DNA of 38,505 nucleotides from assembly GCA_017520845.1 (NCBI GenBank), contig JAFXEU010000105.1, forward strand, positions 1-38,505, in the 5' to 3' direction. Below, piece by piece: positions 1-38,505 of this stretch (position 1 is its first letter; each line of letters begins with the position of its first letter). Below the pieces are notes generated by a model. That model made no database searches. It saw only the letters and a program-made list of their open reading frames with translations, and had not been told where the DNA came from. Origin of the DNA: Kiritimatiellia bacterium (lineage in GTDB: Bacteria > Verrucomicrobiota > Kiritimatiellia > RFP12 > UBA1067). The position numbers were made by a program, and so were the translations under genes.

Positions 1-210
1 AGCGTTCGAAAGATGTCTTCCGGCGCCACATTCGGTATTAGCCATCGTTTCCAATGGTTTTCCCCAACTCAAGGACAGGTTGCTCACGTGTTCCTCCCCA
101 ATCCGCCACTCTCACACCTAAGTATTGCTACCTCGGTGATCCCGTTCGACTTGCATGCCTAATCCACGCTGCCAGCGTTCGTTCTGAGCCAGAATCAAAC
201 TCTCAGAAAA
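1..210 (-). rRNA. rrs: 16S ribosomal RNA, 5' part (runs off the left edge)
   Basis: Read on the minus strand, positions 203-184 are the universal bacterial 16S start site (the 27F primer region). This is followed by the conserved helices for GAACGCTGGC and GCATGCAAGTCGAACG. Only about the first 200 nt of the gene are inside the window; the rest lies to the left. The mature 5' end is placed near 210 by analogy with E. coli, where the primer site begins at base 8, so it is uncertain by a few bases. The start AACGAACGCTGGCAGCGTGG is of the PVC (Verrucomicrobiota/Kiritimatiellota) type, which is the main basis for the taxonomic guess. I see no tRNA or 23S in the window. Confidence 0.95.
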
Positions 211-331
211 AGAAAGTTTTTAGTTTGAAAGTCCCTCGCGGAACTTTCGGCTCCTCACACAAACATTACTGTTTTCTCCAATATCGACTTTCAAAGATCG
301 GTCGCTCACCCTTTCGGGCGAACGAGGACAT
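211..331 (-). promoter_or_regulatory. rRNA leader with two GNRA-capped hairpins and a boxA-like site
   Basis: Between the rRNA promoter and the mature 16S end the minus strand forms two compact stems. Positions 324-303 give a 9-bp stem with two G-U pairs and a GAAA loop, right at the expected transcript start. Positions 248-227 give a 9-bp stem with one G-U pair and a GCGA loop, just ahead of the 16S end. Between them, 300-286 reads CGATCTTTGAAAGTC, which resembles the boxA antitermination element of rRNA leaders (E. coli TGCTCTTTAACA). The structures are seen directly. The boxA and processing roles are inferred from position. Confidence 0.5.
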
Positions 332-381
332 AGTTTATCAAATCTTTTTCCGACGCGCAAGGGGGTATTTTTAATTTTTTT
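332..381 (-). promoter_or_regulatory. rRNA operon promoter with UP-like element
   Basis: On the minus strand TTGCGC (360-355) is followed after exactly 17 nt by TAAACT (337-332), with a TGA immediately before the -10 hexamer. Upstream of the -35 lies the A/T block AAAAAAATTAAAAAT (381-367), in the position of an UP element. This fits a strong rRNA promoter feeding the leader and 16S. It lies in the short gap after the upstream gene's stop codon. Confidence 0.7.
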
Positions 382-402
382 CACAACGGCAAAAAAAATT
401 TG

Positions 403-2310
403 TCACAAAAAGATTTCTTTCAATTCTTTCGGGGCAAGCTCAAGTTCAACACCATTAAGCTTTACTTTTCGCGGACTTACACAATCGGTATTAAGTAGAT
501 ATATCCGATCTTTATAAATGCTCCAATTTATGTAATCCGCATCTTCGCCGCCGAGCAAAAAAGGCTGACTTTCACGCACCAGACCGCGGCAGAGCGTCTT
601 CCAGAATTCCAGTCTAAACGCCCTGAACGAGGGAAATTCCTCCGCCTCGCGTCGCGCTGCGGGATAATCCCATGCAAGACACATCCAAAAAGCGCCTTTA
701 CCGCAGTTAGCTTTAACAAGATACGGCTTTTTACCCATCGTGGCCACAATCTCAACGTTTTCACCAAGCTCGACATCGGCAACACGCAATTTGGCCGAAA
801 GATGCGCCGGATACGCAGCCTTTAAAAATTCCGGCGCCGAAGACTTAACCATCAGAATATCCTCGGATAGAAATACGTCTTTGACCTTCACTCCGGGAAC
901 GGCCTGAACAATATCGCTTGCGGTATAGTTGGCGTACTCGCGATCGATGCGCGAAGAAAGCTGCGGCGTGCAAAGAACCACCTGACCGCCTTGAGAGACG
1001 TATTCGCGCAATGTTTCGGCTATTTTCCCGGTCATCGTATTCCAGCCGCCGAAAATAAGAACCTTGTAATCCTTAAGCTGCTCAACTTTCAAGGCGTCAT
1101 CGATATTTACAACATCAACCTGACCGTGGGGCGATCCTCCAAGCCATCCGTTGGCGAAAGGCTTCAAAGAATCCGTCGGGCGCGGATAGAATTCCTCCAT
1201 GATCGCCTCCCACGTGAACTCTGGAGCACCTACGCGCCAGTTGGCGTTCGTCGCGGCGAGATGATGCTGACCGAAAATCGCAAAGGTATTCCAGGTCATA
1301 CCGACGTAACCGTCATAATTACCGAGCGCAAGCGCCGCCGGAACTTCCGGCATTCCATTAGCGCGCGGATGCGTTTTGGTCCATTCGTAGAACTTCTTAA
1401 TCGTGCGGCGATACGCCTTTGGAGCTTCCCCGTGATATTCCTGCTTGGGAGAATTGAACGGATCCATCTTTTCATCGGCGGGCGTGTATGGATGAGCCTG
1501 CGTTGACTGAGAACCAGACTCTAAAACCATCATTGAAGTTCCCATAAGCCACATTTCCTTCAAACCGACTTCAAGCGAATCCATCTTCTGAGGAACGGCA
1601 TACGGAACGCGCGGCCAGCATGTCTGCCATTCATGCGCGAGCCAGGCGCTCCACCAATTTATACCCCTGCGCTTGGCGGCCCCGCGAGCCTCGGCGGTAG
1701 CATACGCGAGATTTCCACATCCGACGGCATACATTTCGTTGCAGATGTAATCGATCCCGCCGTCAAGCTCGTAGCAGGCGAGGGGGCTGCCTGATGTCGA
1801 GAAAAGCTGAGGTTCGCGCCCTTCGACACTGCGCTTCAACTGTGCCTTCTTAGGCGCTGCGAGCATATTACCCACGAGCCACTCGTGAGCCTCTTTAAGA
1901 TTGGAGAGCTTAGGCCAATTTTTAAAGTAACTCTTCTCATCCTGATAAAGAAACCCGGCATATTCGCCGATGTTGTTGCCGAGATATAATTCTCCCCACG
2001 CTTCCTTAAGCCGCTTGGTTTCCGATTCATTCTGTCGCCCGTAGATCGTCATGACGCGAATACGGTTTTTCTTCGCCCAATCGTACCATTCACCAAGATG
2101 CTCCGGCATGAGATTTTTAGGATTTCCCCACTGCACCCAAAGATTGCATTGACCGTTCGTCATCAGTTCGTACCGTTCGGAACTATCCCCGTACCCTGTA
2201 ACGCCGACCAGAATTTCATCTGCACCCGCCGGCGGCGCTGCGTACACGCCCCTCAAAAAGAAGAGCAAAAATGATAATAGCACAATGCCCGTATACATCT
2301 TTTTTTTCAT
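403..2310 (-). other. Candidate internal start: glycosidase-like half as a separate cistron
   Basis: The ATG at 2310-2308 begins a typical signal peptide (Met, three Lys, then a long hydrophobic stretch ending GVYAA) and has a purine-rich AGAAGGGG about 8-11 nt upstream. The product would be 635 residues and would contain the whole glycosidase-like region. A buried signal peptide directly after the RRKKKR tail of a membrane anchor is not expected in a single mature protein. I therefore think independent initiation here is likely, either as well as or instead of translation from 3816. Confidence 0.5.
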
Positions 2311-3816
2311 ATTTGCAGAAGCCCCTTCTCTTTTCTTCTTTCTGCGAACAATCCAGAAGAAAGGCCCGACAAGTACCACAACAGTACCGACACAGCCTAA
2401 AACAAACCACCAACGAATGCCACGCGATTCTTGTTCTTCAGCTTCTTGTTCCTTAGCCTTTTGCTCTATTATCTCTTTTACATTAGCGCCCGCATTCTCT
2501 AACATTTTCCGAAGACGATCTGAATTGCCCGCATCAGTATAAATAGTTAACTCTCCACATCTTCCGAAAGCATCAACCCTGATACTCGTGACGCTGTTAG
2601 GTATCGTGACGCTCGTAAGAGACTCACAGCCACAAAACGCCCAATCCCCGATGTTAGTGACGCTGTCAGGTATTAATACCACACCTCCCTCACCGCAATA
2701 GCCATGAAGGACCCCTCGAATAATTATAAAACCATTGGAATCAGCCAATCCTTTACATCCAAAAAACGCTGCAGATCCGATACTCGTGACGCTATTAGGT
2801 ATCGTGACGCTCGTAAGAGACGAACAGTGCTCAAACGCGCATCTCCCGATGCTCGTGACGCTATTAGGTATTAATACCTCCTTCCCTTCTCCGCAATAGT
2901 CATAAAGTACTCCTCGAATAATTATGAAACCATCGGAATCAGCCAATCCTTTACACCCCCTAAACGCGCCGCCTCCAATGCTCGTGACGCTATCAGGTAT
3001 CGTAACGCTCGTAAGAGACGAACAGTCAAAAAACGCCCAATCTCCGATGCTCGTGACGCTGTTAGGTATTAATACCTCCTTCCCTTCTCCGCAATAGCCA
3101 TAAAGTACTCCTCGAATAATTATGAAACCATCGAGATCAGCCAAACCTTTACATTCCGAAAACGCGCCGCCTCCAATGCTCGTGACGCTATCAGGTATCG
3201 TAACTCTCGTAAGAGACGAACAGTCAACAAACGCCCAATCTCCGATGCTCGTGACGCTGTTAGGTATCGTAACGCTCGCAAGAGACTTACAGCCACTAAA
3301 CGCCCCATCCCCGATACTCGTGACGCTATTAGGTATAGTGACGCTCTTAAGAGACTTACAGGCAGAAAATGCATCTTTCCCGATGCTCGTGACGCTGTTA
3401 GGAATCGTTACGCTCTTAAGAGACGAACAGAGAGAAAACGCATTATCCCCGATGCTCGTGACGCTATTAGGTATCGTGACGCTCTTAAGTGACGAACATC
3501 CATCAAACGCCAAATCTCCGATACTCGTGACGCTATTAGGTATCGTTACGCTCGTAAGAGACGAACATCTATCAAACGCCCCATCCCCGATACTCGTGAC
3601 GGGATATCCGCCAAGAGTTGATGGGATTGTTATCGCGCCAGATGTTGACTTTGGAATGGCGGGGTCAAGACACCCACCTCTTTCAAGACTCGCTTTGCCA
3701 TCCTTGACAGAGTAAATCCATTTAATACCGTTAACCGTCTCTGTGGCGGCCTCAGCACAGAAGGTCATCGTTGCTGCAACCACGGCAAGAAGAGTTTTAT
3801 ATATTTTATGCTTCAT
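403..3816 (-). CDS. BspA-type LRR protein fused in frame to a secreted glycosidase-like protein
   Basis: One open frame carries two complete-looking proteins. The first has a signal peptide (MKHKIYKTLL... ending near AEA), a short beta-rich N-domain, about 13 LRR_5/BspA-type repeats (consensus SVTIPNSVTSIGDxAFxxCSSL), a coiled linker and one membrane helix (WWFVLGCVGTVVVLVGPFFW) followed by RRKKKR. About 10 residues later a second signal peptide starts (MKKKMYTGIVLLSFLLFFLR), leading into ~600 residues. This part looks like a GH42-like glycosidase: a barrel-like region, then a trimerisation-like Rossmann segment (VLIFGGWNTMTGKIAETLRE) and a C-terminal beta domain. The start is set at 3816 because AGGA lies 9 nt upstream; an earlier in-frame ATG (3852) has no RBS. 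No catalytic glutamates can be assigned by eye, so enzymatic activity is inferred. The frame may really be two cistrons that lost a stop (see the entry at 403-2310). Confidence 0.75.
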   Translation of the reverse strand: MKHKIYKTLLAVVAATMTFCAEAATETVNGIKWIYSVKDGKASLERGGCLDPAIPKSTSGAITIPSTLGGYPVTSIGDGAFDRCSSLTSVTIPNSVTSIGDLAFDGCSSLKSVTIPNSVTSIGDNAFSLCSSLKSVTIPNSVTSIGKDAFSACKSLKSVTIPNSVTSIGDGAFSGCKSLASVTIPNSVTSIGDWAFVDCSSLTRVTIPDSVTSIGGGAFSECKGLADLDGFIIIRGVLYGYCGEGKEVLIPNSVTSIGDWAFFDCSSLTSVTIPDSVTSIGGGAFRGCKGLADSDGFIIIRGVLYDYCGEGKEVLIPNSVTSIGRCAFEHCSSLTSVTIPNSVTSIGSAAFFGCKGLADSNGFIIIRGVLHGYCGEGGVVLIPDSVTNIGDWAFCGCESLTSVTIPNSVTSIRVDAFGRCGELTIYTDAGNSDRLRKMLENAGANVKEIIEQKAKEQEAEEQESRGIRWWFVLGCVGTVVVLVGPFFWIVRRKKKREGASANMKKKMYTGIVLLSFLLFFLRGVYAAPPAGADEILVGVTGYGDSSERYELMTNGQCNLWVQWGNPKNLMPEHLGEWYDWAKKNRIRVMTIYGRQNESETKRLKEAWGELYLGNNIGEYAGFLYQDEKSYFKNWPKLSNLKEAHEWLVGNMLAAPKKAQLKRSVEGREPQLFSTSGSPLACYELDGGIDYICNEMYAVGCGNLAYATAEARGAAKRRGINWWSAWLAHEWQTCWPRVPYAVPQKMDSLEVGLKEMWLMGTSMMVLESGSQSTQAHPYTPADEKMDPFNSPKQEYHGEAPKAYRRTIKKFYEWTKTHPRANGMPEVPAALALGNYDGYVGMTWNTFAIFGQHHLAATNANWRVGAPEFTWEAIMEEFYPRPTDSLKPFANGWLGGSPHGQVDVVNIDDALKVEQLKDYKVLIFGGWNTMTGKIAETLREYVSQGGQVVLCTPQLSSRIDREYANYTASDIVQAVPGVKVKDVFLSEDILMVKSSAPEFLKAAYPAHLSAKLRVADVELGENVEIVATMGKKPYLVKANCGKGAFWMCLAWDYPAARREAEEFPSFRAFRLEFWKTLCRGLVRESQPFLLGGEDADYINWSIYKDRIYLLNTDCVSPRKVKLNGVELELAPKELKEIFL
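2545..3600 (-). repeat. Tandem ~69-bp coding repeats of the LRR domain
   Basis: The LRR region is built of near-identical 69-bp units encoding the 23-residue BspA repeat. The string gacgctattaggtatcgtga recurs with few changes. Three positions carry a longer unit that inserts the segment GFIIIRGVLYGYCGEGKEVL between repeats. The low divergence suggests recent expansion or ongoing recombination, and it is a likely place for strain-to-strain copy-number variation or assembly collapse. Confidence 0.85.
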
Positions 3817-3865
3817 TTTATCCATTCCTAAATATATTATGGGATGTCTCATAATTTCTTAATAT

Positions 3866-3874
3866 ATTATATCA
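3866..3874 (-). promoter_or_regulatory. Extended -10 promoter for the LRR/glycosidase gene
   Basis: The minus strand reads TGATATAAT (3874-3866), a perfect extended -10 box, 49 nt ahead of the ATG at 3816. No good -35 is visible at 16-18 nt. The downstream leader is A/T rich and holds the AGGA used to set the start codon. Confidence 0.5.
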
Positions 3875-3922
3875 TTTTTAGTAATGAAATAGAGTTATGA
3901 GAAGCAGTTCGAGTTTTGGTAT

Positions 3923-4242
3923 CCGCCCCTTGAGGGTGGTCGCGACCCATAGGGAAGCGACCAAGCCGAGCGACCGCGAGGCCGAGTGGGAGTGGGAGAG
4001 TGGAAAGTTAGATTCTTTGCGCGTTGCTTATATGCGCTAACGCGCGGCCACGAAAGTTGTGAACGCGGCAAATCGCTAACGCGATTAACGACTCGCCAAT
4101 ACGCTATTGAGTTTGACGCTTGTCGCGTCACTCAAAGCGCATCAGCTCGTCTAAAGCCTACGGCTTTTGCCGCGCTCACAAACACAAAAGCCCACTTTCG
4201 TGGGACACAAAAACGCCTCCTTCGGAGGCTACACGAAAAGCA
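3923..4242 (+). repeat. Hairpin-array repeat, copy L (plus orientation)
   Basis: This gene-free stretch is a chain of short perfect stems. They include 3923-3939 (6 bp), 3938-3962 (outer GGTCGC/GCGACC, inner CCC-ATA-GGG), GCGCGTT/AACGCGC (4020-4046 region), AATCGC/GCGATT (4072-4085 region), GACGC/GCGTC flanked by GAGT/ACTC (4109-4133 region), AAAGCC-TAC-GGCTTT (4153-4167), CCCAC-TTTC-GTGGG (4191-4204) and GCCTCC-TTC-GGAGGC (4215-4229). Several are capped by UNCG-type loops (cUUCGg, cUACGg) when read as plus-strand RNA. From 3991 (AGTGGGAGAGTGGA) to 4242 it matches, in inverted orientation, the stretch 6684-6394. I see no credible protein here. A structured RNA or a MITE/REP-like element is the best reading. 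Confidence 0.6.
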
Positions 4243-4492
4243 CAACACTAGAGACAGTGAGTACATTCTGTCGAAGAATGAAAATGAATTTACGAGATAT
4301 AAAGTTTAGGTGAAGTTAAAAGGTGAAGGTGAACAATGGATATTTATCCTTTGCGCTAGGATTAATCTGTGACAATCTTATGCCCTTCCTCTTACAATCT
4401 ACTTCGTAAGGCTATGATGGGTTAAGTTGATACGCATCATTAACGTCGTTCACCGCGTCAATCCAAGACGATTGGAATTGCCGTGAAAGTGT
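4243..4492. other. Gene-free spacer with no recognisable feature
   Basis: A/T-rich spacer between the hairpin array and the twin palindromes. Its reading frames are short and lack convincing starts or family resemblance. I saw no tRNA, terminator or repeat. Confidence 0.5.
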
Positions 4493-4533
4493 AAAAGTGG
4501 CACAACAAGGTCAGACCTGTTTGTGCCACTTTT
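4493..4533. repeat. REP-like palindrome, copy 1
   Basis: AAAAGTGGCACAA and TTGTGCCACTTTT form a perfect 13-bp stem around an inner AAGGTC-A-GACCT stem. The core TGGCACAA...TTGTGCCA (4498-4528, 31 bp) recurs at 4588 with one base change. The inner GGTCAGACC is reminiscent of REP palindromes tied to RAYT (Y1) transposases, but no RAYT gene is in the window. Confidence 0.7.
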
Positions 4534-4559
4534 ATATATTGATGTTTTTAGCGTATAAT
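4531..4559 (+). promoter_or_regulatory. Candidate promoter upstream of the IS110 ncRNA and transposase
   Basis: TTTATA (4531-4536), a 17-nt spacer and TATAAT (4554-4559) read towards the structured segment and the transposase. The -10 is perfect and the -35 matches 4 of 6. It overlaps the end of palindrome copy 1, so the palindrome could act as an operator. Whether it lies inside or outside the mobile element is unknown. Confidence 0.4.
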
Positions 4560-4587
4560 GAACTAATAAAAGAAATTACTGCCAAAA

Positions 4588-4618
4588 TGGCACAACAAGG
4601 TCAGACCTATTTGTGCCA
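4588..4618. repeat. REP-like palindrome, copy 2
   Basis: This is the same 31-bp core as at 4498-4528, differing at one base (A for G), exactly 90 bp downstream. Outside the core the stem does not continue, unlike copy 1. Confidence 0.7.
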
Positions 4619-4713
4619 AAATTGACAAACTTCGCAGATTGTACAAGGTCTGTCTCGTGTTGTTGGTAATATATTGCGTGTTCCTAACAAATAGGACGAT
4701 TCGGGGTTGAAGT

Positions 4714-4923
4714 CTGTCACGTACTGGAGTATGATACGGAACAGCAGGTGCCGGTAACATCTGCTGTGCGCATGGGAGACGCTCGAGAAAATGCATGAGT
4801 TAAGTCGAAAGACCCACACTCGCGATGTTGTTTGAGCGCCGGCGGAAACCACCTGCTTGGGGCGAAAGACCCCGGATATTTGTGTGCAACCTTGCAGCAA
4901 CCGCCTGCTCCAGTACGTGACAG
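4714..4923 (+). ncRNA. Candidate IS110 bridge RNA
   Basis: IS110-group elements encode a bridge RNA in the non-coding end upstream of the transposase. Exactly there, CTGTCACGTACTGGAG (4714-4729) is perfectly complementary to 4908-4923. The resulting 16-bp stem extends to 18 bp with one G-U pair and closes a 210-nt segment. Inside are a 10-bp stem-loop (4741-4767, loop CCGGTAA), a GTC-GAAA-GAC mini-hairpin (4804-4813), a GGGG/CCCC hairpin (4859-4873), a GGCGG/CCGCC pairing (4841-4845 with 4901-4905) and an 8-nt complement (4743-4750 with 4850-4857) that could give an alternative fold. The structure is seen in the sequence and the role is inferred from position and family. Guide loops for target and donor cannot be assigned without knowing the element ends. 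Confidence 0.55.
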
Positions 4924-4942
4924 CAAATTAAAGGGTAGCAAA

Positions 4943-6190
4943 ATGAACGACGACAATCAAGTGAAAGTCGAAACATACGCGCAATACGTAGTCGGAATGG
5001 ACGCTCATTCAAAGAAGCTCGCCATATCTATATGGGAATGCTCGGATCTCTGGAAGCCTATGCTTTATAAGGAGATTCGTTGCTGTGCTATAACTGATAT
5101 GGAGGCTACTTATCAACATAATGTTCCTAAAGACTCTATCACGATTATAGAGTCATCGACAAACTCCGCAACGTTGAAAAAACGGCTTGAGGATATCGGG
5201 TTCAGGGCTGGTATCGTCAGAGCGGATATCATCAGTGATAAAGAACGCAAACGGAAGGTTCGCGATATTCAGGATGCTCGCAACCTTGCAAAGGCGTATA
5301 TCAAAGGAAATATCCAAGAGTTTATTTGGGTGCCATCAGATCAGTATGCGGATTATCGAGATGTTCATTTTGCACATCGTGATACAGTCAAGGAAATGAC
5401 ACGCACATCAAATCGGATTTGGAGCATTTGCAGTAGAAAAGGATATAATCTTCCAATTCGTTCCGGCACGACTAAAGGCGAATCCATACGAAAAATGGTA
5501 GAGCAACTTCAAATATCGGGCTTCATTAAGGAACGCTTGGAAATGCTTGTTGCCGATTATGAATTCTTTCTGAAGAGGAAAGAGAAACTCGAAAAGCTTA
5601 TGGCTGAGGCAATAATAGAAAATGATAAAATGCTTGCGTTAATGCAATTGCCGGGCTTCTATTATCATGCCGCGTTTGTAATCGCCGCGATTGTGGAGGA
5701 TGCGAGACGATTTTCGAGTGCAGCAAAACTGACCGCCTATGCGGGGCTGTCGCCAATGATCAATACTAGCGGGGAAGAAGAACAAAAAGCGATACTTAAA
5801 GGAGGCCCTGGAAAGCCCCTTGACGGTGAAGGTAGGATGGATCTAAAATTCTACTGTTGTGAAGCGGGGCAGACCATTCTTAATTTATGCAGCAAAAGCG
5901 ATATTGGCAAATGGGGGTGGCGCATGATTAATAAAGGCAAACCGAAAAACAAAGTTTGCTGTGCCATTGGGCGTAAACTTATTACATACGCATGGCATAT
6001 TCTTCGAGGAGACTCTACCCCAAACCGTGAAGGAGAGGGCGTATTCAAACGAAAGATGTTTAGATTTTATAGCGAATTAGGCAAGCAGAGAATGACTGAA
6101 CTTGGATATCCGAGACGTGCTGATTTCTCAAATGCAATGAGCACTCGGTTTTACGGACATTTACCAGAAAGCATAAAATCAAAAGAATGA
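4943..6190 (+). CDS. IS110-family transposase (DEDD recombinase)
   Basis: The N-terminal RuvC-like DEDD domain begins at VVGMDAHSKKLAIS (first Asp), with Glu in TIIESSTNSATL and the Asp pair in KVRDIQDARNLAKAY. A helical, coiled middle leads to the C-terminal Transposase_20 domain (LPGFYYHAAF..., AKLTAYAGLSPMINTSGEEE), whose Ser-Gly is the place of the catalytic serine in this family. At 415 residues the length is normal for the family. The start at 4943 is chosen because AAAGGG lies 9-14 nt upstream and earlier in-frame codons would run through the structured segment. After the serine it has GGPGKPLDGEG instead of the more usual K.GN..LR pattern. The frame is intact, so it is probably functional together with the upstream RNA. 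Confidence 0.92.
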   Translation: MNDDNQVKVETYAQYVVGMDAHSKKLAISIWECSDLWKPMLYKEIRCCAITDMEATYQHNVPKDSITIIESSTNSATLKKRLEDIGFRAGIVRADIISDKERKRKVRDIQDARNLAKAYIKGNIQEFIWVPSDQYADYRDVHFAHRDTVKEMTRTSNRIWSICSRKGYNLPIRSGTTKGESIRKMVEQLQISGFIKERLEMLVADYEFFLKRKEKLEKLMAEAIIENDKMLALMQLPGFYYHAAFVIAAIVEDARRFSSAAKLTAYAGLSPMINTSGEEEQKAILKGGPGKPLDGEGRMDLKFYCCEAGQTILNLCSKSDIGKWGWRMINKGKPKNKVCCAIGRKLITYAWHILRGDSTPNREGEGVFKRKMFRFYSELGKQRMTELGYPRRADFSNAMSTRFYGHLPESIKSKE

Positions 6191-6200
6191 TTTGAGCATC

Positions 6201-6268
6201 GCGGCGACCCATCCTAATACAGCAGGGCGTTCCTGAAGCGCCCTGCTGCCGGATGGGCACCCCGCCGC
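6201..6268. repeat. Large three-tier hairpin directly after the transposase
   Basis: Eleven bases after the transposase stop, three nested perfect stems line up: GCGGCG (6201-6206) with CGCCGC (6263-6268), CCCATCC (6208-6214) with GGATGGG (6251-6257), and CAGCAGGGCG (6220-6229) with CGCCCTGCTG (6239-6248). That is 23 paired positions with a 9-nt loop. There is no T-run, so it is not a standard intrinsic terminator. It could be the right-end structure of the IS or the palindromic target it landed in. Confidence 0.75.
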
Positions 6269-6393
6269 AAATATTATATCCAAAATCATTTTAACAAATA
6301 ATGGCATTAGTTATTACTAGTGCTGGCTTTGCATTTTCTTTTTCCTTCTACCAAAAGAAAGTTTTTTTATTTTCCCTATTGACGCAATACATA

Positions 6394-6684
6394 TTTGCTT
6401 TTTCGTGTAAGTCTCCGAAGGAGACGCTTTCGTGTCCCGTAGGGCTTTGGTGTCTGAGGTATCTGACGCGACCGAAGGTCGTGACGGCGCAACGATGCGC
6501 GGCGAAGGTTTTTCTAAGAACTGCAAAATAAAAGCAATTAGAAAGCAATAGACCTTCAAGCCAGCGCAGAGTTGCGGCGGCAAACGCGGCGATTAGCCGC
6601 ACGGCAGATACACCAGTTTTCGTGTACCGCGGCGAACGCCGCCATTAAGCAACGCGCTGAATCTACCAATTCCACTCTCCCACT
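6394..6684 (-). repeat. Hairpin-array repeat, copy R (minus orientation)
   Basis: Read on the minus strand from 6684 it starts AGTGGGAGAGTGGA and continues with GTAGATTC...GCGCGTTGCTTA, parallel to copy L. It ends with the pair of hairpins CCC-TAC-GGG (6444-6436) and GTCTCC-TTC-GGAGAC (6425-6411) set in the same flanks as in L (CAC.AAAGCCC, GGGACAC.AAA.CG, ACACGAAAA.GCA). Other stems are GCGGCG-TT-CGCCGC (6642-6629), GCGCA-TCGT-TGCGC (6500-6487) and GACC-TTC-GGTC (6480-6470). The middle is more diverged than the two ends. The last hairpin differs from L by a compensatory pair change. The spacers on either side (6269-6393 and 6685-6826) show nothing else. Confidence 0.6.
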
Positions 6685-6826
6685 AATCAGGCGGCGACAC
6701 GAACGAGACGATGCAGAGCAATAAGCAGGGAAACGGGGAATGGTAGTCGATGTTTTATTATCCGATAATCAACCCGTTGCAAGCGCAGAACGCTTCCGTT
6801 TTTTAATTTCATTATAATTTATTTTT

Positions 6827-6835
6827 TGCTATAAT
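6827..6835 (+). promoter_or_regulatory. Extended -10 promoter, probably giving a leaderless mRNA
   Basis: TGCTATAAT ends only 7 nt before the ATG at 6843. Transcription would start on or next to the start codon. No Shine-Dalgarno sequence lies between. Another TATAAT at 6813-6818 is a possible alternative. Confidence 0.5.
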
Positions 6836-6842
6836 TCCGTTG

Positions 6843-7316
6843 ATGAAAACATTAAAGTATATACTTTTAGTTTTTATTGCACTGTTCAGTTGTATACGCG
6901 TATCTTTTTGCGATACGTCAAACCCGCTTCTGCCGGAGCGCGAATGGAAGATGATTCGCCAGATTGCCGTCAATTACAATCTCGACGAGGAGCGGACCTG
7001 GCTCCTCGCCGCAATACGCCGTCACGAAAACGGGCGGCCGGGGCTTGAATTCGGAATCGGAGGTCCTATGAACTCCGGCCATCGCGCACATCGCTATCAG
7101 GACGGCACAAAGTCATTCTATGTTCAGGGGATGTGGGCGGCCGGAACCATCAAGCGCCGCTACAAAGGCGATCTCTACGAATTCGCCAAGCGCTACAACC
7201 CTCCCGCTCCCATGAAATGGTATAAAGGCGTATCGTCGCTCATAAAGCGACTTAAAAAGGAAAACAACAATAAACTTCCAGGCGTTAAACCCGCGAAGAA
7301 AAAACTCAACCTCTAA
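6843..7316 (+). CDS. Small secreted protein, possible lysozyme/transglycosylase-like fold
   Basis: The 157-residue product has a clear signal peptide (MKTLKYILLVFIALFSCIRV...) and a globular part. The motif WLLAAIRRHENGRPGLEFGI contains an acidic residue in a helical setting, similar to the catalytic Glu region of lytic-transglycosylase-like proteins. It is followed by GTIKRRY and a basic C-terminus rich in Lys. If that resemblance is real, it would act on peptidoglycan in the periplasm, but I do not recognise the family with certainty. The ATG at 6843 is preferred to the TTG at 6840, and neither has an RBS. It is the only plus-strand chromosomal gene here and runs head-on into the HD gene at 7378, with a 61-bp gap that holds only a small GCGTTT/AAACGC palindrome. 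Confidence 0.7.
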   Translation: MKTLKYILLVFIALFSCIRVSFCDTSNPLLPEREWKMIRQIAVNYNLDEERTWLLAAIRRHENGRPGLEFGIGGPMNSGHRAHRYQDGTKSFYVQGMWAAGTIKRRYKGDLYEFAKRYNPPAPMKWYKGVSSLIKRLKKENNNKLPGVKPAKKKLNL

Positions 7317-7377
7317 ATCGCGTTTAAAACGCAAAACGCCGCAAGACAGGTAATCGCCAAAAGCGTATCCCCGAGAA

Positions 7378-8142
7378 TCAGCAGCCGGCGGCGGCGAGAT
7401 CGCAGAGCTCATCGACAACCGGATCGTCGGTAAGTTGCTTTAAGAAGGCGCGGCGGAATTCGAGATGACCGCGCTCGGCGCAGAGTCTGCGCGATGTGGC
7501 GAACTCAAGGCCTGAAATCATCCAGCCCACCTGAATAAGAACGAAATCGGCGAGACATTTAATATTCTGATAATCTACGGGCCTTCGTTCACGGATCGCC
7601 GCGACCACTTCCGCGCTCGGGGCTGAATCGGTTTTCAGATTCCAGAACGCCGTACTGTCCTTGCGCCAATCGGTCGTTTTAACGCGCTCTTCAAGGACGC
7701 GGAAAATGTCGAGCTTGTCGGCGTCGCGCACGGTCTTCGAACACGTAAGCGTCAACTCATCCATAGACTCCGACGGAATGTCGCGGCGGTTGTGGACCAG
7801 TACCGCCGTTAATACCGCATCCTTCAGATTCCAGCCGTCGAGCCAGCCTTTGGACTTTACGATATCGTGCGAAAATACAGCGTGATCGACCGAGTCGGCG
7901 TCGCGAAAGGTATTGTAGAGTTTAAGCTGCTCGTAGCGCCCTGTATCATGTAGGAGCGCCGCCGCCTCGCAGGCGAGCCCCGTTCGCCAGTCAAAGCCCT
8001 CACCCTCGGCAATACGCCTCGCCGCATCTACAACATTCATCGTATGAACGAGCTTAAGCTCCATCATCTCCGGGAGACATCCCGAAGAATCGCGATATGT
8101 ATCGACGTAGGCGTTGTAGAGAGACGTAAGTTTTTCGAGCAT
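7378..8142 (-). CDS. HD-domain metal-dependent phosphohydrolase
   Basis: 254 residues with the HD-superfamily metal ligands in order: H33 (KLVHTMNV), H65-D66 (AALLHDTGRYEQ), further histidines at 87, 92 and 117, and D140 (VRDADKLDIFRV). The family hydrolyses phosphomonoesters or nucleotide phosphodiesters in the cytoplasm; the substrate cannot be told from sequence. No (p)ppGpp-synthetase or GGDEF partner domain is present. It is the last gene of the serS unit, starting 6 nt after the porin-like gene, which suggests co-transcription rather than a shared pathway. Confidence 0.85.
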   Translation of the reverse strand: MLEKLTSLYNAYVDTYRDSSGCLPEMMELKLVHTMNVVDAARRIAEGEGFDWRTGLACEAAALLHDTGRYEQLKLYNTFRDADSVDHAVFSHDIVKSKGWLDGWNLKDAVLTAVLVHNRRDIPSESMDELTLTCSKTVRDADKLDIFRVLEERVKTTDWRKDSTAFWNLKTDSAPSAEVVAAIRERRPVDYQNIKCLADFVLIQVGWMISGLEFATSRRLCAERGHLEFRRAFLKQLTDDPVVDELCDLAAAGC

Positions 8143-8148
8143 GATTTT

Positions 8149-9510
8149 TCAGAACTTAAATTCAATCTGCCAGCGGATAAACCAAGCGGGACGGTCGGTG
8201 ACGAAATAATCACCCGGGCAGAAATGCTCAGCGTGAATATGACCGAAAATCTCAAACCTCTCGCCCTTCGACTTATCGGCGAGCATTATCGGAAAATTAT
8301 AATGTAAGCCGTTTAAATAGCCTTTATAGTGGCCCTTCCCGCCGCCGAGTCCGTCGTTCACCGCCGCGAACATCGGACCCGAAGTCAAAGTAAGATTATG
8401 CTTCGCGCCAAATTCTATGCCCGCCTCGGCCTTAGCGTAATAAAGGTTGCTCCACCAGCATGTGCCGTAGTGCGTTCCTCCGAGGAATATCTCCGAATAA
8501 CGGACCGAGCGCGACCACATCGGATCCCAGGCGCCGCTTCCGCCCTCGGTCTCGGCGGTATCCTTAGAACCGCTCAACATCAAAAGTCCAGCCGACGCGA
8601 AAGGCTTAATTTCACTTTCCGAAGCGTCCTTCCAGTTGACGCCGGCATACGACATCCAACCGTAAAGCGACTTGCCAGCGCCGTTTTCGCCGACCTGGCC
8701 CGCCGCCTCGAACTGAAGAGACCACTCGTCATCAAGACGCGGCACGATTTTAAAGCCGAAAGTCTCGCGTCTCGCTGAAGGGATCTTCCGACCGCCGCGA
8801 TGATACGAGGCGACGTTCTTATGAATCGCGTAAAGCTGATACGGAAGATCCTCGCTGAAATCTGACGACCACACCGCGCCGAAGCCCCACTCGTCGCGCT
8901 CAGGCTCCGCACCCGAACCGCCAAGTCCCATGAGAGAGCGGTGATCGCTAAGTCCGTTGCCCCACCGGAGATGGTTGTCGTCGTGCTGATAAAGGCCGAA
9001 CACGTCAAGTTTAGACTCCTCTGTAAAATTAAGAGTAAAGCGGATCATATCGGCGAAGATCGACCGCGAACCGTCGTTCGGCGTCCCGTCCTGGAATATC
9101 TGTTCAAGCCCGTAAAGGCGCATTATATCCTGCCTGCCGACGGTAAAGTCGAGAAACCCGTCGAAATAGCCCTTACCCTCGATAAAAAGGTTATCGAGAA
9201 AAACCTCGTCGGGGAATCGCGAAGAGCGCGTCTTGGGACGGATATTCCAACGGAACTCGTCGGTAAGGCGCGTGTAGATTCTAAGGCGCTCTTCAAGCTT
9301 TATTTCGCCCCATGCGCGGACGCGGTAACGCATACGGTTCGTATACTTACCGTAGGGAGATTGACTCGCCAGTCCCCCGCCGGGAAGCCCGGGGACGTTG
9401 TCGAAAATCTCCTCTCTAACACGCAAATCGGCACCCGCGTCGAATTCAATCTCAGCGGATGCCGTGAAGGCGGCCAAAGCCGCCGCAGCAGAAACTAAAG
9501 CCCTTCTCAT
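8149..9510 (-). CDS. Outer-membrane beta-barrel, alginate-export/porin-like
   Basis: 453 residues with a signal peptide (MRRALVSAAAALAAFTASA), then alternating amphipathic strands rich in aromatic and acidic residues, and a C-terminal phenylalanine (RWQIEFKF) typical of barrels inserted by the BAM machinery. The pattern (LRVREEIFDN near the start, RMRYRVRAWGEIKLEERLRI, TVGRQDIMRLYGLEQIFQDG) fits the Alginate_exp family of outer-membrane channels. It probably passes an oligosaccharide or another small solute, but no substrate can be named. It overlaps the serS stop by 4 bp (ATGA), so it is translated from the same mRNA. The link to seryl-tRNA synthetase looks accidental. Confidence 0.75.
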   Translation of the reverse strand: MRRALVSAAAALAAFTASAEIEFDAGADLRVREEIFDNVPGLPGGGLASQSPYGKYTNRMRYRVRAWGEIKLEERLRIYTRLTDEFRWNIRPKTRSSRFPDEVFLDNLFIEGKGYFDGFLDFTVGRQDIMRLYGLEQIFQDGTPNDGSRSIFADMIRFTLNFTEESKLDVFGLYQHDDNHLRWGNGLSDHRSLMGLGGSGAEPERDEWGFGAVWSSDFSEDLPYQLYAIHKNVASYHRGGRKIPSARRETFGFKIVPRLDDEWSLQFEAAGQVGENGAGKSLYGWMSYAGVNWKDASESEIKPFASAGLLMLSGSKDTAETEGGSGAWDPMWSRSVRYSEIFLGGTHYGTCWWSNLYYAKAEAGIEFGAKHNLTLTSGPMFAAVNDGLGGGKGHYKGYLNGLHYNFPIMLADKSKGERFEIFGHIHAEHFCPGDYFVTDRPAWFIRWQIEFKF

Positions 9511-10787
9511 TTTACAGGCTCAATCTTTTCAAGCCCGTTCATGTAAGGACGAAGAGCCTCGGGGATTGTAATCGAGCCGTCGGCGTTCTGGCACTGCTCC
9601 ATGATAGCTACCATCAAACGCGGGAGGGCGACGCCCGAACCGTTGAGCGTATGAACAAGCTTCGTCTTACCGTCAGTATCGCGGAAGCGGCAGTTAAGGC
9701 GACGCGCCTGGTAATCCGTAAAGCACGAGCACGACGAAACCTCAAGCCACTGCTTCTCGCCGGGAGCCCAAAGCTCGAGGTCGTAGCACTTGGCGGCCGA
9801 AAAGCCCATATCGCCGGAGCAGAGCTGGAGAATGCGGTAATGAAGACCGAGACCCCTCAAAATCGACTCGGCCTCATCGACGAGAATCTCGAGCTGCTCG
9901 AAGCTCTTGTCGGGATGGACGAAGTTCACCATCTCGACCTTGTCGAACTGATGGACGCGGAGCATACCGCGCGTCATCTTGCCGGCGCTGCCCGCTTCGC
10001 GGCGGAAGCAGGGCGTATAGGCCGTAAGCTTGACGGGGAGATCCTTCGCCTGAAGGATGTCGTCGCGATAAAAGTTCGTAACGGGAACTTCGGCCGTGGG
10101 GATGAGCCAGAAGTCGTCGATCTGGCAGTGATAAAGATCTTCGGCGAACTTAGGGAGCTGACCCGTTCCTGTCATCGAAGCCGAATTGACCACGAAGGGA
10201 GGCAGCATTTCCGTATAGCCCTGAGTCTGGCAGTGGACATCGAGCATGTACTGGATAAGAGCGCGCTGAAGCTTAGCGCCCTGGCCCAAAAGAATCGGAA
10301 AACCCGTTCCCGTAAGCTTGACGCCGCGCGGGAAATCGAAGAAACCGAGCCTCTCGCCGATGGTGATATGATCGAGAATCGTGTAATCGGGATCCTTCCA
10401 CTCGCCGACGGTCTTTACGCACACGTTGGCGGAGCTGTCCATGCCGGTGGGAATCTCGTCGGCAGGAATATTGGGGATCATAAGCAGCGTATCGCGAAGA
10501 TCGGTCTCGACCTGAGCGAGTTCGCGATCGATCTCGGCGATGCGGTCGCCTACCTTGCGCATCTCCGCCTTCGCGGCGGCGATATCACCGCCCTCCTTGG
10601 CGATTTTGCCGATTTCCTTTGACGCGGCGTTACGCTTAGCCTTCAAAGTCTCGGTCTCCGCGACGAGCGCGCGGCGCTTCTCGTCGAGGTCTCTAGCCTT
10701 CTCCAAAACATCCTTCTCGACTCCGCGACGTGCGAGCTTGGCGGCTGTTGAATCAAAATCCTCTCTGAGCTTCTTAATGTCGATCAT
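9507..10787 (-). CDS. serS: Seryl-tRNA synthetase
   Basis: 426 residues, normal length. The N-terminal antiparallel coiled coil (about residues 25-110, Lys/Glu/Ala rich) grips the long arm of tRNA-Ser. The class II core carries motif 2 (CFRREAGSAGKMTRGMLRVH) and motif 3 (LNGSGVALPRLMVAIMEQ). It charges tRNA-Ser, and also tRNA-Sec where selenocysteine is used. GGAGAT lies 6-11 nt before the ATG. Its promoter overlaps the end of glgP, and it is followed by the porin-like and HD genes. Confidence 0.97.
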   Translation of the reverse strand: MIDIKKLREDFDSTAAKLARRGVEKDVLEKARDLDEKRRALVAETETLKAKRNAASKEIGKIAKEGGDIAAAKAEMRKVGDRIAEIDRELAQVETDLRDTLLMIPNIPADEIPTGMDSSANVCVKTVGEWKDPDYTILDHITIGERLGFFDFPRGVKLTGTGFPILLGQGAKLQRALIQYMLDVHCQTQGYTEMLPPFVVNSASMTGTGQLPKFAEDLYHCQIDDFWLIPTAEVPVTNFYRDDILQAKDLPVKLTAYTPCFRREAGSAGKMTRGMLRVHQFDKVEMVNFVHPDKSFEQLEILVDEAESILRGLGLHYRILQLCSGDMGFSAAKCYDLELWAPGEKQWLEVSSCSCFTDYQARRLNCRFRDTDGKTKLVHTLNGSGVALPRLMVAIMEQCQNADGSITIPEALRPYMNGLEKIEPVK

Positions 10788-10813
10788 TGCTTTATCTCCA
10801 ATTGATTCCCTAT

Positions 10814-10822
10814 ATTATATCA
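10814..10822 (-). promoter_or_regulatory. Extended -10 promoter of serS, overlapping the glgP stop codon
   Basis: TGATATAAT reads on the minus strand at 10822-10814. Its TGA is the stop codon of glgP, so one triplet ends a gene and forms the TGN of the next promoter. The ATG of serS lies 26 nt downstream with a normal RBS. Confidence 0.5.
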
Positions 10823-13288
10823 GTTGAACTTCACAGGCTCGACGTTCCAGATGTCCTTCGCGTACTCGAGAACGGCGCGGTCGGACGAGAAGCGGCCGGA
10901 ACGGGCGATGTTGATAAGCGACATCGTGTTCCACTTCTTCGCGTTGCGGTAAGTCGCGTCGACGCGGTCCTGGGCCTCGCAATAGCTCTTGAGGTCGCCG
11001 AGAAGCATATAGTAGTCGTTGTAGTCGAGAAGCGAACGGAGAATCGGATCGAAGAGACCCGGCTCGAGAAGCGAAAAGACGTTCGACCTGATCATGTCAA
11101 GCGCCGCCTTAATCTCAGGATCGTTGCGGTAGATATCCTTCGAATTGTACGAGGGACGCGCCTTGGCGACGTCCTCGGTGCGCATGCCGAAGAGGAACAT
11201 GTTCTCGTCGCCGACCTGCTGGTTGATCTCGACGTTCGCGCCGTCGAAAGTGCCGAGCGTCAACGCGCCGTTCATCATGAACTTCATGTTGCCCGTACCC
11301 GACGCCTCCATGCCGGCGAGCGAAATCTGTTCGGAGACTTCAGACGCGGGGATGATCTTCTCGGCGAGCGAGACGCGGTAGTCGGGAAGGAACGCGACCG
11401 ACAGCTTCCCGCGCGTGCGCGGATTGGAGTTGACGACGCCCGCGACACCGTGGATAAGGCGGATGATGAGCTTGGCCATGTAGTAGCCGGGAGCCGCCTT
11501 TGCCGCGAAGATGAAGCTGCGCGGAACGGGATCATACTTCGAATCGTTGACGAGACGGTTGTAGAAGATGATGATGTAGAGAACGAGCAGAAGCTGACGC
11601 TTGTACTCGTGAAGACGCTTTACCTGAACGTCGAAGATGGCCTCGGGATCGAGACCGATTCCGAGATTCTGCCTGACCCAGTTCGAAAGCTGGCCCTTGT
11701 TGCTGCGCTTGATTTTCGCGAGCGCGTCGAGGAACGCCTTGTCGGACTTGAACTTCTCGAGGTTCTCGAGACGGTCAAGCTCGGTGATCCACTCCTCGCC
11801 GATATTTTCGGAGATGAGCTGCGCGAGCATCGGGTTCGCCTTCAGGAGCCAGCGGCGCGGCGTAATGCCGTTCGTGACGTTGTGGAACTTCTCGGGATAA
11901 AGCTCGTAGAAGTCCTTGAAGAGCGAATCCTTGAGAATCTGGGAGTGGAGCTCCGCGACGCCGTTGACGGACGAGGTCGCGACGAGGCACATGTTGGCCA
12001 TGCGGACGTAACGCTCGCCGGACTCGTCGATGAGCGACATGCGCTGGAGACGCTTGACGTCGCCGGGATAGAGCGCCGAAATCTGCTGGAGAAAACGCCC
12101 GTTGATTTCGTAGATGATCTGGAGGTGACGCGGCAGGAGACGCTCCATCATCGGGACCGGCCACTTCTCGAGAGCCTCGGGAAGAATCGTGTGGTTGGTG
12201 TAGCCGGTCGAGCGGCGCGTAAGATCCCACGCCTTGTCCCAGTCGAGACCCTCGTGGTCGATGAGAATACGCATAAGCTCGGGGATGACGAGCGAGGGGT
12301 GCGTTTCGTTAAGATGGATGAACACCTTATCGGGAAGAGCGTCCCAGCCGTCGTTAAGCTCGCGGTAACGGCGAAGGATGTCCTTCAAAGAGCACGCGAC
12401 GAAGAAATACTGCTGGCGAAGGCGAAGCTCCTTGCCGGCCATCGTGTTGTCGTTGGGATAGAGAACCTTCGTGAGGTTTTCCGCGAGAACCTTAGACTCG
12501 ACGGCCTCGACGTATGAGCCCTTGTTGAAGTCGGCGAGATCGAACTCCTCGACGGCCTTTGCGGACCAGAGGCGAAGCGTGTTGACCGCGTTCTTGTAGC
12601 CGACGATCGGAAGATCGTAAGGTACGCCCTGAACCTGCTCGCCCGGAACCCAGCGCCACTGCTGACGGCCGCGCTCGGTGATGCACTCGACATGACCGCC
12701 GAACTTGACGGTCTGAGCGTATTCGGGACGCTCCATTTCCCACGGATAGCCGTCCTTGAGCCAGCCGTCAGGCTCCTCGACCTGATTGCCGCCGACGATC
12801 TTCTGGCGGAAAATGCCGTAGTCGTACCTGAGACCGTAGCCGAGACCGGCGAGATCGAGAGTCGACATCGAATCGAGATAGCACGCGGCGAGACGGCCGA
12901 GGCCGCCGTTGCCGAGGCCGGCGTCGGTTTCGTAATCGCGGAGATCGTTCCAGTCGATGCCGTACTCCTTGAGAGCCTCGCGGCAAAGCTGATCGGCCTT
13001 GAGGTTGATGACGTTATTGCCGAGCAGTCGACCCATCAGGAACTCGAGCGACATGTAATAAACGCGCTTCGTATTCTGCCTGCGGTAATTATCCTGCGTG
13101 TTGATCCAACGCTCAACGATGCGGTCTCTTACCGCATTGGCGAATGCCGTGTACTGGTCGCGCGGAGTGGCACGGTCAATGTCCTTCGCCAGCGAATATC
13201 TGATATGCCACGCAAAGTCCTCCTTAAGTCCTTCAACGGACATTTCGACTCTGCGATCCTTCTTTTTGCTGCAGGTTTTCTTTTCCAT
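10820..13288 (-). CDS. glgP: Glycogen/alpha-glucan phosphorylase (GT35)
   Basis: 822 residues, close to bacterial GlgP/MalP length. It releases glucose 1-phosphate from alpha-1,4-glucan ends using pyridoxal phosphate, whose lysine is K669 in GTGNMKFMMNGALTLGTFDG. Other family marks are LGNGGLGRLAACYLDSM, GLRYDYGIFRQ and the C-terminal FDVQVKRLHEYKRQLL. AAAGGA lies just before the ATG. It follows the AsmA-like gene by 43 bp and may be the last gene of the TPR unit. No other glycogen gene is in the window. Confidence 0.97.
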   Translation of the reverse strand: MEKKTCSKKKDRRVEMSVEGLKEDFAWHIRYSLAKDIDRATPRDQYTAFANAVRDRIVERWINTQDNYRRQNTKRVYYMSLEFLMGRLLGNNVINLKADQLCREALKEYGIDWNDLRDYETDAGLGNGGLGRLAACYLDSMSTLDLAGLGYGLRYDYGIFRQKIVGGNQVEEPDGWLKDGYPWEMERPEYAQTVKFGGHVECITERGRQQWRWVPGEQVQGVPYDLPIVGYKNAVNTLRLWSAKAVEEFDLADFNKGSYVEAVESKVLAENLTKVLYPNDNTMAGKELRLRQQYFFVACSLKDILRRYRELNDGWDALPDKVFIHLNETHPSLVIPELMRILIDHEGLDWDKAWDLTRRSTGYTNHTILPEALEKWPVPMMERLLPRHLQIIYEINGRFLQQISALYPGDVKRLQRMSLIDESGERYVRMANMCLVATSSVNGVAELHSQILKDSLFKDFYELYPEKFHNVTNGITPRRWLLKANPMLAQLISENIGEEWITELDRLENLEKFKSDKAFLDALAKIKRSNKGQLSNWVRQNLGIGLDPEAIFDVQVKRLHEYKRQLLLVLYIIIFYNRLVNDSKYDPVPRSFIFAAKAAPGYYMAKLIIRLIHGVAGVVNSNPRTRGKLSVAFLPDYRVSLAEKIIPASEVSEQISLAGMEASGTGNMKFMMNGALTLGTFDGANVEINQQVGDENMFLFGMRTEDVAKARPSYNSKDIYRNDPEIKAALDMIRSNVFSLLEPGLFDPILRSLLDYNDYYMLLGDLKSYCEAQDRVDATYRNAKKWNTMSLINIARSGRFSSDRAVLEYAKDIWNVEPVKFN

Positions 13289-13308
13289 ATTTTCCTTTGT
13301 CTTCTATC

Positions 13309-13322
13309 CGGGAATAATCCCG
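13309..13322 (-). other. Small hairpin between the AsmA-like gene and glgP
   Basis: CGGGA-TTAT-TCCCG forms a perfect 5-bp hairpin in the 43-bp gap, about 20 nt before the glgP ATG. There is no U-tract, so it is not a convincing terminator. It may be a processing or attenuation signal, or chance. Confidence 0.3.
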
Positions 13323-13331
13323 TAAATCGCT

Positions 13332-14087
13332 TTATTTGAACATACCCTTGATGCCGTCTACCGCTTTACCGCCGACATCCTTTACCGCATCTACTCCTTC
13401 GGCGACCATAGAACCTCCCTCTATGGCAAGCCTCAAGGCTTTGCCGAGCATTTTATTGGCCTCCTCCGCCGCCTTGCAGACCTTGTCGACGATAATGTCG
13501 ACAACATCTTCTTCGGACGCGCCTTCCGATTCTTTGCCGATATCGGTAATGACGATATCAACAGGTATCGGTATCGGCATAACCCCATAAGTGAATTTAA
13601 GACCCTTGATGACAACCCTGTCGATAATCAGCTTTGACTCCTTTTCGTCAGGATCTTTCGGATGAGCCGCGAGATATTCTTCAATATTATCCACGATTGT
13701 CCGCAGATTCGAAAATGTCACGTCGCCGTAAATATGAAGATCGTCTATAATAATCTCATTGATATGCTGCACGTCCGATACCATCGACATTGTTTCAAAC
13801 GAAACGTCGATCGACCGGATTTTAACCGCGTCGTCTTTCTTCGCATCGCCGGGACTTTTAAGCGCAATGCCCTGTACACGAACCTTGCCGGTGAAAAGAT
13901 TTACATCCAAATCATCAATCGTGAAATCGGACTTGGCCATTTCCGTAACGGTGGACTCGGCCACGCAGGATGCGACTGAACCGACCCAAAGCGGATGCGT
14001 CAAAATCAGAACCAGCAATAACGCCAAAATCGAACCTATAACCCAGGCGGTGATTTTCAATGTTTTTTTCAGAACGGACTTTTTCAT
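13332..14087 (-). CDS. AsmA-like membrane-anchored envelope protein
   Basis: 251 residues. An N-terminal uncleaved membrane helix (about residues 12-34, WVIGSILALLLVLILTHPLW) is followed by a periplasmic part in AsmA/DUF748 style: FTIDDLDVNLFTGKVRVQGI, then IRSIDVSFETMSMV, INEIIIDDLHIYGDV and LIIDRVVIKGLKFTYGV. This repeated beta-strand pattern in AsmA-type proteins forms lipid-carrying grooves between inner and outer membrane. The protein is much shorter than full AsmA/TamB, so it may hold only the first chorein-like segment. Its C-terminus is Ala/Lys/Gly rich and helical. The neighbouring LolA-like gene supports an envelope-lipid role, which remains inference. Confidence 0.6.
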   Translation of the reverse strand: MKKSVLKKTLKITAWVIGSILALLLVLILTHPLWVGSVASCVAESTVTEMAKSDFTIDDLDVNLFTGKVRVQGIALKSPGDAKKDDAVKIRSIDVSFETMSMVSDVQHINEIIIDDLHIYGDVTFSNLRTIVDNIEEYLAAHPKDPDEKESKLIIDRVVIKGLKFTYGVMPIPIPVDIVITDIGKESEGASEEDVVDIIVDKVCKAAEEANKMLGKALRLAIEGGSMVAEGVDAVKDVGGKAVDGIKGMFK

Positions 14088-14101
14088 AGACGCCTTAACC
14101 T

Positions 14102-14743
14102 TTATTTCACATCTTCAACTACGATTTTCGTGCGGTACTTGGCACCGGGAGGCCCGACTTCGATATTCTTCGGAGCCCACCTGTCGTCGAATTTCTTAAG
14201 ACTCGTGCAGAAAAGCTCCCTTTTAACCTCGCCCTTTACGAGCTCATGAGCCTGAAGCATCGCGCCCGTACGCTTATCAATCCAGACACGAACCGTGCGG
14301 TCGGCGTTCTTCAAAAGAAGCACGCGGCAGATTATCCCCTGGGTCGTTTCAGATTCCTTTACCGTATCAAACGAAATGTCGTTCCACCAGAGATAATCCA
14401 GCGTAAGATCGCTCCACGTTATATCGGTATCCAGAAGTCGCCCTTCCTTTTTGAATTCGACGCTTTTACCGTTCTTATCGAATATCGTAAGGTCAGTCTT
14501 GCCGTTCGAACGCTTCAAAATGTAGCGATAGGCGGCGACTTCGGTTCCGCGGCGGCTGCGCCTGTTGATATGGCCGCGAATCTCCACATCCGCGGGAATC
14601 ATGGCGCGGCATCCGTCAATCATTTCGCGCGCCGTGGCGTTCTCCGAAAAAACGGGCTTCTCGGAGAGCGCCTCCATTACGGAGGACTCCTCCTGCGCGG
14701 GAGTTGCAGCGGCAAAAAACACAGAGGCGATAAGGGATATCAT
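14102..14743 (-). CDS. LolA-like outer-membrane lipoprotein-sorting protein
   Basis: 213 residues with a short signal peptide (MISLIASVFFAAATPA). The body matches the LolA-like beta-sandwich family (PF17131 type): AYRYILKRSNGKTDLTIFDK, a central DITWSDLTLDYLWW, then CRVLLLKNADRTVRVWIDKR and GAMLQAHELVKGEVKRELF. Such proteins bind lipid or a lipoprotein acyl chain in the periplasm. The start overlaps the stop of the TPR gene (ATGA), and the AsmA-like gene follows after 14 bp, so the three envelope proteins are co-expressed. Canonical LolA function is not shown. Confidence 0.75.
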   Translation of the reverse strand: MISLIASVFFAAATPAQEESSVMEALSEKPVFSENATAREMIDGCRAMIPADVEIRGHINRRSRRGTEVAAYRYILKRSNGKTDLTIFDKNGKSVEFKKEGRLLDTDITWSDLTLDYLWWNDISFDTVKESETTQGIICRVLLLKNADRTVRVWIDKRTGAMLQAHELVKGEVKRELFCTSLKKFDDRWAPKNIEVGPPGAKYRTKIVVEDVK

Positions 14744-15696
14744 TTCAGCAATTCCTCCAATTTTGGATCCTTGGGTCCGCCGTAATATTTCCTGGCCGTA
14801 TCATAATAACGCCTGGCCGCCGTCTTCCCGGCCGCGCCCTCGAACTTTATGATAAGCTTCGCCAGATTGTAATACCCTGAATAATCCTTCGGATTAGACT
14901 GAATAAGCTGATGAAGAGTCGATTTGGCCTTCTCGTAGTCACCCCTCGCCGCTTCCACCGCAGCCTTAAGATTAAGAGCGGTCACATCGTTGGGCTTTTC
15001 GGCAAGAAGTTCTTTAATGGTCAACTCAGCGGCATCAAACTCCTTATTCTTCAGGTCTTCAACCGCGAGCATAATCTTCGCCTTGCGGTTAGCCGGGTTT
15101 TCAGCCGCGATTTTCGCGATTTTCACCCTTCTCGCCGAAGATTTCGGCGCTTCGGCACGCGCCGGCGTTCCGGCCGCTTTGCTTGTGTCTTCAGCATTCT
15201 CGGTCCGAGAGGGCTTTTCGTCCTTCTTAGCGGCTTTCGGCTCCTCCGGCTCATCATCCTCGTCTTCGACAGGAAGCCCTGCGGCCTTGGCCTTCATCTC
15301 GGCCTCATATCTCTTCTCAAGCTCGGTCGTATCGGTAACGGCTACGGCACGCGCGTTCTCGCTGGCCTGCTTCAATAAAAGGGAATCTATAGAGGTCGAA
15401 ACATAGGCCTTTTTATTCCTTACCGTGGAAAACTCGCTTGTTGCGGCGCGGTCGGGATACTGAAACTCCAACTTCTCCAGCTCTTCATACGCTTTTTTAT
15501 ATTTTTCTACAGCTTCAGAAATTTTTCCCTGGGCGGCCAGATCAAACGCCTCGTCGATAAGAATCGAGGATTCCTCCATCAATTCCGACATACGGGGAGG
15601 TTTTTTCTCGTCATCAGAGCCAAACGGCCAATACCAAGCGGCGAATGCCCTTGTAGCGACGACTGAAAGCAATAAAAACGCTAATATCCGTTTCAT
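14740..15696 (-). CDS. Secreted TPR protein with acidic/basic low-complexity linker
   Basis: 318 residues: a signal peptide (MKRILAFLLLSVVATRAFA), a helical N-domain with one TPR-like hairpin (AFDLAAQGKISEAVEKYKKA), a charged, probably disordered linker (about residues 140-200: Glu/Asp, Lys, Ala, Pro), and two or three C-terminal TPRs (DVTALNLKAAVEAARGDYEK, DYSGYYNLAKLIIKF). TPRs mediate protein-protein contacts, so it is probably a scaffold in the periplasm for the LolA-like and AsmA-like products encoded next. The ATG lies 8 nt after a perfect -10 box and has no RBS, so the mRNA may be leaderless. Confidence 0.7.
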   Translation of the reverse strand: MKRILAFLLLSVVATRAFAAWYWPFGSDDEKKPPRMSELMEESSILIDEAFDLAAQGKISEAVEKYKKAYEELEKLEFQYPDRAATSEFSTVRNKKAYVSTSIDSLLLKQASENARAVAVTDTTELEKRYEAEMKAKAAGLPVEDEDDEPEEPKAAKKDEKPSRTENAEDTSKAAGTPARAEAPKSSARRVKIAKIAAENPANRKAKIMLAVEDLKNKEFDAAELTIKELLAEKPNDVTALNLKAAVEAARGDYEKAKSTLHQLIQSNPKDYSGYYNLAKLIIKFEGAAGKTAARRYYDTARKYYGGPKDPKLEELLK

Positions 15697-15704
15697 TGCG
15701 TCAT

Positions 15705-15734
15705 ATTATACCAAAATTACCTCACCTGCGGCAA
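15705..15734 (-). promoter_or_regulatory. Promoter of the TPR/LolA-like/AsmA-like unit
   Basis: TTGCCG (15734-15729), an 18-nt spacer ending in TGG, and TATAAT (15710-15705) read towards the TPR gene. Only 8 nt separate the -10 from the ATG at 15696, so the transcript probably starts at or very near the start codon. Confidence 0.55.
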
Positions 15735-15752
15735 ATTCAACTATTCACACCC

Positions 15753-18700
15753 TCAGTATAGTTTCTTGCCGTAGACGAGAATTTTGCTCAAGTGATAGAC
15801 TTCCTTCTTCGCTCCGGGACGGCGCTGAACGCGGACGTATTTGGCGCGGAGCGCCTTGCCGCGCAGATCGACGCGATACGTGGGCTTGACCTGTCCGTCG
15901 GTGTAAACGGTCTGCCAACTGTCGCCGTCATCAGAAATCTGAACCTCAAGCGGCACCTGACGGCCCATATTCTGGGCTCCGCACCTGTTCTCAACAACAA
16001 TACCGCCCAATTCAACCGGCCCCGGCAGAACAACCATTCCCCAAGGCGCCTCTTCGCCGCCAGTATGAAAACCGTTGCCAGTGCACGGCGTCTCGTCGAT
16101 CGTGCGGGCGTATCTCGCTGGCGAATCCCAGTTGCAGGTCGACGACGTTCTCAGCATGCCCTCGCGCGACATCAGAGGCGCGCCGAAATCGTTGAGAGGA
16201 TACGCCTCGCCCTTGCCCTTGAACGGATCGAGCCTGTCCTGAAGAGCGGCGAGCTGCCTGAACGCGGCGAGGTTACCCGACTTCGACGCCTCCAGAATGA
16301 GCGGATTGAAGTCAAGCGACGGCTTCTCGCCCTTCTTCGCCTTCTTCGCGACAACATCGCCGATCGTCTTGATGAAAAGCGCCGAATCTTCGTCGCTGCC
16401 CATGAGCTTCTCGCCGCCCCAGCCGAGAGTCTGAGAGAAATAGTCGCGCGTTCCGTACTGCGCCGAAAGCATCGCCGTCAGGACGGGGATTATATATTCC
16501 TTGTTATTGCCGAGACTTTCGGTCCACTTGTTGAGCTGGAGTTTGAAATCGGCCTCCTCCTGGATTTTCAGATCGCTCTGCGTGAAATACGGCGCGAACG
16601 CGACAAGCGCGTCGACGAGCTCCTTGGGCCCCTTCTCCGCGGCGACGCGCTTGAAATAGGGAGTCGCCAGATCCCACACGGGCTGGCGGCCCGCCTTCAT
16701 GCCGCGCGCGCAGCCGCGCGCCCAGACTCTCATCGTTTCGATCGACGCGCCGGAATTGTTGACCCAATCGCCGTACGCGCGCCAGGCGTTGTAATGCGAC
16801 GGCCACGACGCGCAGGCCTTGCGGTAGAACGCTTCTATCTTCTTGGGGCTTTCGCCGTTCGCCGCCGCGAGATGCGCAAGCTCCAGATAACGGTCGGCGT
16901 TCAGGCGCTTTTCGCGATCGCCTTCGAACGTCCCCTCCATCGCCGTGACGTACGGCCAGATGTTCCGATCCCAGAATTTGAGCTGGATGTGCGTAGGATA
17001 GGTCACGGCGTAGTTGATCTCCCATCTGCCCTCTATCCTGCGGCGCGTGTAGGCGCAGTGCATCGGCTGCCCCGCCGTGCAGCTCGGAAGCCCGTGCGAG
17101 TTGGCGCAGGCGGAGCCGAACTTCGAAAGCTCGCCGCATACGCCGCCCACAAGCGGAGAATAACGGCGCTTCGGCCATTCGCCCGCCGCCGCCCACGGAG
17201 CATAATAACCGGGCCCGTGGACGGATTCGCCGAAGCAGTTGAAAAGACGGTACGGTACGAGCCAGCACGCGCCGCCGTATTCGCGCTCGGGCATGTTCAC
17301 GTAGCGCGAAAGATACCTCATCTGCGCCGGAGCGTAATCGCAGCTCGCCGCGGGCTGCCCCTGGTGAATCGCGAAACGCCACTGCCACACGGGCTGGGTA
17401 AGCGCATATTTGTGAAGACGCCCCGCCTCGTACGAATCGCGGTACGCGTCGAGATAATCGGTCAGATATTCGTCGTCCTTCGACGAATACTCGAGCGCGA
17501 GCGCCGTCGCGAAGCGGCGTCCCGCGCCGTCGGCATCGCTCACCCATTTGCCGCCGTCCTGAAAGAAAATCGTCTCGAGCGCGAGAACGGCGTTATACCC
17601 GTCGCAAGGGCCGCTCCACGCGAAATCCTCGAGCCACGAACGGTTCTTCAGAAACTTCGCGATGAAATCCTTAGCCCCCTTCCGCTCGCCAAGCGCCTCC
17701 CAACCGCGCTGCTCCATGCGCCTTAAAACGGCGTACCGGGCGATATTAAGCTTCATTTCTTCGGTCAGTTTCGTCTTCGGCGTGATTTTCGAAATCGAAC
17801 TTTTAATCTTATCGAGAGGGAAGCCCGTCATAACGTTCCCGGCGCCGTTGGGACGCTCGCGCATCGGAGCCCTGTAAGGCTTTTTGCGCTCGATGTTCTT
17901 GCCGGAAAGAATCAGATACCCCATCGCGCACTGCCCCCAGAGAGTATCGCGATCAATCGCGAAAGCCTCCTCGAGAAGCCTTATGTTCGCGTCTTTCCTG
18001 CTGTCGTCCTTGCGGTAAAGCGCGTATTCGGCCATGATGAGCGCCTGCTTCTGATTGTTCGAAAGATTGTCCTTCGGCCACGCCTTAAGCGAGGCGATGA
18101 AGGCGGCTCCGCCCGAAAAATCGCCATCCTCGCGGAACTTGTTCGCCTTGGCGACAAGATCGACGCCCGGGCCCATCGTAAAGCGAAGAACCCACCCGTA
18201 GGTATCGCCCTTATCGAGCTCCCTCAAGGCGCGCCACTCCTTCTCGTAGCCGAGCTTCCCTTTATAAACGCGGTCTGAGGTAAAATCGCCCGCCTGCTTT
18301 ATCAGCATGTCAAAACCTCTTCCGTACGCGTCAACCGCGCCTGCGGGGTTCGTTTTTGCGATAGACTCAGCCCTCTTGAAAAGCGCCTCGGCCTTGTCCT
18401 TCTGGGCGGTAACCTTTTTAATCGCGGCGGCAAGCTTGGCGGGAGTTACGTTGCGCGGAATGTTCTCGATCTGGGCGAAAAACTTATTTTCCCTCGGCGT
18501 TATGCACGTAATCGCGGGGTAACGCCTCGTCGGTACGCGCACGGGCTCGATCTCCCTGTTGGACTCTTTGACCTTCTCGGTCGGGCGATCCATATCGTCA
18601 TACACCGCGAGAACGTAATTCTTGCCGACAATCCCCTTGAACTCAGGCGACAGGAAAACCTTCCTGACATCATCGCCGCTTACGCACCAGTCGCTGCCGA

Positions 18701-18827
18701 CGTGAAGAACGAGAATGCCCTTATTCTGACGCGATGCCGAATCGACCGGAGAAACCGCGACCGCGGCGCAGATCGGCACAACGGCCGCACCTAAGCAAAA
18801 AAGAACTCTTTCGACAAATTTTCTCAT
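15753..18827 (-). CDS. Large secreted protein: thioredoxin-like head, helical middle, discoidin-like tail
   Basis: 1,024 residues from the start at 18827, chosen because AAAGGAGGT precedes that ATG by 5 nt; an upstream in-frame start has none. A signal peptide (MRKFVERVLFCLGAAVVPIC) leads to a thioredoxin-like segment (GILVLHVGSDWCVSGDDVRK) in which the usual second active-site Cys is missing. About 250 residues of TPR-like helices follow, then a long Trp/Tyr-rich region with several cysteines. The C-terminal ~100 residues look like an F5/8 type C (discoidin) jelly roll (LEVQISDDGDSWQTVYTDGQ, AKYVRVQRRPGAKKE), a fold that often binds sugars. A cell-surface or periplasmic glycan role is plausible, but the middle is unrecognised. 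It has its own consensus-like promoter. Confidence 0.6.
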   Translation of the reverse strand: MRKFVERVLFCLGAAVVPICAAVAVSPVDSASRQNKGILVLHVGSDWCVSGDDVRKVFLSPEFKGIVGKNYVLAVYDDMDRPTEKVKESNREIEPVRVPTRRYPAITCITPRENKFFAQIENIPRNVTPAKLAAAIKKVTAQKDKAEALFKRAESIAKTNPAGAVDAYGRGFDMLIKQAGDFTSDRVYKGKLGYEKEWRALRELDKGDTYGWVLRFTMGPGVDLVAKANKFREDGDFSGGAAFIASLKAWPKDNLSNNQKQALIMAEYALYRKDDSRKDANIRLLEEAFAIDRDTLWGQCAMGYLILSGKNIERKKPYRAPMRERPNGAGNVMTGFPLDKIKSSISKITPKTKLTEEMKLNIARYAVLRRMEQRGWEALGERKGAKDFIAKFLKNRSWLEDFAWSGPCDGYNAVLALETIFFQDGGKWVSDADGAGRRFATALALEYSSKDDEYLTDYLDAYRDSYEAGRLHKYALTQPVWQWRFAIHQGQPAASCDYAPAQMRYLSRYVNMPEREYGGACWLVPYRLFNCFGESVHGPGYYAPWAAAGEWPKRRYSPLVGGVCGELSKFGSACANSHGLPSCTAGQPMHCAYTRRRIEGRWEINYAVTYPTHIQLKFWDRNIWPYVTAMEGTFEGDREKRLNADRYLELAHLAAANGESPKKIEAFYRKACASWPSHYNAWRAYGDWVNNSGASIETMRVWARGCARGMKAGRQPVWDLATPYFKRVAAEKGPKELVDALVAFAPYFTQSDLKIQEEADFKLQLNKWTESLGNNKEYIIPVLTAMLSAQYGTRDYFSQTLGWGGEKLMGSDEDSALFIKTIGDVVAKKAKKGEKPSLDFNPLILEASKSGNLAAFRQLAALQDRLDPFKGKGEAYPLNDFGAPLMSREGMLRTSSTCNWDSPARYARTIDETPCTGNGFHTGGEEAPWGMVVLPGPVELGGIVVENRCGAQNMGRQVPLEVQISDDGDSWQTVYTDGQVKPTYRVDLRGKALRAKYVRVQRRPGAKKEVYHLSKILVYGKKLY

Positions 18828-18846
18828 ACCGTACCTCCTTTGAGAC

Positions 18847-18876
18847 AGTATACCCAATCCTTAAGCAAACAGTCAA
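18847..18876 (-). promoter_or_regulatory. Sigma-70-like promoter of the large secreted protein
   Basis: TTGACT (18876-18871), an 18-nt spacer and TATACT (18852-18847), 19 nt before the ATG at 18827 with a full AGGAGG in between. It has the best -35 of any protein-coding gene here and lacks the TGN extension that most others have. Confidence 0.65.
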
Positions 18877-18881
18877 CCCTA

Positions 18882-19517
18882 TCAGGAACGGCGAAACGGT
18901 TTGACCGCTTCACGAACCGCTCCGAGAAGAGTATCCGCGACAACGCCGAATTCTCTCAAACGCGAAGGATCGTGACTGCCGCCGCCGTAAAAGACGCACC
19001 GCGCGCCGATCGCGTCGGCGACCTCCTTGTCATGGAGCGAGTCGCCGATCACGACGTACTCCTCCCGCCCGCCCGCCAACGCGACGTAGTCTCTTATCCG
19101 CGAAAGCTTCGAACAACCGTCGAGATTGTTCGTCCCAAGAACCGCCTCGAAATAAGACCTTATCCCGAACTTGTCCATATCGGAAAGAAGATAGTCTTCG
19201 CGCATCGCCGAAACGACCGCCTGGGCGACGCCGTTATCCCTGACGAACTCAAGCGCGTCTTTGGCATCTGCCGCCAGGCGCAATTCCGCTTCATGGTATG
19301 CGTCGTGATATTCCTGCGCCAGCGCATCCCAATCCTCACATTCTATTTTAACGCCGAGCGACTCGTAAAAATACCTGACGGGGAAAGCGAAATTCTTCCT
19401 GTAATAATCGAGACTGACCGTCTCAAGCCCCCGCCTCGAAAGTATCGCGTTCAGCGCCGAAAGTGAAGCGTGGTTATCGTCAAGGAGCGTGCCGTTCCAA
19501 TCCCAGATTATGCGCAC
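18882..19517 (-). CDS. HAD-superfamily phosphatase, phosphoglycolate-phosphatase-like
   Basis: 211 residues in Rossmann-like HAD order: motif I IIWDWNGTLLDD near the N-terminus, a helical cap (about residues 15-85), motif II Ser in AVVSAMRED, a Lys of motif III in the GCSKLSRIRDY region and motif IV VVIGDSLHDKEVADA. It probably removes phosphate from a small metabolite in the cytoplasm. In motif I the second Asp of DxD is Asn, which would weaken acid/base catalysis; this variant (DWNGTLLDD) also occurs in other HAD proteins of this type. It overlaps the upstream ymdB-like gene by 10 bp and ends the proS operon. Confidence 0.85.
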   Translation of the reverse strand: MRIIWDWNGTLLDDNHASLSALNAILSRRGLETVSLDYYRKNFAFPVRYFYESLGVKIECEDWDALAQEYHDAYHEAELRLAADAKDALEFVRDNGVAQAVVSAMREDYLLSDMDKFGIRSYFEAVLGTNNLDGCSKLSRIRDYVALAGGREEYVVIGDSLHDKEVADAIGARCVFYGGGSHDPSRLREFGVVADTLLGAVREAVKPFRRS

Positions 19518-20296
19518 GCGTAAGGCTCCCTGACTCTTATCGCCTCAATCGAGGAGGCTTTCTTCGTTACTGGATCAAACTCTACAACCGCACCCTCGAG
19601 AACGCAAGGCCCCTCGGCGACATCGAACCTCGCCGGCATGCCCGTGATGAATTTTCTCGTCACCGGTTTAAGATCGCGCCCGATAGAGCTGACGTAAGGC
19701 CCCGTCATGCCGAGATCGGTTATGTACGCGGTGCCTTTAGGCAGAACGATCGCGTCCGAAGTCTGAACATGGGTATGGGTTCCGGCGACCGCGCACACGC
19801 GGCCGTCGAGATAATGGCCCAGCGTTATTTTTTCGCTCGTCGCCTCGGCGTGGAAATCGACAAAAACGGGTATGTCTTTAGGTATCTCGGAAAGAGCGCG
19901 GTCGATCGCCTTGAACGGGCAGTCGACGGGATTCATAAAAACCCTGCCGAGCGCGTTCACGACGGCGAAACGGAAAGTCGGCATCGTGATGATGCGCCAT
20001 CCCTTGCCGGGACATTCCGACGGGATATTCACGGGGCGGACGAGCGAATCGACCGAATCGGCCTGACCGGGAAACTCCTTCTGGCCCCAGGCGTGATCGC
20101 CCAGGGTTATCGCGTCTGCTCCCGCCTCGAAAATCTCCTTCGCGAGCGCCGCGGTTATGCCTGAACCCGCCGCGCAGTTCTCCGCGTTCACTATCACCGC
20201 GCCGAGAGAAAGCTCGCGCCTGAGACGCGGCAGTTCGCGCTTGAGAATCTTTCGGCCGGGAGATCCGACGACATCGCCTATCATTAGAATTTTCAT
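19508..20296 (-). CDS. ymdB: YmdB-family metallophosphoesterase
   Basis: 262 residues, normal for the YmdB/TIGR00282 family. Metal-binding motifs are visible: MKILMIGDVVGSPGR at the N-terminus, VNAENCAAGSGIT, TLGDHAWGQKE, DFHAEATSEK and VAGTHTHVQTSD. Bacillus YmdB hydrolyses 2',3'-cyclic nucleotides and 3',5'-cAMP and affects the switch between motility and biofilm. The family often has GNHxWD where this protein has GDHAWG. It lies in a chain of overlapping genes (4 bp with the Sel1 gene before, 10 bp with the HAD gene after). Confidence 0.9.
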   Translation of the reverse strand: MKILMIGDVVGSPGRKILKRELPRLRRELSLGAVIVNAENCAAGSGITAALAKEIFEAGADAITLGDHAWGQKEFPGQADSVDSLVRPVNIPSECPGKGWRIITMPTFRFAVVNALGRVFMNPVDCPFKAIDRALSEIPKDIPVFVDFHAEATSEKITLGHYLDGRVCAVAGTHTHVQTSDAIVLPKGTAYITDLGMTGPYVSSIGRDLKPVTRKFITGMPARFDVAEGPCVLEGAVVEFDPVTKKASSIEAIRVREPYACA

Positions 20297-21297
20297 AATT
20301 CAGCCTTATTGATTTTTAACCATTCCTTTGCGCTTTCATCGCCGCGGGCCGCCCGCGCGCGAAGACGCCACAGCATCGCTTTATAAGAATCCGTCTTAAT
20401 CGTACCGAGCCCCTTGGAATAACACTCCGAAAGAAAATCCATCGCCTCCGCGCTACCCTTTACGGCCGCCTTTTCAAGAATTTCGACCGCCTGCGGTCCG
20501 CTCGGCTTGCAGCCCTGACCCGTCAAAACCGCCGTAGCGTAATTTATCGTGCCCCAGGCGTTGCCGAGCGAGGAACTCATCCTGAAACACTTCAGCGCCC
20601 GCACGGGATCCTTTTCAACCCCGAGTCCTTCCAGATAGAACCGACCTAAATTGTTAACCGCCTCGGGATGGTGTTTTTCCGCTGCCTTGTAAAACAGCCT
20701 GAAAGCCAGCTTTTCGTCCTTCGCGCATCCGTATCCGTTCTGCCGGCAGATTCCAAGGCTGTTGAGCGCGTTAGCGTCGCCCGATTCCGCAGCCCTTTTA
20801 TACGCCTCGTAGCACTCCTTCATCGCCGCTTTCGACTTTTCGGGAAAAGTTTCCTTCAGTTCCACCGCTTCGGACATTTTTATCGTCGCGTACGTATTAA
20901 GCGCCTGTACGTTACCGAGGTCGGCCGCGTGCTTCAGTATCGCCATGTCGTTCTTTTCCAGCGACATCAGATACCAGGCCATAGAATTGTTCTTTTCCCT
21001 AGCCATTTCAAAGATTCTGTCTCTCGAGGACGCGAAATACCGTTCACGCACCTCCTCCGGTATCCGCGCGGCCGGAGGCGGAGACTTCTCTTTCGAAATG
21101 AGCGCTATGAGAAACCGCTGGATGGGCTTGCCCGCCTTGGCGTCGGCGGCCACGGTTTCAACCGCCTTCAGATACGACGCCTCGCTTGCGGCGTTGCGCG
21201 TATTCAACACCCTGATTATCGCCTCGCTGCTTTTCGATGCCGCCCAAATCGACGGCACGCATGCGAGAGCAACCGAAAGCAGCAGGGATTTCATCAT
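20293..21297 (-). CDS. Sel1-repeat protein (first of a duplicated pair along the strand's 3' side)
   Basis: 334 residues with a signal peptide (MMKSLLLSVALACVPSIWA) and at least four Sel1-like repeats from about residue 110 on (AAESGDANALNSLGICRQNG, AAEKHHPEAVNNLGRFYLEG, AAVKGSAEAMDFLSECYSKG). Sel1 repeats are TPR-like helical pairs that act as adaptors, often in the periplasm. Its N-terminal third is related to that of the neighbouring Sel1 gene (YLKAVETVAADAKAGKPIQR against YARAAKIVFGFAKEGRPWHR), and both end in a Trp-Arg-Arg/Lys-rich tail, so the two arose by tandem duplication. Start and stop both overlap neighbours by 4 bp. Confidence 0.82.
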   Translation of the reverse strand: MMKSLLLSVALACVPSIWAASKSSEAIIRVLNTRNAASEASYLKAVETVAADAKAGKPIQRFLIALISKEKSPPPAARIPEEVRERYFASSRDRIFEMAREKNNSMAWYLMSLEKNDMAILKHAADLGNVQALNTYATIKMSEAVELKETFPEKSKAAMKECYEAYKRAAESGDANALNSLGICRQNGYGCAKDEKLAFRLFYKAAEKHHPEAVNNLGRFYLEGLGVEKDPVRALKCFRMSSSLGNAWGTINYATAVLTGQGCKPSGPQAVEILEKAAVKGSAEAMDFLSECYSKGLGTIKTDSYKAMLWRLRARAARGDESAKEWLKINKAEL

Positions 21298-22679
21298 CTG
21301 AGCTTATGGGATTTCAGCCAGATTTTCGCATTGCGCACACCGCGTTCCGCATCGGCGCGGGTCCTCCACCAATTGGCGTTGTAATGGCTTTTCTCGAGTC
21401 CGCCGCGCCCCTCATCATAACATTGGGCCAGGCTCAGCATCGAAGGTATATGCCCGAGCTCAGCGCCCCTCGTATACCAGGCAACCGCCGCTTTCTCGTT
21501 TTTATCTACGCCGCGTCCGTCCATAAAACACTTCGCCAGATACTGCATGGCGAGCGGATCTTTAAGATTCTCGGCGCAATGATACCACCACGCGACGGCC
21601 TTGTGATCGCGCTCGGCTCTTTCTCTGGAAATTTTTTCCAGGGCCGCCTGCAGTTCGGCGCCCCTGAGCCTGTTGGTATACGAGCTCTCCGCGCCGACAG
21701 AGTCGTAAAGACATCTTGCGTATTCGATCATAGCCGCGTGATTTCTCTGGCGGGCCGACTTCTCCAACAGTTCGACGGCCTTCACGTCGTTTGTTCCTGC
21801 CTGAATCAAAGACATCGCGTAACTGTACTGCCCGTACGCGTTTCCCGTCGCTGCGCTTTTCTCGAAATATCTCATGGCGAGCGGAGGATTTTTCTCGATG
21901 GCGTCCGCTCCGTCGGCGGAAAAACCGTCGCGGTACATTTCTCCCACGGCGCACAACGCCATCGGATGGCCCATCTTCGCGGCATTTTCAAAACATTCGC
22001 GGGCTTTTACGGAATTCTTTGAACACCCGTAACCGTTCTGATAACAGACACCGAGATTATAAAGCCCGGAAGCGTTCCTGAGTCTTTTATATCCGTCGTC
22101 TCCCTCGGAATCTCTCGTATACGCGGCGCGGTAAAAACAGTCGAACGCGGCGTCCAGTCTGCGCTTCGCGTTCTGGCCCGACATGTTTTTCTCCTTTGCG
22201 TCCAAGAGGAGTTTCAGACCGCTTTCCACCATCGCGTACTCGTTGCCGTCGCCGCCAAGTTTCTCATCCTGCGCGGCCTTACCGAGATCTTTCAGATTAT
22301 TCTTTTCAAGCCAAAGAACGTAATTTACGTTTTTCTCTCTCCAGCGTCTGACCGCGTCCGCCTTGTCGTTCTTCCAATACTCCTTGACGGCAGTGCGGTT
22401 CCTGTCGAGAAAATCCGTTCTCGTCGGTTCGTCAAGCCGGTATTCACCCGGAAAGTCCCCTTCCCTCGAAAGCGCGGCGAGAACAAACCGGTGCCACGGG
22501 CGTCCCTCCTTCGCGAATCCGAAGACAATCTTGGCCGCCCGGGCGTACCGGACAGGATCCGCCGACAATCTCGCCGAAAAAAGCTCGTCTAAAACCTCGC
22601 AGTCTTCCGCATAATCCGCAACCGCGGCGAACGGTCCCAGACAGAGAATAAAAAACGGCAACAATACTTTTTTTATCAT
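21294..22679 (-). CDS. Sel1-repeat protein (paralogue of the next gene)
   Basis: 461 residues with a signal peptide (MIKKVLLPFFILCLGPFAAV) and six or more Sel1 repeats between about residues 175 and 450 (YNLGVCYQNGYGCSKNSVKA, GHPMALCAVGEMYRDGFSAD, LGHIPSMLSLAQCYDEGRGG). It is longer than its paralogue because of extra repeats and an insert of about 50 residues near the front. It probably acts as a periplasmic scaffold; the partner is unknown. It overlaps the methyltransferase gene by 4 bp upstream and its paralogue by 4 bp downstream. Confidence 0.82.
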   Translation of the reverse strand: MIKKVLLPFFILCLGPFAAVADYAEDCEVLDELFSARLSADPVRYARAAKIVFGFAKEGRPWHRFVLAALSREGDFPGEYRLDEPTRTDFLDRNRTAVKEYWKNDKADAVRRWREKNVNYVLWLEKNNLKDLGKAAQDEKLGGDGNEYAMVESGLKLLLDAKEKNMSGQNAKRRLDAAFDCFYRAAYTRDSEGDDGYKRLRNASGLYNLGVCYQNGYGCSKNSVKARECFENAAKMGHPMALCAVGEMYRDGFSADGADAIEKNPPLAMRYFEKSAATGNAYGQYSYAMSLIQAGTNDVKAVELLEKSARQRNHAAMIEYARCLYDSVGAESSYTNRLRGAELQAALEKISRERAERDHKAVAWWYHCAENLKDPLAMQYLAKCFMDGRGVDKNEKAAVAWYTRGAELGHIPSMLSLAQCYDEGRGGLEKSHYNANWWRTRADAERGVRNAKIWLKSHKLR

Positions 22680-23164
22680 GTTCTGCTCCTGAAAGGGGTA
22701 AACGGCAGAGAACCTTCACGGATAAAGCCTTTATGCTCGCGCCACGCCTTCTTGCGGGCGCACACTGTCATCGTTTTGCCGTCCCGTCCGAACCTCCACC
22801 ATTTAGGCCGCTTCAGTTCAATGATGTCAAAGCCTTCACGGACAATCTTGTAAAGCTCGGGGGCCGTATAACCGTCATCGTTGCCCGTACGTTCGTTTAC
22901 CGTGAAAAAGAGGCAACCCTCCGGCTTGAGAATGCGGTTCGCCTCGCGGACGCGCCCGCGGCAAACCCCGGAGCCGTGCATCACGATCACTTCGAACTGA
23001 CTGTCCTCGAACGGAAACTCGTCGGAAAGAGGAATCTCCATCCAGACACCGTCACGATGCGACTTCAGTACCGACATCGTGTCGTCGCTATACCCGACGA
23101 CAAGTCCGGCGCGGACACGCTGAAAACGCGACAATACCGAAGCCACCTCGGGTGTCAGATGCAT
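22676..23164 (-). CDS. Small class I SAM-dependent methyltransferase-like protein
   Basis: 162 residues. The C-terminal half matches Methyltransf_11: the LPF-type motif (SDEFPFEDSQFEVIVMHG) and the post-motif helix and strand (REANRILKPEGCLFFTVNER). The N-terminal glycine-rich motif I that binds SAM is degenerate (RVRAGLVVGYSDDTMSVLK instead of LDxGxGxG), so it may be a minimal or inactive enzyme. It overlaps hisS by 10 bp and the first Sel1 gene by 4 bp. The substrate is unknown. Confidence 0.65.
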   Translation of the reverse strand: MHLTPEVASVLSRFQRVRAGLVVGYSDDTMSVLKSHRDGVWMEIPLSDEFPFEDSQFEVIVMHGSGVCRGRVREANRILKPEGCLFFTVNERTGNDDGYTAPELYKIVREGFDIIELKRPKWWRFGRDGKTMTVCARKKAWREHKGFIREGSLPFTPFRSRT

Positions 23165-24381
23165 ATTTCGCTTTCTTCCCTGGTTTCGAGGTTCTTGATT
23201 TTGGCGACGCCCTTCTCGACGTCGTCGGGACCAACAAAGATCGCCTTCGCCGCCCCGATGGAATCGGCGCGCGAGAAAAACTTTTTGGGCTTCTGGGGTT
23301 TAAGCGCGAGATCAACGCGCTCGCCCGAAGCGCGGAGCATCGCGGCGAGTCTGACCGCGGCGTCGCGCTCGCCCGGGAACATAAAGCCGACGGCGATACC
23401 CTTTCGCTCCCTGGCCCCATCGCCGAGACGCGCTTTGAGAAGCTCGCTTACGACGACGTCGCCGAAGCCGAGACCGACCGCGGACGTAGGCTCGCCGCCG
23501 ATCGTCGTAAGAAGATTGTCGTAGCGCCCGCCGCCGAAAATGGCGCGGAACTCGCCCGCCGTATCGAAGCACTCGAAGACGACGCCCGTATAATAGCTGA
23601 GGCCTCGAATGACCGCGATATCAAATACGAGACAGTCAGCGAAACCGGCCTCGCCCGCGATGGCGAAAAGCTCGACGAGCTCAGGACACTCGTCATACGA
23701 CTTCGTATCCATAATCTTAAACGTTGCCTCAACGTCGGCGTCCGAAAGCCCTCCATCGCGGAGCATCGCGGCGATTTCGCTATCGGGCATTTTGCCGCGC
23801 TTGTCGAGAGCGAGAAACACCTGAGCGTGCTTCTCGGGAGCGATCCCGCTTTTGGCCAATAGTTCACCTAAGAACTTGCGCGACGAGACGTGGACCTTGA
23901 AATCGTCCGAAGTAAGACCCATGCGCTTGAGAGCGTCGCACGCAGCCCCGATGACCTCGGCCTCGGCGAGAGTCGACTCTTCGCCGATGATGTCGAGATT
24001 CCACTGGTAGTGCTCGCGTTTGCGGCCCTTCGTCATGCGCTCGTAACGGAAGCACTGCGCGATCGTCGTCCACTTCAGCGGAAACGCCAGCTCCTTCTGA
24101 CGCTGCGCGACCATGCGCGCCAAAGTCGGCGTCATTTCGGCGCGAAGCGCGAGATGGCGCTCGGACTTGTCGAGAAAATGGTAAATCTGCTCGCCGACCT
24201 CTTCGCCCGCCTTACGCGCCAGAAGCTCATAGCTCTCGACGACGCACGCGTCGTAAGGCTCGAAACCGTACGCTTCGCCCGACGCGCGGAACGCGTCGAA
24301 TATTTTGTTGCGCCAGACCATATCCTCGGGATAGAAGTCTCTCATTCCGCGAGGCGGCTCAAAACTGATTTTCTCGGCCAT
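23155..24381 (-). CDS. hisS: Histidyl-tRNA synthetase
   Basis: 408 residues, slightly short for HisRS (about 420-430). Class II motifs are clear: motif 1 begins at EPPRGMRDFYPEDMVWRNKI, motif 2 at CFRYERMTKGRKREHYQWNL, the histidine-binding loop at GLSYYTGVVFECFD and motif 3 at SAVGLGFGDVV. The C-terminal anticodon domain (GIAVGFMFPGERDAAVRLAA onwards) is compact. It charges tRNA-His. GGAG lies 9-12 nt upstream of the ATG, 17 bp after the proS stop. Confidence 0.96.
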   Translation of the reverse strand: MAEKISFEPPRGMRDFYPEDMVWRNKIFDAFRASGEAYGFEPYDACVVESYELLARKAGEEVGEQIYHFLDKSERHLALRAEMTPTLARMVAQRQKELAFPLKWTTIAQCFRYERMTKGRKREHYQWNLDIIGEESTLAEAEVIGAACDALKRMGLTSDDFKVHVSSRKFLGELLAKSGIAPEKHAQVFLALDKRGKMPDSEIAAMLRDGGLSDADVEATFKIMDTKSYDECPELVELFAIAGEAGFADCLVFDIAVIRGLSYYTGVVFECFDTAGEFRAIFGGGRYDNLLTTIGGEPTSAVGLGFGDVVVSELLKARLGDGARERKGIAVGFMFPGERDAAVRLAAMLRASGERVDLALKPQKPKKFFSRADSIGAAKAIFVGPDDVEKGVAKIKNLETREESEICI

Positions 24382-24398
24382 CTTTTTTACTCCGAAAC

Positions 24399-26120
24399 TT
24401 AACCCTTGATAAGAGCCTCGATCACGGTCGCCGCCTCCTCGGGCTTAATAACGCGCGTCTTGGACTTGTCTTCACTTCTCATCTTAACTTCGACTCCGCC
24501 ATTGGCGAGACCCTTCGCACCGACAACGACACGAATGGTGAAACCGATAAGATCGGCGTCTTTGAACTTGACTCCGGGGCGCTCGGCGCGGTCGTCGACG
24601 ATGACGTCGATACCCTTCGCCTCAAGCGCGGCTTCAAGCTCGTCGGAAACCTTTACGACCTCGCTCTGATCAGGATCGAGAAGGCAGATGCACACCTGAT
24701 AGGGAGACACGGATGCGGGCCAGATAATGCCGTCTTTGTCGTGGCTGTACTCGATGACGGCCTGGAGCGTACGGCTTACGCCGACGCCGTAGCAACCCAT
24801 GACGATCGTCTTGTCTTCAAGCTTGTCGTTTTTGTAGACGGCCTTGAACGCCTCGGTGTATTTAGTTCCGAGCTTGAAAACCTGGCCTACTTCGATACCG
24901 CGCTTGATTACGATCGTCTTTCCGCAGACAGGGCATACGTCGCCCGCCGCGACAACGATAAGATCGGCGAAGTCAGCGTCTGTAAGAGCCGTATCGCGCT
25001 TAAGGTCGACATTCTTAAGGTGATAGCTGTCCTTGTTAGCGCCGACAATTCTGTTAACCGCGCCCTTAAGCGAAATATCGGCGACGATCCTTAGCGATTT
25101 GTCGGCGGGTTTAACGGGGCCTACAAAACCGGCGTTCGCGCCCGTAACGTCAAGAACCGAACCGAAATCGGCGAGCTCGAGGCTCTTCGCTCCGAGAAAA
25201 CGCTTAAGCTTAACATCGTTCACATCACGGTCGCCGGGAACGCATACCATAACGCACTTGCCGTCGGCCTTGTAAACGAGAGACTTTACGAACTTTGAGC
25301 TCTCAAGACCCATGAACGACGAAACCTCCTCAATCGTTCTAGCGTTAGGAGTTTCGACTTCTTCGATTTCGCCCGCCGACTCTTCCGCCGCGGCAGGCGA
25401 TGCAGCGCGCGTCGCCTTCTCAAGATTGGCGGCGTAACCGCACGCTTCGCAAAACGCGATTCCGTCTTCGCCGGCGTCGGCGAGAACATGGAATTCGTGG
25501 GTCTGGCTGTCGCCCATATCGCCGCCGTCGGCCTCTACGGGAACGGCTTTAAGTCCGCAACGCGCGAAAATGCGCTCATAGGCGTGATACATCGTCCAGT
25601 ACGTCTTATCGGCGGCCTCGGCGTCGACGTCGAATGAATAGCCGTCCTTCATGAGGAATTCCTTCGAGCGCATAAGACCGAAACGCGGACGCGTCTCGTC
25701 GCGGAATTTCCACTGAATCTGATACAAAGTAACGGGAAGCTGTCGGTACGAGCCGACGACGCTCTTCACGAGATCGGTAACTTCCTCCTCCGCCGTCGGG
25801 CCTAATGCCGCCTCGCGCTCGCCGCGATCCTTAAGCTTGAACATATTAGCGCCCATCGTATCCCAGCGGCCGGTAGTGCGCCAGAGTTCCGCAGGCTGAA
25901 GAATCGGCATCACGATTTCGAGAGCACCCGCCTTGTCCATCTCGTCGCGAACGATCGACTGGACCTTTTTCAAAGAGCGCATGCCGAGCGGCAAATACGT
26001 GTAAAGCCCGCCCGCGAGCTTCTTTACGATACCCGCGCGAACGAGCAGCTTGTGAGAATCAATTTCGGCATCCTGCGGATTGTCGCGCAGGGTTTGAATC
26101 AAAGTCTTTGTCCATTTCAT
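24399..26120 (-). CDS. proS: Prolyl-tRNA synthetase (bacterial type with editing insert)
   Basis: 573 residues, the bacterial ProRS architecture: catalytic core with motif 2 (KFRDETRPRFGLMRSKEFLM), an INS editing domain (about residues 225-400, including SSFMGLESSKFVKSLVYKAD) that clears Ala-tRNA-Pro, motif 3 (GCYGVGVSRTLQAVIEYSHD) and a C-terminal anticodon-binding domain. It heads a seven-gene run of closely packed or overlapping genes. Unusually for an essential gene, the ATG has no Shine-Dalgarno and sits 9 nt after a perfect extended -10, so the transcript is probably leaderless. Confidence 0.97.
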   Translation of the reverse strand: MKWTKTLIQTLRDNPQDAEIDSHKLLVRAGIVKKLAGGLYTYLPLGMRSLKKVQSIVRDEMDKAGALEIVMPILQPAELWRTTGRWDTMGANMFKLKDRGEREAALGPTAEEEVTDLVKSVVGSYRQLPVTLYQIQWKFRDETRPRFGLMRSKEFLMKDGYSFDVDAEAADKTYWTMYHAYERIFARCGLKAVPVEADGGDMGDSQTHEFHVLADAGEDGIAFCEACGYAANLEKATRAASPAAAEESAGEIEEVETPNARTIEEVSSFMGLESSKFVKSLVYKADGKCVMVCVPGDRDVNDVKLKRFLGAKSLELADFGSVLDVTGANAGFVGPVKPADKSLRIVADISLKGAVNRIVGANKDSYHLKNVDLKRDTALTDADFADLIVVAAGDVCPVCGKTIVIKRGIEVGQVFKLGTKYTEAFKAVYKNDKLEDKTIVMGCYGVGVSRTLQAVIEYSHDKDGIIWPASVSPYQVCICLLDPDQSEVVKVSDELEAALEAKGIDVIVDDRAERPGVKFKDADLIGFTIRVVVGAKGLANGGVEVKMRSEDKSKTRVIKPEEAATVIEALIKG

Positions 26121-26129
26121 AACTTGCAG

Positions 26130-26159
26130 ATTATACCATATTTCCCCGAATTACACCAA
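26130..26159 (-). promoter_or_regulatory. proS operon promoter, extended -10
   Basis: TGGTATAAT (26138-26130) with a weak -35 TTGGTG (26159-26154) at 18 nt. It lies in the 39-bp gap after luxS, and the -35 abuts the luxS stop. Only 9 nt lie between the -10 and the proS ATG. Confidence 0.55.
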
Positions 26160-26675
26160 TCACGAGTCGTAAAATACGGCGCCGGAATCCGTCGCGATGC
26201 GTTCGGCGACGGGATAATCGAACGAGGGGGCCGTTTTCAGAATTTCGACAAAACGCGCGGCCTCCCACTTCGCCATCGCAAGATCGTGAAGAAGATAATT
26301 GCCGCAGTTAATCGCGGTCGCGCCGGGAACATCGCCCTGCCAGTCGCGGAGGCTCTCGAACGCCGCTATTACAAGCGGACAAATCTCCTCCGGAGTCGGA
26401 GTTCCCTTCACGATGAGATAGTTTCCGGTAAGGCAGCCCATAGGCCCGAAATAAACTATGCGATCCTTCCAGACAGGATCGTTGCGCAGGTATGTCGCGA
26501 CAACATGCTCGATCGTATGAATCGAATTGGGATGAAGCGTCGGCTCGGCGTTGGGACGCTTCATCCGGATATCAAATGTTGTGGCTTTGTCGCCGCCGAT
26601 ATCGTCGACACGGGAAACATAAATCCCGGGAACGATTTTAGTATGATCGACTTGAAAACTCGCAATAAGATCCAT
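26160..26675 (-). CDS. luxS: S-ribosylhomocysteine lyase (AI-2 synthase)
   Basis: 171 residues. All key residues are present: zinc ligands H53 and H57 with catalytic E56 (SIHTIEHVVATYLRN), catalytic C81 (YFGPMGCLTGNYL) and zinc ligand C124 (AINCGNYLLHDLAMAK). It splits S-ribosylhomocysteine into homocysteine and DPD, the precursor of AI-2, as part of the activated methyl cycle. No pfs/mtnN nucleosidase or methionine gene is adjacent. It is the last gene of the ettA unit with a strong RBS (AAGGAGAGG), 17 bp after the U32 gene. Confidence 0.95.
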   Translation of the reverse strand: MDLIASFQVDHTKIVPGIYVSRVDDIGGDKATTFDIRMKRPNAEPTLHPNSIHTIEHVVATYLRNDPVWKDRIVYFGPMGCLTGNYLIVKGTPTPEEICPLVIAAFESLRDWQGDVPGATAINCGNYLLHDLAMAKWEAARFVEILKTAPSFDYPVAERIATDSGAVFYDS

Positions 26676-26692
26676 TGTATCCTCTCCTTCTG

Positions 26693-27931
26693 TTAAACCT
26701 CTCGATGCTCGACAAAAAAGACTTTATCTCCTACGCGGCAGCGCGGCGTTTTAAGCGTAATCCAAGTGCCCTTCTCAGCGATTTCGGGCCGCTCGTCATC
26801 GCGGTGAAGTTCGCCCGCTACCATTTCGATTACGCCCGTCGTAGTACCGTGTATCTGAATTTCATCTCCTTGTCTTATCGGATGATCCTGGATTTTCACC
26901 TGGGCTATTCCCGCCTTGGTAAAATAATCGATAACGACGCCGACGTGGCGTTTTATCGTTGAGGCTAAGGAATCTTCGCTGTCGGTAAACTGATCCTTAC
27001 CGGGGCGTCCGTAAAAAAGGCCCTTCGAAAATTCGCGGTGGAATACCTTCTTAAGTTCAACCGTCAGCTCTTCAATAAACTCTTTAGTGTATTCGCCCTT
27101 GAGAACGGCGTCAACCGCTCTTTTATACGCCAAGACGCAGGCGCGCACATAGTTCGCGTTACGCGCTCGGCCTTCGATCTTAAAACACGAGATCCCCGCG
27201 TCCATCAATTTGTCTACAAATCCGATGGAGCAGAGATCCTTGGCGGAAATTACGGTATGAGGCTCGATGATAAAGCTCGCCATTCCCTCATGAAGAGGCT
27301 CGCCCATATCATTCTCATAAAAGTCGACGGCCTGAATCTTGAACTTCCTTCGGCAAGGCTGATGACATTCGCCGCGGCAGGCGGACTTCCCGAATATCTC
27401 GTGACTCATGAGACAGCGCCCCGATTCTGCGACGCATTGCGCACCGTGAACGAAGCACTCGATTTCAATCGACGACTTAGAGACGATTTCCTTTACCTCG
27501 GTGAGCGTGCATTCACGCGCGAGAACGACGCGTGAAACGCCCTGAGAAGCTAGAAAGGCTACGCCCGAGGAATTAGACGTCGACATCTGCGTAGAAACGT
27601 GAATTTCGACGCCGTGCTTTCTGCAAAGCGAAATGACACCCCAGTCCGAAACGATGAACGCGTCGACATAAGGCTTAGCGTAGACGATTAAACGCTCCAC
27701 CTCCTCGAGTTCGCTTTCGAAAATAATCGCATTCAGTGTCAGATATGCCTTAACCTTGCCGCGGCATCGCGCGGCGATTTCAGGCAAATCCTCCTCCTTG
27801 AAATTCACCGTGCTGCGAGCGCGCATATTGAGCGTTCCGAGGCCGAAATAAACGGCATCGGCGCCAGCGTCGATCGCGGCCTGAAGCGCGATAAAATCTC
27901 CCGCGGGAGCTAAAATTTCAGGTCGTCTCAT
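26693..27931 (-). CDS. trhP: U32-family protein, TrhP-type tRNA hydroxylation factor
   Basis: 412 residues, the length of YegQ/TrhP rather than the longer RlhA. A TIM-barrel-like N-domain (EILAPAGDFIALQAAIDAGA, AVYFGLGTLNMRARSTVNFK) is followed by the cysteine-rich U32 signature in two parts, CFVHGAQCVAESGRCLMS and GKSACRGECHQPCRRKF, then CFKIEGRARNANYVRACVLA and a C-terminal beta domain. Members of this group with prephenate as cofactor hydroxylate uridine 34 of certain tRNAs; older annotation calls them peptidases. It overlaps ettA by 4 bp, a fitting translation-related neighbour. The exact tRNA target is inferred. Confidence 0.8.
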   Translation of the reverse strand: MRRPEILAPAGDFIALQAAIDAGADAVYFGLGTLNMRARSTVNFKEEDLPEIAARCRGKVKAYLTLNAIIFESELEEVERLIVYAKPYVDAFIVSDWGVISLCRKHGVEIHVSTQMSTSNSSGVAFLASQGVSRVVLARECTLTEVKEIVSKSSIEIECFVHGAQCVAESGRCLMSHEIFGKSACRGECHQPCRRKFKIQAVDFYENDMGEPLHEGMASFIIEPHTVISAKDLCSIGFVDKLMDAGISCFKIEGRARNANYVRACVLAYKRAVDAVLKGEYTKEFIEELTVELKKVFHREFSKGLFYGRPGKDQFTDSEDSLASTIKRHVGVVIDYFTKAGIAQVKIQDHPIRQGDEIQIHGTTTGVIEMVAGELHRDDERPEIAEKGTWITLKTPRCRVGDKVFFVEHREV

Positions 27932-29535
27932 TTTTTACGCTTCGCGATCATTTCGTGGTATTCGGAGTAACTACCCTCGAACCACGTCGTTTTACCGTTA
28001 CCCTCGAACGCGAGAATGTGCGTCGCGATACGATCGAGGAACCAGCGATCGTGAGATACTACCATTACGCAGCCGCCGAACTCCTGAAGACCTTCTTCAA
28101 GCGAGCGGAGTGTCGCGACATCGAGGTCGTTCGTAGGTTCGTCGAGAAGAAGGAGATTGCCGCCAGAAGTGAGAAGCTTCGCGAGGTGTACGCGATTTCG
28201 CTCGCCGCCCGAAAGCACGCCGACTTTCTTCTGCTGCTCAGCGCCGCGGAAGTTGAATCGGCTGCAATAAGCGCGACCATTCATCATAGACGTTCCCGCG
28301 AGGCGCACGAATTCGCCGCCTCCCGTAATCGCCTCGTAAACGGTCTCTTCGGCCTTAAGTTCACTGCGCGACTGGTCGACATAACTGAGCTTGACGGTAT
28401 CGCCGACAGAGAATGTTCCTTCAATGGGCTGCATCTGTCCGGTAATAAGCTTAAAGAGCGTCGTCTTACCGGCGCCGTTCGCACCGATAACACCGACGAT
28501 TCCGCCGCGCGGAAGATCGAAGTTAAGATCGCTGTAAAGAACCCTGTCACCGAAGGCCATCTTGACGTGCTCGGCGCGGACGACGAGATTGCCGAGACGC
28601 GGACCCGGCGGAATGCGGATGACGAGATCGTCCTCACGCGTCGAGACCTCCTGCTTCTGAAGTTCTTCGTAGCGTTTGACGCGGGCCTGACTCTTGGAGC
28701 GGCGGCCCGAGGGATTAGTCTGAATCCACTTAAGTTCGTTCTCGATAAGCTTCTGGCGCGACTTCTCGGCCTTGGCCTCGCGCGCGAGCATGGCCTCCTT
28801 CTGCTTAAGCCACTCTTCGTAATTACCCTTATACGGATAGCAGACACCATGATCGAGCTCAAGAATCCAATCTGTAACTTCGGAGAGGAAGTAGCGGTCG
28901 TGGGTTACGACAATGAGAGTTCCCTTAAAGGGTTTCAAATATTCTTCAAGCCACTGAACCGTCTCCGCGTCGAGGTGGTTCGTAGGTTCGTCCAAGAGCA
29001 ATACATCAGGCTCAGTTAAAAGAAGTCTGCAGATCGCAACGCGGCGACGCTCACCGCCAGAAAGAACCTTGACCGGCTGATCGGACGGAGGGCAGTGCAT
29101 CGACGCCATCGCGCGCTCGACGAGCGAATCGATATTCCAGTAATCGTGAGCGTCGATTTCATCCTGGAGTCGCGCCATCTCAGCCTCGGCCTTAGGATCG
29201 TCGAGATTGCAGCAGAGCTCTTCATAGCGATCGAGCTTAGCCTTAATAGGAGCGACAGCCTCTTCAACGACTTCGCCGACAGTCTTAGTATCATCGAGCT
29301 CAGGCTCCTGGGGCAGATAGCCGATCTTCGTACCTTTAGCAACCTGAACCGTGCCCATCAAATCCGTATCGAGACCTGCGAGAATCTTCAAAAGCGACGA
29401 CTTACCCGCGCCGTTCCCACCGATAACGCCGATATGCGCCCCGTAGAAGAACGAAAGATTAACGTCCTTCAAAATCGTTTTCGTGCCTGCCTGTTTAGTT
29501 ACATCAACTAGGCTGAACTGATATTCACCTGCCAT
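27928..29535 (-). CDS. ettA: Energy-dependent translational throttle EttA (ABC-F ATPase)
   Basis: 535 residues, two ABC domains on one chain without membrane segments. Walker A motifs are GGNGAGKSS and GANGAGKTT, signatures LSGGERRRVAICRLLL and LSGGERNRVHLAKLL, Walker B LLLDEPTNHLD and LLLDEPTNDLD. The arm and P-site tRNA-interaction linker is present between them (ELKWIQTNPSGRRSKSQARV), which is typical of EttA. It gates the first elongation step on ribosomes according to ATP/ADP. AGAAAGG lies about 10 nt before the ATG, with an extended -10 promoter upstream. It is the first gene of the ettA-trhP-luxS unit. Confidence 0.95.
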   Translation of the reverse strand: MAGEYQFSLVDVTKQAGTKTILKDVNLSFFYGAHIGVIGGNGAGKSSLLKILAGLDTDLMGTVQVAKGTKIGYLPQEPELDDTKTVGEVVEEAVAPIKAKLDRYEELCCNLDDPKAEAEMARLQDEIDAHDYWNIDSLVERAMASMHCPPSDQPVKVLSGGERRRVAICRLLLTEPDVLLLDEPTNHLDAETVQWLEEYLKPFKGTLIVVTHDRYFLSEVTDWILELDHGVCYPYKGNYEEWLKQKEAMLAREAKAEKSRQKLIENELKWIQTNPSGRRSKSQARVKRYEELQKQEVSTREDDLVIRIPPGPRLGNLVVRAEHVKMAFGDRVLYSDLNFDLPRGGIVGVIGANGAGKTTLFKLITGQMQPIEGTFSVGDTVKLSYVDQSRSELKAEETVYEAITGGGEFVRLAGTSMMNGRAYCSRFNFRGAEQQKKVGVLSGGERNRVHLAKLLTSGGNLLLLDEPTNDLDVATLRSLEEGLQEFGGCVMVVSHDRWFLDRIATHILAFEGNGKTTWFEGSYSEYHEMIAKRKK

Positions 29536-29562
29536 AATATTTTACCTTTCTAAATTTTTGAC

Positions 29563-29571
29563 ATTATACCA
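29563..29571 (-). promoter_or_regulatory. ettA promoter, extended -10
   Basis: TGGTATAAT at 29571-29563, 27 nt before the ettA ATG. No clear -35. It begins only a few bases before the stop codon of the esterase gene, so the two genes are packed tightly. Confidence 0.5.
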
Positions 29572-29576
29572 TAAAA

Positions 29577-31580
29577 TCATTTCTTCACATTTAAAAGCAT
29601 CTGAAAAGGAATGAGCGGCATATTCTTATCATTGACGATATTGACATCGGGGTTCATGTGCCAGGCATAGCGTAAAACGGCGGGCGAAGGCAGATCCTTC
29701 GGGATCGCAACTATAATCTCATCACCCTTAATTTCGGCATCCGCCCATACTGCAGGCGTTTTACGCTTTTTGCGGTCATATTCTCCGGCGACCGAGAAGC
29801 AACGCGGCGCTTTACCGTCGGTTGTTTTAAGTCCCTTACCGTTTTTAATTTTTATCACAATCTTTCCGTCTTCTGTGATTCTCGTCGGAACTGCAGTCGG
29901 CAGCGCGATTGAATTTTTAAATCTCTCCGGCGCGAAGAAATCCTGCAATAGCCAAAGCGCGGCCCTCCTGCCGACCTCCTGCTTATTAAGCGGATGAATC
30001 CGGAATTCATCGCCGATATCGATAGCAGGAACCATCCTTACTCTATCAAGCTCAAGGGCTTCTTCCTGGGCCCAGCGCGTCATCGGCCACGAGCCCGAAT
30101 CAGCCGCGTCCTTCGGTCTCGCGCGGTAAGAGGCGAGCTGAACGAAAACGAACGGCGCGGCGGGGCTGTCGAGATGATTCCTCCAGGTCGAAATAAGAGT
30201 TTTAAACACCTCCGAATAGAGTTTATCGCCAGCATTCGACTCGCCCTGATACCATAAAATCGCATCAACCTTAACACCCTTCAAAGGCGCGAACATAGCA
30301 TTGTAGAGCGTAGCCCCGTTACGATTGATTTTAACGAGCGGCAGATAATCGGGATGCCACTTTCTCGCGGGCAGAATCTTCTCGGCGGCAACCTTCCAAG
30401 GACCTTTTAAATTAATCTCGCTGCCATCATTCGCCAAAAGGAAAATCTTTTCAGGGAATATTCCGCCTGCGTGAGCGGAATCGAAAATACGAATCGAGAT
30501 AACATTCTTACCCGCCTTGACGAGATTGGCCGGAATCTTATATGCGCGCGGCGTATCAAACGGATTAGGCGTCTCCTCGCCGGTGCGGCCGATTTCTACA
30601 CCGTTAAAATATGTTATATCGTGATCATCGAGAGATGTAGCTTTAAATTCCATTGGCTTACCCGCCAATGATGAAGGAATTTCAATTTCGCGCGCGAACC
30701 AATAAGATCCGTCGGACGCTTCGCCATAAACCCGCTCGAGAGGATTAGGTATCTCAATATCTTTCCAATCTTCTTTAGCGCCTTCATTCCACCCCTTAGC
30801 GAGGCCCTCGTTGCCGGAATCGGTCTGAAAAAGCGTATCGCACAATTCAGCACGTCTGCGGATAACCCCTTCGCGGCCAAGCGCACGGTAATCTTCGAAA
30901 CGCTTCACAAAATACTTCGCAAACCTTTTGTCGCTCTTTAAATATTCTTCGGGAAGCCACGATTGAATCGGAGACGCCGAAACGGAATTATTAATTATCC
31001 CGACAGGAATTCCGCCAAGTTCCTTATGAAGGATTCGGGCTGTATAATATCCGACGGCTCCGATTTTGCTCGCCGTCGCCGGAACTACCTTTGTCCACTC
31101 GCCTTTCAATGTCGTCTGGGGAGTAAAATTAAAATCGTGCGCCACCTTAAACTCGCGAATCATCGGATAATCTGCGGCGGCTGCCTCCTCAACGGGATTG
31201 AGAGCCTCCTTTACGGGAACCTCCATATTGCTCTGTCCTCCGGCGAGAATCAAAAGGCCGGACAAGCAGTCCTTGACGGACGCTTCACCGGTAGAATCCG
31301 AAACTGTGATCGCGAACGGCTCGCGGACAACGCCGAGCGGAGGTATCACGACTTTAAAGCGGCCGTCCTTATCTGCTTTCGCCTTTATTTCCGCGCCGCG
31401 TACTTTTACGGTCACCTTATCGCCTGGCTTCGCCGTCCCCGTTAACGCCGTATCGTGAGCGGCGGAAAGAACCATCGCGTCCTTAAACAGAAAATCAGGT
31501 TTCGGCGCAGCATTGAGATATCCGGCTGCGAATAATGCGAAAATCAGCGCCGTAAGCTTTCCTATTCTTATTAAATGCAT
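29577..31580 (-). CDS. Secreted sialate O-acetylesterase-like SGNH hydrolase
   Basis: 667 residues from the start at 31580, chosen because AAAGGAGA precedes it at good spacing; an earlier TTG in frame would include the RBS in the protein. A signal peptide (MHLIRIGKLTALIFALFAAG) leads to an N-terminal beta-sandwich. The SGNH/SASA catalytic domain has Ser117 in LILAGGQSNMEV and the Asp-x-x-His region DIGDEFRIHPLNKQEVGRR. A galactose-binding-like insert lies between (EIEIPSSLAGKPMEF ... HDITYFNGVEIGRTG). The family removes acetyl groups from sialic acid or from plant polysaccharides, opening them to glycosidases. It has its own promoter, so it is probably regulated apart from the operon upstream. 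Confidence 0.88.
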   Translation of the reverse strand: MHLIRIGKLTALIFALFAAGYLNAAPKPDFLFKDAMVLSAAHDTALTGTAKPGDKVTVKVRGAEIKAKADKDGRFKVVIPPLGVVREPFAITVSDSTGEASVKDCLSGLLILAGGQSNMEVPVKEALNPVEEAAAADYPMIREFKVAHDFNFTPQTTLKGEWTKVVPATASKIGAVGYYTARILHKELGGIPVGIINNSVSASPIQSWLPEEYLKSDKRFAKYFVKRFEDYRALGREGVIRRRAELCDTLFQTDSGNEGLAKGWNEGAKEDWKDIEIPNPLERVYGEASDGSYWFAREIEIPSSLAGKPMEFKATSLDDHDITYFNGVEIGRTGEETPNPFDTPRAYKIPANLVKAGKNVISIRIFDSAHAGGIFPEKIFLLANDGSEINLKGPWKVAAEKILPARKWHPDYLPLVKINRNGATLYNAMFAPLKGVKVDAILWYQGESNAGDKLYSEVFKTLISTWRNHLDSPAAPFVFVQLASYRARPKDAADSGSWPMTRWAQEEALELDRVRMVPAIDIGDEFRIHPLNKQEVGRRAALWLLQDFFAPERFKNSIALPTAVPTRITEDGKIVIKIKNGKGLKTTDGKAPRCFSVAGEYDRKKRKTPAVWADAEIKGDEIIVAIPKDLPSPAVLRYAWHMNPDVNIVNDKNMPLIPFQMLLNVKK

Positions 31581-31620
31581 AAAATCTCCTTTCAACAACT
31601 TTTAACAAAAATAATTAGTC

Positions 31621-31629
31621 ATTATATCA
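31621..31629 (-). promoter_or_regulatory. Esterase promoter, extended -10
   Basis: TGATATAAT at 31629-31621, 40 nt before the start codon at 31580. The leader contains the AAAGGAGA RBS. Confidence 0.5.
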
Positions 31630-31698
31630 CTTTAACAGCGGAATTAAAAGACGCCGGAAATTTGATTTTAATGCTTAAATCCGCAAACTAAAGAAACC

Positions 31699-31825
31699 GC
31701 TTTTCTCCTACAACGGAAATCGGCATTGGACGGCAGATACCTGCCGCATGGACAAAACCGTCGAGAGAAAAGCAATCGGACAAAAGCGATTTTATAAAAC
31801 CTTCATCAGTTAAATCGCCAGCGAT
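31699..31825 (-). other. Cluster of nested hairpins between the Gfo/Idh gene and the esterase
   Basis: The 280-bp gap has no gene but holds ordered inverted repeats. GCTTTTCTC (31699-31707) pairs with GAGAAAAGC (31765-31773), ACGG (31713-31716) pairs inside it with CCGT (31758-31761), and CGGCAG-ATAC-CTGCCG (31731-31746) forms the tip. Next to it are AATCG/CGATT (31774-31791) and ATCGC-TG-GCGAT (31814-31825). Read on the minus strand the large stem is followed by GGTTTCTTTAGTTT, weakly U-rich, so it may end the upstream operon. It lies outside the esterase transcript as judged from its promoter. Confidence 0.45.
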
Positions 31826-31860
31826 AATTTAGTTCGGATTAAACACGTCTTACCTATAAT

Positions 31861-33072
31861 TTAGACGCATCCGGGAACTTTCAGCCACTCGCCGTCCTTC
31901 ATGGCGGAAAGATGAGCGTATATGCCTGAAACGGTAGTGTCAAGCGAAGTTTTCAAATCAACACACACCTTGTGATCCTTAAGGAGGATTCCACGGATGA
32001 AATCATCTGTAAGATACGCGTGCGAACCGCCATGCCCGCCAGCCGGAACATTCGGAGGCAAAGGCCATTTCAGTACATTTACGTTCTGCGCCGAGTTATC
32101 ACTACCTTTGAATGGAGGCTTGCGCGTTTCGACATAACTTCCCTTGGTGCCGTGGAAGCAGCCTATTTCCCCGCCGTGGCCGGGAGTGCCCCACATAACC
32201 GCCATACGCGAAGAGCCGCCGTCCGATGTTTTAAAGAGAGCGACTTCAGAATCGTACGGGTTTGCATACTTATTGTTATCAGGCTGGAATTGAGGCAATG
32301 AACTTTTAAAACCGACGCATGATACATCAGTAAATCTTCCGTGGGTTACACACGTGTAAAAACCGTTTGAATGAGTCGGGTAATATTGCGGCGGAAGACC
32401 TACGCGCCAATCGTTGTAGGAAGCGATACCCTGCTCACCGAAGAAATGGAAATACTCCCCTTCCGAATAAAGATGTTCTCCAAACGAGCCAGCCTGATAG
32501 AGGCTTCTCATCGCAACACATTCTGGACGGAAGGCGGTCGTCTCGTTCATCATATAAATCTTTCCGCTTTTCTTTGCGGCCGAAACGAGACGAGGAATAA
32601 GATCGAGCTGATCTTTGCCGAAAAGCGCGGGGACGGCGCTTGCGACATGAAGGCCGTGTTCAAGAGCCATAATCGCAAGTCTGATATGGCTTACTGCGTC
32701 AGTTGCGATGTAAACGGCATCAAGTTTATCTTCCGTCGCATGCTTAATCATATCTTCGCAGCTCGGATACGTCTTTTTTGCCTTTACGCGCTTCTGAAGA
32801 AGTTTACAGCGCTCGGGATCAAGATCTGTACATGCGACAACCTCAACATTCGGATGATACTGGTAGGCAAAAGCGGAACCGAACGAGCAAAATCCTTCAC
32901 CTGCTATTCCGACGCGCACTTTCAGATCGGAAAAAGGCTCCCACTTGACGGGAGAAATTTCTCCTGCAAATTTTTCATCAAAGCCTTGAATGACTTTTTT
33001 GTCGTCTGCGGCATGAAGGCCGGCGGCGAAAAGAGAAATTCCAGCACCAACGAAACCTCTTCTATCAAACAT
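31861..33072 (-). CDS. Gfo/Idh/MocA-family oxidoreductase, probably Tat-exported
   Basis: 403 residues. The N-terminus MFDRRGFVGAGISLFAAGLH has a twin-arginine pattern followed by a hydrophobic stretch and Ala-Asp, suggesting folded export with its cofactor. The Rossmann NAD(P) domain starts at LKVRVGIAGEGFCSFGSAFA and includes VACTDLDPERCKLL. The usual EKP motif near residue 150 is replaced by SAVPALF. The C-domain has GGHGGSHAYLTDDFIRGILL, a motif shared with exported family members from PVC bacteria. A sugar substrate is likely but cannot be named. AAGGAG precedes the ATG. It follows the ADP-ribosylglycohydrolase-like gene by 84 bp with no promoter seen, so I place it in the same operon. 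Confidence 0.88.
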   Translation of the reverse strand: MFDRRGFVGAGISLFAAGLHAADDKKVIQGFDEKFAGEISPVKWEPFSDLKVRVGIAGEGFCSFGSAFAYQYHPNVEVVACTDLDPERCKLLQKRVKAKKTYPSCEDMIKHATEDKLDAVYIATDAVSHIRLAIMALEHGLHVASAVPALFGKDQLDLIPRLVSAAKKSGKIYMMNETTAFRPECVAMRSLYQAGSFGEHLYSEGEYFHFFGEQGIASYNDWRVGLPPQYYPTHSNGFYTCVTHGRFTDVSCVGFKSSLPQFQPDNNKYANPYDSEVALFKTSDGGSSRMAVMWGTPGHGGEIGCFHGTKGSYVETRKPPFKGSDNSAQNVNVLKWPLPPNVPAGGHGGSHAYLTDDFIRGILLKDHKVCVDLKTSLDTTVSGIYAHLSAMKDGEWLKVPGCV

Positions 33073-33156
33073 AATATACTCCTTTATTTTTATTTTTCAA
33101 CCCTCATCCCATCGGCGGGACAGATACCTTTTTTCACTAAAGAATAATTCCACATT

Positions 33157-34497
33157 CTACCTTTCCCCGTCAACCTTCTTTTCTTGAGGCGGATTGCCCA
33201 TCTTTTTGACGGGGAGAAAACGGATCTGACGCATCTCCTCCTCCGTGTAGCGCTCGTCCCCTCCTTTACCGGGCTTAAGAGAATCTTCATACGCGGAAGG
33301 CGTCGGCGCTTTCACCGGAATCAGGAAATATTCCCCCGTTCCGTCACGCACCACCTTGCCTCCTTCCGCTATGAGCATATCGCGCGTCAGCTTTTCGCAG
33401 GCGGCGAGCAGTCCGTGCCAGGTATATTCCGAATAATTGAACTTACGCGAATAATCGAAATCTTTCGTGAACTTTTTGTCAAACGCTCCCGCGCCGAGCT
33501 GACAGCCGAGAATACCGAGCGCGTTTGAAGGATTGCAATCCGAATCAAAGCCGCAGGCCGTAGCGATTTTCATCGTTTTCTCTATATCGCCTTCACCCCA
33601 GAGATAACCTATAAGAATCATCGCTCCGTTAAGATTGGCCGCCATCACTACGGTTTCGGATTTGCCGAAATGAGGCGAGTCGGGCTTCCCGTATTTATCA
33701 ACCATCTTTTTCCACGCCTCGTGCCAGGACATTCCCCAGTGGCCGCTCCCCCCCTTGTAGCATGCGAGCACATCCCTCGCCATCTGGGCGTAGCGCGATT
33801 TTGCAGGGATTGCGGCAAGCGCCGCCTCAACGACCTTCACGCGGTCTTTCTCCATGTACGCCGCGGAATACATCGCGCCGATGAATTGTCCGGCGTAAAG
33901 ACCGTCGCCGTAACTTACCAGACGTCCGAACTGCTCTCCGAGCTTGATCGCCCGAGAAGGCATTCCCGGCGAAAGTATGCCCGAGAAATCGGACTCGATC
34001 TGGTAATCGAGAGCGTCCGGCGAGAGATGATGCCGAGGATGACCGCTGGAAGCTCCGGCGATGCCGGAGCGCAAATTGTCAAGTCCGTAGAAATTCGCTC
34101 CCCAGAAACTCGTAGGAAGATTCGCGAAGTCTATTCCCGCCTCGCGGCAGGTAACATCGATCCCTCTCCTGTCGAGCGTGAGAATAAAATTCGCCTCCAC
34201 GCAGCAGTCGTCGTTGTCGAACGCCGCATTGATTTTTTCAGGCTTCCAGACAGGCAGTTCGTCGAAGCTCCATATTTCGCTTTTCAGCCCTTCCGTAAGC
34301 TGACCGAATTCAACGCCCACCATCTGGCCGAGCCATGCGCCCGCCATTTTATCGCGATATTCGGTAATGTACAGTTTGCGCATTTCGACGGGCTTAGCCT
34401 CTGTCTGGGCACAGAGGGGATAACCTCCGCCCGCAACGGCCGCAAGAAGCGCAAGAACGGCGATTCTGCGGTTTTTCTCGATTTTGATTTTTTTCAT
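33157..34497 (-). CDS. Secreted ADP-ribosylglycohydrolase-fold protein
   Basis: 446 residues with a signal peptide (about residues 10-30, RRIAVLALLAAVAGGGYPLC). The ADP-ribosylglycohydrolase (DraG/ARH) fold is seen from KMAGAWLGQMVGVEFG, the first metal motif FDNDDCCVEANFIL, GDGLYAGQFIGAMYSAAYME and the second metal motif ACGFDSDCNPSNALGILG. These acidic clusters would bind Mg or Ca ions. Classic members cleave ADP-ribose from proteins, but an exported copy inside a glycan operon is more likely a glycosidase-like enzyme using the same fold (inference). The start overlaps the stop of the FAD enzyme (ATGA). The C-terminal ~60 residues are Lys/Pro rich. Confidence 0.85.
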   Translation of the reverse strand: MKKIKIEKNRRIAVLALLAAVAGGGYPLCAQTEAKPVEMRKLYITEYRDKMAGAWLGQMVGVEFGQLTEGLKSEIWSFDELPVWKPEKINAAFDNDDCCVEANFILTLDRRGIDVTCREAGIDFANLPTSFWGANFYGLDNLRSGIAGASSGHPRHHLSPDALDYQIESDFSGILSPGMPSRAIKLGEQFGRLVSYGDGLYAGQFIGAMYSAAYMEKDRVKVVEAALAAIPAKSRYAQMARDVLACYKGGSGHWGMSWHEAWKKMVDKYGKPDSPHFGKSETVVMAANLNGAMILIGYLWGEGDIEKTMKIATACGFDSDCNPSNALGILGCQLGAGAFDKKFTKDFDYSRKFNYSEYTWHGLLAACEKLTRDMLIAEGGKVVRDGTGEYFLIPVKAPTPSAYEDSLKPGKGGDERYTEEEMRQIRFLPVKKMGNPPQEKKVDGER

Positions 34498-36341
34498 ACG
34501 TTTTCTTCCTTTAGAGATTCACATCTGAACAAAGCCCCCAGATTATACTTTTGAGGAGGCTGGGGCAGGCCGCGACCGACGCCTTTACGCATCATTTCCT
34601 TCAGTTCCGGCAGATGATTTTTATAAACATCGCGCGGAAGACAGTTGTGCCGCCTGCAGATCGCCGCCGCCATGCCTACGACCTCGCCCATCATGCCGGT
34701 AGTGCGCATGACCCTGACCGTGCCGAGAGCGACATGGGTAACCGAAATGTTCCGCCCGGCCATGAAAAGATTGCCGATATTGCGGGAATAGAGACACCTG
34801 TACGGTATCGGATATCCCGAATGTATCTTATGTCTGCAGACCGACCTGAAAGGATCGTCCGGAAAATGTTTTTTATTTTCGGGCATCGGATAATGAAGAT
34901 CCATCGACCAGGTCGTCCGGCATGTTCCGTCGGGCATCGGACGGTTCTCCACGATATCCGTCTCGGTGAGGATATGATCGCCTAAAAGCCGTCGGCTTTC
35001 GCGCTTCCCGGCCACGTAAGCGACCCAGTTAAGCGCGAGATCGGCCCACTCGGCCTTTCTGCGCGACGAGTTCTTCACGAACGCCCAGTTCGAATAAACG
35101 GCCAGCATGCCGTAATCGCGCACATACTCGAAATTCATAAGCTGATCGCGGTTCATGCCTGTCTCCCAGTCCCAGTCGCCGTGCTTGAGATAGGAGCAGC
35201 TTTCCTCCGAAAACTTAAGCATCCACGGCCTCACGGGAAACGCGGCGCCGCGCTCCGTGCGGGTGTTCCACTGCACGCTCGCGCCCATGGTCATGTTATC
35301 CGGGCGTTCGGGCGCGAAGCTCTCTCCCGTTTCACCGCGGCCCTCGCGCCCTATGGAGAAATCGGCTCCCGCCAGCGCGCCCACGGCCCCGTCGCCCGTG
35401 CAATCGACAAAGAGCGGAGCCGTAAAAAGCGTTTTTCTGCCGTCTACCGTACCGCGTCCCGTCACCGAGCGGATCATCCCCCCGGCCGCATCCGCGCCGA
35501 CTATCCTCGTGTTCAAAAAGAGCCTGATGTTTTTTTCGGCCGATACCGCATCGAGTTTTCTGCCGTCCTCGTAGGTCGCCGCGGGCATCGCGTTGCCGCC
35601 TTTAGCGGGTCCGATTTCGGCGACCACGTCTCCGAGACGGGGGTATTCGCCGAGATTTATCTTCCCGCCGAGATGGACGCGCACTTCGGACGAGTTCGCT
35701 CCGCCTAAAACGGGACGATCCGTCACGAGGGCGACTTTAAGTCCGAGCCGCGCGGCGGATATCGCGGCGCACGTTCCCGCGACTCCGCCGCCGCATACGA
35801 CAAGATCGGCCTTTACCGTTTCGTCGGGCTCAGGCGACGTCGGCCACCTCGGCCCTGCGGGAGGCGCGTCGCCGCGCGTCAGGTACACCGCATCGGCACG
35901 TCCGTCGAACCCGGTCATGTCTTTAAGCGATAATTTATGCCTGCCCGGCTTAAGCCCGATCCCGCCCGCTTTCTGCCAGACCCACGCGCCGCCTCCCTCC
36001 GTGCCGAGACGACCCGGAAGTTCTACGCCGTCCACGGAAACGGAAAACACTCCCGCCGCCTCCGCGCTCCAGGGCGCGGTCCAGTTTTTCGTCCGCACAA
36101 AAACGTTGTAGAATCCGCCTGCCGCGACCTCGACATGGGTCTCGGCGTCGCCGACGGGACTGCCCAGACCGTGCGCCAGAAGATAGCTGGAGCCCATCTC
36201 GTCGATAAACTGCGAATCGACGGACCATCCGCCCGTTATTTCAAACCTCTCGCATTCCACGAGAATTCCGTCCCCGGCCGACGCGGCCGGAAAGCCCGCG
36301 ATGCAGAACAGAATACAGCAGCAAAAACCGTACTTTCCCAT
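34494..36341 (-). CDS. Secreted FAD-dependent oxidoreductase with N-terminal CBM-like domain
   Basis: 615 residues from the ATG at 36341, which has AAAGGA 8 nt upstream; other in-frame ATGs at 36350 and 36377 are poorer choices. A signal peptide (MGKYGFCCCILFCIAGFPAA) leads to a ~130-residue beta-sandwich of CBM6/35 style (LVECERFEITGGWSVDSQF ... HKLSLKDMTGFDGRADAVYL). The FAD_oxidored domain follows: the dinucleotide motif VVCGGGVAGTCAAISAARLG, VLGGANSSEVRVHLGG, FVDCTGDGAVGALAGADF and the C-terminal NLFMAGRNISVTHVALGTVR. The fusion of a sugar-binding module to an oxidase suggests oxidation of a polysaccharide or its fragment outside the cytoplasm. It starts 13 nt after the beta-helix gene stop. 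Confidence 0.85.
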   Translation of the reverse strand: MGKYGFCCCILFCIAGFPAASAGDGILVECERFEITGGWSVDSQFIDEMGSSYLLAHGLGSPVGDAETHVEVAAGGFYNVFVRTKNWTAPWSAEAAGVFSVSVDGVELPGRLGTEGGGAWVWQKAGGIGLKPGRHKLSLKDMTGFDGRADAVYLTRGDAPPAGPRWPTSPEPDETVKADLVVCGGGVAGTCAAISAARLGLKVALVTDRPVLGGANSSEVRVHLGGKINLGEYPRLGDVVAEIGPAKGGNAMPAATYEDGRKLDAVSAEKNIRLFLNTRIVGADAAGGMIRSVTGRGTVDGRKTLFTAPLFVDCTGDGAVGALAGADFSIGREGRGETGESFAPERPDNMTMGASVQWNTRTERGAAFPVRPWMLKFSEESCSYLKHGDWDWETGMNRDQLMNFEYVRDYGMLAVYSNWAFVKNSSRRKAEWADLALNWVAYVAGKRESRRLLGDHILTETDIVENRPMPDGTCRTTWSMDLHYPMPENKKHFPDDPFRSVCRHKIHSGYPIPYRCLYSRNIGNLFMAGRNISVTHVALGTVRVMRTTGMMGEVVGMAAAICRRHNCLPRDVYKNHLPELKEMMRKGVGRGLPQPPQKYNLGALFRCESLKEENV

Positions 36342-36354
36342 AATTTTCATCCTT

Positions 36355-38505
36355 TTATTTTTGACGGGGCAGAACATCAGGCGAATCGGCCCAGATTCCG
36401 CTGAGAGGCTCGTAAAACCGCAATGCGTGCTGACCGCTCCCGGACACGGTGAACGACCACACTTCCGCTTTTTTCGACAGCGGCTTTATTTTCACGATAT
36501 AATGCCCCTTGTAGTCGGACGATTTTACGCTCTCGACGACGCGTCCGCGGGGATCCTTGAGAGTCAGCGAACCCTGCGAAAGTTTTATACGGCACTCCTT
36601 CCCTCCGGAAGGGACCTCGAAATATCCGGTATACGGCTTTGAAGGATCCTTAAGGGCGAATTTGGCGAAAGAATCTCCGTATGTGTCGGCCTGCCAGACG
36701 AACGCCGCCCCCTTGATGTTTTTAACGCCGTAAAAATAACCGCACGAAAACGTACTTTTCTCGACAGCCTTCGGAGCGGGGGTAAATCTGTGCCATCCCG
36801 TATCCGGCGCGGTATAGGTTACGGTCCTCTCGCCGATCGAGGCGTCCGTAACCGCCACGTCCCTGCCGAGCGCGCTCCTGACGTAAAGTTTCTCCTCCGC
36901 CGGAACTTTAAGCGATCTGTCGTACTTGAGAGAGAGATCGAAAGAAACCTTTCGTCCCTTCTCCGCCCAGAAATAACACGACTGAACCGGTGATTTGAAC
37001 CACCAGTAGCCGGAAGTCGTAAGCCTTATCGGGGGACTGTCGACGACTTCGTCTTTGCCGGGCACGCGCGCGGGCTTCTTGAATTTTCCGGCGTCCATAA
37101 ACGAGGTGCGCTTCATGCCCACGCTCGGACCTTTGTAGGACAGCTTTGAAGCGTCCACCTTTTTCCCGTTCCAGTCGACAACGCCGGAAAACACGTCGCG
37201 GACGTTCAAAACCCCGAGTTCGTCCACGATCCGGAACGCCGCGCCGTCCCCGAATCCTTTTATGCGCACGTTCTCGAATCTGATGCGCGGCCGTATCCCT
37301 TCGGGATAATCGCTCTTGCCCAGATCGCGGTTGAGCTTCACTTCGAACGCCGCGGGACCGCCGCGCCTGCCCGGCGTTTTTCTGACATCGTTGAAGACGC
37401 AGTTTTTCATCGTCAGATTGTATATCGGACAGGGAGAAAACGTGATTGCGCCGTGATTGGAATCGAACCGGCAGTCCTCGATGCGGATGTCGTTGAAAGG
37501 CAGGCTCCCGACGTTGAAATATCCTATGGGCACGGAAACAAAAGCGATCTGAGGGCCGCTTGTCGGCTTGAAAACGCAGCGCTTCATGTACATCATGAGC
37601 GGATCGTTGGTCGTCGTCGCATAAAGAAGACCGCCGCCCGCGTTATAGCCGAAAGTGCAGTCGAAGAAATAAAGAAACCCGGTCATGAGATACGAATCCC
37701 AGGGTTCCACGTCGACGCCCGCGCCGGGAGATCCGCCCGACGTGTTTCTGAAGACGACATTTTTAAAATAAAGCGAATAGAAAGAGCACGGCGACGTCCC
37801 TTGTCTGAAATTTGAATCGAGGATCACGTTTTCGACGAAAATCTCCTCCGGCGGAACAAAAGACGAACTGATCGAGATGCCGTCGCATTCGCAGTCCGCA
37901 ACGCGCATGTTTCTGATCACGATATTGCGTGTAGGCCGATGGTACATGTCATGCGTGACGTGAAAACCCGACGCCCCTTCACGCTTGTTGTATTTAAGGC
38001 GCTCGGCGCGGCTTTCGTAAAATCCGACAAGCGCATCTTCGGGTTTTTCGGCGTCGGATTCGACGATCACGTTCTGGCAGCTTTTGAAGATGAACATCGC
38101 CCCGGGAGATTTCCCGCCTTTCGGGATGTTGCATTTACGGAACTCGGGCACGCGGAGCACCTTCGCTCCGCTTTTCACGAGAACTCTTTTGCCGGTCACG
38201 TTATGGTTGAAAACGACGCTCTTTATGTACCACGGAGTCGGCATCCTGTCGAGAACGATCGTCGTGACTTCGGGATCGTCGATAAGTTTCTGAAACGCCT
38301 CGGTGACGTCCTTTTCGTTCCAGAAATCCTTAAGATGAACCGTCTTCTTCTCTTTGACGCCCATTGACGCGAGCGTCTGTCCGAATTTGATATCCTTCTC
38401 CTCCAAAGGAAATTTCGACATCTCCTTCAGCGCGTTGTAATGGGGCCGATAGCGCCATCTGAAAATCTCGTCGCCCTTATATCCGGGGCTGAGTTTCATG
38501 ATCGC
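36355..38505 (-). CDS. Right-handed beta-helix (pectate-lyase-like) protein, 5' end outside the window
   Basis: The frame is open to the right edge. A Met lies at 38499, but the two codons before it are also open, no RBS can be seen and no signal peptide is present, so the real start is probably beyond 38505. At least 716 residues are visible. The first ~420 are a parallel beta-helix with ladder-like repeats (NIVIRNMRVADCECDGISIS, NVILDSNFRQGTSPCSFYSL, DIRIEDCRFDSNHGAITFSP). The rest forms beta-sandwich domains. This fold is common in polysaccharide lyases, hydrolases and epimerases; no catalytic triad can be assigned by eye. It heads the visible part of a four-gene operon. Confidence 0.82.
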   Translation of the reverse strand, partial: AIMKLSPGYKGDEIFRWRYRPHYNALKEMSKFPLEEKDIKFGQTLASMGVKEKKTVHLKDFWNEKDVTEAFQKLIDDPEVTTIVLDRMPTPWYIKSVVFNHNVTGKRVLVKSGAKVLRVPEFRKCNIPKGGKSPGAMFIFKSCQNVIVESDAEKPEDALVGFYESRAERLKYNKREGASGFHVTHDMYHRPTRNIVIRNMRVADCECDGISISSSFVPPEEIFVENVILDSNFRQGTSPCSFYSLYFKNVVFRNTSGGSPGAGVDVEPWDSYLMTGFLYFFDCTFGYNAGGGLLYATTTNDPLMMYMKRCVFKPTSGPQIAFVSVPIGYFNVGSLPFNDIRIEDCRFDSNHGAITFSPCPIYNLTMKNCVFNDVRKTPGRRGGPAAFEVKLNRDLGKSDYPEGIRPRIRFENVRIKGFGDGAAFRIVDELGVLNVRDVFSGVVDWNGKKVDASKLSYKGPSVGMKRTSFMDAGKFKKPARVPGKDEVVDSPPIRLTTSGYWWFKSPVQSCYFWAEKGRKVSFDLSLKYDRSLKVPAEEKLYVRSALGRDVAVTDASIGERTVTYTAPDTGWHRFTPAPKAVEKSTFSCGYFYGVKNIKGAAFVWQADTYGDSFAKFALKDPSKPYTGYFEVPSGGKECRIKLSQGSLTLKDPRGRVVESVKSSDYKGHYIVKIKPLSKKAEVWSFTVSGSGQHALRFYEPLSGIWADSPDVLPRQK

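Follow-up and report, generated by a model that had tools for sequence, protein, structure and literature searches.

It is fairly likely that the two hairpin arrays described here, arm L and arm R, are the inward-facing ends of one mobile DNA element whose relatives carry a nuclease gene, and that the arms fold as single-stranded DNA and are recognised by that nuclease. The computed part of this reading comprises the paired inward arms, their shared fold, the presence of a GxxExxY gene in related cores, deletion copies, an empty site with its target duplication, gene-bearing copies in unrelated surroundings and core inversions. Folded ends together with a Cas4-like gene in gut-bacterial relatives point towards a type of mobile element that has not been described.

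Organisation of the element

The window, which is the whole 38,505-nucleotide stretch of DNA that was analysed, had been suggested by a sequence-only reading to contain two diverged copies of one structured element, at 3991-4242 (plus strand) and 6684-6394 (minus strand). Both were found there with the motifs given for them, and a BLAST search of L against its own genome recovered R in two blocks, 6646-6684(-) (85%, E 2.5e-4) and 6400-6456(-) (79%, E 1.1e-5). The features are listed in Table 1. The start shared by the two copies, AGTGGGAGAGTGGA..GCGCGTTGCTTA, was indeed common to both, but it belongs to a separate outer module and not to the array. Likewise, the two terminal hairpins were present, but they form the inner portion of a larger multibranched fold. 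Finally, the two copies do flank an IS110 element as proposed; they are, though, the two ends of a single element with IS110 inside it.

Table 1. Features of the element and adjoining sequences in the window.
Feature	Position	Strand	Remarks
Outer repeat module A (CCGCCCCTTGAGGGTGGTCGCGACC...GGCCGAG)	3923..3985	+	hairpin-rich separate dispersed repeat; adjoins the element
Outer module B, left side (AGTGGGAGAGTGGA..TTAGATTC..GCGCGTTGCTTA)	3991..4030	+	common to R (6646-6684) and to C90, C12, C45 of the same genome
Arm L, multibranched hairpin array	4031..4240	+	CM R1 166.8 bits, training member
Arm L, h0	4034-4045		
Arm L, long stem P1	~4056-4072 with 4167-4185		branches inside
Arm L, hairpin d	4191-4204		ACACRAAAR linkers between hairpins
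Arm L, hairpin e	4215-4229		
Gene-less element core	4241..4663	+	aligns with cores of C68, C39, G001
IS110-family element	~4664..6394	+	later insertion at core/arm R junction; single copy in this genome
IS110 transposase gene	4943..6190	+	Pfam PF02371 E 3.6e-9, PF01548 E 4.6e-4
Arm R, same array in opposite orientation	6399..6644	-	CM R1 85.7 bits, E 4.2e-21
Arm R, hairpin e	6411-6425	-	
Arm R, hairpin d	6437-6445	-	
Outer module B, right side	6646..6684	-	85% to 3991-4030; 97% to C12 and 94% to C45 copies

The boundaries of IS110 were given by the C90 and C68 matches, which break off at ~4663 and pick up again at ~6395; C68 represents the uninterrupted form of the element, without IS110. The hairpin arrays are not part of IS110: its limits fall between the core and arm R, and arms are present without IS110 in C68 and C39. 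The two ends of the core, CAACACTRGAGA..CTGTCGAAG and CTTCGCAGATTGTACAAGGTCTGTCTCGTGTTG, repeat each other imperfectly in inverted orientation. Module A has further copies in the same genome at C115, C71, C17 and C67 (85-94% identity by BLAST).

The element is intergenic. No GxxExxY remnant was detected in the window core by tblastn, and it is by its arms only that this copy, which lacks the gene, is related to the GxxExxY element. Neither a target duplication nor a short terminal repeat was seen for it, and no orthologous site was found in close genomes, where the matches were limited to fragments of repeats and a single weak coding hit.

The arm family in related genomes

A covariance model (CM R1) was built from 11 training arms with R excluded, and it recovered R (Table 1). 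Searched against 58 related genomes (the genus and two other genera of the order), it detected 106 arms in 19 of them; the arms are multibranched and 180-290 nt long. Further dispersed copies, among them C90, C68 and C39, were found in the same genome by BLAST of L. Neighbouring arm pairs faced inward (+,-) in 23 of 26 cases (p 1.6e-11), and because nearly all of them do so the arms were interpreted as the two ends of one element. The earlier suggestion of two diverged copies of one undescribed element was borne out, and further copies lie in related genomes. Rfam returned only 16S rRNA in the window and, at E 0.5, no family in ten other loci, and the arm family was not found in the published literature searched.

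Folding of the arms

Both of the compensatory differences that had been pointed out between L and R were confirmed, namely GCCTCC-TTC-GGAGGC versus GTCTCC-TTC-GGAGAC and CCCAC-TTTC-GTGGG versus CCC-TAC-GGG. In the arm alignment, double changes were present in 21 of 44 pairs, a value reached by none of 500 shuffles (mean of 12.7), and slid-structure controls gave 1-3 such pairs; the stem changes are therefore truly compensatory. The long stem P1, whose strands lie ~120 bases apart, covaried too.

This strong covariation, the loops of c(TNCG)g form and a minimum free energy close to -100 kcal/mol in both stretches (-101.5 kcal/mol in L) would suit a structured non-coding RNA with UNCG loops on the inward strand, and selection at the RNA level had been suggested from these loops. 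That suggestion was not supported. Read on the opposite strand, a c(TNC)g loop becomes c(GNA)g, a DNA mini-hairpin loop of exceptional stability, and the motif by itself therefore cannot separate RNA from DNA. The second over-represented loop, c(TNNC)g, reads as GNNA on the outward strand and was found 22 times compared to 3.1 in shuffled arms. Under the rule for DNA GNA/GNNA mini-hairpin loops (PMC4686876), 77 such loops were counted on the outward strand and 3 on the inward strand, with ~7 in shuffled arms. The c(TNNC)g enrichment is unexplained by the UNCG rule, and most of the GNNA loops fall outside GNRA. Among 34 single mismatches inside the stems of related arms, G-T and A-C occurred in the ratio 9 : 25 on the inward strand, which places the wobble pairs on the outward strand. 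Loops and wobbles thus favour folding of the outward strand of the arms as single-stranded DNA over folding as RNA. Furthermore, inward-facing pairs would leave one arm antisense in any read-through transcript, there is no Rfam family, and the copies are mobile and lie in unrelated contexts. The RNA reading of the arms is probably not right, and a non-coding RNA is considered very improbable.

Template switching is known to turn imperfect palindromes into perfect ones, a general property of quasi-palindromes, and the compensatory pattern could be purely mutational if this process repeatedly perfected the hairpins with no selection on folding. Hairpins that differ wholly between copies at the same place, and slipped hairpin registers, both of which were present in the arm alignment, are consistent with such a process. 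It would not account for the fixed topology, invariant linkers and loop-type bias across 106 arms from several genera, for covariation in P1 or for the strand asymmetry of the wobbles, and we regard it as a rather improbable source of the pattern. If the arms do fold as single-stranded DNA, they provide a natural system in which a branched DNA structure, not an RNA, is seemingly maintained by compensatory change. The simple loop and wobble test separates the two kinds of folding, and the result is a caution that strongly covarying intergenic hairpins are not necessarily non-coding RNAs.

The GxxExxY gene

Related Kiritimatiellae from the ruminant gut carry a GxxExxY gene between the same two arms. 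The gene was found in the core of G029:C1, G029:C6 and G025:C120, with a chance expectation of 0.004 genes, and at every named Kiritimatiellae locus of this GxxExxY clade that had a two-sided arm match the arms surrounded the gene. The protein matched the TIGR04256 profile (E 1e-32 to 2e-39) and its invariant residues are E31, D71, E81, K83 and Q95. Its predicted structure (pLDDT 94) gave Cas4 SSO0001 as top match in a fold comparison (Z 10.1); a sequence-only search of solved structures returned no meaningful match. GxxExxY is accordingly predicted to be a small RecB/Cas4-like PD-(D/E)XK nuclease. It resembles Cas4/RecB-like exonucleases in fold and in its E..D..ExK..QxxxY residues, but differs from them in being only ~126 aa long and encoded between inverted arrays.

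Evidence for mobility

The C39 element is missing at the orthologous site in G025, where the flanks are 93% identical, and it is bordered by a 9-bp target duplication (TTGCTCAAC/TTGCTCAGC) and an ordinary short inverted repeat, CTGGAATATCCCCA. Gene-less copies in G029 and G034 end in GTGCAACGAG..TTATG, and two of the four testable cases show 9-bp duplications (GCGGGAGAG and GCGAYTCTG). A gene-bearing element of ~1,030 bp is 96% identical in RGIG2266 and RUG14632, in unrelated flanks. Two gene-less G029 copies retain the first 31 GxxExxY codons and share an identical internal deletion; they derive by internal deletion from a gene-bearing element. At one orthologous locus the core is inverted (arms 99-100%, core 97% and flanks 84-88% identical), and a second core inversion distinguishes L188 from L190. 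The empty site, the gene-bearing copies at unrelated sites, the deletion copies and the core inversions show that the element is mobile. The question of a non-coding RNA, a MITE or a REP-type element, as first posed, is thus answered by a mobile DNA element with a gene-bearing form that encodes GxxExxY.

The CTGGAATATCCCCA repeat and the 9-bp duplications suggest an unseen transposase acting in trans. By extension, all copies might be of MITE type and moved by a conventional transposase on outer inverted repeats, with the arms as passengers and GxxExxY as cargo; the C39 copy with its empty site and the G029 and G034 gene-less copies fit this. The gene-bearing copies, on the other hand, occupy unrelated sites yet lack both kinds of short outer repeat, and no target duplications were found when searched for. 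The same arms are enclosed by two unrelated outer repeats, no autonomous transposase gene was recognised between or beside the CTGGAATATCCCCA repeats (most copies run into contig ends), and the conserved arm folding and the cross-phylum association of the protein with its unit are left unexplained. We judge this account unlikely.

In the preferred reading, that of an element with nuclease-recognised ends, the window copy is a decayed element whose core has no gene and which was later split by IS110. On its outward strand each arm would form a branched group of GNA/GNNA mini-hairpins spaced by copies of a ~10-base CRCKAA unit, and the GxxExxY nuclease would recognise this folded, unit-studded end and cut or process it, thereby mobilising or homing the element. 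The nuclease may serve gene-less copies in trans, and some of these may have been captured in conventional short-inverted-repeat transposons and spread with them.

Comparison with known elements

Like MITEs and foldback (FB-type) elements, these are small mobile units that lack genes and end in long inverted sequences made of sub-repeats, and some copies have target duplications. In contrast, their ends are multibranched hairpin arrays kept by compensatory change, their gene-bearing relatives encode a Cas4-like nuclease and not a transposase, and the window copy lacks a short terminal repeat or duplication. REP/BIME elements with RAYT (TnpA-REP) are similar in being intergenic DNA hairpins in inverted pairs, probably recognised as single strands, and Y1 transposase genes are present in this genome; movement of the arms by a REP-associated tyrosine transposase is nevertheless extremely improbable. 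At C45 the Y1 gene lies between copies of a different short palindrome of its own, GGGGGACTGTCCCC, and not between these arms; the arms are multibranched and of 180-290 nt compared to 20-40 nt, and the gene between them is GxxExxY, so that size, topology and encoded protein all differ.

The intervening sequences of 23S rRNA that encode a four-helix-bundle protein also have a small ORF between inverted ends, and four-helix-bundle (PF05635) genes of this genus are likewise flanked by inverted short-unit arrays, which indicates that such arrays need no nuclease. Here, by comparison, the protein family is another one, the ends are hairpin arrays and the location is intergenic, with no 23S rRNA found by Rfam in the window.

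GxxExxY in other phyla

The ACACGAAR linker between hairpins matches the ~10-bp CRCKAAT unit. Inverted arrays of this unit flank genes of the same clade of GxxExxY in Planctomycetota, Chloroflexota, Flavobacterium and Patescibacteria; the collection scan was seeded from a narrow clade of the protein. Around this clade in other phyla, CRCKAA units pointed inward 164 times and outward 69 times, compared to 8 and 10 times around other GxxExxY clades of the genus. A tentative generalisation, which we hold as possible, is that GxxExxY proteins are the nucleases of one unrecognised class of mobile element present in many phyla, each clade recognising its own ~10-base end unit in inverted arrays. In ruminant-gut Kiritimatiellae, hairpins inserted between the units and into the loops of other hairpins may have turned these arrays into multibranched single-stranded DNA structures. 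This would offer a role for GxxExxY/PDDEXK_3, a common family without known function, and would account for the location of GxxExxY genes among inverted short repeats in many phyla.

Papers on heptamer repeats (PMC4679880, PMC4853749) deal with regulation or MITEs, and a term search of them did not turn up the GxxExxY proteins. In the literature searched, GxxExxY serves in one paper only to name a cas4-like gene. The name also appears in a paper on an algal virus genome, and PF13366 is mentioned in one paper.

Structure of the window element

Arms L and R had been described in the sequence-only reading as diverged copies in opposite orientation. The sequence agrees, and a BLAST search with L of its own genome, a 2.74 Mb draft of which the window is one entire contig, returned R as well as several other dispersed copies. 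The contig starts inside a 16S rRNA gene, that is, it is broken at the rRNA operon. Two other contigs of this genome, C68 and C39, contained an inverted array pair around a 250-300 bp core that was IS110-free, and the window core could be aligned with the cores of C68, C39 and the RGIG9427 genome. Since IS110-free pairs exist and the match to uninterrupted copies breaks precisely around IS110, L and R are the two ends of one element that was later entered by IS110, not chance flanks of IS110. The insertion, the single IS110 copy in the genome, lies exactly at the junction of the core and arm R. For the window copy, searches of its core and of close genomes revealed neither a gene remnant nor a target duplication or an empty site.

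The noncoding end of IS110 carried a 16-bp perfect inverted repeat (CTGTCACGTACTGGAG); the enclosed RNA is likely to be structured and, by its position, is a bridge-RNA candidate. Two copies of one strong 15-21-bp palindrome (TGGCACAACAAGGTC/GACCTGTTTGTGCCA) were located in the core just left of IS110. A fragment to the right of arm R matched a small ORF at its end (..GGDTNETMQS); this ORF also adjoins module B, the outer repeat beside the arms, in contig C12 and in RGIG9427 and RGIG9840 loci, which suggests a recurrent insertion neighbourhood.

Features of the window element and related loci
Feature	Sequence	Position	Remark
16S rRNA gene (part)	window	1-210 (-)	contig start
Arm L	window	3991-4242 (+)	
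Core	window	4241-4663	
Palindromes	window	4492-4534; 4588-4618	
IS110	window	about 4664-6394	matches to uninterrupted copies end at 4663, restart at 6395
IS110 noncoding end	window	4664-4942	
Perfect inverted repeat	window	4714-4729; 4908-4923	
Arm R	window	6684-6394 (-)	
Small-ORF fragment	window	6685-6737	
GxxExxY gene (L088)	G000:C45	110700-111017	window's genome
~88-nt hairpin module	L003; L068	2030-2100; 1920-2000	homologues genus-wide

Conserved fold of the arms

The arms share a fold in which an outer hairpin and a CACGAAA linker are followed by a long stem, P1, around several hairpin branches; in the inner part, ACACRAAAR linkers set apart two terminal hairpins. In an alignment of 11 arms, double changes were present in 21 of the 44 consensus pairs and 94.3% of cells were pairing, compared to 12.7 and 83% in shuffles, a control that is independent of the structure's origin, though inflated by related rows. 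Only 1-3 pairs had double changes when the structure was slid, a control biased toward the structure, which was drawn from the alignment tested. When 58 genomes were searched with R1, the covariance model of the arms, 19 of them yielded a total of 106 arms, spread over 78 contigs; two other genera of the order were represented. R1 also recovered R, which was absent from the training set, at a (rough) E-value of 4e-21.

One way in which arms grow was evident in RUG10640, where a separate hairpin module of ~75-90 nt occupied the outer-hairpin loop; the same place was empty in RUG673 (GCGCTAACGCGC). Such a module was also present within an arm-hairpin loop in C39 and C68. A dispersed ~88-nt module (GCCTGCGACGAAGTCGTCAGG..GAGCTTTCGCGGAGCGAAAGTCGCAAGAG), to which the RUG10640 module is related, was present in many of the genus's genomes and was seated within the loops of other hairpins. 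Another repeat, larger and structured-looking (GCGGCCACGG..GGATTGTAGCCGTAAGAGAG..GTTACAACTCCGTAGCGAGTCGAGAYCGAG), recurred in the window's genome and RGIG9427 (L061, L062, L064, L007, L005); an Rfam search with it gave no match.

A GxxExxY gene between inward-facing arms

Neighbouring arms (within 3 kb) faced inward in 23 of 26 pairs. The GxxExxY gene was searched for (PF13366; TIGR04256) in 34 genomes of the genus, whose named members are ruminant-gut Kiritimatiellae (RUG10640, RUG673, RGIG9840, RGIG9427). It was located within an inward arm pair at two RUG10640 loci (C1, C6) and one in RGIG9840 (C120), compared to a chance expectation of 0.004 genes in an equal amount of core; RGIG9427 contig C96, one of the exceptions to inward pairing, had the gene between two same-orientation arms. 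Across the 84,980 named genomes scanned, arms were found on both sides of this clade's gene at those Kiritimatiellae loci where R1 detected arms, and likewise in Verrucomicrobia UBA1731. Two gene-less arm pairs in RUG10640 retained GxxExxY codons 1-31 with an identical internal deletion, as would be expected of a deletion derivative that later spread. The sole GxxExxY gene of the window's genome was located amid several copies of a different array (TTTATAAACTCCGATGGTTGTTC..), with a module-B copy nearby.

The clade's protein retained E, D, ExK and Q, with QxxxY in a nine-sequence set. Its AlphaFold model (pLDDT 94, pTM 0.87) best matched the Cas4 protein SSO0001 of Sulfolobus (Z 10.1, 100 residues, 4.4 A), followed by a mixed set of restriction-fold nucleases, Holliday resolvases and lambda-type exonucleases. 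A nuclease of the predicted type would be suited to DNA ends that are single-stranded or branched; fold alone is no proof of function.

Mobility and core inversion

The 1,065-bp C39 copy was missing from the orthologous RGIG9840 site, the flanks of which were 93% identical, and the filled site had a target duplication (TTGCTCAAC / TTGCTCAGC) on either side. Duplications of 9 bp were present at two gene-less copies (RUG10640, RUG673). Whole gene-bearing elements also move: those of RGIG2266 and RUG14632 were 96% identical over ~1,030 bp, with 2.7-kb flanks on each side that had no similarity. Many copies in these draft genomes were truncated by contig ends.

At an orthologous locus of RUG10640 and RUG673 the core was inverted, with breakpoints at ACACGAAT linkers, and a second inversion distinguished loci L188 and L190; draft assemblies, on which both rest, could mislead, and the two cases were concordant. 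Identity at the first locus was 84-88% in the flanks, 99-100% in the arms and 97% in the core. The greater similarity of the arms than of the flanking genes fits recent same-site transfer, gene conversion or constraint, which are inseparable here. Beyond the outer hairpin of L188 and L189 were CGTGTAGA-type arrays like those that surround the GxxExxY gene of L099; at L188 the two sides carry them in direct orientation, which hints that one array element is nested in another.

Folding as DNA or RNA

The c(UNCG)g loops had been read as evidence of RNA folding. The motif alone does not support this reading, since the opposite strand has c(GNA)g, a stable DNA mini-hairpin loop; c(GNA)g and GNNA loops are the first and second kinds of extraordinarily stable DNA mini-hairpin (PMC4686876). 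Among 274 distinct hairpins, with dinucleotide shuffles as the control, GNA accounted for 55 of 107 three-base loops on the outward strand (inward, 2; shuffles, 4.3) and GNNA for 22 of 80 four-base loops (inward, 1; shuffles, 3.1). An RNA rule explains the GNNA loops poorly, because the inward strand gives the RNA loop UMAC in just five of them, and the commonest ones fall outside GNRA. Single mismatches in stems defined by Watson-Crick pairs only were, on the inward strand, 9 G-T and 25 A-C (p = 0.009, of suggestive weight because the arms are related), which suggests that the outward strand is the wobble-tolerant one. Inward-facing symmetry is a requirement of DNA ends. Taken with the loops and wobbles, it favours single-stranded DNA, and the arms therefore likely fold as such on the outward strand.

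GxxExxY may recognise and cut the arms or units, and gene-less copies such as that in the window would be mobilised in trans. A two-layer history is plausible, in which parts of a GxxExxY array element were captured inside ordinary short-inverted-repeat transposons; the candidate transposons, with 9-bp duplications, are those bounded by CTGGAATATCCCCA in the window's genome and by GTGCAACGAG in RUG10640 and RUG673. The element class was not found in open-licence full texts of the literature, the scope in which it is called undescribed.

Short-unit arrays

In other GxxExxY clades of the genus the gene lay between inverted arrays whose units are 9-10 bp long, for example ACAGGATTA, CGCAGAGAA and ACACGGAAT. 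Scores were above the 95th percentile of mismatched-flank controls at 22 of 27 loci, including L086, whose score was inflated by runs of N. Inverted CRCKAAT arrays (CACGAATT, CACTAAT, CGCTAAT) flanked the clade found between the arms in Planctomycetota, Chloroflexota, Flavobacterium, Patescibacteria, KSB1 and others. By itself, the flank test outside Kiritimatiellae was weaker (19 of 38 over control), partly because the CRCKAAT-type unit recurs in controls. CRCKAA was inward 164 times and outward 69 times around the clade outside Kiritimatiellae, compared to 8 and 10 around other GxxExxY clades of the genus. Across phyla, the similarity of the proteins correlated with that of their flanks (Mantel 0.22, compared to at most 0.14 in 1000 permutations; 0.14 in the opposite orientation). 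Judged by sequence, the ACACGAAR linker between the window hairpins is the CRCKAA unit, and the arm thus resembles an array of units that has had hairpins placed in it.

PF05635 four-helix-bundle (23S rRNA IVP) genes of the genus (L108-L137) also had inverted arrays of short units, ~6-8 bp (GGGAACA, GGTAGTT, AGAGTTG, AGGGATG), with 20 of 22 loci exceeding the 95% control; these units resemble cyanobacterial STRR heptamers.
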